Positions 1 to 64,000 of a stretch of 64,000 nt of DNA are shown here, piece by piece. The notes beneath the pieces were generated by a model. The model was not told the DNA's origin and made no database searches. It saw nothing but the letters and a program-made list of their open reading frames with translations. Within the stretch, counting starts at the first letter, position 1. The number at the start of each line of letters is the position of its first letter. A program made the position numbers and the translations under genes. Source of the DNA: Pseudonocardiaceae bacterium (lineage in GTDB: Bacteria > Actinomycetota > Actinomycetes > Mycobacteriales > Pseudonocardiaceae); NCBI GenBank assembly GCA_009377865.1, contig WHTH01000010.1, positions 1 through 64,000 on the forward strand, in the 5' to 3' direction.

Positions 1-936
1 CCCGAAGTCGCGGTTGTTGACCATCTCGTGTTCCTGGCGCTCGCGCAGCGCCTGGATGGTCAGCCGCAGCTGCTGCTCGGTCTGGTTCATCGGGTTGTTG
101 TAGAGGTCGGCGACCCGGGAATGCACCCTGAGCACGGTCTGCGCGACGCTGAGCTGGTACTCCCGTGGATGGGCCTCGTAGTCGGCGAAGGTGCCGGCAA
201 GCGTGGCCTCGCCCTCGTGCCCGGCGGCCAGGTCGATTGACGCCTCGCCATGCTCGTTCTGGGCTTTGCGGATCTGGGCGCGGTACTGCGCGACGCGGGC
301 GCGCAGCTTGTCGGACCGCTCGACCATCTCCTCGAGAGCTTGCTGCGAAAGCCGCAGCACGATGCCGCTGGTGACGGCCTTGGCAGTGAACTTCCAGACG
401 TCGTCGTCCTCGACCAGCCTGCGGTCGCCGAAGTAGTCGCCGTCGGCCAGCACGTCGAGCACGGTGGACGTGCCGTACTTGCCGGCGCCGATCTTGTTGA
501 CCTTGCCGTGAGCGATGAGGAACAGGTCATCGGCAGGCTGGCCAGCCTCGACCAGGACGTCGCCGGGTTCGAAGTCCTCCTGGACGAACTGGTCGGCGAG
601 TGCGGTGAGCAGTTCCTCGTCGTCCAGCCCCCGCAGCAGCGGCACCTCGGCGAGCTCCTGCGGAATCACCTGCACCTCAGCCCCGACGTTGGTGAAGGTC
701 AGCCGCCCATCGCCGACCGCGAAGCTGGTCCGCCGGTTGACTCGGTAGGTGCCACCGGTGGCTTCCACCCAGGGCAACACCCGCAGCAGCCACCGGGAGG
801 TGATCTCCTGCATCTGCGGCACGGACTTGGTCGTGGTCGCCAGGTTCCGCGCCGCCGCGGTCCCCAGACTCTGCGACACCTGCCCGTTCTGTTGTCCGTT
901 TTCGGTACCCACGCCAGATTCGACGGCCTCCGTCAC
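1..936 (-). CDS. Family 2B encapsulin shell protein (cyclic-nucleotide-binding-domain type), 3' end cut by window edge
   Basis: The minus strand is open from a GTG at 936 to the left edge, giving about 312 residues without a stop. The start is followed by a low-complexity Gln/Gly/Ser stretch and then SLGTAAARNLATTTK and QEITSRWLLRVLPWVE, a hallmark of family 2 encapsulin shells. Residues about 95-200 look like a cyclic-nucleotide-binding fold (FEPGDVLVEAG, YFGDRRLVED), which defines subtype 2B. Then come YEAHPREYQLSVAQTVLRVH, DLYNNPMNQTEQQLRLTIQ and EMVNNRDFG, all in the HK97-like shell. By family knowledge the protein self-assembles into a protein nanocompartment. Known 2B cargoes include terpene cyclases and polyprenyl transferases. 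The cargo is not visible; it may lie beyond the left edge. Recognition is from memory of the family. Confidence 0.88.
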   Translation of the reverse strand, partial: MTEAVESGVGTENGQQNGQVSQSLGTAAARNLATTTKSVPQMQEITSRWLLRVLPWVEATGGTYRVNRRTSFAVGDGRLTFTNVGAEVQVIPQELAEVPLLRGLDDEELLTALADQFVQEDFEPGDVLVEAGQPADDLFLIAHGKVNKIGAGKYGTSTVLDVLADGDYFGDRRLVEDDDVWKFTAKAVTSGIVLRLSQQALEEMVERSDKLRARVAQYRAQIRKAQNEHGEASIDLAAGHEGEATLAGTFADYEAHPREYQLSVAQTVLRVHSRVADLYNNPMNQTEQQLRLTIQALRERQEHEMVNNRDFG

Positions 937-1364
937 GGCCCACACCACCTATCGTCATACATGTGGACGCCAACGCGAAATGTCGCGCTTGGCTTCGAGT
1001 AGATGTATCGTGAATAGCTGTTTACTGCCTGATCACGGTCAGCAATCACGGTAGCATCGTACCCGCAGCACCGGCAGCCATCGAAAGAGTGACACCGTTA
1101 GGTAACCGCCCGGAGTGCGCCTGAATCATATTCGATCTCACGAATTGGTGTGACTACCGGTAGCCCTCGGAGGTCCGGTTTAGGCTGTCCGTGGGTCGTG
1201 ACGTGTATCCGAATGAACTCATTGGAAAATGAATGTGACATTACGGAGTCGGATTGATCCTATCGTGTAGGAACTCGCATTGGCGGAAGCCGGGATCCGT
1301 GGTTGCAGGGTCCGGCCCCGGAGGCTTGGCTGCCGTGGCGTGCGCGGCCCCGTCGGCCCTGGCG
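937..1364. other. Intergenic region between encapsulin and pknL
   Basis: About 430 bases without a convincing gene. The stretch is AT-richer than its surroundings, especially around 1190-1260. It must hold the promoter of the encapsulin gene (its GTG is at 936, reading left) and the 3' end of pknL. No tRNA, strong terminator or known operator was recognised. Confidence 0.5.
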
Positions 1365-3551
1365 TCACGGCGCGAAGAGCCGCACCGCGCTGCCGCGCTC
1401 CACGGTTCGACCGGCGCCGGGGAACTGGGCGAACACCCGGCTGTCGGCGTCGCCGAAGAACTGCTGGACGTCGGCGCGCAGGCCGGCTTCGCGGAGGATC
1501 TGTCGAGCTTCGGCGACACTCCGGCCCTCGACATCGGGGACCGCGACGTCGGTGGTCATCTCGACGACGATCCGGTTGCTGCCCGGGTCGACCAGCGATC
1601 CCGGCCGGGGGTCGAGCGCCGCGACCGTGGCACCGGACTCACCGGTTCCCGCCCCGCGCTGCTCGGGTTCGAACCCGGCGTCGCGCAGCGCGGCCAGCGC
1701 GTCGGACCGCTGCTGGCCCACCACGTCGGGCACCACCAATGCGGTGCTCACCACGAGCGTGACGTCGGTGCCTCGGACGGTGTCCTGACCGGCCTCGGGC
1801 TCGGTGCCGATCACCTGCCCACCCGGCACATCCTGGTCGAACTGCCGCTCGACGTCGGCGACCGTCAGGCCGGCGTCGGCCAGCGCCTCCGTCGCATCGG
1901 CTTCGGTGCTGCCCCGAACGTCGGGCACCGTGGTGGGGGCCGGTCCTCGGCTGATCACCAGGGTGACCGGTGCGCCGACCATGAGCACGGTGCCGGCGGC
2001 GGGGCGCAACCCGACCACGTCACCCTCGGCGACTGTGTCACTGAACTCTGCGGCGCCGGGGTTGCGGACGGGGCGCAGGTCGGTGTCGGTGACGATTTGG
2101 CTGGCCTCGTCGGGCGAGATGCGATTCGGCAGATCGGGTACCACCGGACGGCCGAGCGAGATAGCGACCTCGACGTCGGTGTTGCGCAACGCCCGGTCAC
2201 CCCCTGACGGCTCGCTGCCGATCACCAACCCGGGCGTCACCGTATCGTGGTGGTCGTCGACGAGCCGCGCATCCAGCCCTGCGGACTCCAGCGCGGCCGC
2301 CGCGGCAGCCCGGTCCAGCCCTGCCAGTTCTGGAACCGACGTCCACCGTCCGGCCCCGAGCCACCATGCGGCGGTGCCGACCGCGCTGGCGAGTAGTAAC
2401 ACGACCAGCAGCCACGCGAGGAAGGCACGACGGCTGCGCAGCCGCTGCTGTTGGTAGGAGTCGGGGCCGGGTGGGTGCGCCGGGGCGGGCCGGGCAGCGG
2501 GTTTCGCGGCCGGCAGGTCAGTGCGGGTCATGGCCCTGGTGCCCGACGGCCCACCGTCCGCGCCGCTCGATCCTGCGGCGTTCGGTTCTGCGGCGTTCGG
2601 TTCTGCGGCGTTCGCCGCAGCCGTCCCGCTCTCGGTCGACCCGCCCGGCCCTGCAGCGGGGACGGGCACTGGGACCCGCCGGATGTCGAGCTTGCCACGC
2701 AGCTGTTGCAGCGCGAGCAGGAAAGCCGAGGCGTCGCTCGGCCGGGAGGCGGGATCGCGTTGGGTCGCGCGCAGCACCAGGTCGTCGAGGGCCGTCGGCA
2801 GCCAGGGCACGATCTCGCTCGGCGCAGGGACGTCGTCGTTGACGTGCCGGTAGGCGACCGCCAGCGCGGTCTCGCCGCTGTAGGGCGGGCGTCCGGTCAG
2901 TAGTTCGAAGAGCAGGATCCCGGCGGCGTAGACGTCGCTGCGGGCATCGGCCGCCCCGGTGCTGACCTGCTCGGGGGACAGGTAGGCGACGGTGCCGAGG
3001 ATGACGTTGCCGGTGCTGGTACCCGCCTCCGCGGCGGCGCGCACCAGCCCGAAGTCGGCCACTTTCACCGCACCACCCCGGCCGATCAGGACGTTCTCGG
3101 GCTTGACGTCGCGGTGGACCAGCCCCTCCCGGTGCGCGGCGGCCAGCGCGGAGAGCACCGGCTCGGCCAGCGACAGCGCCAGCGGGACAGCGAGCGGGCC
3201 GCGCTCGCGCAGCAGGTCGCGTAACGTGCCGCCTTCGACCAGTTCCATCACGAGGAACACGTGGTCGGTCTCACCCGACCGGTCCACCCCCTGGTCGAAC
3301 ACGCCCACCACGCCGGGATGGTGCAGTCGCGCCGCCGCCCGTGCCTCGCGCTCGAATCGCTCCAGGAACACCGGATCGGCCGCGTAGCCGCGTTCCATCA
3401 CCTTGATGGCGACCGGGCGGTCGAGCCGGGTATCGGTTCCGCGGTAAACCCTCGACATGCCGCCCCGGGCGATCACAGCCTCGACGTGGTAGCGACCGTC
3501 GAGCCACATACCGATGAGACCGTCGCTGCGCTCGGCCACCGGTCGTTCCAC
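1365..3551 (-). CDS. pknL: Serine/threonine protein kinase PknL with five PASTA repeats
   Basis: A 728-residue transmembrane Ser/Thr kinase starting at GTG 3551, chosen because the kinase fold begins about 18 residues later and the divergent gene starts at 3626. The kinase domain spans about 20-285: glycine loop IARGGMSRVYRG, VAIK with the ATP-anchoring Lys about 50, HRDVKPEN with catalytic Asp about 148, DFG about 166-168, and GTVAYLSPEQ. A Pro/Ala/Asn-rich linker follows, then a membrane segment at about 376-397 and five extracytoplasmic PASTA repeats starting near 404. PASTA domains are known to bind peptidoglycan or muropeptides. The gene is divergent from an Rv2175c-type gene, the same pairing as in M. 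tuberculosis, where PknL phosphorylates Rv2175c. Mycobacterial PknL has no PASTA domains, so this form resembles PknB in its sensor half. Confidence 0.9.
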   Translation of the reverse strand: MERPVAERSDGLIGMWLDGRYHVEAVIARGGMSRVYRGTDTRLDRPVAIKVMERGYAADPVFLERFEREARAAARLHHPGVVGVFDQGVDRSGETDHVFLVMELVEGGTLRDLLRERGPLAVPLALSLAEPVLSALAAAHREGLVHRDVKPENVLIGRGGAVKVADFGLVRAAAEAGTSTGNVILGTVAYLSPEQVSTGAADARSDVYAAGILLFELLTGRPPYSGETALAVAYRHVNDDVPAPSEIVPWLPTALDDLVLRATQRDPASRPSDASAFLLALQQLRGKLDIRRVPVPVPAAGPGGSTESGTAAANAAEPNAAEPNAAGSSGADGGPSGTRAMTRTDLPAAKPAARPAPAHPPGPDSYQQQRLRSRRAFLAWLLVVLLLASAVGTAAWWLGAGRWTSVPELAGLDRAAAAAALESAGLDARLVDDHHDTVTPGLVIGSEPSGGDRALRNTDVEVAISLGRPVVPDLPNRISPDEASQIVTDTDLRPVRNPGAAEFSDTVAEGDVVGLRPAAGTVLMVGAPVTLVISRGPAPTTVPDVRGSTEADATEALADAGLTVADVERQFDQDVPGGQVIGTEPEAGQDTVRGTDVTLVVSTALVVPDVVGQQRSDALAALRDAGFEPEQRGAGTGESGATVAALDPRPGSLVDPGSNRIVVEMTTDVAVPDVEGRSVAEARQILREAGLRADVQQFFGDADSRVFAQFPGAGRTVERGSAVRLFAP
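2575..2619. repeat. Three tandem 15-bp repeats in the pknL linker
   Basis: The unit GCGGCGTTCGGTTCT occurs twice exactly and a third time with changes in its last five bases. On the coding strand this encodes a reiterated Asn-Ala-Ala-Glu-Pro pattern in the juxtamembrane linker of PknL. The repeat is in frame, so copy number could change without breaking the kinase. Confidence 0.85.
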
Positions 3552-3625
3552 GGCACACGATCGTACGTATAGGCCGCCCGAGCGGAGGACGGGCACTGGC
3601 ATCGAGGTGTGGCAAGGTGTGGGCC

Positions 3626-4000
3626 GTGAGTGACGTCCCCGCCGCCGCCGACGTGTTGGACTCGGATGTGGAGGTGCTGACGCTTGCCGAGGTAGGGCGG
3701 CTGCTCGGCTTGGGCCCCAGCCGGGTGCACCAGATGCTGCGTGACGGGCAGTTGCTGGCGTTGCGCCGTGACGACGAGGTGGTCGTGCCCACCGTGTTCC
3801 TCGCACCAGGCGAGGAGGCGGCGGTGGTCAAGGGCCTGGTGGGGACGGTGACGTTACTGCGCGACGCGGGCTACGCCGACGAGGAGATCCTGCGCTGGCT
3901 GTTCACCGAGGACGAGACGCTGCCGGGCAGCCCGATCGAGGCGCTGCGGTCCAACCGTGGCCGTGAGGTGAAGCGGCGGGCACAGGCTATGGGCTTCTGA
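3626..4000 (+). CDS. Rv2175c-type DNA-binding protein, probable PknL substrate
   Basis: A small protein of 124 residues. It has an N-terminal helix-turn-helix-like segment ([21 protein letters not shown]) and a C-terminal conserved block ([29 protein letters not shown]) that matches my memory of M. tuberculosis Rv2175c. The GTG at 3626 is preferred; another in-frame GTG lies at 3617. It is transcribed away from pknL with about 75 bp between the starts, so both promoters lie in 3552-3625. In mycobacteria the protein is phosphorylated by PknL and this reduces DNA binding; that role is inferred here. The last 14 bp overlap the convergent crtB gene. Confidence 0.8.
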
Positions 4001-4955
4001 CCGGGGTGCTTCTGACGAGGTAGCGGGCCGCCAACGCCCGGCCGAGACCCGGAACGGCGACGGCGATCCGCCGCGAGGACGGAACGGACACGCGGCGGCA
4101 CAGCACGTCGTATTCGGCGCCGGCGATCTCATCCAGAATGTCGCTGTAGAGCGTGATCGCCGTGGCCACGCAGGCCCGTGATACCGGTGCGAGCATGGCC
4201 ACCCCGGGTGCCGCCCGCCGGTAGATGGCCCGGGTCCTGGCCACCAGGTGCGCCAGCGCACGGCGGACCCGGGCGTCGAGGCTGCCCGTGCGGCGGCACC
4301 AGCACAGCAGCTCGCGGTCCACCCCGAAGGCTGCGAGCTCGTCGGCCGGCAGGTACAACCTTCCCCGGTCGAGGTCCTCACCCACGTCGCGCAGGAAGTT
4401 GGTGACCTGGAAGGCGACGCCCAGCGCGGCGGCATGCGGTTCGGCGCGCTCGCGGGGCACCACGGTGCCCAGCACGGGTAGCACCTGCAGCCCGATCACC
4501 GCTGCCGAGCCGTGCACGTAGACGCCCAGCTCGTCGAACGTCGGGTAACCGGCTACCCCGCCTTCGGCCACCGGGCGGTCCATCCGCATCGAGACGATGA
4601 AGTCCTCGAAGTGCTGCGGGTCGATCTCGTAGCGGTGGGCGGTGTCGATCACCGCGGCGAGTACGGGGTGATCCGAATGGCCGGTGGCCAGGCCGCGTCG
4701 CAGCTGTGCGGTCAGCGCGTCGAGCTCGGCCAGCCGCTGCGACCAGGGGCGGGTGTCGTCGAGGTCGTCGACGATCTCGTCGGCGTACCGGGCGAAGCCG
4801 TAGAGGGCGTGGATCGCCGGCCGCGCCGCCGCCGGCAGCAGCCGGGTGGCCAGGAAGTAGGTGCGGCCGTGCGTGGCGTTGAGGTCGCGGCACCGGGCGT
4901 AGCCGGCCCGCAGCTGGGGGTCGGTGATCCCGGCCGCGTCGAGCTCCCGGCTCAA
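3987..4955 (-). CDS. crtB: Phytoene synthase (squalene/phytoene synthase family)
   Basis: A 322-residue protein with both Asp-rich motifs of the trans-prenyltransferase fold: [11 protein letters not shown] near residues 56-66 and [18 protein letters not shown] in the middle. It would join two geranylgeranyl diphosphates to phytoene, the first committed step of C40 carotenoids. The start is a TTG whose TTGA overlaps the TGA of the upstream mannosyltransferase (stop 4952-4954), so the two are probably translationally coupled. With crtI and crtE upstream on the same strand it supplies a carotenoid pathway. A squalene synthase is the alternative, but the CrtI neighbour favours phytoene. Confidence 0.9.
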
Positions 4956-6589
4956 CGAGCAGCCGTGGTCATGGGCTCGGCCGATGGCCGGACCAGCTCA
5001 TCGACAGGCCGAGGCCGGATCCGCAGCGGGTCCGGCCGCCACAACGCCGTGGCGGCCAGTGCGGAAGCCAGCACGGTGCCGGCCAGGTAGATCGGTGAGT
5101 ACAGCGCCGCCTCCCCGGTGGGGTAGCTCGCCAGCACCATCCAGGTCGACGCCGCCACCACGTAGGCCAGGCCACGGTTGGTCCACGCCAACCCGGCGCC
5201 GAGCACCAGCGCCCAGGTCAGGTACCAGGGCAGCGTCGGGGGGGACAGCAACGCCACCGACAGCAGCACGATCGCGGTGCGGCGCACCACGTCCGTGCCG
5301 CCGTCGCGGGACAACCACCACTGCCGCAACATGATTGTCGCGAGCAGCGCCAGGCCGAGCAGCCGGAAAACCGCGATGAACGGCCCCCGGTCGACATCGA
5401 CGAACAGCCACACCACGCCGTGCACGAGTTGCCCCACGCCGGTCGGCAGTGACATCCAGTTCACTATCGCCGACGGGGCGGACAGCGCCGGGATCCAGCC
5501 GAGCCCGACCCCGGAGATCAGCGTGATGACCGTGAAGACGGGGCCGAACACCGCCAGCCCTGCGGGGATCGCCTTGGCCAGCCGGATCCAGCGGTTGCGA
5601 CCCACCAACCGGGCCGCCCAGATGCACACCAGGAACGGCAACGCCACACCGGCGGTGGCCTTGATCGACATCGCCACCGTCACCACCGCGATGCCGGTGA
5701 CGTGGCGTCGCTGCAGCACCAGCAGGGTCCCGGTGGCGAGCAGGCCGATCATCAGCAGGTCGTTGTGCGGCCCGCCGACCAGGTGCACCACCATCATCGG
5801 GTTGGCGACCACGAGCCACAGCGTGATCGGGGCGGAGCCCCCGAGTCGCTCGGCGAGCCGGGGCAGCGCGTAGACGAGCAGGCCGAAACCGATCAGCAGC
5901 ACCAGGCGCATCCCGAAGACGCCGGCGATCGTGCTGTCACCGGTGGCCGCGTACATCAGCTTGGAGATCAGGATGAACAGCGGCCCGTAGGGTGCCGGCG
6001 TGGTCTGCCACAGGTAGTGCACGTTGTCGGAGATCGGGCCGGGCGGCAGCTCGGAGGGACCGACCTCGTAGGGATCCATCCCGGCCAGCGCCAGCGCACC
6101 CTGCCCGAGGTAGCTGTAGACATCGCGGGTGAACAGCGGCGGGCACGCCAGCAGCGGCACGATCCACACGGTTGCGGCGGTGACTACCTGGCGCCGGGTG
6201 GCGATGCCGCGCACCACGTCACGCCCGAGCCGTACCCACGCCCAGACGAGTAACCCGAAGCCGATGTAGAGCACGGTCCTTGCGATGTCGCGGCCGTGCC
6301 CGTAGCGCAGCCACGACAGCGGCCCGCCGGTCAGCAGCGGGTCCTGCGCGAGGACGGCACCGGCGCCCATCGCACCGGCGGCCAGCAGCAACGAGCCGAG
6401 CAGACCGAGTAGAACGGTCCCCGACAGCAGCCGATCGGGTCGCAACCGATCGAGCAGGAGCCGTGGTGGCCCGGCCTCGAGCGGTCCGTCGGAGACGTCT
6501 GCACCGGCGCCGGACGCAGCCGGCACCGTCGTGCCGGTTCCGTGTCGCGTTGCTGGGGAGCGGTACAGAGACGTCATGGCGCGGTTCAT
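4952..6589 (-). CDS. mptA: Alpha-1,6-mannosyltransferase MptA/MptB family (polytopic, GT-C type)
   Basis: About 545 residues with 11-13 hydrophobic segments and the family signature around [31 protein letters not shown] and [11 protein letters not shown], where the Asp after FTR is the putative catalytic residue of this polyprenol-phosphomannose-dependent GT-C family. In mycobacteria such enzymes extend the mannan backbone of lipomannan. Position between the polyprenyl synthase and the pknL/Rv2175c pair matches Rv2174 (MptA), hence the symbol; MptB is the alternative. The start may be ATG 6589, right after GTGGGAGC, or ATG 6577, four codons in. Here the gene is sandwiched between crtI and crtB, an arrangement mycobacteria lack. 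Confidence 0.82.
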
Positions 6590-6639
6590 GCTCCCACAAC
6601 CCGGATCGACCGCACTCGCCAGTGGCCGGTGTGGCGCGG

Positions 6640-8181
6640 CTAACCGTGCCGGACTTCCGGTACGATCACACACCGGCGTGTGCCGGCTCCCGTGATGCGC
6701 TGTGCTGCGAGCTTTCCCGACAGCAGCACGGTCGGCACCCCCACCCCCGGTGTCGTACCGCAACCTGCGAGCGCGACGTTGGACAGCTCGCGCGGCATGT
6801 TGGCCGGGCGGAACGGGCCGGTCTGGGCGAAGGTGTGCGCCGCCGAGAACGGGGTGCCCGCAGCCAGCCCCTGATCGGCCCAGTCGGCCGGGGTGACCAG
6901 GTGCTCGACCTCGATCGCCTCGCCGAGACCGGGCAGGCCACGGCGCTCGAGCAGCGCCACGAGCTCGTCGCGGTATGCCGGGCCCACCGTGTCCCACTGC
7001 AACGGGGCGGTGTGGAGGTTGGGGCACGGGGCCAGCACGAACAGCAGCTCCCTGCCCTCCGGTGCCAGCGACGGGTCGGTCGCGGTCGGACGGGTGATCA
7101 GCAGCGACGGATCGCTCATCAGCCGCCCGGTACGGATGATCTCGTCGAAGGTTCGCTCCCAGGCGGCCCCGAAGCTGATCGTGTGGTGGGCCAGCTGCGG
7201 CCATCCCCCACGGGGCGGGCGCACCCCGGCGTGCAGCACGACTGCGGAGGGGGACCAGCGCAGCGGCACCGGCCGGCGCGGGGCCCTGCCCAGCAGCCGG
7301 TGCACCACCGGTAGATCGGGGGTGAGGACGACGGCGTCGGCACCGACGCGCTCGCCGGTCGCGGTGTGCACAGCTGTGACCCGTCCGGCGACTCGTTCGG
7401 TGGCCGTCACCGTCGTGCTGTACCGCACCTCGGCCCCGGCGGCGATCGCGGCGTCGGCAAGGGCTTGGGGCACCGCGCGCATCCCGCCGCGGGGGAAGTA
7501 CACGCCGGCGATCGTGTCCATGTAGGCGATCACTGCGTAGGCAGCCAGCGCCCGCTGCGGACCGACGCCGGCGTAGAGCGACTGGAAGGAGAAGATCCGC
7601 TGCAGCCGCTCGTCGCGCAGGAACCGCCCGATCTGCGGACCGAGCCGGCCGAACCCACCCAGCGCGGCGAGCCGCGCGAGGTCACGGACCGCGCCGGGGG
7701 AGCCGACCAGGTCCAGCGGGGAGTCGAAGTTGCCGCCGATGAACCGGCCCATCTCGGCGTGGTATAGCCGGGTCAGCCAGTCGCGCAGCCGCCGGTAGCC
7801 CTGCGCCTCGGCAGCCCCGGCGGCGGCACGCACCTCGTGTTCCATCGCCTCGGCGTCGGTGTGCACGTCGATGACCGACCCGTCGGCGAACCGTGCGCGG
7901 TAGGCGGGGTCGAGCCGCACCAGCTCCAACCGGTCGGCCGGCGTCTCGCCGACGGCGTCGAGCGCCTCGGCGAGCAGCTCCGGCATCGTCAGGACGGTCG
8001 GTCCGGTGTCCATGAGATAGCCGCCGGAGTCGAGCCTGCCGGCTCGCCCGCCGGGGTGGGCTTCGCGCTCGAGAACGGTGACCCGCCTACCGGCGCCGAG
8101 CAGGTGCAGCGCGGTCGCCAGCCCGGCTAGGCCGGCCCCGACGACGACGACATGATCAGTGGGCCCGGGAACCGTTCGCAC
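6640..8181 (-). CDS. crtI: Phytoene desaturase (CrtI family)
   Basis: A 513-residue FAD-dependent desaturase starting at GTG 8181. The N-terminal dinucleotide-binding motif VVVVGAGLAGLATALHLLGAG is followed by EREAHPGGRAGRL. The CrtI-type C-terminal block is present (NVALAGCGTTPGVGVPTVLLSGKLAAQR), as is FSFQSLYAGVGPQRALAAYA in the middle. It would introduce double bonds into phytoene at the membrane to give coloured carotenoids. Fifty bases separate it from the mannosyltransferase downstream, consistent with one transcript. The number of desaturation steps cannot be read from sequence. Confidence 0.9.
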   Translation of the reverse strand: MRTVPGPTDHVVVVGAGLAGLATALHLLGAGRRVTVLEREAHPGGRAGRLDSGGYLMDTGPTVLTMPELLAEALDAVGETPADRLELVRLDPAYRARFADGSVIDVHTDAEAMEHEVRAAAGAAEAQGYRRLRDWLTRLYHAEMGRFIGGNFDSPLDLVGSPGAVRDLARLAALGGFGRLGPQIGRFLRDERLQRIFSFQSLYAGVGPQRALAAYAVIAYMDTIAGVYFPRGGMRAVPQALADAAIAAGAEVRYSTTVTATERVAGRVTAVHTATGERVGADAVVLTPDLPVVHRLLGRAPRRPVPLRWSPSAVVLHAGVRPPRGGWPQLAHHTISFGAAWERTFDEIIRTGRLMSDPSLLITRPTATDPSLAPEGRELLFVLAPCPNLHTAPLQWDTVGPAYRDELVALLERRGLPGLGEAIEVEHLVTPADWADQGLAAGTPFSAAHTFAQTGPFRPANMPRELSNVALAGCGTTPGVGVPTVLLSGKLAAQRITGAGTRRCVIVPEVRHG

Positions 8182-8237
8182 GCCCGCACGCTACCGCGCG
8201 CCCGGGCCCGGGATCGCGAGCCGATTCATTCGCTGCC

Positions 8238-8305
8238 TGTCCGTGAACTCGACGTCGTGGGGCTCACCAGCGCTCCCAACCCCCACCGCGTCGAGTTCGC
8301 GGACA
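8238..8305. repeat. Long imperfect inverted repeat (copy 1 of a dispersed hairpin element)
   Basis: Arms at 8238-8254 (TGTCCGTGAACTCGACG) and 8289-8305 (CGTCGAGTTCGCGGACA) pair at 16 of 17 positions, with an inner GTGGGG/CCCCCAC stem. The element lies in the 141-bp gap between crtE and crtI. A closely similar hairpin is found at 23191-23257. It could act as a transcript-processing or termination element, or be a small non-autonomous repeat. Confidence 0.6.
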
Positions 8306-8322
8306 CAGCGGGGACGCCGGGT

Positions 8323-9480
8323 CTACGAGTGGCGGCTGGTGGCGAGCACCGCGAGCTCGGCGAGCCGGGTCGCGGCGGGCTCGACCACGTCGGCGGCGCG
8401 CAGCGTGCTCAGCGCCGACCCGGTGAGCGCCGCTATGCGGCACTCCACGTGGCGTACCGCTCCGAGCTCGACGAGCAGCTGGCGAACGGCGTCGATGTCG
8501 TCGGTGCCCAGGTCGGACCGGCCGATCGCGGAGCGCAGCGTGTCCGCGGCGGCATTGCTGCCGCGCTCGTCGGCTGCGCGCAGCCCGGACGCCAGCAGCA
8601 GTGTCCGCTTGCCCTCGCGGAGGTCGTCGCCCGCGGGCTTACCGGTGATCTCGGGATCGCCGTACATCCCGAGCAGGTCGTCACGCAGCTGGAAGGCGAT
8701 GCCGATGTCGGCGCCGAAGCGCCGGTAGGACGTCACCAATGAGGCATCGGCACCGGCGATCGCCGCACCGAGGTGCAGCGGCCGTTCGACGGTGTAGGCG
8801 GCCGTCTTGAAACGGTCGACCCGCAGCGCTGCCTCCGGCGTCTCGTCGCCGCGGGCCTGCGTGAGCACGTCGAGGTACTGCCCACCCAGCACCTCGGTGC
8901 GCATCGCCTGCCACACCCCCAGCGCGCGGCGCAGCGCGTCCGGCCCCAGCCCCGCTCCGTGCAGCATGTCGTCGGACCAGGCCAGCGCGACGTCACCGAG
9001 CAGGATCGCGGCCGCCGCGCCGAATCGCTCCGGGGCGCCGAGCCAGCCCTCGCCGCGGTGCCTGCGGGCGAAGTCGACGTGCACCGTCGCCGAGCCGCGG
9101 CGGGTGATCGAGTCGTCCATCAGGTCGTCGTGCACCAGCGCGCAGCCCTGGAACAGCTCCAGCGCGCTCACCGCGCGGAGCACCGCAGCGGGCTCTTCCG
9201 GCGATGTTCCGACGCCGCGCCAGCCCCACCAGGCGAAGGTCGGACGGATCCGCTTGCCTCCGCCGAGCACGAAGTCGACCAGCGAGTCCACCGCGGCCGC
9301 GAAGGTGGGATCGACCGCCTCGGCGTCGGCGCGTTTGCCGGCCAGGAAGCCGGCCAGCTCCTGCGCGAGCTCGGCGGGCAGCGACTCGTCGATGGTCTGC
9401 AGCTGGGTCGGGGGGTGCCTGCGTTCCTCGGGCGGCGTCCGGGCCGACGGCGTCCCGGGCGTCACGTGCAGCTGAGTCAT
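8323..9480 (-). CDS. crtE: Polyprenyl diphosphate synthase (geranylgeranyl diphosphate synthase type)
   Basis: A 385-residue isoprenyl synthase. The first Asp-rich motif is in ALVHDDLMDDSITRRG and the second in FQLRDDLLGMYGDPE; GGGKRIRP supplies the isopentenyl diphosphate-binding residues. It would condense isopentenyl diphosphate with allylic primers to make the C20 substrate of CrtB, or another prenyl chain. The position equals that of idsA2 (Rv2173) in mycobacteria, and crtI and crtB lie downstream on the same strand. The N-terminus has about 40 residues of Pro/Thr-rich, probably disordered sequence before the catalytic fold. The start is ATG 9480. Chain length cannot be fixed from sequence. 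Confidence 0.88.
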   Translation of the reverse strand: MTQLHVTPGTPSARTPPEERRHPPTQLQTIDESLPAELAQELAGFLAGKRADAEAVDPTFAAAVDSLVDFVLGGGKRIRPTFAWWGWRGVGTSPEEPAAVLRAVSALELFQGCALVHDDLMDDSITRRGSATVHVDFARRHRGEGWLGAPERFGAAAAILLGDVALAWSDDMLHGAGLGPDALRRALGVWQAMRTEVLGGQYLDVLTQARGDETPEAALRVDRFKTAAYTVERPLHLGAAIAGADASLVTSYRRFGADIGIAFQLRDDLLGMYGDPEITGKPAGDDLREGKRTLLLASGLRAADERGSNAAADTLRSAIGRSDLGTDDIDAVRQLLVELGAVRHVECRIAALTGSALSTLRAADVVEPAATRLAELAVLATSRHS

Positions 9481-9937
9481 GCCGCCTCCCTCGTCGTGGT
9501 GCTGGCGCCGGCCGCGGCACGGCGGTCACGGGCGAGATGTCCCAGGTCGGCGGCCCAGCAGGGCTGACCCTAGGGCCGGGGGGTGCTGCTCATTCGTCAG
9601 GATATAGGGGTGGTTCGACGGCGTGGTCCGTCCGGTTCGTGCTGAGTCGTGCGGGCTGGGTGTCGTGCGGGCTGGGTGTCCGCCTTTCGGGTGAAATTCA
9701 CACTGTGGGTGCGCCGGTCCGGGTCCGATACGCTCCGCGGGTCCGTGAGGTAGGTGGGCGTGACCGGCTTGAACGCGTGCTCAGCGCCGGCGCGCCACCT
9801 CCTGCCATCGTGGCCTGCGCGGCGGCAGTGGCCACATCTACCGCCCGCGAGACCGCCACCGCCGATTACGGTCGACTACGACCGAACGTCGAAGCCTGAC
9901 GCCTGCCCAAGCGTGGCGGTTCGGAAGGAGTGAACCC
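9481..9937. other. Divergent intergenic region with a 16-bp tandem duplication
   Basis: 457 bases between crtE and the reductase gene, holding both promoters. GTCGTGCGGGCTGGGT is repeated head to tail at 9646-9661 and 9662-9677. Downstream, TTCACA around 9697 and GATACG around 9728 are possible promoter hexamers for the rightward gene. No coding gene was recognised; in M. tuberculosis lppM lies close to this position, but nothing like it is visible here. Confidence 0.45.
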
Positions 9938-10831
9938 ATGGCCCTCGAGACCATTGCCTTCGAGCTGGTGGCGCCGAATATCGACGACGGCCGGCAGCGC
10001 GCCGTCGAGGAGGCGGGCAAGGTGCTGGAGCATTCGGCGGCGTGCGGCATGCAGGACCGGATCAAGCACATTCTGATCCCCGGCATGATCGAGGAGGACG
10101 ACGACCGTCCGGTGGCGATGAAGCCGAAGATGGATGTCCTCGACTTCTGGTCGACGATCTCGCCCGAGCTCCCGGACATCCGCGGGCTGTGCACCCAAGT
10201 GACCGCGTTCATGACCGAGCCGCAGCTGACCCAGCGGCTGAGCACGCTGCGCGGCGCCGGCATGGACGGCATCGTCTTTGTGGGTGTGCCACGGACCATG
10301 AACGACGGCGAGGGATCGGGTGTGGCACCCACCGACGCGCTGGCCACCTACACAGACCTGGTGCCCGAGCGCGGTGTGATCGTCATCCCGACCCGCGACG
10401 GCGAGCTCGGTCGGTTGAACTTCAAATGCAACCAGGGCGCGACCTTCGGCCTGACGCAGCTGCTGTACTCCGACCGGATCATCGAGTTCCTCCGCGACTT
10501 CGCCGGGCAGACCCTGCACCGGCCGGAAGTGCTGCTGTCCTTCGGCTTCGTGCCCCAGGTCGAGAACCGGGTCAACCTGATCAACTGGTTGATCCAGGAC
10601 CCCGGCAACCCGCTGGTCGCCGAGGAGCAGGCCTTCGTGACCAAGCTCGCCGACGCGACGCCCGCCGAGAAACGCACGATGCTGCTCGAGCTCTACAAGC
10701 GGGTCATCAACGGGGTGCTCGAACTCGGGTTTCCCGTCAGCCTGCATCTCGAGGCCCCGTATGGGACCAGCGCACCAGCTTTCGAGACCTTCGCCGCGAT
10801 GCTCGACTACTGGGCTCCGGAGACCGTGTGA
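9938..10831 (+). CDS. Mycobacterial-type methylenetetrahydrofolate reductase (Rv2172c family)
   Basis: A 297-residue protein that I recognise as the Rv2172c family: TIAFELVAPNIDDGR at the N-terminus, then DRIKHILIPGMIEEDDDRP, FNFKCNQGATFGLTQLL-like sequence, and VSLHLEAPYGTSAPAFETF near the end. The family is a TIM-barrel MTHFR variant thought to reduce 5,10-methylenetetrahydrofolate to 5-methyltetrahydrofolate for methionine synthesis in mycobacteria. GGAAGGAG lies about 6 bases before ATG 9938. It is divergent from the polyprenyl synthase gene, as Rv2172c is from idsA2. The function is established knowledge for the family, not shown here. Confidence 0.85.
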   Translation: MALETIAFELVAPNIDDGRQRAVEEAGKVLEHSAACGMQDRIKHILIPGMIEEDDDRPVAMKPKMDVLDFWSTISPELPDIRGLCTQVTAFMTEPQLTQRLSTLRGAGMDGIVFVGVPRTMNDGEGSGVAPTDALATYTDLVPERGVIVIPTRDGELGRLNFKCNQGATFGLTQLLYSDRIIEFLRDFAGQTLHRPEVLLSFGFVPQVENRVNLINWLIQDPGNPLVAEEQAFVTKLADATPAEKRTMLLELYKRVINGVLELGFPVSLHLEAPYGTSAPAFETFAAMLDYWAPETV

Positions 10832-11005
10832 CACGCGATTCATCGGGTGACTGCTCGGGCCGAACACCCCACGCCGCCGCGGCTCAACGACTCGGGCTGC
10901 TGTCGGGAATGAACGTCCCGACGGCTGCCGGAGGCTGATCGCGTCCGCGGCGCGCCGGTGAACCGGCGTCACGGGTGGCCGGTGCCGCCGGTAGCGTGCC
11001 CTGCC

Positions 11006-12682
11006 ATGACCTCGAACGGGGTCCACGCCAGCAGTGACGCCTACGTGCGCGAGTATGCCGCCGCCGACCCGATCGGCGCGACCTTCATGGGCGTGGGTGG
11101 GCACGACGACCGCATGACCGACTACTCACCCGACGGGTTCGCCGCCCGGGCGCAACTGGCCCGGGTGGCGCTCGCCGAGGTCCGCCGGGCACAACCCTGC
11201 GATGACGCCGAGACCACGGCTGCGGCGGTGTTCACCGAGCGGGTCGGGCTGGACCTCGAGATCCACGAAGCCGGCCTGGATATGGCCCAGCTCAACGTGA
11301 TCGCGAGCCCGGTGCAGGACGTCCGGATGGTGTTCGACCTCATGCTCACCACCGAGACCCGGGACTGGGAGGCGATCGCGGCGCGGCTGGCCCGCGTTCC
11401 CGACGCTCTCGCCGGGCTGCGCGCCTCGCTACTGGCGGCCTCGGCGGCGGGCCACACCGCGGCGCTGCGGCAGGTGCGGCGGGTCGCCGCGCAGTGCGAT
11501 ACCTGGGCGGGAGCGGGCGGTAAGCAGCCCTTCTTCGACGTCCTGGTGGCTGGCGCGGACGGCGTGCCGGAATCGCTGCGCACCGAGTTGGTGTCGGGTG
11601 CCGCGGCAGCGTCGCAGGCCTACGCCCGGCTGGCCACGTTCCTGCGCGACGAGCTCGCGCCGCGTGCACCGCAGCGCGACGCGGTGGGCGCCGATCGTTA
11701 CCAGCTCTGGTCGCGCTACTTCCTCGGTTCCCGGATCGACCTCGCGGAGGCCTACGCCTGGGGCTGGGAGGAGTTCCTGCGGCTGGAGACCGAGATCCGC
11801 CAGGTGGCCGACCGGATCGTGGCCGGGGGCACCCCCGCGCAGGCCGCAGCCGCACTCGATTCCGACCCCCGCCATCTGGTGCACGGGCACGAGGACCTGC
11901 AGCGGTGGATGCAGCGGCTGTCCGACGACGCACTCGTCGCGCTGCGGGGTTCGCAGTTCGACATCCCGGACCGGGTGATGGCGCTGGAGTGCCGGATCGC
12001 CCCGCCGGGCGGTGGTGTCGGCGCATACTACACCGGGCCGGACGAGAACTTCTCCCGCCCCGGCCGGATGTGGTTCTCGCTGCCCGAGGATCGTGAGGAT
12101 TTCCCCACCTGGCGTGAGGTGACGACGGTCTACCACGAGGGCGTCCCCGGTCATCACCTTCAGGTGGCCACTGCGGTGCACGTCGCCGACCGGCTCAACG
12201 CCTTCCAGCGGCTGATGTGCTGGGTCTCCGGCCACGGCGAGGGCTGGGCGCTCTACGCCGAGCGGCTGATGCGGGAGCTGGGCTACCTCGACGACGACGG
12301 TGAGCTGCTCGGAATGCTCGACGCCCAGCTGTTCCGGGCTGCGCGGGTCGTGGTGGACATCGGAATGCACCTGGAGCTCGAGATCCCGGCCGGGACCGGG
12401 TTCCACGAGGGGCAGCGCTGGACCCCGGAGCTGGGACTGGAGTTCATGCTCGACCGGACGATCAGCGACCCGGCGCACGTGCACGACGAGATCGACCGCT
12501 ACCTCGGCTGGCCGGGCCAGGCGCCGTCGTACAAGCTGGGCGAGCGGTGCTGGCTGGCAGCGCGCGATGACGCGCGGCGCCGTCACGGTGCCGGCTTCGA
12601 CCTCGTGAGCTTCCATCGCGCCGCGCTGGAGATGGGTGCGATGGGGCTCGACACGCTGACCGAGCGCCTCACGCAGCTGTGA
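11006..12682 (+). CDS. DUF885 family protein, putative zinc metallopeptidase
   Basis: 558 residues from ATG 11006; the 50-base open extension upstream has no similarity to the family. The conserved block TTVYHEGVPGHHLQVATA (HExxxxHH-type) and the later HGEGWALYAERLM are the signature of DUF885, whose fold resembles gluzincin metallopeptidases. ALECRIAPPGGGVGAYYTGP precedes the motif. No signal peptide is seen, so the protein is probably cytoplasmic. Substrate and role are unknown. It stands alone between the MTHFR gene and the convergent acetyltransferase. Confidence 0.82.
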   Translation: MTSNGVHASSDAYVREYAAADPIGATFMGVGGHDDRMTDYSPDGFAARAQLARVALAEVRRAQPCDDAETTAAAVFTERVGLDLEIHEAGLDMAQLNVIASPVQDVRMVFDLMLTTETRDWEAIAARLARVPDALAGLRASLLAASAAGHTAALRQVRRVAAQCDTWAGAGGKQPFFDVLVAGADGVPESLRTELVSGAAAASQAYARLATFLRDELAPRAPQRDAVGADRYQLWSRYFLGSRIDLAEAYAWGWEEFLRLETEIRQVADRIVAGGTPAQAAAALDSDPRHLVHGHEDLQRWMQRLSDDALVALRGSQFDIPDRVMALECRIAPPGGGVGAYYTGPDENFSRPGRMWFSLPEDREDFPTWREVTTVYHEGVPGHHLQVATAVHVADRLNAFQRLMCWVSGHGEGWALYAERLMRELGYLDDDGELLGMLDAQLFRAARVVVDIGMHLELEIPAGTGFHEGQRWTPELGLEFMLDRTISDPAHVHDEIDRYLGWPGQAPSYKLGERCWLAARDDARRRHGAGFDLVSFHRAALEMGAMGLDTLTERLTQL

Positions 12683-12721
12683 TCTGGCAGCCTCCGCCAC
12701 CCAACCGCCACGTGGACTATT

Positions 12722-12744
12722 GCAGTGAAGGCGCCCTTCACTGC
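12722..12744. terminator. Bidirectional hairpin between convergent genes
   Basis: Arms GCAGTGAAGG (12722-12731) and CCTTCACTGC (12735-12744) pair perfectly around a three-base loop. The site lies 40 bp after the DUF885 stop and 13 bp after the end of the convergent acetyltransferase gene. There is no U-tract, as is common for actinobacterial terminators. Confidence 0.65.
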
Positions 12745-12756
12745 GATCGGGGTGTA

Positions 12757-13317
12757 CTACAGCGGTAGCGATCGGCCCAGTACCGCGAACGGGCGAGGGT
12801 CGCCGGTGAACCGGTAGTCGCGCAACAGGTCGGCGAACCCGGTGCTGCGGTAAAGCCGCCACGCCCTGGTCGGACCCTCCGGTGTGGACAGCAGGACGTT
12901 CGTGGCGTCCACCCTGGACAGCAGCCGGTGCAGCAGGTGGTAACCGGTGCCGTGGCCCTGCGAGTCGGGGTGCACGTGCAGCTCGGTGAGCTCGAAGTAG
13001 TCGGACAGCCAGCGCTCGGCGAGGGCTGGGTCGGCGTCGAGCAGCCCGCGACGCACCTCGTCGTGCCACCACTGCCCGGGCGCGCCGCGGTACCCGTAAG
13101 CGACGCCGATCAGCGCGTCCTCGCTGAAGGCCGCGGTACAGCGCCATCCGGAGCGCAGCATGTGCTCGAGCCACATCGGGCTGCGCTGCCGGGCCGCGCC
13201 CGGTGGGTAGCGCATGGCGGTGACGTAGACGCCGATCGCCTCCTCGAGCAGCGGCCGCAACTGCTCGGCGGTCAGATCGACGAGCTGGGGCGGGTGCTGC
13301 GCCGGCGCCGCGGTCAT
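12757..13317 (-). CDS. GNAT family N-acetyltransferase (Rv2170-like)
   Basis: 186 residues from ATG 13317. The GNAT core is visible: LTELHVHPDSQGHGTGYHLLHRLL is the acetyl-CoA-binding motif A, followed by NVLLSTPEGPTRAWRLYRSTGF (motif B). The N-terminal half contains VYVTAMRYPPGAARQRSPMW and a Trp-rich loop (GQWWHDEV). Gene order relative to the MTHFR, idsA and pknL genes matches Rv2170, for which isocitrate lyase acetylation has been reported; transferring that substrate here is inference. It reads towards the DUF885 gene. Confidence 0.82.
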   Translation of the reverse strand: MTAAPAQHPPQLVDLTAEQLRPLLEEAIGVYVTAMRYPPGAARQRSPMWLEHMLRSGWRCTAAFSEDALIGVAYGYRGAPGQWWHDEVRRGLLDADPALAERWLSDYFELTELHVHPDSQGHGTGYHLLHRLLSRVDATNVLLSTPEGPTRAWRLYRSTGFADLLRDYRFTGDPRPFAVLGRSLPL

Positions 13318-13484
13318 TCCGAGCCACCGTGCGCGGCTGCGGTGCGCGCGGCCAGAACAGCCGCGACGGCGGGGGGGTCACGAGGCTGCACGTGCCCATC
13401 AGACCACGCCGCGCCGGGCGTCGCGCAGCTACATCCGGGCGGGACTTGACGGGATGTCGGAGTCGCAGGTTACTCTGAACAGTA

Positions 13485-13500
13485 TCGAACACATGTTCGA
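13485..13500. promoter_or_regulatory. LexA (SOS) box
   Basis: TCGAACACATGTTCGA is a perfect palindromic match to the actinobacterial SOS box TCGAAC-N4-GTTCGA. It lies about 75 bp upstream of the GTG at 13573 and so should put the HEPN/mycothiol-enzyme pair under LexA control. Confidence 0.88.
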
Positions 13501-13572
13501 TCATGTCCGGTGGCGGAGCGGGGGAAGCGCTCCGCCACCGGGCACCGAGAGACCGGTGATCAGGAGGCCGAC

Positions 13573-13998
13573 GTGTCCGCTGCCGCTCCCACCACCCGCG
13601 CTGCCGCATCCGCACCCACCCGTCGGCGGGACGGCTCCGCCATCGCCTTGCTCGAGCAGGCCCGCCGGGGACTGGTCGACGCCGAGTGCGCTGTACAGCC
13701 CGCCGACCGTTACGTGACGGCGCATCTGGCAGCATTGCGGGCAGCCGCCGCGGTGCTCGCCGCCCGGGCGCGCCCGGGCGGCCGATCGAGGCCGACCAGC
13801 GCCTGGACGCTGCTCCCGGGGGTGGCGCCCGAGCTGGCCGAGTGGGCGGCGTTCTTCGCTGCAGGCTCCGCGACCCGGGTCGCGGCGCAGGCCGGGGTCA
13901 CCCGCCTGGTGACGGAGCGCGACGCCGACGACCTGGTCCGGCAGGCGGGACAGTTCCTCGTGCTCGTCGATCGGGCAGTCTGCGGGAGCGGTCGATGA
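13573..13998 (+). CDS. SAV_6107-type HEPN domain protein, SOS-controlled
   Basis: 141 residues from GTG 13573, preceded by GGAGG at a good distance. After a low-complexity start the protein is helical: IALLEQARRGLVDAECAVQPADRY, then AHLAALRAAAAVLAAR, and PELAEWAAFFAAGSATR. This matches the HEPN-like SAV_6107 family, small actinobacterial proteins often near SOS or DNA repair genes. HEPN folds are often nucleotide- or RNA-binding; no catalytic R-x4-6-H motif was seen. The perfect LexA box upstream argues for DNA-damage induction. Its stop overlaps the next start (ATGA). Confidence 0.78.
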   Translation: MSAAAPTTRAAASAPTRRRDGSAIALLEQARRGLVDAECAVQPADRYVTAHLAALRAAAAVLAARARPGGRSRPTSAWTLLPGVAPELAEWAAFFAAGSATRVAAQAGVTRLVTERDADDLVRQAGQFLVLVDRAVCGSGR

Positions 13999-14768
13999 GC
14001 GCACCGCTGCCACTGATCGACTACGGCCGGATGTTGGACGTGGTGGGCATCGAGGGCGAGCTGCTGCTCGACGCAGCCGGGCGCGCGCTCCCGCATGCCG
14101 CCGACAACCAGGTGCCCGGGTGCCCGGGGCTGACGCTGGGCGAGACGGTCCGTCACGTCGGCGCGGTGCACCGGGTCGCCCGGCTGTGGGTGGCGCACGA
14201 TCGGCGCCCGGAACAGTGGCAGCGGACACCGCCCGACGGCGACCTGGTCTCGTTCGTACGCAGCGGGCTGACGGAGCTGACCGATGAGCTGGTGCGCCAC
14301 GATCCGGCCACGGCATGCGACACCTGGTGGCCTGCGGACCGCACCCACGGCTTCTGGCGCCGCCGGATGGCCCATGAGACGACCGTGCACCGGGTGGACG
14401 TGCAGGCGTCGGCGGGGCTGCCCGTGGACGCCGTCGACGACCCGGTGGCGCTCGACGGAATCGACGAGGTGTTGTTCCTGTGGTTCGGCTACCGGCTCGG
14501 TGAGCTGGGGATGGCCTCCCCGCGCCACGGCGCGGTCGCGCTCTCCGGCGGGGGCCGTCACTGGCTTGCGGTGTTCGAACCGGGCCGGTCGACGGCGCGC
14601 CGGGTGGACGAGACCGACGCCCGAGCGGCCGACGCGATCGTCAGCGGGGATCCGATGTCGCTGTACCTGTGGATGTGGGGCCGCGCGCCCGACCAGTCGG
14701 TGCGGATCTCCGGGGACCCGGAAGCCGCCGCGCAGCTGTGGGCGCTGCTGCGCCCCGCCACCCAGTGA
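13995..14768 (+). CDS. Maleylpyruvate isomerase family mycothiol-dependent enzyme
   Basis: 257 residues starting at ATG 13995 inside the previous stop, so translation is probably coupled. The DinB-like four-helix N-terminal half contains TLGETVRHVGAVHRVARLWV and FWRRRMAHETTVHRVDVQASAG, in which the spaced His residues form the metal-binding set of the MDMPI family. The C-terminal half ends with YLWMWGRAPDQSVRISGDPE, typical of the family. It would act on a mycothiol conjugate or use mycothiol as cofactor; the substrate is unknown. As the second gene behind a perfect LexA box it is a candidate SOS-induced thiol-dependent detoxifier. Confidence 0.8.
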   Translation: MSAPLPLIDYGRMLDVVGIEGELLLDAAGRALPHAADNQVPGCPGLTLGETVRHVGAVHRVARLWVAHDRRPEQWQRTPPDGDLVSFVRSGLTELTDELVRHDPATACDTWWPADRTHGFWRRRMAHETTVHRVDVQASAGLPVDAVDDPVALDGIDEVLFLWFGYRLGELGMASPRHGAVALSGGGRHWLAVFEPGRSTARRVDETDARAADAIVSGDPMSLYLWMWGRAPDQSVRISGDPEAAAQLWALLRPATQ

Positions 14769-14825
14769 TGCGACACGGTGGCTGCTGCCGGCAGGCGTCC
14801 TGCCCTGACATGCAGGCACGCGCTG

Positions 14826-17800
14826 TCACGCCCGCAGTCGCAACCCTTGTGGCGTGGCGCGGAAACCGGCCTCGCGGAGCAACTCGGCCAGCTCCGAACC
14901 CAGTGCGGCCTCACCGTCGGCGCGCTGCACCGCCAGCGAGCCCAGCCAGCCCTGCTGCACGGCACCGGCCAGCGCGCCGACAGCGGCGCGCAGCACCTCA
15001 CGATGCTCGGAAAACGACAGCAGCGACCGCCCACCCCGCTCGACGTAGAGCACCGCGGCACCGTCGACGAGCACGACCAGCGCCCCCGCCTTGCGTCCGG
15101 GACGGTGCCGGACGTCTGCCGCGGTCGACGGCCACGGCAGCGCGGCGCCGTAGGGCTGCGCCGGATCGGACGCGGCGAGCACGACGGCCGCGCCGGTGTC
15201 ATCGGCTGCCGACCCCAGCGCGCGGAGCCGATCGATCGCGCCCGGCACTGCGAACTGCGCCGCGCCGAGGCCCTCCACCACGTAGCCGCGGCGGCAGCGC
15301 CCCGATTCCTCCATCGCGCGCAGCACCTTGTACACGCCGGCGAATCCGCCGCTGATCCGCTCGGTGTCCAGCGCGCCACGGGTCAGCACGCCGTGACGCT
15401 CCAGCAACGCCTCGGCGCGGGCGTGCGCCCGCCGGGTTGTATCCTGCTCCGGGGCAGGTGCCAGTGACCAGCGCCCGGCGGCGGTGGGCGGGCCGCTGCG
15501 GGCGGGTATCGCCGGTCGGCCGGAGCGCATCCGGGCGTAGCGGCCCCGGGGCGCACTACGGCGCGGCTTGTGGGCCGCACCCCGGCCCGACACCAGCGAC
15601 CGCAGTGGTGCCAGCGAGTCGTTACTGACCAGACCGGCCCACACCAGGTCCCACAGTGCGGTCACCAGTTCGGTGTCGCCGGGAGCGGTCTGGCCCGCAG
15701 CCACCAGCGACGCACCCGTGCTGTCGGCGAGCTGGCGAAAGAACAGCGCCCCGCCGTTGCGGCGGGTGGAGTCGGGCACCCAGCCGAGTGCTTCGAGCAC
15801 CGCGCGGTGCAGCGGGGTGGTGTCGAGCGTGTTGTCGAGATCGGGCAGCAGCGCCTCGGCGACATCGGCCGGGGCCAGCGCGACCCACCCGTCGCCACCC
15901 GGCAGCGACCCGCAACCGGTCCAGGTCACCTCGCCGGCGGTGGTGAGCTCGTCGAGCAGCGCGGGGGAGTAGTCGGGCAGCCGGGCCGGCAGCACCAGCG
16001 ACTCCAGCGCGCTGGCCGGAATGGGCGCGCCGGCCAGCTGTTCGACGACGTTGAGCACGTCGTCGGCGGTTGGCGCGCGGTGCAGTCTGCGTCCGGAGGC
16101 GCCGGCAGCGACGCAGCCGTGCCAGGCCGGCAGGAACCGCCCGAGCGCGGGCTGCTCCACCGGCTCGACCTCGGCGCGCAACCGCGCCAGCGATCCACGC
16201 CGCAACCGGCGCAGCACCTCCGCGTGGCAGTACTCCGTACCGCCGGTGCCACCGGATTCGAGCGGCCGCAGCTCACCGCGCATCAGCTGCCCAGAGCCGG
16301 TCATCCGGTCGAGCACCGAGCTCACCACTGCGACGCCGAGCCCGAAGCGCTCGCCCGCGGCGGTCGCGGTGAAGGGACCGCGGGTGCGGGCGTAGCGCAG
16401 CAGCAGATCACCGAGCGGGTCACCGACCGGTTCGGTGAACGCCTCGGGCACCCCCACCGGCAGCGCGGCGCCCAGCGCGTCGCGCACCCGCCCGGCGTCC
16501 TCGATCGCCACCCAGCGCCGCCGGCCCGCGATGCGCACCCGGATCACCCGGCGCTGCGCCTCGAGCTCGGTCAGCCACTGCTCGCGCACCCCCCGGGCCC
16601 CCGCCTCCTCGGTGCTCAGGTCACCCAGCACGCGCAGTAGATCGGCGGCGCCCTCGACGTCGCGAGCCTGCCGGTCCGGGTCGAGGCGCTGCAGCGTCGC
16701 CGCCACCTCGGCGAGCACCTCGGGATCGATGAGCTCGCGGATGGCCTCGGAGCCCAGCAGCTCGGCCAGCAGTGTCGAGTCCAGCGACAGCGCTGCGGCC
16801 TTGCGCTCGGCCAGTGGCGTGTCGAGCTCGTAAAGGAACATCCCGACGTAACCGAACAGCAGCGACCGCGCGAACGGTGAGGGCGACGGCGACTCGACCT
16901 CGACGACCCGGACCCGTCGCGACGCCACGTCCGACATCAGCTCCCGCAGCCCGGGCAGGTCGTAGACGTCTTGCAGGCACTCCCGCATGGCTTCGAGCAC
17001 CACGGGGAACTGCTCGTAGCGCGATGCCACCGTGAGCAGCTGCGCGGCACGCTGCCGCTGCTGCCACAGCGGGGTACGGCGGCGCGGGTCACGACGGGGC
17101 AGCAGCAGCGCCCGCGCCGCGCACTCCCGGAAGCGCGAGGCGAACAGCGCCGAGCCGCTCACCTCGGCCGTCACCAGCGCTTCGATCTCCTCCGGATCGA
17201 GCAGCACGTCCTCGGCGGTGGGCAGCACCTCGGACCCGTCGGCGTCGAGCGCTCCACCTTCGAAGGCGGCAGGTAGCCGCACGACGATGCCGTCGTCGGC
17301 CGATGCCACATGCGCGTCGACCCCTCGCCGCTCCCGCAACCGAGCCGCGATCGCCAGCGACCACGGGCCGTTGACCTGCGCTCCGAACGGGGAGTGCACG
17401 ACCATCCGCCAGTCGCCCAGCTCGTCACGGAACCGCTCGACCAGCACGGTGCGGTCGTCCGGGACGTGCCCGGCGGCCTCGCGCTGCTCACGCAGGTAGC
17501 CGAGCAGGTTGTCGGCCGCCCAGGTGTCGAGCCCCGCGGTCTCCGCGCGGTGGCGCGCCGCGCCGGCGTCGGCAGCCGACAGCTCGCGGACGAACGCGCC
17601 GAGCGCGCGGCCCAGTTCGAGCGGCCGGCCCGGCGCGTCGCCCTTCCAGAACGGCATCCGGGCCGGCTCGCCGGGTGCGGGAACCGCGAGGACCCGATCG
17701 TGGGTGATGTCGACCACCTTCCACGACGTGGAGCCGAGCAGGAACGTGTCGCCCACCCGCGACTCGTAGACCATCTCCTCGTCGAGCTCGCCGATCCGGG

Positions 17801-19496
17801 AGCCGGGACCGCCGTCATCCGAGCCGGGAGTCAACACGGTGAACAGCCCCCGGTCGGGGATGGTGCCGCCGGAGGTGACGGCAAGGCGCTGCGCACCGGG
17901 ACGCCCGCGCAGCTCGCCGGTCACCCGGTCCCACACGATGCGCGGGCGCAGCTCGCCGAACTCCTCGGACGGGTAGCGACCGGCGAGCATGTCGAGCACC
18001 GCGTGCAGCGCGGAGTCGGGCAACGCGGCGAAGGGCGCCGCGCGGCGGACGAGTGCCGCGAGCTCGTCGACGGTCCACGCCTCGAGGGCGACCATGGCCA
18101 CCACCTGCTGGGCCAGCACGTCGAGCGGGTTGCGCGGGTAGCGCAGCGACTCGATGGCTCCGGCGGACATCCGCTCGGCGACCACCGCGCACGAGACGAG
18201 ATCACCGCGGAACTTGGGGAAGACCACGCCGGTGGAGGGCGCGCCGATCTGGTGCCCGGCGCGGCCGATCCGCTGCAGCCCGGAGGCCACCGTCGGCGGT
18301 GCCTCGACCTGCACGACCAGGTCCACCGCGCCCATGTCGATGCCCAGCTCCAGCGAGGAGGTGGCCACCACGCACGGCAGCCTGCCCGCCTTGAGCTCCT
18401 CCTCGGCCAGGGTGCGCTGCTCACGTGACATCGAGCCGTGGTGCGCCTTGGCGATCACCTCGGGGGCGCCAGCGGCCCGGCCGGCCTGCCCCATGAGCTC
18501 GGCCGGTGTCCGCAGCGGCGCAGCGTCCAGCACTTCGACAGCGTCCAGCACTTGCTCCTCGTGCTCGGGTGGCCCTGCGGCGAGCTCGTTGAGCCGGGAG
18601 GTCAACCGCTCCGCGAGCCGTCGCGAGTTGGCGAACACGATCGTCGAACGGTGCTGGCGCACCAGATCCAGCACGCGCGACTCCACGGCCGGCCATATCG
18701 ACGTCCGCCGCGCTGCACCGGCGGCAGAGCCGTCCACCTCCCCGGTCTGCTCCCCGAGCGCCGACATGTCCGCCACCGGCACCTCGACGCTGATCTCGAG
18801 GGTCTTCGGTGCCTCGGGTGCCACTACGCGCACCGGCCTGCCACCGGCGAGGAAGGTGCTGACCTCCGCCACGGGGCGGACCGTGGCCGAGAGCCCGATC
18901 CGCTGCGCTGGCGCCGCGAGCAGCGCGTCGAGCCGTTCCAGCGACAGCGCGAGGTGCCCACCGCGCTTGGTTCCCGCGACGGCGTGCACCTCGTCGACGA
19001 TCACCGTCTCGACCCCGCGCAGTGATTCCCGGGCTGCCGATGTGAGCAGCAGGAACAGGGACTCGGGCGTGGTGACCAGCACGTCGGGTGGCGTGCGCGC
19101 GAAACTGCGGCGCTGCTCGGACGGGGTGTCGCCGGTGCGCATGCCCACCGTGATGTCGGGCTCCGGCTGCCCTAGCCGGTGACTGGCCTGGCGGATGCCG
19201 GTCAACGGTGAGCGCAAGTTGCGTTCGACGTCGACCGCGAGGGCCTTGAGCGGCGAGATGTAGAGCACCCGGCAGCGGTGCGCGGGCTCCGCCGGCGGCC
19301 CGGACACGGCGAGCCGGTCCAGCGCCCAGAGGAACGCCGCCAGCGTCTTGCCCGACCCGGTGGGGGCCACGACCAGTGCGTGCCTCCCCTCGGCGGCCGC
19401 GGTCCAGGCGCCCTGCTGGGCAGCGGTGGGCGCCTCGAAAGCCCCGCCGAACCACTCCCGGGTGGCAGGGGAGAACAGGTCGAGTGCACGCACCAC
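14826..19496 (-). CDS. lhr: Large ATP-dependent helicase Lhr
   Basis: A 1556-residue superfamily 2 helicase, about the usual length for full Lhr (around 1500). Motif I is in VVAPTGSGKTLAAFLWALDRL, motif II is DEVH (VIVDEVHAVAGTKRG), motif III SAT (IGLSATVRP), and the C-terminal RecA-like domain has SSLELGIDMGAVDLVVQVE and GLQRIGRAGHQIG. The long C-terminal half carries the Lhr-specific winged-helix and C-terminal modules (WKVVDITHDRVLAVPAPGE, MVVHSPFGAQVNGPW). Lhr is a 3'-5' DNA-RNA helicase induced by DNA damage in mycobacteria. No LexA box was found upstream. The start is the second of two adjacent GTG codons region at 19496. Confidence 0.92.
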   Translation of the reverse strand: MVRALDLFSPATREWFGGAFEAPTAAQQGAWTAAAEGRHALVVAPTGSGKTLAAFLWALDRLAVSGPPAEPAHRCRVLYISPLKALAVDVERNLRSPLTGIRQASHRLGQPEPDITVGMRTGDTPSEQRRSFARTPPDVLVTTPESLFLLLTSAARESLRGVETVIVDEVHAVAGTKRGGHLALSLERLDALLAAPAQRIGLSATVRPVAEVSTFLAGGRPVRVVAPEAPKTLEISVEVPVADMSALGEQTGEVDGSAAGAARRTSIWPAVESRVLDLVRQHRSTIVFANSRRLAERLTSRLNELAAGPPEHEEQVLDAVEVLDAAPLRTPAELMGQAGRAAGAPEVIAKAHHGSMSREQRTLAEEELKAGRLPCVVATSSLELGIDMGAVDLVVQVEAPPTVASGLQRIGRAGHQIGAPSTGVVFPKFRGDLVSCAVVAERMSAGAIESLRYPRNPLDVLAQQVVAMVALEAWTVDELAALVRRAAPFAALPDSALHAVLDMLAGRYPSEEFGELRPRIVWDRVTGELRGRPGAQRLAVTSGGTIPDRGLFTVLTPGSDDGGPGSRIGELDEEMVYESRVGDTFLLGSTSWKVVDITHDRVLAVPAPGEPARMPFWKGDAPGRPLELGRALGAFVRELSAADAGAARHRAETAGLDTWAADNLLGYLREQREAAGHVPDDRTVLVERFRDELGDWRMVVHSPFGAQVNGPWSLAIAARLRERRGVDAHVASADDGIVVRLPAAFEGGALDADGSEVLPTAEDVLLDPEEIEALVTAEVSGSALFASRFRECAARALLLPRRDPRRRTPLWQQRQRAAQLLTVASRYEQFPVVLEAMRECLQDVYDLPGLRELMSDVASRRVRVVEVESPSPSPFARSLLFGYVGMFLYELDTPLAERKAAALSLDSTLLAELLGSEAIRELIDPEVLAEVAATLQRLDPDRQARDVEGAADLLRVLGDLSTEEAGARGVREQWLTELEAQRRVIRVRIAGRRRWVAIEDAGRVRDALGAALPVGVPEAFTEPVGDPLGDLLLRYARTRGPFTATAAGERFGLGVAVVSSVLDRMTGSGQLMRGELRPLESGGTGGTEYCHAEVLRRLRRGSLARLRAEVEPVEQPALGRFLPAWHGCVAAGASGRRLHRAPTADDVLNVVEQLAGAPIPASALESLVLPARLPDYSPALLDELTTAGEVTWTGCGSLPGGDGWVALAPADVAEALLPDLDNTLDTTPLHRAVLEALGWVPDSTRRNGGALFFRQLADSTGASLVAAGQTAPGDTELVTALWDLVWAGLVSNDSLAPLRSLVSGRGAAHKPRRSAPRGRYARMRSGRPAIPARSGPPTAAGRWSLAPAPEQDTTRRAHARAEALLERHGVLTRGALDTERISGGFAGVYKVLRAMEESGRCRRGYVVEGLGAAQFAVPGAIDRLRALGSAADDTGAAVVLAASDPAQPYGAALPWPSTAADVRHRPGRKAGALVVLVDGAAVLYVERGGRSLLSFSEHREVLRAAVGALAGAVQQGWLGSLAVQRADGEAALGSELAELLREAGFRATPQGLRLRA

Positions 19497-19607
19497 TCCA
19501 TCATGGCCTGCAGCACCGACAGGACGCGGCTAGCGGGCTGGAAAACTGACCCCGCCTGGTGTCATGCCGACAGCGCGCGACCTTTGTAGGGTGGCTGGTG
19601 GGAGATG

Positions 19608-20084
19608 ATGCCGGTGCGCGAGATGCTGCTCGTGGGCGTGCACGTCGAGCAGGATGCCGACGTGCCCGTGTTGTTGTTGCAGGAATCCGACGGGGATCGG
19701 GTGCTGCCGCTGGCGATCGGAGCCGCCGAGGCCAACGCGATCATTCTGGAGCAGCAGGGCCTACGACCAGTCCGTCCGCTGACCCATGACCTGCTCGGTG
19801 AGGTGATCGAGGCACTCGGCCGCCGGCTGGAGAAAGTGCTGATCACCGAACTGCGCGAGGGCACCTTCCTCGCCGAGCTGATCTTCGACGGCGATGTGCG
19901 GGTCTCGGCGCGCCCCAGCGACTCGGTGGCGCTGGCGCTGCGGGTCGGGGCGGGCATTCACGCCGACGAGCAGGTGCTCGACGAGGCCGGGCAGGTCGTC
20001 ACGACCGAGCAGGACGAGGTCGCCAAGTTCCGGGAGTTCCTGGATTCGGCGTCCCCGGAGGACTTCCACGGCGAGGACACCTGA
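19608..20084 (+). CDS. Bifunctional nuclease (BFN) domain protein, Rv1829-like
   Basis: 158 residues from ATG 19608; ATG 19605 is equally possible, as GGTGGGAG lies just upstream. The sequence has the BFN core: PVLLLQESDGDRVLPLAIG, EANAIILEQQG, RPLTHDLLGEVIEALGRRLEKV, FLAELIFDGDVRVSARPSDSVALALR. Acidic C-terminal residues (FREFLDSASPEDF) match mycobacterial Rv1829. The founding plant member has RNase and DNase activity; the bacterial role is unknown. It is a single gene convergent with the dehydrogenase that follows. Confidence 0.85.
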   Translation: MPVREMLLVGVHVEQDADVPVLLLQESDGDRVLPLAIGAAEANAIILEQQGLRPVRPLTHDLLGEVIEALGRRLEKVLITELREGTFLAELIFDGDVRVSARPSDSVALALRVGAGIHADEQVLDEAGQVVTTEQDEVAKFREFLDSASPEDFHGEDT

Positions 20085-20134
20085 CAGCAGCGCCGCGCCG
20101 CGCTCGACGCTAGCCGGGCGTGGTCGCTGCTGTC
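20083..20134. terminator. Large hairpin shared by two convergent gene ends
   Basis: GACAGCAGCG (20083-20092) pairs perfectly with CGCTGCTGTC (20125-20134). The first arm begins inside the stop of the BFN gene and the second overlaps the last bases of the convergent dehydrogenase gene, so one structure may end both transcripts. Confidence 0.55.
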
Positions 20135-21275
20135 ACCGCTGCGCTCGACGCAGCGTGGCGCGGCCGTCGGCCAGGATGCTGCGCAGCCGGCCCACCTCGG
20201 CCATCCGCCGCTCGGCCAGCCGGTCGGCGGCGACCGAGGGTGGCACGCCGTCGCGCTGCGCCACCGCGAAGATCTCCAGCGTGGTGTCGAAGATCCCCGC
20301 GGCCTTGGCCCGCGCCCGTTCGAAGTCGAAACCACCGATCTCGTCGGCGACCTGCACGACACCGCCGGAGTTCACCACGTAGTCCGGTGCGTAGAGGATG
20401 CCGCGCTCCTCGAGCATCTTCTCGACGCCCGGATGGTCGAGTTGGTTGTTGGCGCCGCCACACACGACACTCGCCCGCAACGCGGCCACGGTGGTGTCGT
20501 CCAGCGCGCCGCCGAGTGCGCACGGGGCGTAGATGTCGAGCGGCTCGCGCACCAGCGCCTCGGTCCCCGCCACGACGCCGACCTCGGGATGGGCGGCGCG
20601 GATCCGCTCGAGCGCCTGCTCGTCCACGTCGGCGACGACGACCTCGGCGCCGTCGCCGCGCAGGTGTGCTGTGAGGTGGCGGCCGACCTTGCCGACCCCT
20701 GCGATACCCACCCGGCGGCCGGCGAGCGTGCCGGCACCCCAGACGTGGGCTGCTGCGGCCCGCATGCCCTGGAAGACGCCGTAGGCGGTGAGCACCGAGG
20801 AGTCACCGGCCCCGCCGTGCGCCGGCGAGCGCCCGGTCACGAACTCGCACTCCCGGGCGATGACGTCCATGTCCTCGACATATGTGCCGACATCGCAGGC
20901 CGTGACGTAACGGCCGCTCAACGACTGCACGAACCGGCCGTAGGCGCGCAGCAGCGCCTCGGTCTTGTCCCGCCTGGGATCGCCGAGGATGACGGCCTTG
21001 CCCCCACCGTGGTCCAGCCTCGCCAGGGCGTTCTTGTAGGACATCGCCCGGGACAGGTTGAGCACGTCGGCGAGCGCATCGTCCTCGCTGTCGTAGGGGT
21101 GAAACCGGGTGCCGCCGAGTGCGGGACCCAGCGCGGTGGAGTGGATCGCGATGATCGCGCGCAGCCCGGAGGGCTCGTCACGGCAGAACACGACCTGCTC
21201 GTGGCCGGTGGGGCGGCTGTCGCCGGCTTCCTGCTGCGGGGGGCCGTGTGGCTCGAGCCCGAAGACGTTCGTCAC
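20133..21275 (-). CDS. Glu/Leu/Phe/Val dehydrogenase family (leucine or valine dehydrogenase)
   Basis: 380 residues from GTG 21275. The substrate domain holds [39 protein letters not shown] (the Lys residues in YKNA and GGGK bind substrate and catalyse deamination). The NAD-binding domain has [17 protein letters not shown]. It would reversibly deaminate a branched-chain amino acid to its 2-oxo acid with NAD+. The length fits leucine/valine dehydrogenases rather than longer glutamate dehydrogenases. About 200 bp of divergent promoter region separates it from the NamH-like gene. The exact substrate cannot be read off. Confidence 0.87.
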
Positions 21276-21477
21276 GGTGGTGACTCCCTCTCAAGACCTG
21301 CTCGCTCGAAACTGTCGATCCGCGTACGGGTGGCGCGGGTTCGAGTCCGAGGGTATGCCGTGACAGTGTCCGACGGAGCGGAGCCTGACGGAGCGGGTCC
21401 CGTGTCGCAGCGTCGTCCGGCGGGGAATGGCACCATCACCCTCGTCAGGTCATCGGGTCGCAACGGGGAAGGCGGGC

Positions 21478-23022
21478 ATGCGCGTCAGCGGAGTCGGACA
21501 TGCCGGGCTGTTCATCGAGACGCACGCGGGCAACGTGCTGTGCGACCCGTGGGCCACGCCGGCCTTCTTCGGCTCGTGGTTCCCGTTCCCCGACAACAGC
21601 GACCTCGACTGGGACGCCCTCGGACAGTGCGACTACCTCTACGTCTCGCACCTGCACCGGGACCACTTCGATGCCGAGCTGCTGGCGCGCCACGTCCGCA
21701 AGGACGCCACTGTGCTGCTGCCCGACTACCCGACCGACGAGCTGGAGCGCGAGCTCGCCGACCTCGGGTTCCGCCGCTTCCTGCGTACCGAGAGCGGCGT
21801 GCCGATCGAGCGTGACGGGCTGCGCATCATGGTCACGTCGCTGACCGGCCCGAGCGACGGCCCGATCGGTGACTCCGCGCTGTCGCTGGACGACGGCCGC
21901 ACCGTGCTGCTCAACCAGAACGACGCGCACCCGCTCGACGTCGAGGCGCTGCGCGAGTTCGGGGACGTGCACGCCTATTTCACGCAGTTCTCCGGGGCGA
22001 TCTGGTGGCCGATGGTCTATGACCTGCCGCCCGGGGCGCGCAAGGAGTTCGCCCGCCGCAAGCGGGCGGGGCAGTCGGAGCGGGCGCTGCGCTACATCGA
22101 CGGCGTCGGGGCTACGCACGTGTTCCCGACGGCGGGCCCGCCGTGCTTCCTGGACGAGGAGCTGTTCGACCTCAACGGCACCGGCGTCGACGGCGACAGC
22201 ATCTTCACCGACCAGGTCGAGTTCCTCGACGAGCTGCGCGTGGCGCGCCCGGGCGTCGCCGGGCACCTGTTGCTGCCGGGGTCGGTGGCCGAGCTGGACG
22301 GCCCGCACTGTGAAGTGACGCACCGGCACTCCGACTCCGAGATCCGCCACATCTTCGACGAGAAGACCGCCTACCTGCGCGAGTACCAGGCCCGGGCCCA
22401 GCCCGCCCTCGACGCCGAGCGGCGCAGCCGGGCCGTGGTGCCGGCCGACCTGCTCGAGCAGCTCGAGGCGTGGTGGGAGCCGCTGCTCAAGCGGGCCGAC
22501 AACATCTGCAACGGGGTGGGCGGGCCCGTCCGGCTCGATGTGGGGGAGCGGTCGATCGTGGTCGACTTCCCGGGCCGCGAGGTCCGCGAGTACGGCGGCG
22601 AATCCTGCCGCTACCGGCTGTCGACCTCGGCCGATCTGATCGCGACCTGCCTGGCCCGGCGCGAGATCGACTGGTCGAACAGCCTGTTCCTGTCGCTGCG
22701 TTTCCGCGCGAGCCGGGTGGGTCAGTACAACGAGTTCGTCTACATCTTCTTCAAGTGCCTGTCCGAGGAGCGCATCGACTACGTCGAGAACTGGTACGAC
22801 GAGTGCAACGACGACGGCGCGGACATCGAGCTCGACGGCTGGCAGGTGCAGCGCCGCTGCCCGCACCTGCGGGCCGACCTGTCCCGGTTCGGCAGCATCT
22901 CCGGCGGTGTGCTCACGTGTGCGCTGCACGGCTGGCGCTTCGACCTGGAATCCGGGCGGTGCTTGACCGCAGCCGGGCACGAGATCCGGGCGGCGCCGCT
23001 GGACCCGGTCCGGCGGCTGTAG
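21478..23022 (+). CDS. Rieske [2Fe-2S]/metallo-beta-lactamase-fold protein, NamH-like (Rv3818 family)
   Basis: 514 residues from ATG 21478, with GGGGAAGG just upstream. The N-terminal half is a metallo-beta-lactamase fold (GHAGLFIET, YLYVSHLHRDHFDAELL, where HxHxDH is the metal motif). The C-terminal domain is Rieske-type: RRCPHLRADLSRFG supplies Cys-x-His and VLTCALHGWRFD supplies Cys-x2-His. This two-domain layout matches Rv3818, described as NamH, the hydroxylase that turns UDP-N-acetylmuramic acid into the N-glycolyl form in mycobacterial peptidoglycan. The role here is inferred from domain layout and length. It stands alone, divergent from the dehydrogenase. Confidence 0.75.
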   Translation: MRVSGVGHAGLFIETHAGNVLCDPWATPAFFGSWFPFPDNSDLDWDALGQCDYLYVSHLHRDHFDAELLARHVRKDATVLLPDYPTDELERELADLGFRRFLRTESGVPIERDGLRIMVTSLTGPSDGPIGDSALSLDDGRTVLLNQNDAHPLDVEALREFGDVHAYFTQFSGAIWWPMVYDLPPGARKEFARRKRAGQSERALRYIDGVGATHVFPTAGPPCFLDEELFDLNGTGVDGDSIFTDQVEFLDELRVARPGVAGHLLLPGSVAELDGPHCEVTHRHSDSEIRHIFDEKTAYLREYQARAQPALDAERRSRAVVPADLLEQLEAWWEPLLKRADNICNGVGGPVRLDVGERSIVVDFPGREVREYGGESCRYRLSTSADLIATCLARREIDWSNSLFLSLRFRASRVGQYNEFVYIFFKCLSEERIDYVENWYDECNDDGADIELDGWQVQRRCPHLRADLSRFGSISGGVLTCALHGWRFDLESGRCLTAAGHEIRAAPLDPVRRL

Positions 23023-23037
23023 CAGTCACGCTGGCGC

Positions 23038-23160
23038 TCACCGGCCGCGCTGCTGCCACCACCACCGGATCAGCACGGCGAGCACGGCGAGCAGCCCGAA
23101 CAGAATGGCGAGTTGCCCGGTGGTGGAGGACAGCCCGGTGGGGTCGGCCTGGGCCAGCAT
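23038..23160 (-). CDS. Small single-span membrane protein (hypothetical)
   Basis: A 40-residue open frame from ATG 23160. It has a short polar N-terminus, one strongly hydrophobic helix (GQLAILFGLLAVLAVLIRWWW) and a basic end, so it would sit in the membrane with its C-terminus in the cytoplasm. It begins about 30 bp from a dispersed hairpin element and ends 16 bp from the NamH-like gene, to which it is convergent. There is no strong ribosome binding site. I do not recognise it, and it may be a chance frame. Confidence 0.35.
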   Translation of the reverse strand: MLAQADPTGLSSTTGQLAILFGLLAVLAVLIRWWWQQRGR

Positions 23161-23190
23161 CTGCGTACCGTAGCGCGAGTGCCCCACTGG

Positions 23191-23257
23191 TGTCCGTGAA
23201 CTGGACGCTACGGGGGTTCGTGACCTCGGCGACCCCGCTCGCGTCGAACTCACGGAC
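23191..23257. repeat. Imperfect inverted repeat (copy 2 of the dispersed hairpin element)
   Basis: TGTCCGTGAACTGGACG (23191-23207) faces CGTCGAACTCACGGAC (23242-23257), with an inner GGGGT/ACCCC stem. The arms closely match the copy at 8238-8305. It lies between the small membrane protein and the DUF3046 gene. Confidence 0.55.
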
Positions 23258-23295
23258 GTCGCGGGGCATGCTGTGGCGTCGCCTAGCCTGGGGTC

Positions 23296-23490
23296 GTGCG
23301 GTTCACCCATTTCTGGCAGCGGATGGACGAGGAGTTCGGTCCGATCCGGGCCGCGGCGCTGGCCAAGGACCACGTCTTCGCCGAGCTCGGCGGGCGGACC
23401 GTGGACGATGCGCTGGAGGCCGGTCTGGACACCAAACGCGTCTGGTCGGTGGTCTGCACCGCCTTCGACGTCCCGCCCGATCGGCGCTGA
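23296..23490 (+). CDS. DUF3046 protein upstream of recA
   Basis: 64 residues from GTG 23296: RFTHFWQRMDEEFG at the start and KRVWSVVCTAFDVPPDRR at the end. This is the small actinobacterial DUF3046 family, regularly found just before recA (Rv2738c in M. tuberculosis). Function unknown; no membrane segment or cysteine motif. It is followed by about 260 bp holding the recA promoter and its LexA box. Confidence 0.85.
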   Translation: MRFTHFWQRMDEEFGPIRAAALAKDHVFAELGGRTVDDALEAGLDTKRVWSVVCTAFDVPPDRR

Positions 23491-23604
23491 CCCTCCTGGG
23501 CGTGTCTGCCGGTTCCGGACGGTGTGTCTGCCGTTCGGCGCCGCCGGTGACCGCCGGGCGGCGGGCGGCGCGGCAGGGTAGCGCATCGGCGTGTCGCTTT
23601 CCCC

Positions 23605-23620
23605 TCGAACAGACGTTCGC
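23605..23620. promoter_or_regulatory. LexA (SOS) box upstream of recA
   Basis: TCGAACAGACGTTCGC differs from the TCGAAC-N4-GTTCGA palindrome only in the last base. It is 131-146 bp before the recA ATG at 23751, as expected for SOS control of recA. Confidence 0.85.
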
Positions 23621-23750
23621 CTAACATCTTGTCCACATTGGGGCCGGTGTCCACAGCTCCGGCGCGTGCGACCGCACACTGTCGGCTGCTGCGCCTAGCG
23701 TCGGCACCGACCCCAGGGCAAGAACCAGACCAGCGAGGGTGGAGCGCCAG

Positions 23751-26104
<2,354 letters not shown>

Positions 26105-26105
<1 letters not shown>

Positions 26106-26668
26106 TGCCACCCAGCGGAGGACGTCGCCGAACCGGCCCTGGCGGCAAGGCCGAGCAGGCCGAACGATCCGACAGCGACCCGGCGGCAGCGGCCCGGGAC
26201 ATCTGTCTGCGGCTGCTGACCGGGAGCTCACGCAGCCGCGCGGAACTCGCCGAGGCGTTGCGGCACAAGGGCATCCCGGCGGACGTGACCGAGGCGGTGC
26301 TGGACCGCTACGCCGAGGTCGGCCTGGTTGACGACGCGACGGTCGCCGAGGCTGCGGTGCGCTCCGGTCACGTGCACCGCGGCCTTGGGCGACGCGCGCT
26401 GCGAGCGGAGCTGCGCCGCAAGGGCGTCGATGACGACGTCGCGCAGCAGGCGATCGCGGCGGTCGGCCCGGAGGACGAGGAGCAGCGTGCCCGCGAGCTG
26501 GTCCGGCGCAAGCTGCGCACCGCATCCGTCCGTGACGAGATCACGCTGGTGCGCCGGCTCGCTGGGATGCTGGCCCGCAAGGGATACCCGGAGGGTGTGG
26601 CGTTACGCGTGGTCCGCGAGGAGCTCGAGGTCGACGGGCAGGAGTGGCCCGACCACCACGACGGATGA
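26105..26668 (+). CDS. recX: Regulatory protein RecX
   Basis: 187 residues, ATG overlapping the recA stop (TGATG), so translation is coupled. After a disordered charged start it has the three-repeat helical RecX fold: RDICLRLLTGSSRSRAELAEAL, VLDRYAEVGLVDDATVAEAAV, HRGLGRRALRAELRRKGVDDDV, and a final repeat ending YPEGVALRVVREEL. RecX binds in the groove of RecA filaments and limits their activity. Length fits actinobacterial RecX. Confidence 0.94.
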
Positions 26669-26889
26669 GGGTGTGACACGCGTCTCGATGAGAGCAACGA
26701 GACATCTCTGTCGAGCACATAGCACAGCGCACGGGGTTTACCTTGTCTTTGTGAATCGGCTGTCTCTGCAGCGCCCCGACGAGCCCGGCCGTCGGGAGGG
26801 GCGGATGATGTCGGGGCGCCGGCCCGCACCACAGACAGCAGCTGCCCACACGTCCACCGTGGCCCGCGCCACCGACCCGGATTGACGTC

Positions 26890-27708
26890 ATGACCACGAC
26901 CTCTCCCGCCCCGAGCACCGGCGTCGACGCGCCCGGACGAGTCGTGACCCGGGTCCGAACGTTGCGCACCGACCGGTGGTGGCTCCCGCCGTTGCTGACC
27001 TTCCTGGGCCTGACTGCGTTCCTGGTCTACGGCCTCGTCCGCACGGCCATGCAGAACTACTACTGGGTGGCCGAGCACCACTTTCTGACGCCGTTCTACT
27101 CGCCGTGCATGACCATGTCGTGCCTCCCGGAAGCGGCGCACTTCGGACGCCCGTTCCCGGAGTTCCCGGCGCTCGTCCCCTACGCGATCATCGGCCTGCC
27201 GTTCCTGCTGCTGTTCCGGCTGACTTGCTACTACTACCGCAAGGCCTACTACCGGTCGTTCTGGCTCTCCCCGCCGGCCTGCGCGGTCACCGAGCCGCAC
27301 CGCGGTTACAGCGGCGAGACCCGTTTTCCGCTGATCATGCAGAACGTGCACCGGTACTTCTTCTACGCGGTGGTGGTCGTCACGGCGATCAACACCTACG
27401 ACGCGATCCTGGCCTTCAGCGGAGAGAACGGCTTCGGGATCGGTCTCGGCAACCTGATCCTGGTGGTCAACGTGCTCCTGCTGTGGGGCTACACGCTGTC
27501 ATGTCACTCCTGCCGCCACGCGGTGGGTGGCCGGCTCAAGCACTTCTCGAAGCACCCGGTGCGCTACCGGTTGTGGACGTGGGTGACGAAGCTGAACACC
27601 CGCCACATGGAGTTCGCGTGGATCACGCTTGGGACGCTGATCCTGACCGACGCCTACATCGCGTTGCTGTCCGCGGGTGTCATCTCCGACCTGCGCATTG
27701 TCAACTGA
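26890..27708 (+). CDS. sdhC: Succinate dehydrogenase membrane anchor (Rv0249c/Sdh1 type)
   Basis: 272 residues with about five membrane helices (PPLLTFLGLTAFLVYGLV, ALVPYAIIGLPFLLLFRL, FFYAVVVVTAINTYDAIL, LGNLILVVNVLLLWGYTL, EFAWITLGTLILTDAYIALL). Membrane-facing His residues (NVHRYFFYAV, CHSCRHAVGG) could ligate haem. It is 15 bp before sdhA. This long single anchor resembles Rv0249c of mycobacterial Sdh1. It would hold the SdhA/B dimer on the membrane and pass electrons to menaquinone. The 220-bp gap after recX probably contains the operon promoter. Confidence 0.85.
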   Translation: MTTTSPAPSTGVDAPGRVVTRVRTLRTDRWWLPPLLTFLGLTAFLVYGLVRTAMQNYYWVAEHHFLTPFYSPCMTMSCLPEAAHFGRPFPEFPALVPYAIIGLPFLLLFRLTCYYYRKAYYRSFWLSPPACAVTEPHRGYSGETRFPLIMQNVHRYFFYAVVVVTAINTYDAILAFSGENGFGIGLGNLILVVNVLLLWGYTLSCHSCRHAVGGRLKHFSKHPVRYRLWTWVTKLNTRHMEFAWITLGTLILTDAYIALLSAGVISDLRIVN

Positions 27709-27723
27709 CGAGGACCGAGGACG

Positions 27724-29613
27724 ATGACCGAGATCGAGCGACACGGCTACGACGTCGTGGTGATCGGCGCCGGCGGCGCGGGCCTGCGCGCGGCGATCGA
27801 GGCCCGCGAGCTGGGCAAGCGAACCGCGATCATCAGCAAGTCGCTGTTCGGCAAGGCGCACACCGTGATGGCAGAGGGCGGCATCGCGGCGTCGATGGGC
27901 AACATCAACTCCCGCGACAACTGGCAGGTGCACTTCCGCGACACGATGCGCGGGGGCAAGTTCCTCAACAACTGGCGGATGGCCGAACTGCACGCCCGGG
28001 AGGCGCCGCAGCGGGTCTGGGAGCTCGAGACCTATGGCGCGCTGTTCGACCGTACCGAGGAAGGCAAGATCAGCCAGCGCAACTTCGGCGGTCACGAGTA
28101 CCCGCGGCTGGCGCACGTCGGTGATCGCACCGGTCTGGAGCTCATCCGTACCCTGCAGCAGAAGATCGTGTCGCTGCAGCAGGAGGACTACGCGCAGTAC
28201 GGTGACTACGAGGCGAATCTGAAGGTCTACGCCGAATGCACCGTCACCGAAATCCTCCGCGACGGCGGCGCGATCGCAGGTGCGTTCGCCTACTGGCGCG
28301 AGACCGGGCGGTTCGTGGTGTTCGAGACACCCACCGTGGTGCTGGCGACCGGCGGCATCGGCAAGTCGTTCAAGGTCACCAGCAACTCCTGGGAGTACAC
28401 CGGTGACGGGCACGCGCTGGCGCTGCGCACCGGTGCGTCGCTGATCAACATGGAGTTCGTGCAGTTCCACCCCACCGGGATGGTGTGGCCGCCCAGCGTC
28501 AAGGGGATCCTGGTGACCGAGTCGGTGCGCGGCGACGGTGGAGTGCTGCGCAACTCCGAGGGCAAGCGGTTCATGTTCGACTACATCCCCGAGGTGTTCA
28601 CGTCGCAGTACGCCGACAGCGAGGACGAGGCCGACCGCTGGTACGAGGATGCGGACAACAACCGCCGGCCACCGGAGTTGCTGCCCCGTGACGAGGTGGC
28701 CCGCGCGATCAACTCGGAGGTCAAGGCCGATCGCGGTTCGCCGCACGGTGGGGTCTTCCTGGACGTGTCGGACCGGATGCCTGCCGAGGTCATCACCAAG
28801 CGGCTGCCGTCGATGTATCACCAGTTCATGGAGCTCGCCGACGTCGACATCACGGTCGGGCCGATGGAGGTCGGCCCGACCTGCCACTACGTCATGGGCG
28901 GCGTGCAGGTCGACCCCGACACCGCGGCCTCGTCGGTGCCCGGGCTGTTCGCGGCCGGCGAGGTGGCCGGTGGGATGCACGGGTCGAACCGGTTGGGCGG
29001 CAACTCGCTGTCCGACCTGCTGGTGTTCGGCCGCCGGGCGGGCACCGGCGTGGCGTCGTACGTGGACTCGCTCACTGCCCGGCCGGCGATCAACGGGCAC
29101 GACGTGGAGTCGGCCGCGGCCGCCGCGGTCAACCCGTTCGGCGACGGCACCGAGAGTGCCCGGGAGAACCCCTACACGGTGCAGCAGGACCTGCAGCAGA
29201 CCATGAACGACCTCGTCGGCATCATCCGCAAGGCCGACGAGATGGAGCTGGCGCTCAAGAAGCTCGACGAGCTGCGCAGCCGCGCCGACACCGTCGTCGT
29301 CGAGGGGCACCGGCAGTTCAACCCTGGCTGGCACCTCGCGCTGGACCTGCGCAACATGCTCGCGGTCAGCGAGTGCGTGACGAAGGCGGCGTTGCAGCGC
29401 ACCGAGAGCCGTGGCGGCCACACCCGCGACGACTTCCCCGCGATGGATCCCCACTGGCGGCAGGTGGTGCTGGTCTGCACGGCAGGGTCCGACGGCGTCG
29501 AGGTCGCCTGCGAACAGCAACCGGCGATGCGCGACGACCTGCTGGAGCTGTTCGAGCGCACCGAACTGGAGAAGTACTACACCGACGTCGAGCTCCCAGA
29601 GGAGAGCCTCTGA
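27724..29613 (+). CDS. sdhA: Succinate dehydrogenase/fumarate reductase flavoprotein subunit
   Basis: 629 residues from ATG 27724. The FAD-binding start is VVVIGAGGAGLRAAIEA, and the flavin-linking region reads GKAHTVMAEGGIAASMG. Active-site blocks include NMEFVQFHPTGM, SVRGDGGVLRNSEGKRFM and GLFAAGEVAGGMHGSNRLGGNSL. It oxidises succinate to fumarate and reduces covalent FAD. Middle gene of a tight three-gene operon; its TGA overlaps the ATG of sdhB. Length and sequence fit Rv0248c (Sdh1) rather than the shorter Sdh2 form. Confidence 0.95.
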   Translation: MTEIERHGYDVVVIGAGGAGLRAAIEARELGKRTAIISKSLFGKAHTVMAEGGIAASMGNINSRDNWQVHFRDTMRGGKFLNNWRMAELHAREAPQRVWELETYGALFDRTEEGKISQRNFGGHEYPRLAHVGDRTGLELIRTLQQKIVSLQQEDYAQYGDYEANLKVYAECTVTEILRDGGAIAGAFAYWRETGRFVVFETPTVVLATGGIGKSFKVTSNSWEYTGDGHALALRTGASLINMEFVQFHPTGMVWPPSVKGILVTESVRGDGGVLRNSEGKRFMFDYIPEVFTSQYADSEDEADRWYEDADNNRRPPELLPRDEVARAINSEVKADRGSPHGGVFLDVSDRMPAEVITKRLPSMYHQFMELADVDITVGPMEVGPTCHYVMGGVQVDPDTAASSVPGLFAAGEVAGGMHGSNRLGGNSLSDLLVFGRRAGTGVASYVDSLTARPAINGHDVESAAAAAVNPFGDGTESARENPYTVQQDLQQTMNDLVGIIRKADEMELALKKLDELRSRADTVVVEGHRQFNPGWHLALDLRNMLAVSECVTKAALQRTESRGGHTRDDFPAMDPHWRQVVLVCTAGSDGVEVACEQQPAMRDDLLELFERTELEKYYTDVELPEESL

Positions 29614-30383
29614 TGGCTTACCAGCAACACTTCCGGGTCTGGCGGGGCGACGCCGAGGGCGGCGAGCTCGCCGACTTCGACGCCGAGGTCAACGAGGGCG
29701 AGGTGGTGCTCGACATCATCCACCGGTTGCAGGCCACCCAGGCACCCGACCTGGCGGTGCGGTGGAACTGCAAGGCCGGCAAGTGCGGCTCGTGCAGCGC
29801 GGAGGTCAACGGACGGCCCCGGCTGCTGTGCATGACGAGGATGTCGACGCTGGATCCGGACGAGACAGTCGTGGTGACACCGATGAAGACCTTCCCGGTG
29901 ATCCGGGACCTGGTCTGCGATGTCTCGTACAACTACACCAAGGCACGCGAGGTGCCCGCATTCGTCCCGCCCAAGGAGCTGCAGCCCGGCGAGTACCGCA
30001 TGCAGCAGGTCGACGTGGAGCGCTCACAGGAGTTCCGCAAGTGCATCGAGTGCTTCCTGTGCCAGGACACCTGCCATGTCATCCGTGACCACGAGGAGAA
30101 CAAGGAGTCCTTCTCGGGGCCTCGCTACCTGATGCGGGTCGCCGAGCTGGACATGCACCCGCTGGATGCGGCCGCCGAACAGGGCGTCGATCGCAAGGCG
30201 GGCGCGCAGGACGATCACGGCCTGGGGATGTGCAACATCACGAAGTGCTGCACCGAGGTGTGCCCGGAGCACATCAAGATCACCGACAACGCGCTGATCC
30301 CCATGAAGGAGCGGGTGGCCGATCGCCGGTTCGACCCGTTCTTCCCGATCGCGAAGCTGTTCGGCCGCCGCTGGGCCAGCTGA
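29613..30383 (+). CDS. sdhB: Succinate dehydrogenase/fumarate reductase iron-sulfur subunit
   Basis: 256 residues, start ATG overlapping the sdhA stop. The [2Fe-2S] ferredoxin-type site is C53-x4-C58-x2-C61...C73 (WNCKAGKCGSCSAEVN, RLLCMTRM). The C-terminal part binds the other clusters: CIECFLCQDTCHV and CNITKCCTEVCPEHIK. It carries electrons from SdhA to the membrane anchor. Matches Rv0247c in order and length. The convergent ABC transporter operon ends 21 bp after it. Confidence 0.95.
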   Translation: MAYQQHFRVWRGDAEGGELADFDAEVNEGEVVLDIIHRLQATQAPDLAVRWNCKAGKCGSCSAEVNGRPRLLCMTRMSTLDPDETVVVTPMKTFPVIRDLVCDVSYNYTKAREVPAFVPPKELQPGEYRMQQVDVERSQEFRKCIECFLCQDTCHVIRDHEENKESFSGPRYLMRVAELDMHPLDAAAEQGVDRKAGAQDDHGLGMCNITKCCTEVCPEHIKITDNALIPMKERVADRRFDPFFPIAKLFGRRWAS

Positions 30384-30404
30384 CCTGGGCTAGCTGATCC
30401 GGGC

Positions 30405-31412
30405 TCACCCGTTCAGCGGGGGCGGTTCGGGTACGGGCGTGCCGAGGTGCTCGGCATACAACCGCGCCCAGGTGCCGTCCTCGACGGCCGTTCGCAGCAC
30501 CTCGCGCACCCGGCGCGCCAGTACGTCGTCGCCGGGAGCCAGCCCGATGCCGTAGCGGGTCTCACCCAGCGGCGCCCCGGACAGCTGCAGCTCCGGGTCG
30601 TCGGCGAGCACGCCGGCCAGCAGCACCTCGTCGCCCGCGAGCGCGTCGACACGGTTGCCGAGCAGCGCGGCACAGGTGTCGAGACTGCCGCGGGTGACCA
30701 GTCGCTCGCCCAGCCGGGGAGCCAGCGACAGCGCGGTCGGGGAATCCTCGACCGCGCACACCGTCCCGTCTCGCAGCGGGTCGAGCTCTCCGGCACGCCC
30801 GGCAGGGACCGCGAGTCGTTGCGGGCTGCGCAGGTACGGCCCGGCGAAGGCGACGTCGGCACTGCGCTGCTCGGTGATCGCGTAACCGCCCAGCACCAGA
30901 TCGGCCTCACCGGTGGCGAGTACGGATTCCCGGTACCCGCCCGGCAGTGTCTTGAACGCGGTGTCCGCCGGGTCGACGCCGAGCTCGCGGGCGACCAGGC
31001 CGGCCAGCGCGATGTCGAACCCGGAGTACGCCCGCGTCTGCGGGTCACGCTCGACCAGGCCTGGCACGCGCTGCACCCCGACGATGAGCCGGTCGCGCCG
31101 GGTGATGCGGTCGATGTTCTCCGAGCCGCTGCTTGCCGTCGTGCTGGGGGTGACGCTGTCGAAGGTGTTACCGGGGACGGGTTCCGGCTCGTCGCCGAAC
31201 AGGGCGGTGATGCCGTCGATGGTGCGGTCGAGCAGCACGAGCCCGGCCACGACCACGACCAGGAGCACCAGCAGGGCACAGCCGATCCGCCGGACGGTGA
31301 GCACGCCCCGGCGGCGCAACCCGCGCAGCGTCCGCCAGAGCCGGGCGCCCGGCACCGGACGCTGCTCGGCCGGTAGGTCGGGCCAGTGCTGGCGGGCGGG
31401 GGGCTCAGCCAT
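30405..31412 (-). CDS. Membrane-anchored amino-acid-type solute-binding protein, last gene of the glutamate transporter operon
   Basis: 335 residues from ATG 31412 (GTG 31421 possible). Unlike the lipoprotein GluB upstream it has a basic cytoplasmic start and one hydrophobic segment (CALLVLLVVVVAGLVLLDR, about 47-66), no lipobox, then a Ser/Thr linker and a family 3 binding domain: LIVGVQRVPGLVERD, YSGFDIALAGLVARELG, EADLVLGGYAITEQRSADVAF, YGIGLAPGDDVLARRV. It would bind a polar amino acid outside the membrane while staying tethered. Two binding proteins with one permease suggest widened or regulated substrate capture. It lies about 60 bp after the permease gene. Confidence 0.82.
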   Translation of the reverse strand: MAEPPARQHWPDLPAEQRPVPGARLWRTLRGLRRRGVLTVRRIGCALLVLLVVVVAGLVLLDRTIDGITALFGDEPEPVPGNTFDSVTPSTTASSGSENIDRITRRDRLIVGVQRVPGLVERDPQTRAYSGFDIALAGLVARELGVDPADTAFKTLPGGYRESVLATGEADLVLGGYAITEQRSADVAFAGPYLRSPQRLAVPAGRAGELDPLRDGTVCAVEDSPTALSLAPRLGERLVTRGSLDTCAALLGNRVDALAGDEVLLAGVLADDPELQLSGAPLGETRYGIGLAPGDDVLARRVREVLRTAVEDGTWARLYAEHLGTPVPEPPPLNG

Positions 31413-31469
31413 GGACGCCACCCACCGCGGTCACGACACGTACCTGCACCGCCAGCACTCTAGCCGGGC

Positions 31470-32363
31470 TCATCCACCGGTCGTGCTCGTCCCGGCCAGC
31501 GGCTGCCCCGTGTCGAGGGTCCCGGCCCCCGGGCGTGGTCCGACCGTGCCGGCCCGAGACAGCCGTCGCTCCACGTAGACCGCGAGCCTGCTGAGCAGGT
31601 AGTTGATCACGATGAAGATGACCGCGAGCGCGAAGAACAACTGGAGCGGGTTGTCGAGCTCCTCGATCGCGAGACGGACGAACCGTACCGACTCCGGGTA
31701 CAGGATGATGAAGCCGAGCGAGGTGTCCTTGAAGATCACCACCAGCTGGCTGATCAGTGCCGGCAGCATCACCCGGAACGCCTGCGGGAGCTGGACGAGC
31801 CGCAGCGACTGCCCGCGGGTGAGCCCGATTGCCGCGCCCGCCTCGGCCTGGCCCCGCGGCAGCGAGGCGACCCCGGACCGCACGATCTCCGCGATGATCA
31901 CGCAGTTGTACGCGGTGAGGCCGATGACGAGGTACCACAGCTTCGGCAGTTCGATGCCGACCTCGGGCAGCACGCGGTATGCGAAGAAGATCGCGATGAC
32001 CACCGGGAGTCCGCGGAAGAGCTCGATGACGCTGACGACGGCCCACCGGTACCACCGTGCGCTGGTGATCCTGGTGAGCGCTAGCGCCGTGCCGATGGTC
32101 AGGGACAGCGTCATCGCCAGCACGGCGGCGACGATGTTGTTCCACAGTGCCACGCCCAGCCCGGTCCACAGCGCAGCGAACTTCGGGTAGTACAGGTTGA
32201 CCAGCGGGCCCCACCTCTCGCCGCTGAACTGGCCCTCCTCGCCGAGGCGCACCAGGACGAGCGCGAGGACACCCAGCAAGAGTACGCCGGCGACCACCGA
32301 GCCGATCATCACCCGGCGCCGGGTGCGGGGTCCGGGGTTGTCGTAGAGAACGGGGTTGCTCAC
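31470..32363 (-). CDS. gluD: Glutamate-type ABC transporter permease (GluD-like)
   Basis: 297 residues with at least five membrane helices. The permease EAA loop is seen in ARRGQAEAGAAIGLTRGQ-like sequence around residues 175-200 (LPRGQAEAGAAIGLTRGQSL). HisM/GlnP-family blocks ELFRGLPVVIAIFFAYRVLPEVG and YNCVIIAEIVRSGVASL are clear. It starts 4 bp inside the end of the preceding permease gene, so the pair is co-translated. Its C-terminal tail is long and Gly/Thr-rich. With GluA, GluB and GluC it forms an importer for glutamate or a related amino acid. Confidence 0.88.
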   Translation of the reverse strand: MSNPVLYDNPGPRTRRRVMIGSVVAGVLLLGVLALVLVRLGEEGQFSGERWGPLVNLYYPKFAALWTGLGVALWNNIVAAVLAMTLSLTIGTALALTRITSARWYRWAVVSVIELFRGLPVVIAIFFAYRVLPEVGIELPKLWYLVIGLTAYNCVIIAEIVRSGVASLPRGQAEAGAAIGLTRGQSLRLVQLPQAFRVMLPALISQLVVIFKDTSLGFIILYPESVRFVRLAIEELDNPLQLFFALAVIFIVINYLLSRLAVYVERRLSRAGTVGPRPGAGTLDTGQPLAGTSTTGG

Positions 32364-33031
32364 CGGGCCACCGCCACCCTGCGTTCGAGCACGCCGAGGA
32401 GGATCCCTCCGGGGATCGTGATGAGCAGGTAGCCGGCCGCCACGCCCAGCAGCACCGGGATGATCGGCAACCCGCGGGCCGACACCAGCGTCCCGTAGGT
32501 GCTGAACAGGTCACCACCCACCCCGACCGCGCCGACGATGGCGGAGTTCTTGATCATGGCGATGATGACGCTGCCCAGCGGAGGAACGACGGTCCGCATC
32601 GCCTGGGGAAGCACCACGGTCCCGAGCGACTGGATGAAGGTGAGCCCGACCGCCCTGGCCGCTTCGGCTTGACCGGCGGAGACCGAGTTGATTCCGCTGC
32701 GCACGGCCTCGCAGGCGAAGGCCGACGTGTACAGCACCAGGCCGATGATGCCGAACCAGAAGAACGGGGCATTGATGCCGATCTCCGGCAGACCGAACGC
32801 GCAGAAGAACAGCACGATGGTCAGCGGGCAGTTGCGGAACACGGTGACCCACGCCGAGCCCACCCGCTGCAGCGGGGGAAGGGGCGACACCCGGCAGGCC
32901 GCGATCAGTGTGCCGAGCAGCAACGAGCCGGTGGCCCCGTACAGGCAGATCTCCAGGGTCACGAGGAACGCGTCGGCGAACAGTCCGATGTTGTCGGTGA
33001 CGGGTTCGAAGTAGTCGATCAGGCCGAGCAC
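32360..33031 (-). CDS. gluC: Glutamate-type ABC transporter permease (GluC-like)
   Basis: 223 residues from ATG/GTG at 33031. Polar amino acid permease blocks: GTLIAACRVSPLPPLQRVG, NCPLTIVLFFCAFGLPEIG, SAFACEAVRSGINSV and the EAA-like loop SAGQAEAARAVGLTFIQSL. It pairs with GluD as a heterodimeric channel. Gene order gluA-gluB-gluC-gluD is that of Corynebacterium. A hairpin lies between gluB and this gene. Confidence 0.9.
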   Translation of the reverse strand: MLGLIDYFEPVTDNIGLFADAFLVTLEICLYGATGSLLLGTLIAACRVSPLPPLQRVGSAWVTVFRNCPLTIVLFFCAFGLPEIGINAPFFWFGIIGLVLYTSAFACEAVRSGINSVSAGQAEAARAVGLTFIQSLGTVVLPQAMRTVVPPLGSVIIAMIKNSAIVGAVGVGGDLFSTYGTLVSARGLPIIPVLLGVAAGYLLITIPGGILLGVLERRVAVAR

Positions 33032-33056
33032 GAGTCCTCCCGGTACCGGCGCGGTT

Positions 33057-33086
33057 CGGGGGCACCGCCCGGTGACGATGCCCCCG
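33057..33086. terminator. Hairpin between gluB and gluC
   Basis: CGGGGGCA (33057-33064) pairs with TGCCCCCG (33079-33086). Sitting in the 69-bp gap after the binding-protein gene, it could act as a partial terminator or an RNA-stability element, giving more binding protein than permease, as in many ABC operons. Confidence 0.5.
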
Positions 33087-33100
33087 ACCGCACGTCAGGC

Positions 33101-34006
33101 TCAGCTGCAGGGGTCGAGCCCGGGTAGTTCGGGAACCTCCTCTGCCACCGGGCCCGCGGTCGCCTCCCAGGCGGCGTCGTAGGCGCCCGACTCGGCGGCC
33201 TGGCGCAGCTGCTCGTTGATGAACTCACAGAAAGCGACGTCACCCTTGGTGATCCCGACGCCGTATGGCTCCTCGGTGAACTGCTCGCCGACGAGCTTGA
33301 ACGCGCCGTCGCTCTCCGAGATGAAGCCCAGCAGGATGACGTTGTCCGTGGTCACCACGTCGACCTGGCCGTTGTCGAGCGAGTCCCGGCACTGCGAGTA
33401 GGTGTCGAACAGCACGAGCTGGTCCTCATCGATGTACTCGCGGATGTTCTCCGACGGGGTCGAGCCGGTGGCGCTGCAAACCTTGGCGTCGCTGCCGCGC
33501 AGGTCGTCGGGGCCGGTGATCTCCTGGTTGTCCGAGCGCACCATCAGGGTCTGTCCGGCCTGGTAGTACGGCCCGGCGAAGGAGACCCGCTCGGCGCGCT
33601 CGTCGTTGATCGTGTAGGTCGCGACGACCAGGTCCACCTCGTCGCGCTCGATGAGCGACTCCCGCTGTGCCGACGGCGCCTCCACCCAGTCGATGTCCTC
33701 GGGGGCGATGCCGAGGCCGCCCGCGATGATCCGGGCGATCTCGGTGTCGAAACCCGTGAGCTCCCCCTCGAGGGTCCGCAGCCCGAACAGCGGCTGGTCG
33801 AACTTGGTCCCGATGGTGATCGTGCCCGCCTCGTTGAGCTCGGCCATCGTCGTGCCCGGTTCGAACTGCGCGTCCTGCTCGACCGACGGTGCTGGCGCCT
33901 GATCGCCACCGCCGTCGCCGATGGATTCCTGCTCCCCGCACGCGGTGGCGACCAGCCCGAATGCGGCCACCGCGATGCCGGTACGCAGCACTGGGTTCCA
34001 GCGCAT
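33101..34006 (-). CDS. gluB: Glutamate-type ABC transporter substrate-binding lipoprotein (GluB-like)
   Basis: 301 residues from ATG 34006. The signal peptide ends in a lipobox (LVATAC, Cys23), so the protein is lipid-anchored outside the membrane. The mature part has the family 3 fold: ITIGTKFDQPLFGL, LTGFDTEIARIIAGGLGI, VDLVVATYTINDERAERVSFAGPYY, PYGVGITKGDVAFCEFINEQL. Cys residues in the second half could form a disulfide. The 93-bp gap from gluA contains a near-perfect palindrome (CCAACCCGGTTGG, 34021-34033) close to the ribosome binding site. Confidence 0.92.
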   Translation of the reverse strand: MRWNPVLRTGIAVAAFGLVATACGEQESIGDGGGDQAPAPSVEQDAQFEPGTTMAELNEAGTITIGTKFDQPLFGLRTLEGELTGFDTEIARIIAGGLGIAPEDIDWVEAPSAQRESLIERDEVDLVVATYTINDERAERVSFAGPYYQAGQTLMVRSDNQEITGPDDLRGSDAKVCSATGSTPSENIREYIDEDQLVLFDTYSQCRDSLDNGQVDVVTTDNVILLGFISESDGAFKLVGEQFTEEPYGVGITKGDVAFCEFINEQLRQAAESGAYDAAWEATAGPVAEEVPELPGLDPCS

Positions 34007-34099
34007 GGCTTCTCCTTACTCCAACCCGGTTGGGAATCTTGTTGAGGTGTTGACCCGGGGCGCAGTCGGTGCGACCGCCGAGCCGGCTGGACGGGACGA

Positions 34100-34849
34100 T
34101 CAGTGCGCAAGGATCTTGCCGAGGAAGTCCTTCGCGCGATCCGAGCGCGGTGTGGTGAAGAAAGTCTGGGGTGCCGCGTCCTCGATGATCTCGCCGTCGG
34201 ACATGAACACGACCCGATGCGCGGCCCGGCGCGCGAAGCCCATCTCGTGGGTGATGACCAGCATTGTCATGCCCTCCTCGGCGAGACCGACCATGACCTC
34301 GAGCACCTCGCTGATCATCTCGGGGTCCAGCGCCGACGTCGGCTCGTCGAACAGCATCACCTTGGGCCGCATCGCCAGGGCGCGCGCGATGGCGGCCCGC
34401 TGCTGCTGGCCGCCCGACAGCTGCGCCGGGTACTTGCCGGCCTGGTCGGTGATCCCCACCCGGTCGAGCAGGGTCATCGCGGCGTCGCGGGCCTGCTGCT
34501 TGCCCATCCGGCGCACCTTGACCGGACCGAGCATCACGTTCTCCGCGATGGTCTTGTGCGCGAAGAGGTTGAACTGCTGGAAGACCATTCCCACGTCGGC
34601 GCGAAGCTTGGCCAGCGCGCGCCCCTCGGCGGGCAGCGGCGTGCCGTCGACCTCGATCGTGCCGCCGTCGATCGGCTCGAGCCGGTTGATCGCGCGACAC
34701 AACGTCGACTTGCCGGAGCCGGAGGGCCCGAGCACCACCACGACCTGGCCACGGTCGACCTCGAGGTCGATGTCGCGGAGCACGTGCAGCGACCCGAAGT
34801 GCTTGTTCACCCCGGCCATTCTGATCATCGGCGGCGTGGTTGCCGTCAT
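34100..34849 (-). CDS. gluA: Glutamate-type ABC transporter ATP-binding protein (GluA-like)
   Basis: 249 residues from ATG 34849, preceded by GGAGG. Walker A is [10 protein letters not shown], the signature [15 protein letters not shown], Walker [13 protein letters not shown], and the H-loop [22 protein letters not shown] is the Q-loop. It powers the GluBCD importer. First gene of the operon; the roughly 190 bp upstream hold its promoter and mark the left edge of the accessory island that ends at miaB. Confidence 0.94.
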
Positions 34850-35039
34850 GTGTCCTCCGTGCTGCTACGACGCCACGAACGGTGCCAAGGAATCCCTACC
34901 TCACCTGGGGTGATCGGTGGCCGGATTCGGGTTGCAACTCTGTCACGAATCGGGCAGTAGCGGGCCACGCTGACGCTCACCGCGGCGCGGTTGGTCACAT
35001 CCGACGTGGCTCCGTTGCCCACCCGGGCGCGACACGCCG

Positions 35040-35330
35040 ACGATCACCAAGCTGTAAGTTGGGTCAACGCTGAGGTCCGCGCGCCGGCTGGATCTGCTCC
35101 AGGCCAGCCACGCCCTGTCAGTCGATCTTGAAGCGGCCGTGCAGGTAGACCAGACCCGGGTCGCCCTCGGTGGGAACCCGAGGATGCTGAAGCAGCCGAC
35201 CATCCCGGGATGTGCGCCCACGTCCTTTCGCAGTACCCGGATGGTGGCCTCTGGCCGGGCTGCGCGCGTGGGCGGGGCGCCTGCAGGTAGTAGGGCCAGC
35301 GCCAGACGACCACCAACTCCCGCGCTAGTT
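35040..35330 (-). pseudogene. Remnant of a DUF5753/XRE-type regulator
   Basis: On the minus strand, pieces of the same protein family as the intact regulator at 38036-38893 can be read: RWPYYLQA (about 35290), then, after a large internal deletion, TIRVLRKDVGAHPGMVGCFS and ILGF (about 35170-35250), then, after a one-base shift, EGDPGLVYLHGRF. The DNA at 35142-35256 is visibly close to 38183-38300 and in the same orientation. The helix-turn-helix half is absent. It lies between the gluA promoter and the radical SAM locus, which is thus bracketed by two copies of one regulator. Confidence 0.8.
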
Positions 35331-35466
35331 GCGATCCTCGGTCACGTTCGGTACTTCGCGCTGCTCCGGTCGGGTAGTCCGGCTGCTCCGACAAGGTTGG
35401 GGTGATCGACACCCGAACGGTTGGTCCGTAGCGTTCGTGGCCGAGCTGCCAGGTGGAGGTGAAGAG

Positions 35467-35622
35467 ATGACCGTGCTAATCGATCTGAAGGACCAGGAGC
35501 TCGCGGCGCGCGGCTGCGGAAACTGCACTGGCTCGCACTCGGACAATAAGATCCGGGCCAAGGTCGAGGACGACGTCACCAGTGGCGAGACCGACGATGC
35601 GGCTCCGACGCATGAGCCTTAA
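35467..35622 (+). CDS. Candidate RiPP precursor peptide of a radical SAM system
   Basis: 51 residues from ATG 35467, with GGAGGTGAAGAG just upstream, one of the best ribosome binding sites in the island. The leader half (TVLIDLKDQELAARG) is followed by a central CGNC at residues 17-20 and a hydrophilic, Asp/Glu/Thr-rich tail. There is no Phe, Tyr or Trp, and only two Cys. The gene ends inside the start region of the radical SAM gene. Size, placement and overlap are typical of a RiPP precursor. Because aromatic rings are missing, aryl crosslinks of the triceptide kind are excluded; Cys-based thioethers or backbone chemistry remain possible. The family is not one I recognise. Confidence 0.7.
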   Translation: MTVLIDLKDQELAARGCGNCTGSHSDNKIRAKVEDDVTSGETDDAAPTHEP

Positions 35623-36913
35623 GGCATCGTTCTACAACCACTACACGTCAACAGATGATCCAGCCCGCACCGTGTTGTTCAACAAGTTCTGGGGCAGCGT
35701 CGCGCTCGTGGATCACGAGGTCGCTTGGCACATCGCCGAGAATGACATGGCGGCGCTGGACGCGGAGATGGTAGCGGAGCTGGAAGGTAGCGGCTTCCTG
35801 GTGCCTACCGACCTGGACGAGACGGCGGCCGCCGAGCAGCGGTACCTAGAGCGCAAGGCCGCCAATTCGCTGCTGGCGATCACCGTTGAGCTGACCCAGG
35901 AATGCAACTTGGCCTGCCCTTTCTGCTACCAGAATTCGTACCGGGGTACGGGTGCGATCACCGAGCAGGCCATCGACCGCATCCAACACTACGTGGAGAC
36001 GGTTATTACCGAGGGACGGCGGCCGATCAGCGAGATCGCGTTGCGGTTCATCGGTGGTGAGCCACTGATGCAGAAGGACAAGATCCTCACCGCGATCTCC
36101 GGTATGCGCGACCTCGCGGCGCGCCTGGGCGTCGGCCTTAACACTCAGGTGGACACCAACGGACTGCTGCTCGACGAGATGGTCGTGCGGGAGATGGACG
36201 CCACCTCGATCACGATCACCAACAAGGCCGACCACGACAAGGTACGTATCCGCCACAACGGCGCGGGTAGCTACGAGCAGATCCTCGGCCGCATCAAACG
36301 CCACACAGAGCACTACAACACCTATGAGACGGTGCTGGCCGTGCGATACAACGTGAACGCGTTCAACGCCAGGTACGTGCCCGAGGTGTATCGGATGGTC
36401 AAGAGCCTGGGGCTCAAGTACACCCAGTTCGATCTGTTCAACACCGTCAACTACGACTACAACGTGATGATCCCGACGCTGAGCGGGGAGCAGTTCAAGC
36501 GCCTCTACCTTGATTTGATCAAGCTCAAGGTCGAGTATGGCGAGACCGTCACAGACTTTCCCAGACCCACGTTCTCGCCGTGCAGCGCCTACACACCCTA
36601 CAACCTCAAGGTCACCGCCGACGGCCGGTTGGCGTTGTGCGACGCCATGACGAACCCGAGGGCATCCACCGATGACCTGCTCGGCGACGTCGGTCGCCTA
36701 CGGGAGATCTTCTCCGACATCGACGGCCACAACCCGTTCCAGGACCACCAGTGCGGTAACTGCTCCAACGTCGGTATCTGCGGCGGCAAGCTCTACTGCA
36801 AGGAAGACCCGTGCGACTTCCTGCCGTTCGATATGGACGAGTACCTGCGCTTCTTCGCCGAGACATACCCCGCGGTGCCGCAGCGGTTCGACCTGGGATC
36901 GTCGGTCGGCTGA
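35612..36913 (+). CDS. Radical SAM/SPASM RiPP maturase
   Basis: 433 residues if started at ATG 35612; ATG 35597 and GTG 35582 are in frame, and all overlap the precursor gene. Residues 1-85 (YNHYTSTDDPARTVLFNKFWG, LDAEMVAELEGSGFLVP) look like the N-terminal peptide-recognition region of thioether-forming maturases. The radical SAM cluster motif is ECNLACPFC (C98, C102, C105), followed by LRFIGGEPL. The SPASM domain has C-x13-G-x4-C (LKVTADGRLALC), then C-x2-C-x5-C (CGNCSNVGIC) and two further Cys, enough for two auxiliary [4Fe-4S] clusters. It should modify the overlapping peptide; the reaction cannot be read off. No peptidase or exporter gene is adjacent. Confidence 0.85.
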   Translation: MSLKASFYNHYTSTDDPARTVLFNKFWGSVALVDHEVAWHIAENDMAALDAEMVAELEGSGFLVPTDLDETAAAEQRYLERKAANSLLAITVELTQECNLACPFCYQNSYRGTGAITEQAIDRIQHYVETVITEGRRPISEIALRFIGGEPLMQKDKILTAISGMRDLAARLGVGLNTQVDTNGLLLDEMVVREMDATSITITNKADHDKVRIRHNGAGSYEQILGRIKRHTEHYNTYETVLAVRYNVNAFNARYVPEVYRMVKSLGLKYTQFDLFNTVNYDYNVMIPTLSGEQFKRLYLDLIKLKVEYGETVTDFPRPTFSPCSAYTPYNLKVTADGRLALCDAMTNPRASTDDLLGDVGRLREIFSDIDGHNPFQDHQCGNCSNVGICGGKLYCKEDPCDFLPFDMDEYLRFFAETYPAVPQRFDLGSSVG

Positions 36914-36917
36914 CTCG

Positions 36918-37724
36918 CTACCAGCCGTTCTTGTGGGCGCGCGCCTCATACAGCAGGACCGAGGCCGAGACCGACACGTTGAGACTGTCGGCGTATCCCA
37001 GCATCGGCATTCCGGCGCGGGTGAAGCCGTGTTGATACCAGGGTTTGGTGATGCCGTAGCGCTCGCTTCCCACGACCAGCGCGGTGCGACCGGTGTAGTC
37101 AAGGGTGCGGTAGTTCACGCTGTCGTCGGTGTCGGCGAGGTACACGGTGACGCGCCGGTGCTGCAGCCAGTCTATCGCCTCATCGGCGGCTTCGAACTCG
37201 ATGTGCGGTACGCGCACCGACATGCCTTGGCTGCCGCGAAGGACCTTCGGATGCGACATGCGGGTGCGCCGGTTGGTCATGATCAGCAGATCGGCGTTGC
37301 AGGCGTCCAGCGTCCGGATCAGCGTTCCGAGGTTTCCGGGAATCTCGATTCCATCAGTGACGAGCACTAGCGCCGTCGCTGGCAACTCGATCTCGTCGGG
37401 CTGCCAGGTCGGCATCTCGACCGTCGCCACGATTCCGTCGGGGTTACCACGCTCGGCCATCCGCACCATGGTCTTCTCCGAGACCTGAAATGAACGTCGC
37501 GTGCGCTCGGCCAACTCGTGGCCGCGCTTCGTGGCCTCGTCGGAGTACACCAACTCCGGACACCAGTAGAACGTGTCGATCCGCAGGTTGGTGTCCAGCG
37601 CCACCCTAGCCGCCCAGAGCCCTTCGGCGACAAACAGCCCGAAGCGGTTCGGCGCCGTGTTGTTCTGGATGTTCAGAACGTCCTTCACCGCAGGATGGCT
37701 GACGCCGATCTGCTGAAACTCCAT
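36918..37724 (-). CDS. SpoU/TrmH-family RNA 2'-O-methyltransferase
   Basis: 268 residues from ATG 37724. The SPOUT motifs are present: IPGNLGTLIRTLDA (residues about 128-141, catalytic Arg about 137), VVGSERYGI (217-225) and MLGYADSLNVSVSASVLLYE near the C-terminus, forming the SAM-binding trefoil knot. The N-terminal part (PNRFGLFVAEGLWAARVAL) is a substrate-binding domain like that of TsnR/NshR-type 23S rRNA methyltransferases, with similar length. It ends 4 bp from the radical SAM gene, tail to tail. This may be a housekeeping-like modifier or a self-resistance gene for a ribosome-targeting product; the second idea is inference. Confidence 0.88.
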   Translation of the reverse strand: MEFQQIGVSHPAVKDVLNIQNNTAPNRFGLFVAEGLWAARVALDTNLRIDTFYWCPELVYSDEATKRGHELAERTRRSFQVSEKTMVRMAERGNPDGIVATVEMPTWQPDEIELPATALVLVTDGIEIPGNLGTLIRTLDACNADLLIMTNRRTRMSHPKVLRGSQGMSVRVPHIEFEAADEAIDWLQHRRVTVYLADTDDSVNYRTLDYTGRTALVVGSERYGITKPWYQHGFTRAGMPMLGYADSLNVSVSASVLLYEARAHKNGW

Positions 37725-37814
37725 GGCTACGGGGCTCCGACTGCGGCGCGACGCTGTGCCCGGGCGGCACTCGCCGGTGACGCTGGCCGATGGACTCGTA
37801 ACATCAGACTGGGC

Positions 37815-38039
37815 TCAGGTGAGGTCGTCGAACTCGCCTGCCTTGACGCCCTTGATGTAGGCGTCCATCTCGGCGCGGGTGAAGTAGACGGTGCCGGCGT
37901 CGGGGTGGTTGCTGTTGCGGACGGCGATCTGGCCGTCGGGCAGCAGGGCGGCTTCGACGCACTGACCCCCGTTGCCGCCGCTGAAGCTGGACTTGCGCCA
38001 GGCCAGCCCGGCTGCGCCAGGCTGGTACTGCTGGGTCAT
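37815..38039 (-). CDS. DUF397 protein
   Basis: 74 residues with the DUF397 core: LAWRKSSFSGGNGGQCVEAA, IAVRNSNHPDAGTVYFTRAEMDAY. Such proteins are encoded next to DUF5753/XRE regulators throughout actinomycetes, often as a functional pair. The ATG overlaps the stop of the upstream regulator (ATGA at 38036-38039), so the two are co-translated. Role unknown; antitoxin-like or co-regulator functions have been proposed for relatives. It lies 90 bp from the methyltransferase start and may share a transcript with it. Confidence 0.88.
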   Translation of the reverse strand: MTQQYQPGAAGLAWRKSSFSGGNGGQCVEAALLPDGQIAVRNSNHPDAGTVYFTRAEMDAYIKGVKAGEFDDLT

Positions 38040-38893
38040 GGGTATTCCTTCTTCGCGATCGTCGTGATCAGGTCTACCGAGGCGGCCGGGCTGCGCGCCA
38101 GACCGACCAGGTGCTGCCATGCTATCCGGTAGTCCTTGAGTTCGAAGGGCTGCTCCAGGTACAGCGCGCCGGTGCGGTTCTCCAGGTAGACGACGCCTGG
38201 GTCGCCATCAGTCGGAAACCCGAGGATGCTGAAGCCGCCGATCATCCCCGGATGTGCGCCCACGTCCTGTCGCAGTACCTGGATGGTGACCTTCGGCCGC
38301 TTGGCCGTCTTCGCCAAGTGGTCGAGTTGCGCGCGCATCACGTCCGTACCGCCGACGTTGGTGTGCAGCACGGCCTCGTTGAGCACCATCCACAACCGGG
38401 GCGGATCGTCGCCGCCCAGGATGCGTTGGCGCTCCAGTCGGATCTGCAACTGCCGTTCCGAGTCCTGCTCGCTGCGCTCGACGGTGTCACCCCGCAGCAC
38501 CGCCGACGCGTAGCCGGGAGTCTGCAACAGGCCGTTGACCAGCAACGGCTCCCAGCAGAACAGCTCCGAGGCGCCCTGCTCCAGGCCGACGTAGAGCGAG
38601 AACCAGCCGGGCAGCGCGTCCGCGTGGCTCTCCCACCAGCCCTTCTGCCGCGCATCGCGGGCTGCCTGCACGTAGTAGGGCCAGCGCTCCTGCGGCACGT
38701 GGTACATCGGCAGCAGGACCTCTTCGAGGTCCCTGATCTTCGGTGGCACCACCGCGGTCTCCAGGTGACCGATCTTCTGGCTCGTGCAGCGGATCACCTT
38801 GGCCACGTCGGCCCGTTCCAGACCGGCCGCCTTACGCAGCCGCAGCAGCTCGTGCGCCAGCCAGCGCCGCCACACCGTCGGGCTCGATGCCAT
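38036..38893 (-). CDS. XRE-family regulator with DUF5753 domain
   Basis: 285 residues. The N-terminal helix-turn-helix is LAHELLRLRKAAGLERADVAKVIRCTSQKIGHLET, followed by the DUF5753 domain (WPYYVQAARDARQKGWWES, GLEQGASELFCWEPLLVNGLLQTPGYA, GAHPGMIGGFSILGF, YRIAWQHLVGLARSPAAS). These proteins usually regulate the adjacent DUF397 gene and sometimes specialised metabolite genes. A frameshifted relic of a close paralogue lies at 35040-35330. The AT-rich palindromic region just upstream is the likely operator. Confidence 0.9.
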   Translation of the reverse strand: MASSPTVWRRWLAHELLRLRKAAGLERADVAKVIRCTSQKIGHLETAVVPPKIRDLEEVLLPMYHVPQERWPYYVQAARDARQKGWWESHADALPGWFSLYVGLEQGASELFCWEPLLVNGLLQTPGYASAVLRGDTVERSEQDSERQLQIRLERQRILGGDDPPRLWMVLNEAVLHTNVGGTDVMRAQLDHLAKTAKRPKVTIQVLRQDVGAHPGMIGGFSILGFPTDGDPGVVYLENRTGALYLEQPFELKDYRIAWQHLVGLARSPAASVDLITTIAKKEYP

Positions 38894-38938
38894 CTGCCGC
38901 CTCCGAGGTTCACCCGAGTGGGGTGTGGTCTGATCTAG

Positions 38939-38985
38939 AAGCTAAGTTTAGCATATAAATGAGCTTAGCTCCTAACTTGAGCAAC
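38939..38985. promoter_or_regulatory. AT-rich palindromic operator/promoter region between divergent genes
   Basis: GCTAAGTTTAGC (38941-38952) and GAGCTTAGCTC (38961-38971) are two near-perfect palindromes sharing the GCTAAG half-site, and CTAACTT follows. The stretch is by far the most AT-rich of the island (TAGCATATAAATGAGC) and lies between the XRE/DUF397 operon and the rightward small gene. It probably carries overlapping divergent promoters bound by the XRE protein. Confidence 0.55.
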
Positions 38986-39018
38986 ACAACATACACCCAC
39001 AACGCCCAGGGGCTCGTC

Positions 39019-39375
39019 ATGGACACGACCGAAACACGCCGGAACCCGCTGGATGCCCTCGTGCCGGATCCGACCGGGATACCGCCGCTGTGCAGCGAGA
39101 GCGACTTCGATGAGCTGCTGCAGCAACTGGTTGCGGACAGCGCACCGCGGACGTTCGCCGTGGTGCAGGAGTACGGCGAACGGGTGGACGGTCGGATCGC
39201 GGCATGGGGGCTTGCATTCGACGACCACGTGAACGTCGTCAGCGCTGACGACGGCATCAGGATGACCCTGGGAAGTGCGGACCGTGTACGGCACGCTTTC
39301 ACCTGGGGTCGTCACATCACGGCGCGGCTGGTGTGGGTCGACCGTGGCGAAGGAGCACAGCGACCTCTCGAGTAA
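39019..39375 (+). CDS. Hypothetical protein typical of ATP-grasp RiPP neighbourhoods
   Basis: 118 residues from ATG 39019, with AGGGG upstream; an earlier ATG at 38959 would add 20 unlikely residues inside the operator. It is acidic, has no membrane segment and no recognisable catalytic motif: residues such as SESDFDELLQQLVADSAPRT and HVNVVSADDGIRMTLGSAD are seen. I have a weak impression of similar small proteins next to XRE regulators in this order, but assign no function. The decayed ATP-grasp RiPP genes begin 36 bp downstream. Confidence 0.7.
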   Translation: MDTTETRRNPLDALVPDPTGIPPLCSESDFDELLQQLVADSAPRTFAVVQEYGERVDGRIAAWGLAFDDHVNVVSADDGIRMTLGSADRVRHAFTWGRHITARLVWVDRGEGAQRPLE

Positions 39376-39410
39376 GCGGTTCGGAGGGCATCACGACAGG
39401 AGGAAACGGA

Positions 39411-39535
39411 ATGACCCCAGACACGTACCCGACGCCCGCCGTGGGCGTGTTCCCGGTTTCGGATCACTTCCCGTTGGGACGACCCTTCGGTGCCGTGGAA
39501 GCCAGCCTCGAGCCGCCTTCGCCGGTCCGGCCGTT
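39411..39535 (+). pseudogene. 5' fragment of an ATP-grasp-type RiPP precursor gene (tgmA-like)
   Basis: ATG 39411 follows AGGAGG at 39398-39403. The first 40 residues read like the leader of ATP-grasp target peptides, with SDHFPLGRPFG and then VRPFG. In such precursors an aromatic/Pro core and acidic tail normally follow the second motif. Here the frame runs at once into the methyltransferase sequence in a different reading frame and stops at 39642-39644, so the core is missing. The junction is around 39530-39540. Assignment to the tgmA family is from memory of the leader pattern. Confidence 0.65.
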
Positions 39536-40528
39536 CGGCCGCTGCTCACCCAACTCGACGGCACCGACGATGTGGCAGACGCACTCCGGCGCGGAGAGGC
39601 GGTGGACGGCTGGTCCACGTCGTCGAGCAGCCAGCCAAGCCTGATGGTGCTCATGCTCGAAGCGCTCGGGGTCAACGAGGGGCATCGGGTGTTGGAGATC
39701 GGTGCAGGCAGCGGGTATAACGCCGCATTGCTGTGCCATCGGCTCGACCCCGGCAACGTCACGACGATCGACGTTGATCCGGCGATCACCGACCGCGCCC
39801 GAACCCGGCTCGCCCAGCTCGGCTACCACCCGCACGTCGTCACCGCCGATGGGTTGAACGGATGCCCCGACCACGCCCCGTTCGATCGGATCATGGCTAC
39901 CGTCGCGATTCAGCGGCTCCCACAAGCCTGGATCGAGCAGACCCACGACGGGGGCAAGATCCTTTTCCCGCTGGACACGCGTAACGGTGGCGGCATCATG
40001 CCGTTGCTGACGGTGGGTGGTGATACTGCCGAAGGGCACTTCCTTCGGGACTTCGGTGCCTTCATGCCTGTCCGTCAGCAGACCCGGCAGGACGCGGCGC
40101 TGGCAGCTTTCCGTGACGTCGCCGACCACCAGGGAGCCGAGCGGACGAGCACGCTGGGCCACGAGGTTGGCACCGACGACGGCAGCCCGTTCGAGTTCTT
40201 CGCCGCGCTGCTGATCGGCGGCTACGACCACATGAGCTTCACCCCCAGCGATGGAAGCACGGTCGAGACCTGGATCGCACTCACCGACGGGTCATGGGTC
40301 TGTCACACCACCGACGCCGACGGCACGCACCGAGTCCGGCAGGGCGGCCCCCAGCGACTGTGTGATCTCATCGAAGACCTCCACCAGCAGTGGACCGCCC
40401 TCGGGCGACCGGAACGCCAGCGGTTCGGCCTCACCGTGACCTCGGGAGTACACCGGGTGTGGCTGGATCATCCCGACAGTCCCCACCACTGGAGTCTTCC
40501 GTCGGCTGCGGGCGCTTGCCGTAGCTGA
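39536..40528 (+). pseudogene. N-terminally truncated PCMT-like methyltransferase of the ATP-grasp RiPP type (tgmC-like)
   Basis: From about 39536 the frame ending at 40528 reads LLTQLDGTDDVADAL, STSSSSQPSLMVLMLEALGV, RVLEIGAGSGYNAALL (SAM motif I), FDRIMATVAIQRLPQAW and a long C-terminal half with SVHRVWLD-like sequence. This matches protein-L-isoaspartate methyltransferase relatives that accompany ATP-grasp RiPP precursors. The usual first 60 or so residues, up to LVTQ, are missing and the frame upstream belongs to nothing. An internal GTG near 39570 could still start a shortened protein, so residual activity is not excluded. The ATP-grasp ligase gene normally between or beside these genes is absent. 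Confidence 0.72.
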
Positions 40529-40548
40529 GCAGGGGTTACCGTGTCAGG

Positions 40549-42033
40549 GTGAGCATGGGCAATGGCGAGAAAACCTACCGGGTGCGCACGTACGGCTGCC
40601 AGATGAACGTGCACGACTCGGAGCGGCTTACCGGGATGCTCGAGGCCGCCGGCTACGTGCCGGCCGCCGAGCAGCACACGCCGGACGTGGTCGTGTTCAA
40701 CACCTGCGCGGTGCGCGAGAACGCCGACAACCGGCTCTACGGCAACCTCGGGCAGCTGCGGCCGGTGAAGCGCCAACACCCGGGGATGCAGATCGCGGTG
40801 GGCGGCTGCCTGGCGCAGAAGGACCGCAGCGAGATCACCCGCCGCGCGCCGTGGGTCGACGTGGTGTTCGGCACGCACAACCTCGGCTCGCTGCCGACCC
40901 TGCTGGAGCGGGCGCGCCACAACGACGAGGCCCAGGTCGAGATCGCCGAGTCGCTCGAGGTGTTCCCGTCGACGTTGCCCGCGCGGCGCGACTCCGCGTA
41001 CTCCGGCTGGGTGTCGATCTCGGTGGGGTGCAACAACACCTGCACCTTCTGCATCGTGCCCTCGCTGCGCGGCAAGGAGGTCGACCGCCGGCCGGGAGAG
41101 GTCCTGTCCGAGGTGGCGGCGCTAGTCGACGAGGGCGTGCTCGAGGTGACCCTGCTCGGCCAGAACGTCAACGCCTACGGAGTGGACTTCGGCGATCGAG
41201 GGGCGTTCGCGGATCTGCTGCGGGCCTGCGGCGGCATCGAGGGCCTGGAGCGGGTGCGCTTCACGTCGCCGCACCCGCGCGACTTCACCACCGACGTGAT
41301 CGAGGCGATGGCGGCGACGCCGAACGTGTGCCACCAGTTGCACATGCCGCTGCAGTCCGGGTCGGACCGGGTGCTGCGGGCGATGCGCCGCTCCTACCGC
41401 TGCGCGAGGTATCTGCGGATCCTCGACGATGTGCGCGCCGTGATGCCCGACGCCGCGATCAGCACCGACATCATCGTCGGCTTTCCGGGCGAGACCGAGG
41501 AGGACTTCGAGGCGACGCTGCACGTGGTGCGGGCGGCGAGGTTCGCGCAGTCGTTCACCTTCCAGTACTCGCCCCGCCCCGGCACACCCGCGGCCGACCT
41601 GCCCGACCAGGTCCCCAAGGACGTCGTGCAGCAGCGCTATGAGCGGCTGATCGCCGTGCAGGAGCAGATCTCCTGGGAGTGCAACCGTGCGCTCGAGCAG
41701 ACCACGGTCGAGGTGCTGGTCTCGGAGGGCGAGGGGCGTAAGGACGCCGCGACCCGGCGGATGAGTGGCCGGGCCCGTGACGGCCGGTTGGTGCACTTCG
41801 ACCCCGGCACGGCCGCGGTGCGCCCCGGCGACGTCATCCACACCGAGATCACCTACGGTGCGCCGCACCACCTGGTGGCCGACATGGCGCCGAGCGCGCA
41901 CCGGCGCACCGCGGCAGGTGACCGCTGGGAGGCCGGGCGGCGCCCGACGACGCCCGGCGTGGCGCTCGGGCTGCCCGCGTTCGGCCAGCCGGCCGAGCCT
42001 GCCGTCGAGCAGGCAGGGTGCGGGTCGGGATGA
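40549..42033 (+). CDS. miaB: tRNA (N6-isopentenyl adenosine(37)-C2)-methylthiotransferase MiaB
   Basis: 494 residues from GTG 40549. The N-terminal MTTase domain has [31 protein letters not shown] and VGGCLAQK (auxiliary cluster Cys). The radical SAM motif is GCNNTCTFC (C161, C165, C168). The C-terminal TRAM domain ends near [13 protein letters not shown] and is followed by about 50 extra Ala/Arg/Pro-rich residues. It adds methylthio to isopentenyladenosine-37 in tRNAs, after MiaA, also encoded in this window. Its stop overlaps the next ATG. Confidence 0.95.
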
Positions 42034-42539
42034 GGGACGACCGCGACGATGAGGAGCGGCGCGCCGAGGGCCACGGTGAAGCCGGGGAGGTGGCGGCGTT
42101 GCGCGACGAGATCGACTCCGTCGAGCAGGCGGCGCTGCGCACCGTTGATCCCGGGGCTCGTGCGGTCGTGATCGCCGTCGCGGTCATGGTGCTGCTGGTG
42201 TCGGCGCTGCTGCCCTGGATCGGTGGCTCCAGCGGCTGGGACGTGCTGCGGGGGACGACCCAGCCGGCGCTCGACGTCGGCCTGCTGCCGCGGATGTTCG
42301 CCGTGGTGGCACTCGGCTTCGGTGTGGTGCTGTCCGTGCTGACGTTGCTCACCCGCCGTTGGGGCCTGGTGTGGGCGAGCGCGCTGGGTTGTGCCTACTG
42401 CGTCGTCGACGGGGTCTGGGCGATCTGGTCACGACAGACGACCGACGGGCCTGGGCCCGGCATCGGGATGGTGCTGGCCGTGCTGGCCGTGCTGGTGCTC
42501 GCCTCGCAATGGTTGCGGCTGGCCTGGTCGCGTAACTGA
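42030..42539 (+). CDS. Conserved membrane protein (Rv2732c position)
   Basis: 169 residues from ATG 42030, overlapping the miaB stop (ATGA). A charged cytoplasmic start ([15 protein letters not shown]) is followed by four membrane helices: [59 protein letters not shown] and [19 protein letters not shown]. The order miaB - membrane protein - convergent DUF349 gene is that of M. tuberculosis Rv2733c-Rv2732c-Rv2731. Function unknown. Confidence 0.82.
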
Positions 42540-42565
42540 GCGCGAGCGTCCTCGAACAACCGGCG

Positions 42566-43843
42566 TCACCTGGTGGCCAGCGCCTGTTCCGCAGCGGCCA
42601 GCCATTCCCGCCATTGGGCGGCCTGCTCCTGCGCACGGCGCTCCCGCCGGGCGTCTCCGGCGCAGCGGGCCTTCTCGACCTGCTCCTCGAGCTGCTCGAC
42701 CCGATCCCGGAACTGTTCCACCCGCGCCTGCGCCTCGGGGTCGGTGCGTCGCCACTGGCTGTCGGCCGCCGAGCGGATCCGCTCCTCGGCCGCGCGCAGC
42801 CGCCCCTCCAGCTCCTTGATCCGCTCCCGGGGGACCTTGCCGGCCGCCTCCCAGCGTTGCTGGATGCCGCGCAGCTGCGCACGGGCCGCCTCGAGGTCGG
42901 AGGACGGGTCGATCCGGTCCGCCTCGGCCAGCAGGGCCTCCTTGGCCCTCGCGTTGTCGGCGAGCTCGGCGTCGCGCTCGGAGAACGTCTCGGAGCGGCG
43001 GCGGAAGAAGCGGTCCTGAGCTGCGCGGAAGCGCTGCCAGAGAACCTCGTCGGCATCCTTGGGGGCGCGCCCGACCGCCTTCCATTCCGCCATCAGCTCC
43101 CGGTAGCGGGCCGCGGTCGGTCCCCAGTCCGTGGAGTCGGCGAGCTCCTCGGCCTGCGCGACGAGCTCGTCCTTGCGGTCGCGGGCGCCGGCGCGCTGCC
43201 GGTCGAGCTCGGCGAAATGGGCACCGCGCCGCCGGTTGAACGCGTCCCGCGCCTTGCTGAAGCGCCGCCACAATGCGTCATCGGTCTTGCGGTCGATGCC
43301 CTTGATCGTCTTCCACTCGTCGAGGATGGAGCGAAGCCGGTCGCCACCGGCTTTCCACTGGGTGGACTCCGCGGCGATGTGCTCGGCTTCTTGCGCCAGT
43401 GTCTCCTTGCGGGACACGGCCGCTGCCCGGGCGTGCTCGCGGGCTGCCTTGGTGTCGGCCGCGACCTGCTCGGCGCTGTGCTGCAGGTGGTCGAGCAGCG
43501 CCGCGAGACCGACCAGATCGCCGAGCACGGTCGGCTCGACCAGCTCCGCGCGCAACGCCCGCACCCGCTGTAGCGCCTGCTTCGGGTCACCGGCACCGGA
43601 GGCCAACCGCGTCTCGGCCAGCTCGGCCTCGGTGACCAGGTCGTCGAAGCGCAGGGCGTAATGGGCAAGGCCTTCGTCGGCCGTGCCCGCCTGCCACGAG
43701 CCGACAGCGCGCTCACCGTCCTCGGTGCGAACGTAAACAGTGCCCTCGGCGTCCACCCGGCCCCAACGCTGCGGGTTCCTGGACGCGGCCTCGACCGACG
43801 GTCGGACCCCGTTGCGCTGCTCGGTGTTGGCGTGCTCGGTCAT
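42566..43843 (-). CDS. DUF349 domain protein (Rv2731-like)
   Basis: 425 residues from ATG 43843, chosen because AGGAAGG lies 6 bases upstream. The protein is almost wholly helical, built of repeated DUF349 units: WKTIKGIDRKTDDALWRRFSKARDAFNRRR, then WKAVGRAPKDADEVLWQRFRAAQDRFFRRR, then a third ending QQRWEAAGKVPRERIKEL, followed by a long coiled coil. DUF349 is widespread and poorly understood; relatives appear in DNA- or ribosome-linked screens. Convergent with the miaB operon. Confidence 0.88.
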   Translation of the reverse strand: MTEHANTEQRNGVRPSVEAASRNPQRWGRVDAEGTVYVRTEDGERAVGSWQAGTADEGLAHYALRFDDLVTEAELAETRLASGAGDPKQALQRVRALRAELVEPTVLGDLVGLAALLDHLQHSAEQVAADTKAAREHARAAAVSRKETLAQEAEHIAAESTQWKAGGDRLRSILDEWKTIKGIDRKTDDALWRRFSKARDAFNRRRGAHFAELDRQRAGARDRKDELVAQAEELADSTDWGPTAARYRELMAEWKAVGRAPKDADEVLWQRFRAAQDRFFRRRSETFSERDAELADNARAKEALLAEADRIDPSSDLEAARAQLRGIQQRWEAAGKVPRERIKELEGRLRAAEERIRSAADSQWRRTDPEAQARVEQFRDRVEQLEEQVEKARCAGDARRERRAQEQAAQWREWLAAAEQALATR

Positions 43844-43947
43844 GCCGGCCTTCCTCATGTCGTGCCCGCTACGGTCCACCGCCGCATTCAAGCAGGTCAG
43901 CCCTGAGCCCGGAACCGCCTACGGCCGGTGCACACTAATCTGTGGTC

Positions 43948-44682
43948 GTGATCGTGCGTGTGGCCGTCGTCCCGCACCCTCCGATCCTGGTTCCGGAGGT
44001 GGCGGCAGGGGCCGCCGGCGAGATCGCCGTGTTGCGCGAGGCGTGTCTGGTCGCGGCCCGCGCACTGGCGTCGGATTGCCGGCACTGGGTCGCCGTCGGT
44101 GCCGGCGACCCGGCAGCGACGGGAACGGCAGGCACGATGCGGGGCTACGGCGCCGACGTGGTGGTGGCGCTGACACCGGATTCCGCACCGCCGCGCGATG
44201 ACCTGCCGCTGTCGATGCTGGTCGCAAGCTGGTTGCGGGCGCAGGTCGATGATCCCGGCCTGGTGGTGTCGCCCGCGCCGGTGCCGCCGGGAACGACGCC
44301 GGCCGACTGTGCCCGGATCGGCCGGGAGCTGGCCGCGGGGTTGGCGGGGACGGCCGAGCCGGTCGGGCTGCTGGTACTCGGAGACGGGGCGGCCACCCAC
44401 ACCGTCCGTGCCCCCGGCTACTTCGACCCTCGCGCGGGCGGTTTCGATGCGCGCATCGCGGCGGCGCTGGCCTCGCCCGACCTCGGCGCGCTGCTCGCTG
44501 TCGATGCCGGGCTGTCCGACGAGCTCGGGGTCGCCGGGCGGGAGGCGTGGCAGGTGGGTGCGGCGGTGGCGCAGGCGAGCGCATCGCGGTGGCGGGGGAA
44601 GCTGCTGCACTCCGCGGCTCCTTACGGTGTCGCATACCACGTCGCCCTATGGGAGGCGGCCCTGGGGGAGGCAGCCCGATGA
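43948..44682 (+). CDS. Class III extradiol dioxygenase-like protein (Rv2728c position)
   Basis: 244 residues from GTG 43948 (GTG 43942 also possible). The fold of LigB-like dioxygenases is suggested by [21 protein letters not shown] at the start (His-Pro motif) and [20 protein letters not shown] in the middle. Iron ligands cannot be fully assigned, and several relatives are thought to lack ring-cleavage activity. It overlaps miaA by 4 bp and forms an operon with miaA and dapF, as in mycobacteria. Confidence 0.75.
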
Positions 44683-45599
44683 CACCGCGGCCCGTCGCCG
44701 TGGTCGGTCCGACCGCCACCGGTAAGTCCGGGCTGGCCATCGAGCTCGCGCTGCGGCTGGGTGGCGACATGGTCAACGCCGACGCGATGCAGCTCTACCG
44801 GGGGATGGACATCGGCACCGCCAAGGTGACTCCGGAGCAGCGCCGCGGCGTGCCGCATCACCTGCTCGACGTTCTGCAGGTCACCGAGACGGCCTCGGTG
44901 GCCGCTTATCAGCGCGACGCGCGTCACGCCGTCACCGAAGTACTCGCGGCCGGCCGGATCCCGGTGCTGGTCGGGGGCTCCGGGTTGTACGTGAGTGCGG
45001 TCCTCGACGATCTCGAGTTCCCCGGTACCGACCAGCGGGTGCGTGCCCGGTTGGAGGAACAGCTGGCCCGCCATGGTGCGGCGCAGCTGCACGAACGGCT
45101 GCGCGAGCACGACCCTGCGGCCGCGGAGCGCATCCTGCCGAGCAACGGCCGGCGGGTGGTGCGGGCGCTGGAGGTCATCGAGCTGACGGGCCGGCCGTTC
45201 GCCGCGTCGCTTCCCCGTCCCGGCCCGGAGCGCTACGGCACCGTGCAGCTCGGGCTGGACCTGGCAGCCGACGAGCTCGACACGCGGGTGGATGAGCGGG
45301 TGGAGCAGATGTTCGCCGCGGGCCTCGTCGACGAGGTGCGGGCGCTGCTGGACCGGGGCCTGCGGGAGGGCCGCACCGCGTCGCGGGCGCTGGGTTACCA
45401 GCAGATAGTCGCCGCGCTCGACAGCGGGGACGATCCGCACCGCGCCGCCGCGCCGACCGCGCAGGCGACCCGGCGTTTCGTGCGCCGGCAGCGGTCGTGG
45501 TTTCGCCGCGACAGCAGGATCGCCTGGCTCGATGCGGGCCGCAGCGACCTGCTCGATGCCGCGCTCACGCTGGCCGATCTCCCGAGCCGACACGGATAG
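44679..45599 (+). CDS. miaA: tRNA dimethylallyltransferase MiaA
   Basis: 306 residues from ATG 44679 after GGGGGAGG. The P-loop is [16 protein letters not shown], then [19 protein letters not shown] (with the Asp that activates A37) and PHHLLDV. Later blocks [14 protein letters not shown] and RALGYQQI are typical. It transfers a dimethylallyl group to adenosine-37, supplying the substrate of MiaB. Overlaps the preceding gene (ATGA). Confidence 0.95.
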
Positions 45600-45610
45600 G
45601 CTCGGTGTTG

Positions 45611-46447
45611 ATGGACGCCGGGATCGAGTTCGTGAAAGGGCACGGCACGGAGAACGACTTCGTGCTGCTGCCCGACCCCGCCGGTGAGCTGGAGCTCACG
45701 CAGTCGCGGGTGCGGGCGCTGTGCGACCGTCATCGCGGCCTCGGCGCCGACGGCGTGCTGCGCGCCGTCCGCGGTACGCACGTCACGGACGCCCCCGCCG
45801 GCACGTCGCCCGACGAGTGGTTCATGGACTACCGCAATGCCGACGGCACCATCGCCGAGATGTGCGGCAACGGGGTGCGCGTGTTCGCCCGCTACCTGGT
45901 CGAGGCGGGGCTGGTCGCCGGCAGCGAGTTCCGGATCGGCAGCCGGTCGGGCCCACGGTCGGTGCGGGTACACGACGGCGGCAGCGTCACTGTCGGCATG
46001 GGCGCGGTGCGCGTCGGCGCGCAGTCGACGGTCAGCGTCGAGGGGCAGGCCTTCGACGGGATCACCGTCGACGTGGGCAACCCGCACCTTGCCTGCGTCA
46101 ACGACCTCCCCGTCGAGCAGCTGGATCTCACCGTGCCTCCCGGGCACGATCCGATGGCGTTCCCGCACGGCGTCAACGTCGAGTTCGTCAACCTGCTCGC
46201 CCCTGGCGCGGTGCGGATGCGGGTGCACGAACGGGGAGTGGGTGAGACCCGGTCCTGCGGTACCGGCACCGTCGCCGCCGTCGCCGCCGCGTTGCAGGCG
46301 AATGGGCAGCGCACCGGCACTCTCGACGTCGAGGTGCCCGGCGGGCGGGTGCGCGTCGCGGTCACCGCGGACGGCAGCACATTGACCGGTCCCGCAGTGC
46401 TGGTCGCCCGGGGCCGGCTGGACGCCGCCTGGTGGCGCGAGCACTGA
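45611..46447 (+). CDS. dapF: Diaminopimelate epimerase
   Basis: 278 residues from ATG 45611, 11 bp after miaA. Two catalytic cysteines are in NADGTIAEMCGNGVRVFARY and TRSCGTGTVAA; FVKGHGTENDFVLL at the start and VDVGNPHLA in the middle are family marks. It interconverts LL- and meso-diaminopimelate for lysine and peptidoglycan, so the wall should be of meso-DAP type. Confidence 0.95.
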   Translation: MDAGIEFVKGHGTENDFVLLPDPAGELELTQSRVRALCDRHRGLGADGVLRAVRGTHVTDAPAGTSPDEWFMDYRNADGTIAEMCGNGVRVFARYLVEAGLVAGSEFRIGSRSGPRSVRVHDGGSVTVGMGAVRVGAQSTVSVEGQAFDGITVDVGNPHLACVNDLPVEQLDLTVPPGHDPMAFPHGVNVEFVNLLAPGAVRMRVHERGVGETRSCGTGTVAAVAAALQANGQRTGTLDVEVPGGRVRVAVTADGSTLTGPAVLVARGRLDAAWWREH

Positions 46448-46448
46448 C

Positions 46449-47693
46449 TCAGACCGCAGCAACGTCGACCGGGAGGTCACGCAGCCGGCGCAGCGGCGAC
46501 GCCAGCAGCCAGCCCGCTGCGGCGAGATGACCGATGAGGCCCGCAGCGAGCGTGCCGCGGATTCCGATCAGCTCGCCGAGCAGCCCACCCAATAGCCCAC
46601 CGAGCGGCAGTACGCCCCAAACCAGGAAGCGGATGCTGGCGTTCATCCTGCCGAGCAGCCGGTCCGGGCAGACGGCTTGCCGGAAGCTGACCTGGGCGAC
46701 GTTGTAGACCACACCCGCGTACGTGAATGCCACTCCGCCCACGACGAAGAGCGCGAGACCCCATCCGGGGCGGGCCAGCGGCTGCAAGCACGCCACCGGC
46801 CAGACCAGCAGCGGCACCAGCCAGATGGTGCGGGCCTGGCCGATCCGGGAGATCCACCGCGACGCGGTGACGGCGCCGAGCAGGCCGCCGGCGCCGCCCA
46901 GCGCGAGCAGCACGCCGACGACGCCGGCGGGAAGGTCGAGCTCGCGGGACAGGAACAGCACGGTCATCGACGCGACCACACCGCCGAAGAGGTTGGCAGT
47001 GCCGGTGCACGCCGTGATCGCGCGAAGCAGCGGGTGGCGCAGCACGTAGCGCAGTCCTTCGACGATCTCGCCGCGCAGGTCGGGCCGCTCCCGGCGCTGC
47101 GGCTGCGGCTCCACGGTGCGGATGGTTCGCAGCAGCAGCGCCGAGGCCGCGAAGCTGATCGCATCGGCCAGCAGCGTGGTCGCAGCGCCGATCAGCTGTA
47201 CCAGGCCGCCACCGAGCGCCGGCCCGGTGACGTTGGCCAGCGCCCTGCTGGTCTCGAGCTTGCCGTTGCCTTCCACCAGCCGCGGCCGGCCGACCAGAGA
47301 CGGCAGGTAGGACTGGTAGGCGACGTCGAAGAACACGGTGGCCACGCCTGTGGTGAGCGCGACGACCAGCAGTTGCGGCAGGCTCAGCACGCCGAACCAC
47401 CAGGCGATCGGGACGGTGACCAGCAGCGCGGCCCGGACGACGTCCATCCACACCATCAACGGTCGCCGTCGTATCCGGTCGACCCATGCCCCGGCGGGCA
47501 GGCCCACCAGCAGGAAGCCGGCCGTCTCAGCGGCCGTGAGCAGCCCGACCTCGAACGGGCTCGCCGCGAGCAGCGTCACAGCCACCAGCGGGAGCGCGAC
47601 CAGGGTGACGGCGCTGCCGAACTGGCTGACCGTCTCGCCTGCCCACAGTCGCGTGAAGTCGCGGTGCCCCCACAGCGTGCCCACGGTGGACAT
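46449..47693 (-). CDS. MFS transporter (EntS/DHA3-like exporter family)
   Basis: 414 residues from ATG 47693. Twelve hydrophobic segments can be drawn; the loop 2-3 motif reads GLPAGAWVDRIRRRPLMVWMDVVR and the second half has GLLGAVTASRWISRIGQ. The family (EntS-like, formerly MFS_3) exports small molecules such as siderophores and macrolides. It sits singly between dapF and hflX on the opposite strand, an insertion relative to the mycobacterial order. The substrate is unknown. Confidence 0.85.
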   Translation of the reverse strand: MSTVGTLWGHRDFTRLWAGETVSQFGSAVTLVALPLVAVTLLAASPFEVGLLTAAETAGFLLVGLPAGAWVDRIRRRPLMVWMDVVRAALLVTVPIAWWFGVLSLPQLLVVALTTGVATVFFDVAYQSYLPSLVGRPRLVEGNGKLETSRALANVTGPALGGGLVQLIGAATTLLADAISFAASALLLRTIRTVEPQPQRRERPDLRGEIVEGLRYVLRHPLLRAITACTGTANLFGGVVASMTVLFLSRELDLPAGVVGVLLALGGAGGLLGAVTASRWISRIGQARTIWLVPLLVWPVACLQPLARPGWGLALFVVGGVAFTYAGVVYNVAQVSFRQAVCPDRLLGRMNASIRFLVWGVLPLGGLLGGLLGELIGIRGTLAAGLIGHLAAAGWLLASPLRRLRDLPVDVAAV

Positions 47694-47795
47694 CGTCGCA
47701 AAGGTTGCCGAGGCTGTTTCCGTGGTGATGTACCCGGGCGGGTGAGGGCGAATTCGCTGGGCGCACGCCCCCGGACGTGCCACGATGGAGGGCGT

Positions 47796-49265
47796 ATGAC
47801 GACGACTTCCACCGGCCCGCTGGGCCGCGACACGTTCGATGACCGCCCCGAGGACCCCGCGGTCGGGCCCGACGACCCGTCCCGTGGCGAACTCGATCTC
47901 GAGGAGCGCATCTCACTGCGCCGGGTCGAGGGTCTGTCCACCGAGCTCACCGACGTCACCGAGGTCGAGTACCGGCAGCTGCGCCTCGAGCGCGTCGTGC
48001 TGGTCGGGGTGTGGACCGACGGATCCGCAGCGCATGCCGACGCATCCCTCGCTGAGCTCGCCCGGCTCGCCGAGACCGCGGGCTCGCAGGTCCTCGAGGG
48101 TCTCGTGCAGCGCCGTGAACGTCCCGATCCGGCGACCTACATCGGCTCCGGGAAGGTGACCGAGCTGCGCAGCGTGGTGCTGTCCACCGGCGCGGACACC
48201 GTCATCTGTGACGGAGAGCTCGCACCCGGGCAGCTGCGCCAGTTGGAGGACAAACTCAAGGTCAAGGTGATCGACCGGACCGCGCTGATCCTCGACATCT
48301 TCGCCCAGCACGCCCGCTCCAAGGAGGGCAAGGCGCAGGTCGAGCTGGCCCAGCTGAGCTACTTCCTGCCCCGGCTGCGCGGCTGGGGCGAGGCACTGTC
48401 GCGGCAGGCCGGCGGTGCCGGCGGCGGTGCCGGCGGTGGCGGCGTCGGTACCCGCGGTCCCGGTGAGACCAAGCTCGAGACCGACCGCCGGCGGGTGCAC
48501 CGCCGCATCTCCAAGCTGCGCCGCGAGATCGCATCGATGCGGACGGCCCGCGACACCAAGCGGGGCAGGCGGCGAGCCAACGCCGTGCCCAGCGTGGCCA
48601 TCGCCGGTTACACCAACGCGGGCAAGTCCAGCGTGCTCAACGCCATCACCGGCGCAGGGGTGCTGGTGCAGGACGCGCTGTTCGCGACGCTGGACCCGAC
48701 GACCCGGCGCGCCACGACGCCCGACGGTCGCGGTTACACGCTCACCGACACCGTGGGCTTCGTGCGTCACCTGCCGCATCAGCTCGTCGAGGCGTTCCGG
48801 TCCACGCTGGAGGAGGTCGGCGAGTCCGATCTGCTGGTCCACGTCGTCGACGGCGCCGTCCCGATGCCCGAGGAGCAGGTCAACGCGGTCCGCGCGGTGC
48901 TCGCCGAGATCACCGAGGATCGGGACGAGCCGATGCCGCGCGAGCTGCTGGTGATCAACAAGGTGGATGCCGCGGACCGGCTCGCCGTCGCCCGGCTGCG
49001 CAATGTCATGCCGGAGGCGGTGTTCGTGTCCGCTGCCACCGGGGAGGGCATCGACGAGCTCGTCGACCGCATCGCCGGGTTCCTTCCCCGCCCCGAGGTG
49101 GAGATCAACGCCCTGCTGCCCTGGACCGAGGGGGCGCTGGTGGGTCGGGTGCACTCGGAGGGTGAGGTGCTCGCCACCGACCACACCGAGGACGGGACCC
49201 GGTTGCGCGCGCTGGTGCGCCCCGACCTCGCCGGCGCGCTGGCAGGGTTTCAGGTGCAGGGCTGA
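47796..49265 (+). CDS. hflX: GTPase HflX
   Basis: 489 residues from ATG 47796 with GGAGG upstream. The N-terminal HflX domain includes YIGSGKVTELR and VIDRTALILDIFAQHA, followed by a Gly-rich stretch and GTRGPGETKLETDRR. The G domain has GYTNAGKSSVLNAI (G1), ATLDPTTRR, DTVGFVRHLP (G3) and VINKVD (G4). HflX is a ribosome-splitting GTPase that rescues stalled 70S, including under heat or macrolide stress. The extra Gly repeat in the linker (GGAGGGAGGGG) is a local expansion. Confidence 0.95.
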   Translation: MTTTSTGPLGRDTFDDRPEDPAVGPDDPSRGELDLEERISLRRVEGLSTELTDVTEVEYRQLRLERVVLVGVWTDGSAAHADASLAELARLAETAGSQVLEGLVQRRERPDPATYIGSGKVTELRSVVLSTGADTVICDGELAPGQLRQLEDKLKVKVIDRTALILDIFAQHARSKEGKAQVELAQLSYFLPRLRGWGEALSRQAGGAGGGAGGGGVGTRGPGETKLETDRRRVHRRISKLRREIASMRTARDTKRGRRRANAVPSVAIAGYTNAGKSSVLNAITGAGVLVQDALFATLDPTTRRATTPDGRGYTLTDTVGFVRHLPHQLVEAFRSTLEEVGESDLLVHVVDGAVPMPEEQVNAVRAVLAEITEDRDEPMPRELLVINKVDAADRLAVARLRNVMPEAVFVSAATGEGIDELVDRIAGFLPRPEVEINALLPWTEGALVGRVHSEGEVLATDHTEDGTRLRALVRPDLAGALAGFQVQG

Positions 49266-49291
49266 GCAGGCAGCTGCGCTGGTGCTACGGA

Positions 49292-50275
49292 GTGGCGCTG
49301 CCGCTCGCGGCACTGCTCTCGCTGGGTGCCGCGCAGCCCACGGCACCCGCACGGCCGGTGTGCACCCCGCCGCAGCCCGAGCTCGCCGAGCTGTCGGGGC
49401 TGGCCACCGACGGGCAGCAGTGGTTCGCCGTATCCGACGGTGGGCAGCGCCTCGAAGTCTTCGTGCTCGACCCGGCGACCTGCGCCATCGACGACGTCAT
49501 CACCGCCGACGTCAATCCCTACGACGTCGAGGACCTCGCGCTGGGCTCCGACGGCGCGCTGTGGCTGGCCGATACCGGTGACAACGACCGCGACCGGGAG
49601 ACCGTCGCGCTGCACCGGCTCACCCCCGAGGGCGAGGCGACGCTGTTCCGGCTGGTGTATCCGGACGGGCCGCACGACGCGGAGGCGCTGCTGCTCGACC
49701 GGGCCGGCGTGCCCCACATCGTGACCAAGGAGGTGCTCGGTCCGGCCGCCGTCTACCGCCCGGAGGGGCCGCTGCGCGCGCCGGGACCCACCTCGTTGCA
49801 GCGGGTGGCATCGGTGCGGTTGGGCCCGACCGACACTCCGGGCGGACCGGCGGGCGAGGTCGGCTCGGCGCTGGTCACCGGAGCCGCGATGAGCGGTGAC
49901 GGCAGCGTGCTGGCGCTGCGTACCTACTCCGATGCCTACCTCTATGCCGTGCCGGACGGTGACGTCGTGGCGGCGCTGGGCCGCGCTCCGGTTCGGATCG
50001 CGCTGCCGGGGGAGCCGCAGGGCGAGGCGGTGGCCCTGGCGCCGGACGGGACGTTGCTGTCGGGCTCCGAGGGCGGCGTGCCGATCCGGGCGATGCCCGC
50101 GGCGACGGCGCCGCTGAGCTCCCAGCCCGCCCCGCATGCGGTTGACACCCCGGACCGTGCGCAGGGTGAATCCGCGACCGGCGACGACGGGTTTGTCCCC
50201 TGGCCGGCTGCGGCGCTCACGGCGGCGCTGGCGACGATCGTGGTGGCATTCGGGGTACGGCGCCGGCGTAGCTGA
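49292..50275 (+). CDS. Secreted, membrane-tethered beta-propeller-like protein (hypothetical)
   Basis: 327 residues from GTG 49292. It begins with a hydrophobic signal (VALPLAALLSLGAAQPTAPA); basic residues expected before it (RQLRW) lie upstream in frame after a CTG at 49262, so the true start may be there. The body has repeated Asp-rich turns (LALGSDGALWLADTGDND, AMSGDGSVLALRTYSDAYLY, ALAPDGTLLSGSEGG) typical of beta-propellers, and a C-terminal helix with basic tail (AALTAALATIVVAFGVRRRRS). It may be surface-exposed and anchored at both ends. Position fits Rv2721c. No function assigned. Confidence 0.7.
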   Translation: MALPLAALLSLGAAQPTAPARPVCTPPQPELAELSGLATDGQQWFAVSDGGQRLEVFVLDPATCAIDDVITADVNPYDVEDLALGSDGALWLADTGDNDRDRETVALHRLTPEGEATLFRLVYPDGPHDAEALLLDRAGVPHIVTKEVLGPAAVYRPEGPLRAPGPTSLQRVASVRLGPTDTPGGPAGEVGSALVTGAAMSGDGSVLALRTYSDAYLYAVPDGDVVAALGRAPVRIALPGEPQGEAVALAPDGTLLSGSEGGVPIRAMPAATAPLSSQPAPHAVDTPDRAQGESATGDDGFVPWPAAALTAALATIVVAFGVRRRRS

Positions 50276-50302
50276 CTGCGCCGTCGTTGCAACCGGCGCG
50301 GC

Positions 50303-51040
50303 CTACAACCGGCGCAGCACCGCGACGACCCGGCCGAGCACTGTCGCCTCGTCGCCGTCGATGGGTTCGTAGGCGGGGTTGTGGGGCAGCAACCACACCT
50401 TGCCGTCGCGCCGCTTGAAGGTCTTGACCGTGGCCTCACCGTCGATCATCGCGGCGACGATGTCACCGTTCTCCGCATTCGGCTGCTGGCGCACCACCAC
50501 CCAGTCGCCATCGGTGATCGCGACCTCGATCATCGAGTCACCCGCGACCCGTAGCAGGAACAGCGTGCCCTCGCCGACGATCTCACGGGGGAGGGGGAAG
50601 ACGTCCTCGACCGCTTCCTCGGCGAGCACCGGGCCACCGGCCGCGATCCGGCCCACTACCGGGACATATGTGGGGCTGGGCCGCTCGGGGCCGGACCCCT
50701 CGTCTGTCGCGGGCTCGACGGGTCGCACGCCGACCGCGCGGGGGCGGTTGGGGTCGCGGCGCAGGTACCCCTTGCGCTCGAGCGCCCGCAGCTGGTGGGC
50801 GACCGAGGAGGTCGAGGTCAGGCCGACCGCCTCACCGATCTCCCGAACGCTCGGCGGGTAACCCAACCGCTTCACGCGATCGCGGATCACCTCGAGCACG
50901 CGACGCTGCCGGGGTGTCAACCCGTCGCTGCCGGGCGCCTCGACAGGTTCGGGGAACACGTGCACCCGTGCGGGGTCCTCGACCGGATCACTCGCGTGGT
51001 CCGGGCCGGGCCCCGGCCGGTCACTGGACTTCCTTGCCAC
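50303..51040 (-). CDS. lexA: SOS repressor LexA
   Basis: 245 residues from GTG 51040 after AGAGGAG. The winged helix at about 41-100 includes [24 protein letters not shown]. The self-cleavage bond is A134-G135 (RIAAGGP); the nucleophile is S169 in RVAGDSM and the base K206 in GEATVKTF. About 38 extra N-terminal residues precede the helix-turn-helix. It represses genes with TCGAAC-N4-GTTCGA boxes until RecA filaments trigger cleavage. Two such boxes lie between it and the divergent LysM gene, fitting autoregulation. Confidence 0.96.
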
Positions 51041-51187
51041 CGCGTCTCCTCTCGCCTGCTCCGCCGTGTCACTGCCCCACCATGTCGCTGCTCCGCCATG
51101 TCGCTGCTCGTTGGCGTGTGCTGGGCACTGCGACGGTGCCGCGTGCTGCCCAGCTGTGACGACGTTAGCCAGAGTCGTGCCCGAGAT

Positions 51188-51203
51188 CAAACATCTGTTC
51201 GAC
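51188..51203. promoter_or_regulatory. LexA box, lexA-proximal
   Basis: TCAAACATCTGTTCGA has one mismatch to TCGAAC-N4-GTTCGA. It lies about 150 bp upstream of the lexA start and probably serves autoregulation. Confidence 0.75.
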
Positions 51204-51267
51204 GGACACGCCGCATGTGCTCGATTCTGTCGGACCCCGGTGGTAGACAGATCGCACAGCAGTTCGA

Positions 51268-51283
51268 TCGAACCCGTGTTCGA
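51268..51283. promoter_or_regulatory. LexA box, LysM-gene-proximal
   Basis: TCGAACCCGTGTTCGA is a perfect SOS palindrome, 13 bp before the ATG at 51297, and may cover the promoter or leader of the LysM gene. Confidence 0.88.
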
Positions 51284-51296
51284 CGAGGAGGACGTC

Positions 51297-51725
51297 ATGA
51301 CGGCACCCACGCAGCTGTGGACCCCCGGGTGGAGCGAGGGGCAGGCTGGTCGCGGCATCGAACTCGCACCCTGTTGCGTCGCACCCTGCGCCGTTGCAAC
51401 CCGCACCGTCCCAACCCGCCCCGTTGCAACCCGCGCCGTCGCGCCGGCGCGCAGGCCCCTTGCGCTGCTCGCCGTGATGCTGGTGACTTTTGCGGTGGTC
51501 TGCGGGCTTGTGTTGCTCGGCCAGGCCGCGGCGGCGCTTTCGGAGGTGCCACAAGAGACGTCGATGGTGCGGGTGGGGGCGGGGGAGACCGTGTGGGACG
51601 TCGCCGAGCGGGTCGCGCCGGGCAGCGACGTGCGGGCCGTGGCGGCGCGGATCCGGGAGCTCAACGGTATGAGTGACTCCGCGGTCGAGCCCGGCGTGCC
51701 GCTTCGGGTGCCCGACGGGCGATGA
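51297..51725 (+). CDS. LysM-domain membrane protein, ChiZ-like (Rv2719c position), SOS-controlled
   Basis: 142 residues from ATG 51297 with GAGGAGG upstream. A cytoplasmic Ala/Thr/Val-rich start is followed by one membrane helix ([21 protein letters not shown]) and an extracellular LysM domain ([39 protein letters not shown]). In mycobacteria the gene divergent from lexA encodes ChiZ, a damage-induced wall protein that slows division; layout and the perfect LexA box support the same role. Repeats in the N-terminal part are noted separately. Confidence 0.85.
51391..51440. repeat. Imperfect 15-bp tandem repeats in the LysM gene
   Basis: The unit CCGTTGCAACCCGCA recurs with changes about three times, each in frame and encoding a Val-Ala-Thr-Arg-like pattern in the cytoplasmic tail before the membrane helix. 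Expansion or contraction would leave the frame intact. Confidence 0.65.
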
Positions 51726-51795
51726 CCGTGCCGAGTAGGCGAACCCTCGGGCGCGTCGGTGTTGCGGGTGGCGTCGAGTGGACGTAGCGTCCACC

Positions 51796-51823
51796 CCAAC
51801 ATATAGTGGTTACAACGATGTGG
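51796..51823. promoter_or_regulatory. Possible NrdR-box region upstream of nrdR-nrdJ
   Basis: CAACATATAGTGG (51798-51810) and ACAACGATGTGG (51812-51823) are two AT-richer elements resembling halves of the NrdR box (consensus ACACTATATATTGTGT) and stand about 100 bp before nrdR. NrdR usually represses its own and other ribonucleotide reductase genes from paired boxes. The match is partial. Confidence 0.35.
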
Positions 51824-51908
51824 TTCGCCCACAGGTTGGGTCATCGATCCACAGGTGCGCTAGCCTTACATGACAACGGACTAGCAGAGCGTTGCGGAGG
51901 TGAACGTC

Positions 51909-52379
51909 GTGCGGTGCCCGTTCTGCCGGCACGCCGACTCCCGTGTCATCGACTCGCGGGAGGTCGAGGAGGGCCAGGCCATCCGGCGGCGCCGGTCGTG
52001 TGCGGAGTGCGGCCGCAGGTTCACCACCGTCGAGGAGGTGGCCCTCGCGGTGGTGAAGCGGTCCGGGGTCACCGAACCGTTCAGCCGGGACAAGGTGGTA
52101 CGCGGCGTTGCGAGGGCCTGCCAAGGAAGGCCGGTCGACGACGATGCGTTGCAGCAGCTGGCGCACCGCGTCGAGGAGACGATCCGGTCATCGGGCAGTG
52201 CCGAGGTGCCCAGCCACGAGGTGGGGCTGGCGATCCTCGGGCCGCTGCGCGAGCTTGACGAGGTCGCCTACCTGCGCTTCGCGAGCGTCTACCGGTCCTT
52301 CTCCTCGGTGGAGGACTTCGAGAAGGAGATCCGGGAGCTGCGCGATGCGCAGGAAAGCCGGCAGGCCGGGACGTCCTGA
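51909..52379 (+). CDS. nrdR: Transcriptional repressor NrdR
   Basis: 156 residues. GTG 51909 is preferred over GTG 51900 because GGAGG (51896-51900) is then 8 bases away and the protein starts VRCPFC as in most relatives. A zinc ribbon (C3, C6, C31, C34: CPFC and CAEC) precedes an ATP-cone ([21 protein letters not shown]). NrdR senses ATP/dATP and represses ribonucleotide reductase genes. nrdJ follows 31 bp downstream. Confidence 0.95.
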
Positions 52380-52410
52380 GGCCGACAGTCGACAGCACGA
52401 GGGAGAAGCA

Positions 52411-55400
52411 ATGAGCGAGACCGTCGGGACCGCCGCAGCCGAGTCGGCCGGGGGCGGGCAGCCCAAGCGCGCGCTGCGTGTGGAGCGCGTCTACACCACC
52501 GAGGGTCGCCACCCCTACGACGAGGTGACCTGGGAGCGCCGCGACGTCGTCATGACGAACTGGCGTGACGGCACGGTCAACTTCGAGCAGCGGGGTGTCG
52601 AGTTCCCCGACTTCTGGTCGGTCAACGCGGTCAACATCGTGACCAGCAAGTACTTCCGCGGCGCGCCCGGTACCGAGGCGCGCGAGTCGAGCCTGCGCCA
52701 GCTCATCGACCGGGTGGTCGGCGTCTACACCGCCGCCGGCCTCGAGCACGGCTACTTCGGCAACGAGACCGACGCCGAGATCTTCTCCCACGAGCTGACC
52801 TGGATGCTGCTGCACCAGGTGTTCAGCTTCAACTCGCCGGTCTGGTTCAACGTCGGCACGTCCTCGCCACAGCAAGTCTCAGCGTGTCAGCCCTACGACG
52901 CGCTGGTCAGCACTCCGGGTGGAATGGTGCCTATCGGTCACCTCGCCGAGCAGGACGCGGTCGGGACGAAGGTCTACGACGCGCATGGGCTCACCCGGGT
53001 CATGGCCACCAAGTCCAACGGGGTCAAGGACGTGCTGCGGATCCACACGAAGGCCGGACACCGGCTGGACGTCACGGCCGACCACCTCGTGTGGCGTTCC
53101 AGCGGTGAGGGGTGCGGCAGGTTCGTGCCCGCTGGCGAACTCCGATCAGGGGACAAGCTCGAGTGGCACCGGCGGTCCGCATTCGGGGGTGATGAGATCG
53201 ACTCCCGGACCATCGCGGAGGCCGCGCTGGCGGGATGGCTGCAGGCGGACGGCTTCGTCGGGCAGTACACCGGCACGAACCGGTCACTGACGATCGAGGC
53301 CATGACCGTCACCGACGCCGAACTGGCCTGGGTGTCCCAAGCGCTCGACCAGGTCTTTCCCGATGTCCACCGGCACGAGAGGTGCGTGGCCACGCAGGAC
53401 ACGTCGCTGGACTGTCGGCGGACTCGGCTGTACGGAACGTCACTCGGCGAGTTCGTCGAGCGGTGGGGCCTCAGGGCACGCGGCACGGACATGTGGGTGC
53501 CGCAGGAGCTGTTCAATGCGCCGTTGCCGGTCGTAGCCGCGTACCTGCGGAGCCTCTTCCAAGCTGAGGGCTACGTGTCGCCACGAGGACGTTCAACTCT
53601 TGTTGGTCTGAGCATGATCGGCGAGGAATTGGTCCGCGGCATCCAGGCGCTGCTTGCGCGGTTCGGCATCTTCGCGCGGGTGGGCCGCAAGATCGAGAAG
53701 CGTGCCGACCGCCATGACCTGTGGGGTATCCGGATTCAGAGTGCTGGCGACCGCAGGCTCTTCGCCGACGAGATCGGCTTCATCGACCCGGTGAAGGCCG
53801 GCAAGCTGGAAGTGTCGTTCGACCTCCCCGGGCAGCCCGCGCGAGACGTCAAGCAACTCCAGATCGCCCGGATCGAGCAGCGCGGTGCGATGGAGGTCTA
53901 TGACATCCAGACCGAGTCGGGTGAGTACCTGTCGAGCAACCTCCGGGTGCACAACTGCTTCATCCTTTCGGTTGATGACACGATGGAGTCGATCCTCAAC
54001 TGGTACCGGGAAGAGGGGCTGATATTCAAGGGTGGCTCTGGAGCGGGCCTGAACCTGTCGCGGATCCGTTCGTCGAAGGAACTGCTGTCCTCCGGCGGCA
54101 CCGCCTCGGGACCGGTGTCGTTCATGCGCGGGGCCGACGCCTCCGCGGGGACCATCAAGTCCGGCGGTGCCACCCGGCGTGCGGCCAAGATGGTCGTGCT
54201 CGACGTCGACCACCCCGACATCGGCGAGTTCGTCGAGACGAAGGCTGCCGAGGAACGCAAGATCAAGGTGCTGCGCGACGCGGGCTACGACATGGACCTC
54301 GGCGGCAAGGACAGCACGTCGGTGCAGTACCAGAACGCGAACAACTCGGTGCGGGTGTCCGACGAGTTCATGCGTGCGGTGGAGACCGACGGCGAGTTCG
54401 GGTTGCGGACCCGGATGACCGGCGAGGTCGTCGAGACGGTGCGCGCCAAGGACCTGTTCCGTGACATCACCCAGGCCGCCTGGGAGTGCGCCGACCCCGG
54501 GTTGCAGTACGACGACACCATCAACGACTGGCACACCTGCCCGGAATCGGGACGTATCACGGCATCTAATCCGTGTTCCGAATTCCTTCATCTCGACAAT
54601 TCCAGTTGCAATTTGGCGTCGATCAATCTCATGAAGTTCCTTCGTGAGGACCTCACATTCGATGCCGAGCTCTTCACCAAGACGGTCGAGCTGATCACCA
54701 CCGCGATGGACATCTCGATCTGCTTCGCGGACTTCCCGACGGAGAAGATCACCGAGGTGACCCGGGCGTTCCGGCAACTCGGTATCGGATACGCCAACCT
54801 CGGGGCACTCCTGATGGCGACCGGACACGCTTACGACTCCGATGGCGGTCGGGCACTGGCGGCCTCGATCACCTCGCTGATGACGGGTACCGCCTACAAG
54901 CGATCCGCCGAGCTGGCCGGGGTCGTCGGACCGTACGAGGGTTATGACCGCAACGCAGCCCCGCACCAGCGGGTGATGCGCAAGCATGCGGCGGCCAACG
55001 ACCTGGTCCGCACCTATGACCACAACGATTCCGTCGTGCAGAAAGCCGCGGCCAGAGTGTGGCAGGAAAGTATCCGGACCGGTGAGCGGCAGGGCTGGCG
55101 AAACGCACAAGCCAGTGTGATCGCGCCGACTGGCACAATTTCGTTTATGCTAGATAGCGACACCACCGGAATCGAGCCGGACTTCTCGCTGGTGAAATAC
55201 AAGAAGCTCGTCGGGGGCGGGTCGATGCAGATCGTCAACCAGACGGTGCCCAAGGCGCTGGCGTCACTGGGCTACCAGGACGAGCAGAGCGAGGCGATCG
55301 TGGAGTACATCGCCGAGCACGGCCACGTCATCGACGCTCCGGGGCTGCGGCCCGAGCACTACTCGGTGTTCGACTGCGCCATGGGGGAGCGGGCCATCGC

Positions 55401-57615
55401 GCCCATGGGCCACGTTCGGATGATGGCGGCGGCGCAGCCGTTCGTCAGCGGCGCCATCAGTAAGTGTGTCATCGGCGAGACTCTGGTAACCACGGAGGAC
55501 GGCTTGGTCCGCATCGGTTCGCTCCATCAAGGCGAGGATAACGACAGTTTCCGACCTGAGGTCGTAAAGGTCGGTAGCCTTGGTGGTCCGCGCAAGACCG
55601 ATGCGTTCTACTACGGCGGAACGCGACCGGTGCGTGAGGTTGAGCTGCGTTCTGGTCACCGCCTCTCCGGTACGCTGAACCACCGCCTCATGGTCGCTAC
55701 TTCAGAGGGACCGGTATGGAGGCCGCTCGCGGAGATCAGGGCGGGCGACTACGTAGCTCTGCAGTACGGTAACGAGATGTGGTCGACGTTGTCCGCACGC
55801 ATCGACAATTTCACGCCATCCGCTCGGTACGGATGTCAGAAGGAGGTGCGTATCCCCGATGAGATGACGGAGGAGCTGGCGTTCCTGCTCGGTGCGTACG
55901 CCGCGGAGGGGCACACCAGCGAAGGAACTTGGTCGGTGGTTATTACCAACTCGGTCGACGTGGTACTTGAGCGGGTGGCAGCGGCATGTCGATACGTCTT
56001 TGGCATCGAGCCGCGGTTCGAACGCCGGTCTGACAGGTGCCCGCAGGTGATCATCTCGAGCAAGACCGTCGTCGAGTTCTTGCGGCACCTCGGTTGTGGC
56101 GGACGTGCGTCGCAGAAGCGCATTCCCGATGTCGTCCTTCAATCGCCCAGGGAGATGGTCCTGGCGTTCCTGCAGGGACTGGCCCTCGACGGCTACGTCC
56201 ACGTACCAGCCGGGCGGCGCACTGGACAGGCGAAGTGGGCTTTGTGCGTGGACTCTTCCGGGCTGCTCGACGATCTGCAGGCGGTTCTGACGAACTTGGG
56301 TGTGGTGCATGGTCGCGTGGACAAGCTCAACAAGGAGAACGGCAAGACCTACGGAGAGGTGTACGCGTCCGGTGAGCAGGCGCGACGGCTCTCGATGCTG
56401 GTGCCATTCGTCGAACCCGACAAGGAAGCGAACGCTCGCAGACTTCGGGATCGGTCGTTCGCACACAGCACGGCGGACGTCATTCCGGGACTCAGTGGTC
56501 CGCAGCTGTACGAAGGTATCCCCGAAAGCCGGCGCAACAGCTTCAGGCATCTGCTCGATTTGCGTACCCACAACGTGAGCAGGCGGACGGTGGAACGTCT
56601 AGCAGAGATACCTGGAGTCCTTTTGCCCGCTTGGGTTGTAGAAGCTCTTCGCGACAACCTACGTTTCAGCCCAGTTGATCATGTCGACGACGACATTGGC
56701 GACAGCGAGGTATACGATATCTCGGTGCCGGACACACATGCCTTCGTGGGCAACGGGATTGTCAATCACAACACCGTGAACATGCCGGAGCGGGCCACCG
56801 TCGCCGAGGTCGCGGAGATCTACTTCCAGTCCTGGAAGATGGGGCTCAAGGCGCTGGCGATCTACCGGGACAACTGCAAGGTCGGCCAGCCGCTCTCGAC
56901 GGGTAAGTCGTCCGCGTCGACCACCGAGGTCGACAAGGCCGTCGCCGAGGCCCGGCCGATCCGCAAGCGGCTGCCCAAGAAACGCCCGAGCGAGACCGTG
57001 TCGTTCGCCGTCGCCGGCGCCGAGGGCTACCTGACCGCGGGGTCCTACCCGGACGACGGCCTGGGCGAGATCTTCGTGAAGATGTCGAAGCAGGGCTCCA
57101 CGCTGGCCGGGGTGATGGACGCCTTCTCCATGGCGATCTCGATAGCGCTGCAGTACGGCGTTCCGCTGGAGACCTACGTCTCGAAGTTCGTCAACATGCG
57201 CTTCGAGCCGGCGGGGATGACCGACGACCCGGACATCAGGATGGCGACCAGCGTCGTGGATTACCTGTTCCGCCGGATCGCGCTGGACTACCTGCCCTAC
57301 GAGAAGCGGGCGCAGTTGGGCATCTTCTCCGCCGAGGAGCGCACCGCTGCGGTGAACGGCGATCAAGGCTCGGCGAAGCCCGACGAGGAGGTCGACGTCG
57401 AGGGCATGCGCATCTCGGTGGACTCCACGGCGGTTCTGCCACCGGTGCAGCAGCGGCCAGCTCCGGTGTCGGTCGGTAGTTCCACGGAGTTGCTGGAGCT
57501 GCAGATGGGCAAGGCGGCCGACGCTCCGCTGTGCCTGACCTGCGGCACCAAGATGCGGCCGGCCGGCTCCTGCTACGTCTGCGAGGGCTGCGGGTCAACC
57601 AGCGGCTGCAGCTGA
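52411..57615 (+). CDS. nrdJ: Adenosylcobalamin-dependent ribonucleotide reductase (class II) with two inteins
   Basis: 1734 residues; without the inteins (357 and 436 residues) a normal 941-residue NrdJ remains. ATG 52411 follows GAGGGAGAA. Extein blocks: WRDGTVNFEQRGVEFPDFW, FSFNSPVWFNVG, NPCSEFLHLDNSSCNLASINL (active-site Cys region), QASVIAPTGTISFM, and a C-terminal CLTCGTKMRPAGS, CYVCEGCG double CxxC tail that probably reduces the active site. It makes deoxyribonucleotides from ribonucleotides using vitamin B12, so it works with or without oxygen. Residues 158/516 and 1018/1455 are the splice junctions. Two patches of AT-rich codons in the extein are reported as a finding. Confidence 0.95.
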   Translation: MSETVGTAAAESAGGGQPKRALRVERVYTTEGRHPYDEVTWERRDVVMTNWRDGTVNFEQRGVEFPDFWSVNAVNIVTSKYFRGAPGTEARESSLRQLIDRVVGVYTAAGLEHGYFGNETDAEIFSHELTWMLLHQVFSFNSPVWFNVGTSSPQQVSACQPYDALVSTPGGMVPIGHLAEQDAVGTKVYDAHGLTRVMATKSNGVKDVLRIHTKAGHRLDVTADHLVWRSSGEGCGRFVPAGELRSGDKLEWHRRSAFGGDEIDSRTIAEAALAGWLQADGFVGQYTGTNRSLTIEAMTVTDAELAWVSQALDQVFPDVHRHERCVATQDTSLDCRRTRLYGTSLGEFVERWGLRARGTDMWVPQELFNAPLPVVAAYLRSLFQAEGYVSPRGRSTLVGLSMIGEELVRGIQALLARFGIFARVGRKIEKRADRHDLWGIRIQSAGDRRLFADEIGFIDPVKAGKLEVSFDLPGQPARDVKQLQIARIEQRGAMEVYDIQTESGEYLSSNLRVHNCFILSVDDTMESILNWYREEGLIFKGGSGAGLNLSRIRSSKELLSSGGTASGPVSFMRGADASAGTIKSGGATRRAAKMVVLDVDHPDIGEFVETKAAEERKIKVLRDAGYDMDLGGKDSTSVQYQNANNSVRVSDEFMRAVETDGEFGLRTRMTGEVVETVRAKDLFRDITQAAWECADPGLQYDDTINDWHTCPESGRITASNPCSEFLHLDNSSCNLASINLMKFLREDLTFDAELFTKTVELITTAMDISICFADFPTEKITEVTRAFRQLGIGYANLGALLMATGHAYDSDGGRALAASITSLMTGTAYKRSAELAGVVGPYEGYDRNAAPHQRVMRKHAAANDLVRTYDHNDSVVQKAAARVWQESIRTGERQGWRNAQASVIAPTGTISFMLDSDTTGIEPDFSLVKYKKLVGGGSMQIVNQTVPKALASLGYQDEQSEAIVEYIAEHGHVIDAPGLRPEHYSVFDCAMGERAIAPMGHVRMMAAAQPFVSGAISKCVIGETLVTTEDGLVRIGSLHQGEDNDSFRPEVVKVGSLGGPRKTDAFYYGGTRPVREVELRSGHRLSGTLNHRLMVATSEGPVWRPLAEIRAGDYVALQYGNEMWSTLSARIDNFTPSARYGCQKEVRIPDEMTEELAFLLGAYAAEGHTSEGTWSVVITNSVDVVLERVAAACRYVFGIEPRFERRSDRCPQVIISSKTVVEFLRHLGCGGRASQKRIPDVVLQSPREMVLAFLQGLALDGYVHVPAGRRTGQAKWALCVDSSGLLDDLQAVLTNLGVVHGRVDKLNKENGKTYGEVYASGEQARRLSMLVPFVEPDKEANARRLRDRSFAHSTADVIPGLSGPQLYEGIPESRRNSFRHLLDLRTHNVSRRTVERLAEIPGVLLPAWVVEALRDNLRFSPVDHVDDDIGDSEVYDISVPDTHAFVGNGIVNHNTVNMPERATVAEVAEIYFQSWKMGLKALAIYRDNCKVGQPLSTGKSSASTTEVDKAVAEARPIRKRLPKKRPSETVSFAVAGAEGYLTAGSYPDDGLGEIFVKMSKQGSTLAGVMDAFSMAISIALQYGVPLETYVSKFVNMRFEPAGMTDDPDIRMATSVVDYLFRRIALDYLPYEKRAQLGIFSAEERTAAVNGDQGSAKPDEEVDVEGMRISVDSTAVLPPVQQRPAPVSVGSSTELLELQMGKAADAPLCLTCGTKMRPAGSCYVCEGCGSTSGCS
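52885..53955 (+). other. NrdJ intein 1 (357 residues)
   Basis: Begins with Cys in CQPYDALVSTPGGMVPIGHL and ends LRVHN before extein Cys of CFILSVDD. Block B is VTADHLVWRSS. Endonuclease helices are seen as LAGWLQADGFV and LRSLFQAEGYV, typical LAGLIDADG with Gln-Ala-Asp/Glu variants; the second acidic residue is Glu, so nuclease activity is uncertain. Confidence 0.93.
55465..56772 (+). other. NrdJ intein 2 (436 residues)
   Basis: Begins Cys (CVIGETLVTTEDG) and ends IVNHN; the first extein residue is Thr (TVNMPERAT), so splicing uses a Thr nucleophile. Block B is LSGTLNHRLMVATS. Endonuclease helices: FLLGAYAAEGHT and FLQGLALDGYV. GC and codon use are visibly lower than in the extein (many GTA, CTT, AAG-TGT type codons), which suggests later arrival from another host. 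Confidence 0.92.
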
Positions 57616-57629
57616 CACGTGAAATGAGC

Positions 57630-57662
57630 GTCGGGCCCGGTGCTGCTGGCGCCGGGCCCGAC
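57630..57662. terminator. Terminator hairpin after nrdJ
   Basis: GTCGGGCCCGG (57630-57640) and CCGGGCCCGAC (57652-57662) pair perfectly over 11 bp around an 11-base loop, 15 bp after the nrdJ stop. Confidence 0.75.
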
Positions 57663-57719
57663 GAGCGGGAGGCGGACCTCCTGCTCCCCTTGGAGGGATA
57701 AGCATCGTGGCCCGCCGCC

Positions 57720-57745
57720 CGCTCGGCATGCAAGTGCGCCGAGCG
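57720..57745. repeat. Second hairpin downstream of nrdJ
   Basis: CGCTCGGC (57720-57727) pairs with GCCGAGCG (57738-57745). It lies just before the ribosome binding site of the decayed regulator at 57764 and may be a back-up terminator or an element of that gene's leader. Confidence 0.45.
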
Positions 57746-57763
57746 GAGGGGAGGTGAGTTCGA

Positions 57764-58060
57764 TGTCCAAGGGAGCGCGCGTAGACGTGCGGGAGCCGCT
57801 GGCGCGGCTGACGTCCTCGCAGTGTTCCGCCTGCTCACCGGGGCCGGGTACCTGCGGCGCCGGATCGCCACCTCACTGGCACGTCGCAGTCGCAGGTCTC
57901 GGAGGTCGTACACGGCCGCCAGATCATGGCCTACGACGTGATCATGCACATCGCAGACGGGTCGACTTTGATGATGTCCCTGGCGGGTGCAATGCCCGAG
58001 GAAAGCCAGCGAGTTTGGCATCGCGTTCGGCGCGGCCGGCGGCCGCATTTTCGCCGCACA
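57764..58060 (+). pseudogene. Frameshifted XRE-type regulator remnant
   Basis: ATG 57764 follows GGAGGGGAGG. The frame reads SKGARVDVREPLARL, then must shift to give VFRLLTGAGYLRRRIA, and shift again to give TGTSQSQVSEVVHGRQIMAY and DVIMHIADG. Together these match the helix-turn-helix half of the intact neighbour at 58130-59422 (GQSQSEVSDIRAGRRVLGYDVLVRIADG). The TPR half is missing. It is oriented towards the intact copy, so the pair is convergent. Confidence 0.78.
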
Positions 58061-58129
58061 ACCTGACCGTGCTGAACTGGTAAAACGAGAGTGGACCACT
58101 CGCCGAGCACGCGAGTCCGGGCCGCGAGC

Positions 58130-59422
58130 CTAGGCCTGCGCAACGGCGCGTGCCCGGTGCGCGAGGTCGTGTTGCCCCCGTTGCGCCAGGGCCTGGCCGA
58201 GCGGGGCCAACATGGTACGCGGTCGCGCTGACGGCAACTCGGACACCTCAGCGATTGCCTTGTCTGCCAGCTTGGCTGTGTCCGGCTCGCCGGTTTGGGC
58301 GTGAATTGTGGCCAGGAGGATACGAGCTTCTACGGCATCGCGCCGGTCATCGGTTTTAGACCAAGTACCGAGCGATGACTTTGCGAAGGCCGCAGCGGTA
58401 TCTAGGTTGCCGAGTTGATTATGAACCCAAGCGGTCGCGTAGTCCGCATCAGCGGCGTCAAACACGTCAGGCGGCTCCCAGCCGTCACGAGCCCGCGTTA
58501 GCTCATACCGCGCATCAGTGCTCCGGTTCATCCGCGCAAATGATATGGCAGACTCCATATGCAGCCAAGCGCCCAAGACGGTGACTGTGGGGTCGCCCGT
58601 CGGCAGATCGGTTAGTTTCGCTTGTGCCAGTTGGAACAGTTTGAGCCCGTCATTCGGGGCATCAGCCTCGTTCATCGCAATACCGGCATGTCGTACCGCG
58701 TAACACGTCGCGTAAGAGTCGCGAGCACACCTGCCCAACTCCATGGCCCGCCCGAAGTGGGCGCGTGCCGCATCCGGCGCCATCACGTCGTGGTAGGCCC
58801 AACCGGCGACCGTGTGCAACTCGGCCAACGCCGACCCGAGTTGCGCTTTGACCGCATCGGTTCCGGGCACCGTCAGCAACCGGGTGTAGTTGCGGGCAGT
58901 GGTGCCGATGGCGTCGGCCTGCCCGCCGTACTGCCGCGCGAGGGTGCGCATGGTCGCGGTGAGGTCCCGCAATGCGGTCACGTCGCTAGCGGCGAGTTTC
59001 GTGGGGAGGACGGGCGCCGGAGCATTGCTCGGTGCATCGAGCAGTTCGCGCAGCACCGGGTGACCCCATGTCACCGCCCCGGCTACGGCCATGACGAAAT
59101 TGCGGCGCTTCACGGCTTCGGTCACCTCCTCTGCCCCCAGCTCGCCCGCTGCGCGGGCTCGCGCTTCATCGTACCGGCCGGTAGGTCCCCAACCGAGTCC
59201 CATGAGCCCGCGCTCCACGCCGAGGCCATCAGCGATGCGCACCAGTACGTCATATCCCAGCACCCGGCGCCCGGCGCGTATGTCAGAGACTTCGCTTTGC
59301 GACTGCCCGGTCGCCTGCGCAATCTCGCGCTGCGGGATACCCGACTCGATCAACAGCCGGTACGCCGTGGTGATGTCATGACGGGCGAGCGCGGTCCGAA
59401 CATCTGCGGTGACGGTGATCAC
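58130..59422 (-). CDS. XRE-family regulator with TPR-like domain
   Basis: 430 residues from GTG 59422. The helix-turn-helix is YRLLIESGIPQREIAQATGQSQSEVSDI, followed by a short linker and a helical, TPR-like domain (RAHFGRAMELGRCARDSYATC, AVRHAGIAMNEADAPNDG, DYATAWVHNQLGNLDTAAAFAKS). Such proteins are common beside FxLD-type lanthipeptide clusters, and the remains of one lie directly upstream (59545-60658). It may be the surviving regulator of that lost cluster or a ligand-sensing regulator of other genes. Confidence 0.85.
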   Translation of the reverse strand: MITVTADVRTALARHDITTAYRLLIESGIPQREIAQATGQSQSEVSDIRAGRRVLGYDVLVRIADGLGVERGLMGLGWGPTGRYDEARARAAGELGAEEVTEAVKRRNFVMAVAGAVTWGHPVLRELLDAPSNAPAPVLPTKLAASDVTALRDLTATMRTLARQYGGQADAIGTTARNYTRLLTVPGTDAVKAQLGSALAELHTVAGWAYHDVMAPDAARAHFGRAMELGRCARDSYATCYAVRHAGIAMNEADAPNDGLKLFQLAQAKLTDLPTGDPTVTVLGAWLHMESAISFARMNRSTDARYELTRARDGWEPPDVFDAADADYATAWVHNQLGNLDTAAAFAKSSLGTWSKTDDRRDAVEARILLATIHAQTGEPDTAKLADKAIAEVSELPSARPRTMLAPLGQALAQRGQHDLAHRARAVAQA

Positions 59423-59544
59423 GCCCGGAGGCTACCGCGCGGCCTATAGGTTCCGCTGCCCCGTGCCCGTGACCAGCCGCAACCCGCGCGAACGAGATTC
59501 AGCTCCACGAACTCCGTTTACCGAAGCCGACGGTCCTCTGTTGA

Positions 59545-60370
59545 TCACCAGGTGATGGCCAGCTGGGTGTCTGGTCGGTCGATGTGTGCCGTGGACGGGG
59601 TGTGATCATGAGGCGGTCCGGCGGGACGAGCGGTGGTGGTGGGCTGGCCGGGTCGTTCCCGGTCCCAGCGATGCAGCAGGTCGCTGGCTTGGGCGGCGAG
59701 TTTCCCGCTGTCGGGGCCGTGGGCGACGATGCCCAGTTCGTTGGTGTCATCGCTGTGCGGCTGTACTGCGATGTAGGCGATGGTTCCGCCGTCGTACAGG
59801 GTCGCGCCGGCCCACCGCAGTGCCGGGTCGAGCAGGCCGCTGGTGCGTGCCGCAGAACCGACGGAGAGCCGGCCGACGCTGCTGGGGCTGTCGGTGGTGG
59901 CGAGCCACAGGTCGAGGTGTTCGGCGGGCTCCTTTCACCTCGACCGTGTGGTATCCGGCCGCGGCGAGGCCGTCGCGGGCTCCGGTGGCGAGGTCGTCGT
60001 CGAGCTCGATGGTGACGACCTCGCCGGTGGGTCCGGCCAGTTCGGCGCGCAGTGCGGCGTTGATGCCGGTGGCCGCGCCGATCTCGAGGATGCGGTGGCC
60101 GAGTTGGACGTCGAGCAGTTCCAGCATCTCGGCCACGAGGTTGGGGCTGGACGCCGAGGAGACTGAGGTGCCGTCGTCGGCGCGTTTGGTCACGACGGGC
60201 CGGGGTGCGTAGGCCGCTTCGAGGTCCACTCCGGGCAGGAACACGTGCCGCGGCACGGTCCGGAAGGCGTCCTCGACCCGCGCGGTGCGAAACGTCTTGC
60301 GGCCGCGGATGTAGTCGGCCAGGGCCGCGCGCAGCTGCGCGGGATCGGAGCTCGTCGGGTCAGCGGTCAC
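59545..60370 (-). pseudogene. FxLD-type RiPP methyltransferase with its middle deleted
   Basis: From GTG 60370 the first 145 residues are a clear PCMT-like N-terminus: AFRTVPRHVFLPGVDLEAAYA, PVVTKRADDGTSVSSASSPN and HRILEIGAATGINAALRAEL (SAM motif I). After HTVEVK the frame is lost. In another frame, EPAEHLDLWLATTD, LLDPALRWAGATLYDGGTIA and HRWDRERPGQ give the C-terminus of the same family, ending at TGA 59545-59547. About 120 residues between the parts are missing; the junction is near 59935. Full-length members are about 400 residues. The gene is therefore dead, though an N-terminal fragment could be made. Confidence 0.8.
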
Positions 60371-60658
60371 CGTGCTGACAGTAGTCGGGCGAGCACGACC
60401 GGAGCAGCTGGCGGACTCCGGGCCGGAGGCGTGTTCGTGCTGGAAGACGACCTGGCCGGCTGCTGTGGCCAGCAGGTGCTGGTGCTCGGCGGCAACGCCC
60501 AGGCGGTTGAAGGTGAACAGCAGGTGATGGGCCAGGACGGCCCACAGCCCTCGGGTGAGGGTTCCGTGCTGGGCCAGGAGATCCGGGTGCCCCAGGAGCA
60601 GTCCCAGCTCGCGTCGGTGATCGGTGCGGGCCTGCGCGAGTGGGTCGGGCGACGACGG
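60371..60658 (-). pseudogene. 3' end of a thiopeptide-type (SpaB_C-like) RiPP biosynthesis gene
   Basis: Upstream of the methyltransferase, in the same frame, DHRRELGLLLG, LLAQHGTLTRGLWAVLAHH, LLFTFNRLGVAAEHQHLL and ATAAGQVVF can be read. This matches the C-terminus of thiopeptide-type bacteriocin biosynthesis proteins (TLTRGIRAV, HVIFHWNRIGL patterns), partners of FxLD methyltransferases. A TAG at 60659-60661 closes the frame upstream, and the N-terminal 200 or so residues are missing. There is no stop between it and the methyltransferase start. Confidence 0.65.
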
Positions 60659-60775
60659 CTACGGTCTGATGATCAGGGGAGGTCTCGACCGGCTGGCGCA
60701 ACGGTTGACCTCCGCCGGACCGTGAGGCACCGAGCGGGGGACGAGGGGGCGCGTCAGCTGACGGCACGGCGCCTA

Positions 60776-61192
60776 CTATGCAGGGAAGCGGGCGACGTAG
60801 CTGCGCTGCCAGGGGGTCTCGACCGTCCGCGGATCGTAGTGCTTGCGCACGTAGGCCACCGCTTCGCGAGCGGGCACGCCGTCGAGCACCGCAATGCATG
60901 CGAGAGCGGTGCCGGTCCTGCCGCGGCCGCCGGCGCACGCGACCTCCACCCGCTCCGACGCGGCACGGCGCCAAGCTTCGTACAGCGCATCCTGGGCGTC
61001 GCCGCGGTCGGTAGGTAACCGGAAGTCCGGCCAGCGGACCCACCGCGCTGCCCATGACACGGGCGGCGGCTGCTTGTTGAGAAGGTAGATCCCGAACTCG
61101 GGGACGACGCCGTCACACGTTGGGCGGTGCAGCCCCCGGCCACGTACGAGTCGGCCGGACGGTAGGCCCAGGACCCCGCGGGTCGGCGGCAC
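60776..61192 (-). CDS. Protein-tyrosine-phosphatase family protein
   Basis: 138 residues from GTG 61192. The P-loop CAGGRGRTGT (Cys86, Arg92) is the Cx5R signature, and WPDFRLPTD at about 54-62 could supply the general acid Asp. It is a compact dual-specificity-like phosphatase, probably cytoplasmic. It lies 30 bp downstream of the PAC2 gene on the same strand, so it may be co-transcribed. The substrate is unknown. Confidence 0.82.
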   Translation of the reverse strand: MPPTRGVLGLPSGRLVRGRGLHRPTCDGVVPEFGIYLLNKQPPPVSWAARWVRWPDFRLPTDRGDAQDALYEAWRRAASERVEVACAGGRGRTGTALACIAVLDGVPAREAVAYVRKHYDPRTVETPWQRSYVARFPA

Positions 61193-61222
61193 CCCATCCG
61201 CTCACGATCGCCGGGTTACCCT

Positions 61223-62203
61223 TCAGCCTCGGCCGTCCCGGTCGGCCAAGAACTGCTCGAGCTCGGCGCCGAGCTCGTCGGCACTGGGCAGCTCCTCGAC
61301 CCCGGATGCCAGCAGTGAGCGCGGCATGCGGGACTCGGCGGCCTCGTCGAACTGCTCCTCGAGCTTGCGGACGACACCCGAGATCTCCTCGGAGTGCCCG
61401 ATCTGCTCATTTACCTCGGCGGTCACCCGTTCGGCAGCGGGACGCAGCCCTTCGGTGGGCAGCGCCAGCCCGCTCGCGTCGATCAGGCTCGTCAGCAGGC
61501 CACGCGCTGAGTCGGGGTACTCGGTGCGGGCGAGGTAGTGCGGCACGTGGACCGCGAAGCCGATGGCGTCGTGCCCGGCCTCACCGAGTCGCAGCTCCAG
61601 CAGCGCTGACACGCTGGCCGGCACCTCGACCGTGCCGAACCACTGCTCGTGACCGGCGACGAGTTCGGGCCGTGTCGCGTGCGCCGTCATGGTCACCGGC
61701 CGGGTGTGCGGCACCGCCATCGGGACGGCGTCGAGGCCGACGGTGAGGAGGACGTCGAAGCGCTCGACGATGTCGATGACGGCAGCGATGAACCGCTCCC
61801 ACTGCAGGTCAGGCTCGGGCCCTGACAGCAGCAGGAACGCAGTGCCGTCCTCGTCGCGGACCTCGTGCAGCGTGAGTTCGGGCCGCGCGTAGTCAGCCCA
61901 ATGATCGGCCTCGAACACCATCATGGGCCGCCGCGAGCGGTAGTCGAGCAGCTGGTCGACGTCGAAGGTCGCCACCACCCGGTGCTCGAGGTTCTCGAGC
62001 AGGTGCTCCACCGCGAGCCGGTTCGCGTGGCCCGCGTCGACGAAGCCCGACAGTCCGTGCACCAGCACGGGGCGGCTCCCGTCGGAGCGGTTCAGTTCGG
62101 CGGGCAGCTCCTCGATGCGGTAGAGATCGCCCGTCGGGTCGAACACGGTGACGTCACCTCCCGTCTCCTCGGGTTCCCGGTGGGAACCCTTGCCGACAGC
62201 CAT
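61223..62203 (-). CDS. PAC2 family protein (Rv2714-like)
   Basis: 326 residues from ATG 62203; GTG codons a little downstream are alternatives. The PAC2 fold is seen in RPVLVHGLSGFVDAGHANRLA, VATFDVDQLLDYRSRRPMM and AHATRPELVAGHEQWFGTVE. A long C-terminal helix (VNEQIGHSEEISGVVRKLEEQ) is typical. Relatives resemble eukaryotic proteasome assembly chaperones, and actinobacteria have proteasomes; the real role is unresolved. M. tuberculosis Rv2714 is also close to nrdR. Confidence 0.87.
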   Translation of the reverse strand: MAVGKGSHREPEETGGDVTVFDPTGDLYRIEELPAELNRSDGSRPVLVHGLSGFVDAGHANRLAVEHLLENLEHRVVATFDVDQLLDYRSRRPMMVFEADHWADYARPELTLHEVRDEDGTAFLLLSGPEPDLQWERFIAAVIDIVERFDVLLTVGLDAVPMAVPHTRPVTMTAHATRPELVAGHEQWFGTVEVPASVSALLELRLGEAGHDAIGFAVHVPHYLARTEYPDSARGLLTSLIDASGLALPTEGLRPAAERVTAEVNEQIGHSEEISGVVRKLEEQFDEAAESRMPRSLLASGVEELPSADELGAELEQFLADRDGRG

Positions 62204-62383
62204 AACGCAGGACTCCGCCGGTGCATTCCTTCCCGGCGCTGCCCGCCGTGCGGTGGGCGACCAGCTACTGCGGGCCGGCCGGAACCGCGGGCACGAGCCA
62301 TGCAGGTGCCCTACCCGAAAGTGACAACGACTATCGTTTACGATCAGGCCGAATTGTCACACTCCGGGAGAGGTCAAACTACA

Positions 62384-63367
62384 GTGCGCATCGCTTTTGT
62401 GGGCAAGGGCGGCAGCGGAAAGACCACGCTGTCCGCCCTGTTCACCCGTCATCTCGTCGCCCAGGGCCGCCGGGTCCTCGCGATCGACGCCGACATCAAC
62501 CAGCACCTGGGCCAGGCGCTGGGAGTCGACAACGAACACTCGACCCCGCCGCCCCTCGGCGGTGAGCTGACCTGGATCAAGGATCACCTGCGCGGCGACA
62601 ACCCGCTCATCGGCTCGGCCGAGGTGATGATCAAGACGACTCCGCCGGGACGGGGCTCCCGGCTGCTGCGGCTCGACCCCGACGAGGAACTGCACCGCCG
62701 CTTCGCCAGGCCCGCCGGCGGGGCGGACCTGATGGTCACCGGCGAGTTCGAGTCCGAGGACATCGGCGTCGCGTGCTACCACTCCAAGACTGGGGCGGTC
62801 GAGCTCTACCTCAACCACCTGCTCGACGGTCCCGGCGAGTACGTCGTGGTCGACATGACGGCGGGTGCCGACGCCTTCGCGTCAGGCTTGTTCACCCGCT
62901 TCGATCTCGTCGTGCTCATCAGCGAGCCGACACTGTGGGGCATCGGGGTCTACCGGCAGTTCCGGTCGCACGCGCAAGGCCACCGGGTGCGGCTGCGGGT
63001 ACTCGGCAACAAGGTCACCGGGCAGGACGACGTGGGGTGGCTTCGCGAACATCTCGGTGCTGCGTTGCTCGGCGCGGTCGGGCAGTCGGCGTGGGTGCGC
63101 GCCACCGAGCAAGGCCGGTCCCCGACCTTCACCGACCTCGAGCCGGACGTACGGCGCGCGCTGCAGATCACCCACGACGAGCTCGACGCCACGGAACGGG
63201 ACTGGGCCGCCTACCACGGCGACACCGTGGCCTTTCACCTGCGCAACGCGCGCGCATGGGCCAACCGATCGGCGGGAGCCGACCTCGCCGATCAGGTCGA
63301 TCCCGGGTTCGTCCCCGGACCGGCGGCGTTGATGCCGGTCGCCGGGACGGCCGGCATCGCCGGCTGA
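62384..63367 (+). CDS. MinD/ParA-like ATPase (ATP-binding protein of the SCO5388 type)
   Basis: 327 residues from GTG 62384, with GGGAGAGG upstream; the open frame continues upstream to ATG 62300 but without similarity. Walker A with a second Lys is VRIAFVGKGGSGKTTLSALF, then VLAIDADINQHLGQALG, and the Walker B/switch region VVVDMTAGADAFASGLF. It looks like a nitrogenase-iron-protein/CooC-type ATPase. In Streptomyces such a gene is next to an SCO5389 family gene; a truncated one follows here. The partner and process are unknown. Confidence 0.82.
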   Translation: MRIAFVGKGGSGKTTLSALFTRHLVAQGRRVLAIDADINQHLGQALGVDNEHSTPPPLGGELTWIKDHLRGDNPLIGSAEVMIKTTPPGRGSRLLRLDPDEELHRRFARPAGGADLMVTGEFESEDIGVACYHSKTGAVELYLNHLLDGPGEYVVVDMTAGADAFASGLFTRFDLVVLISEPTLWGIGVYRQFRSHAQGHRVRLRVLGNKVTGQDDVGWLREHLGAALLGAVGQSAWVRATEQGRSPTFTDLEPDVRRALQITHDELDATERDWAAYHGDTVAFHLRNARAWANRSAGADLADQVDPGFVPGPAALMPVAGTAGIAG

Positions 63368-63405
63368 GCTGCACCGTCGTACCACCGACCCCTCGAGGAG
63401 GACCG

Positions 63406-63780
63406 ATGTCACTCGACGTCCCATCCACCGTGATCGACGCCGCCGAACGTGGGGAGCTCGATGATGCCGAGTTCGTCGCCGTCGTGCGCGACTCGCTGCC
63501 CTACGCCTGGCAGGTGATCTCCGGAGTCGTGGGGGATCTGACCCTCGACAACTGCGGGACTGTAGACGATGTGAGGGGGCGCGGGAGGCTCCGCGCCCCC
63601 TCGCACGTGACCGATTTCTGTCTCGCACCACCGACCAGGCAAGCTGAGGGCCGTGGCTCGCGAACCCCGGCAACTAAGGACGTTCCTCAAGGCGGTGCTG
63701 CGCAACCCCGCCACGGTCGGGGCGGTGGCACCCAGCTCGACGCGCCTGGCGCAGCGCCTGACTGCGGTGGTTCCCGGTGA
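63406..63780 (+). pseudogene. Truncated SCO5389-family gene
   Basis: ATG 63406 follows GAGGAGG. The first 52 residues (SLDVPSTVIDAAERGELDDAEF, VAVVRDSLPYAWQVISGVV) match the N-terminus of the SCO5389 family, which normally continues for about 80 more residues. Beyond 63560 the frame is unrelated Arg-rich sequence that reads through a perfect terminator hairpin and into the next gene, stopping at 63780. The 3' part of the gene thus seems deleted. A short functional peptide cannot be excluded. Confidence 0.65.
63573..63602. terminator. Terminator hairpin after the truncated SCO5389-type gene
   Basis: GAGGGGGCGCGG (63573-63584) and CCGCGCCCCCTC (63591-63602) pair perfectly over 12 bp around a 6-base loop. 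It stands 51 bp before the next gene start and probably ends transcription of the ATPase operon. Confidence 0.8.
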
Positions 63781-64000
63781 GGGCCACCCCGTCGTCGTCG
63801 AACTCGGCCCCGGTACCGGATCGACCACAGCCGCGCTACAGCGCCGGCTGGGTGGGCGTGGTCGCCACATCGCGGTGGAGATCGATCCGATGCTCGCCGG
63901 ACACGTCGCCCGGGCTCACCCCTCGGTCGAGGTCGTCGTCGGTGACGCGGCGCAGCTGCGACAGCTGCTCGCCGATCAGGGCGTCTCCGAGGTGGACGCG
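63653..64000 (+). CDS. Phospholipid N-methyltransferase-like SAM-dependent methyltransferase, 3' part beyond window
   Basis: 116 residues are visible from GTG 63653 to the right edge. RTFLKAVLRNPATVGAVAPSS at the start and VVVELGPGTGSTTAALQRRL (SAM motif I), followed by HIAVEIDPMLAGHVARAHP, match PmtA-like or rRNA-dimethylase-like class I methyltransferases. GAVAPSS before motif I favours the phospholipid methyltransferase group. The function remains tentative because only about half of the protein is in view. Confidence 0.75.
   Translation, partial: MAREPRQLRTFLKAVLRNPATVGAVAPSSTRLAQRLTAVVPGEGHPVVVELGPGTGSTTAALQRRLGGRGRHIAVEIDPMLAGHVARAHPSVEVVVGDAAQLRQLLADQGVSEVDA

Follow-up and report, generated by a model that had tools for sequence, protein, structure and literature searches.

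Patches of A/T-ending codons at empty intein sites in a Pseudonocardiaceae nrdJ gene, probably linked to past inteins

Once an intein is lost nothing of it stays in the gene, and estimates of loss rates usually rely on where inteins are present or absent on a tree. The nrdJ gene of a Pseudonocardiaceae bacterium raises the question of whether an insertion point that is now empty may carry the mark of an earlier occupant in its codons. The gene lies in a stretch of 64,000 nucleotides (assembly GCA_009377865.1, contig WHTH01000010.1, positions 1 to 64,000 of the forward strand), which will be called the window. The original prediction for this DNA was that two AT-rich codon patches at conserved motifs of the NrdJ extein could be scars of inteins since lost. 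We will use G000 for the window's genome, G001 for the genome of a sister species and L002 for the nrdJ of that species; among the genomes listed, the window's genus is represented by G000 and G001 only.

The window's gene encodes a class II ribonucleotide reductase, NrdJ. Positions 53956-55464 match the ribonucleotide reductase barrel domain (Pfam PF02867, E=4.9e-134), and the relatives with a solved structure, 7b9q and 1xje, are B12-dependent. Two inteins are resident in the gene, both of them matched by Pfam LAGLIDADG_3. The features are listed below, with a slash for the insertion point within a motif.

52411..57615, plus strand: nrdJ, B12-dependent (class II) ribonucleotide reductase with a 941-residue extein and two resident inteins (open reading frame, Pfam, structures)
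52885..53955, plus strand: resident LAGLIDADG intein of 357 residues at site A, SA/CFIL (extein mapping, Pfam)
53956..54042, plus strand: weak dip with A/T-ending codons beside intein A, also upstream of it at 52867-52884 (11/35 codons on both sides, p 7e-4)
54544..54663, plus strand: patch 1, A/T-ending codons around the empty site B, between 54573 and 54574, NP/C (codon counts; about half common to the sister species)
55015..55155, plus strand: patch 2, codons ending in A or T that lie for the most part upstream of site C, which is empty, between 55134 and 55135, PTG/T (codon counts)
55465..56772, plus strand: resident LAGLIDADG intein of 436 residues at site D, AISK/TVNM, with no codon dip beside it (extein mapping, Pfam)

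The GC content at third codon positions (GC3) of the extein is 0.894 (942 codons, stop included), and along its length the two predicted patches do appear as the two strongest dips. Patch 1 has 18 of 40 codons ending in A or T (binomial p 3e-8), and its first codon is also where the best 30-codon window of the whole extein begins; in patch 2 the count is 17 of 47 (p 3e-6). The bounds first given for patch 1 were right to within 5 bases, while patch 2 starts about 15 and ends about 40 bases earlier than had been proposed. Amino-acid make-up was considered as a trivial cause and rejected, since both patches stay significant when the A/T-ending rate of each amino acid is taken from 168 other genes of the window's genome (4.5 and 5.8 codons expected in patches 1 and 2; p 4.1e-8 and 1.5e-5). 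With the same correction the dip at intein A has 6/30 codons within 15 codons of the site (p 0.07), and the flanks of intein D show no A/T-third dip in the window's nrdJ. A fourth, weaker dip of the gene is located at 54775-54855 (9/27, p 1.3e-3), at QLGIGYANLGALLMATGHAYD; the intein sites seen lie elsewhere. In 336 kb sampled from the genome, 90 genes have a GC3 of 0.87 or more, and 4 of them contain a comparably dense window, with at least 16 A/T-ending codons in 40. Dense patches are therefore not rare in this genome, and the evidence lies in the position of the patches, not in their mere existence.

The sister species shares the two patches to different degrees. Over extein residues 345-394, around patch 1, 9 A/T-ending codons are common to the window and L002, 9 are found in the window only and 4 in L002 only, as would be expected of one old tract worn down in two lineages. 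Over residues 510-564, around patch 2, the corresponding numbers are 4, 14 and 1, and L002 has no significant patch at site C (4/28 codons). The 9 codons in common with G001 place the event at B before the split of the two species; the event at C may fall mostly after the split, or its trace may be better kept in the window's species. Because the tracts are only partly common with the sister species, a wearing-down towards host codon usage is inferred. Patch 2 also holds residues that are rare among 190 relatives (I546 in 6, S553 in 2, L556 in 2 and S558 in none), of which S553 and L556 are also present in L002. F367 of patch 1 is likewise found in none of the 190 other bacterial NrdJs compared.

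To place the patches among relatives, 390 genomes of the family were searched for NrdJ and the relatives' codons were mapped onto the 941-residue extein; the sampled rows are biased to close relatives because searches return the best matches first. NrdJ inteins are found at four points, A (SA/CFIL), B (ASNP/CSE), C (APTG/TI) and D (AISK/TVN). Site B is codon 54574, inside patch 1, and site C is codon 55135, inside patch 2, so each patch contains a point that is occupied at the same codon in relatives, and the claim that both motifs are intein sites is borne out. The exact point B is occupied in seven counted family members (L157-L163) and in a viral contig locus (L116), with two further B inteins in the wider class (L260 and L265), and the exact point C is occupied in 19 family members in the counts. 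Inteins at D were found in four genomes only (the window, L093, L262 and L264), and that of the window groups with that of L093, a Nocardioidaceae metagenome-assembled genome (MAG), at 62% identity. L093 also has the motif TISFML and a mini-intein at site A; site-A mini-inteins of 139-141 residues, which are too short for an endonuclease, occur in L078, L093, L240 and L262. In the alignment with 1xje, the extein residue directly behind A corresponds to residue 134, a redox cysteine, and the cysteine at B is presumably the thiyl-radical cysteine. Three NrdJs of the sister genus (L164-L166, in G244, G246 and G242) are divergent, at 70-73% identity, and where other NrdJs have the usual motif of site C these three read TSGLAMDVD; this is perhaps a replaced gene.

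Several rows were dropped before the counts, namely copies of the gene of the window or of G001 (L001, L183 and L218), the viral loci L111-L117 and the divergent L164-L166. Sequences with fewer than 850 codons covered were left out of the occupied-versus-empty set, and those with fewer than 800 codons covered or more than 97% alike were left out of the replication set; the coverage and likeness filters removed some intein-bearing loci (L080, L262, L264 and L310). L055 is nearly identical to L009; the early sets count it as a row of its own, and it was dropped from the replication set on. The window and L002 are left out of the occupied-versus-empty tests, and L002 (G001) is counted within the 130 intein-free sequences. 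Window sizes and thresholds were chosen after the patches of the window had been seen.

The 130 intein-free sequences, G001 included, have a mean A/T-third deviation of about -0.02 at B and 0.00 at C, whereas in occupied alleles the mean peaks near +0.08. Patches in relatives that never held an intein would have spoken against scars; these 130 sequences, presumably never invaded, show no mean excess. Within 15 codons on either side of the site, occupied alleles exceed empty ones at A (22 versus 168, p 5e-6), at B (7 versus 183, p 5e-4) and at C (19 versus 171, p 2e-3). When permuted within genus, the excess has p 0.0002 at B, 0.009 at C and 0.15 at A, and on phylogenetically independent pairs it is significant at A (median p 0.039), borderline at B (0.06) and not significant at C. 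The excess that accompanies a resident intein is thus significant on independent pairs at A only. An A/T excess in the top quartile is seen in 20/29 occupied alleles at A, 8/9 at B and 12/19 at C, as against 42/218, 54/238 and 50/228 empty ones. The inteins themselves mostly have a lower GC3 than their own exteins (47 of 49); those 49 range from 0.65 to 0.95, and patch 1, at 0.55, is below all of them.

The direction and identity of the codons also agree in part with the occupied alleles. Occupied C alleles have their excess upstream of the insertion only, the same asymmetry as most of patch 2. Of all codons in the gene, GAA at +2 shows the closest association with intein B; it is carried by 6/7 occupied and 10/183 empty alleles, and the window carries it as well. 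For inteins A and C the codons with the best association lie elsewhere in the gene; the one exception is GTA at position -6 of site C, which ranks second. The excess in occupied alleles, together with GAA at +2 in both occupied alleles and the window, suggests that gain alone makes tracts.

Every NrdJ was also scanned for A/T-third patches over extein residues 20-840. The first set of 192 sequences has 17 patches with p<1e-4, two of them in near copies (L009 and L055), and 14 of the 17 lie within 25 codons of a site, D counted. In the replication set of 58 sequences, with a preset threshold, 4 of 8 patches are near a site (p 0.11), and the three strongest are at C, B and B. In the 249 pooled genes, 17/24 patches with p<1e-4 are at A, B or C (4.5 expected), as are all 8 with p<1e-6, the window's among them (1.5 expected); without the window and G001 the numbers are 15/22 and 7/7. 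By excess, the window comes second among the 239 alleles that are empty at B and sixth among the 229 that are empty at C. All 8 of the strongest patches (p<1e-6) are in alleles empty at the site concerned, a skew that could be due to chance once the window and G001 are removed (occupied 0/57 versus empty 7/684). The comparison with relatives that had been proposed thus came out in favour of scars: A/T-third is raised in occupied alleles, and the highest values belong to scattered alleles which today have no intein at the site.

Tracts that persist at sites with a putative loss were found in L121 and L122 at C, in L002 at A and in recA, on trees whose inner nodes are weak. The C inteins of L143 and L144, both of the sister genus, have a synonymous difference of 0.294 and their exteins one of 0.313, so the inteins have diverged like the exteins, as under vertical descent. 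The tree rejects L143 and L144 as one clade (AU p 0.018) and places L121 and L122 with them, at inner nodes of 46-47%. L121 and L122 are empty at C and carry the patch (14/27, p 3e-3, and 16/27, p 2e-4); judging from this placement, they have probably lost intein C yet kept the patch. The A inteins of the window and of L122, a sister-genus species, are sisters with a support of 0.88, so intein A was probably in the common ancestor; L002, which is empty at A, has a patch there (9/28, p 8e-4). Site A gives mixed results within this clade: six sister-genus alleles lack the intein there, two of them (L119 and L143) have an A/T-third excess with p<0.05, and L122, which is occupied, does not reach that level.

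The recA gene of the same window has an intein and a patch of its own.

23751..26105, plus strand: recA with a resident intein and the same kind of mark as nrdJ
24504..25814, plus strand: resident RecA intein of 437 residues, KNK/C...HN/C (splicing-domain match)
25815..25890, plus strand: patch of A/T-ending codons directly after the RecA intein (10/30 codons versus 19/204 far away, p 1e-3)

The recA patch is partly common to the intein-free sister species, and the rest of the sampled family is without it. Six close relatives have an intein-free recA, L326 in the window's genus and L327-L331 in the sister genus. As a group they show an A/T excess (p 9e-5) against 39 other family members, whose mean excess at the site is -0.007; four of the six are significant singly, and L326, of the sister species, is not (8/30, p 0.14). 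The residue at +1 is cysteine in all six and in the three occupied alleles, while the 39 others have valine (37) or threonine (2) and never cysteine. This cysteine may have preceded the intein invasion. Separately, the region after Walker A (23955-24050) has an A/T-third fraction of 0.30-0.35 in the window and 0.30/0.20 in G001, versus 0.02-0.06 in other family members; it is possibly another vacated site, though none of the genes sampled showed an intein at this place. Elsewhere in G000, the dnaB match is split by about 137 residues (contig C39; L318 and L319), likely by a mini-intein, and on contig C73 (L321) a 1304-residue frame gives a match to intein splicing that falls short of the curated cut-off.

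Based on these observations, an intein-linked origin of patches 1 and 2 is very probable, and we lean towards the reading that they are homing conversion tracts which have outlived resident inteins B and C, since lost. As expected from intein biology, the motif of an empty nrdJ would have been cut by a LAGLIDADG endonuclease. During repair the intein would have been copied in, and with it, on one side, as much as about 120 bases of donor extein richer in A/T-ending codons. The intein would then have been lost exactly, presumably through recombination with an intein-free copy or by precise deletion. Foreign-looking synonymous codons persist at both sites, and at C some residues do as well. The idea of scars is thus supported by the match to the sites and by the comparison of intein-free with occupied sequences. 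Among the observations that count against it, the strongest patches all fall at sites without an intein, which a pure gain model would not predict, patch 1 is poorer in GC3 than every intein measured, and searches of phage records, plasmid records and the class sample gave no donor.

The search for a donor gave leads only. Both patches had only distant or short matches in phage records (tblastn and blastn) and in plasmid records (blastn), and a 67-residue query around C against 394 genomes of the class gave at most 77% identity among the matches listed, the window apart. Among viral contigs, intein B had two hits, both of them weak and partial, and intein C had none; this search was insensitive, since it missed the B intein of L116. 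The motif TISFML is present in L002, L185, L191, L093 (as TISFMLDAD) and one viral locus, L239, and low-GC3 phage NrdJs carry TISFMM. Carriers of TISFML or TISFMM include viral NrdJs as well as a small number of distant actinomycetes, a distribution that may be taken as a lead to a donor outside the family. As no wider match to the window was seen in the carriers, phages are no more than a lead to the origin. Among patched alleles empty at B, several pairs from different genomes share A/T-ending codons above chance (lowest p 0.001). One marker, GAA at +2, is common to the window and 6/7 occupied alleles, with no full donor match found. At C, sharing among patched empty alleles is no more than chance (15/15 pairs p>0.05), so no single common donor is claimed.

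The same data can be read as intein-linked conversion in which no intein took up residence: an empty site would be cut and mended from a foreign intein-free copy. In a related version a resident intein is removed by foreign intein-free DNA, and the tract marks a loss or an aborted homing and not a gain. Jointly, these two versions seem unlikely to us. The location of all eight strongest patches in empty alleles favours them, as do the phage NrdJs L111 and L117, with a GC3 of about 0.5 and the rare TISFM motif; on the other hand, occupied alleles show the excess too, and the cysteine at RecA +1 is kept in empty alleles, where a typical intein-free donor, with valine, would erase it. A bolder and still doubtful idea, held tentatively, is that synonymous-codon patches generally preserve a readable history of how inteins come and go in bacterial genes, and that the strongest ones, all at empty sites, may mark intein escape, in which the intein is lost or its cut repaired by conversion from foreign intein-free alleles (perhaps of phage) that recode the target as well.

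Horizontal recombination of the ordinary kind, with highly conserved motifs as its anchors and inteins uninvolved, is improbable. It would fit the conservation of the windows around A, B and C (0.921, 0.948 and 0.954, versus a gene median of 0.881), but 68 equally conserved codons elsewhere hold the centres of 0/8 patches with p<1e-6 and 3/24 with p<1e-4 (about 2 expected), and strong patches centre on the insertion points. Conservation was also rejected as a trivial cause, as it does not account for patch position. Selection on synonymous codons, whether for RNA structure, translation speed or a target recoded to block homing, has a lower probability again. The patched motifs presumably hold catalytic residues, and the codons most common among patched empty B alleles sit near the insertion, both of which would suit such selection; against it, the 130 intein-free relatives show no excess, and the tracts of the window reach 90 and 120 bases from the insertion points in the A/T direction. 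A blocking recode is further opposed by the B-associated codon that the window has in common with occupied alleles. The slimmest chance goes to an assembly chimera, with another organism's reads joined at conserved motifs, possibly in a metagenomic assembly: G000 has 121 contigs and 4.45% contamination, a fragmentation that leaves some room for it at patch 2, and S558 (patch 2) and F367 (patch 1) are in 0/190 other bacterial NrdJs, but patch 1 is partly common to the separate genome G001, like patches occur in strain-titled records that are not MAGs (L055, which is the near copy of L009; L091; L086; L084), and the sister species have the recA pattern too.

Conversion tracts that outlive their element have a counterpart in the group I intron of plant mitochondrial cox1, for which the accessible part of PMC3192709 describes an exonic co-conversion tract and one putative case in which the intron was lost and the whole tract kept. 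The cox1 case resembles the nrdJ patches in its homing endonuclease, the copied donor flank, the synonymous third-position markers and the tract kept after a putative loss. It differs as a plant mitochondrial intron with a downstream tract, whereas the nrdJ case has inteins of a bacterial chromosome, with tracts on either side that are recognised by third-position composition. In haloarchaeal mcm, intein homing co-converts a flanking residue, and gain and loss are frequent (PMC10643990, accessible part); the conversion of flanking extein and the frequent turnover are like the nrdJ case, while codon-composition scars at vacated sites are not described in that part. The accessible part of PMC5050341 does not treat codon scars at vacated intein sites, and no report of them was found in literature seen mostly as titles and the starts of abstracts, with subscription journals thinly covered. 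LAGLIDADG inteins are resident in NrdJ and RecA of the window, and the patches themselves differ from them in having no intein sequence. NrdJ, LAGLIDADG inteins and co-conversion are known parts; we did not find in print their combination with third-position patches that mark vacated sites.

Three nrdJ sites and one recA site behave here as if such patches marked vacated sites. If this reading is true, past occupancy would be readable from single genomes by means of third-position patches, the events could be ordered by the wear of the patches, and their donors could be sought. The cysteine kept at +1 in intein-free RecA would be a second mark, at the level of the amino acid, which can be checked in any intein host gene.
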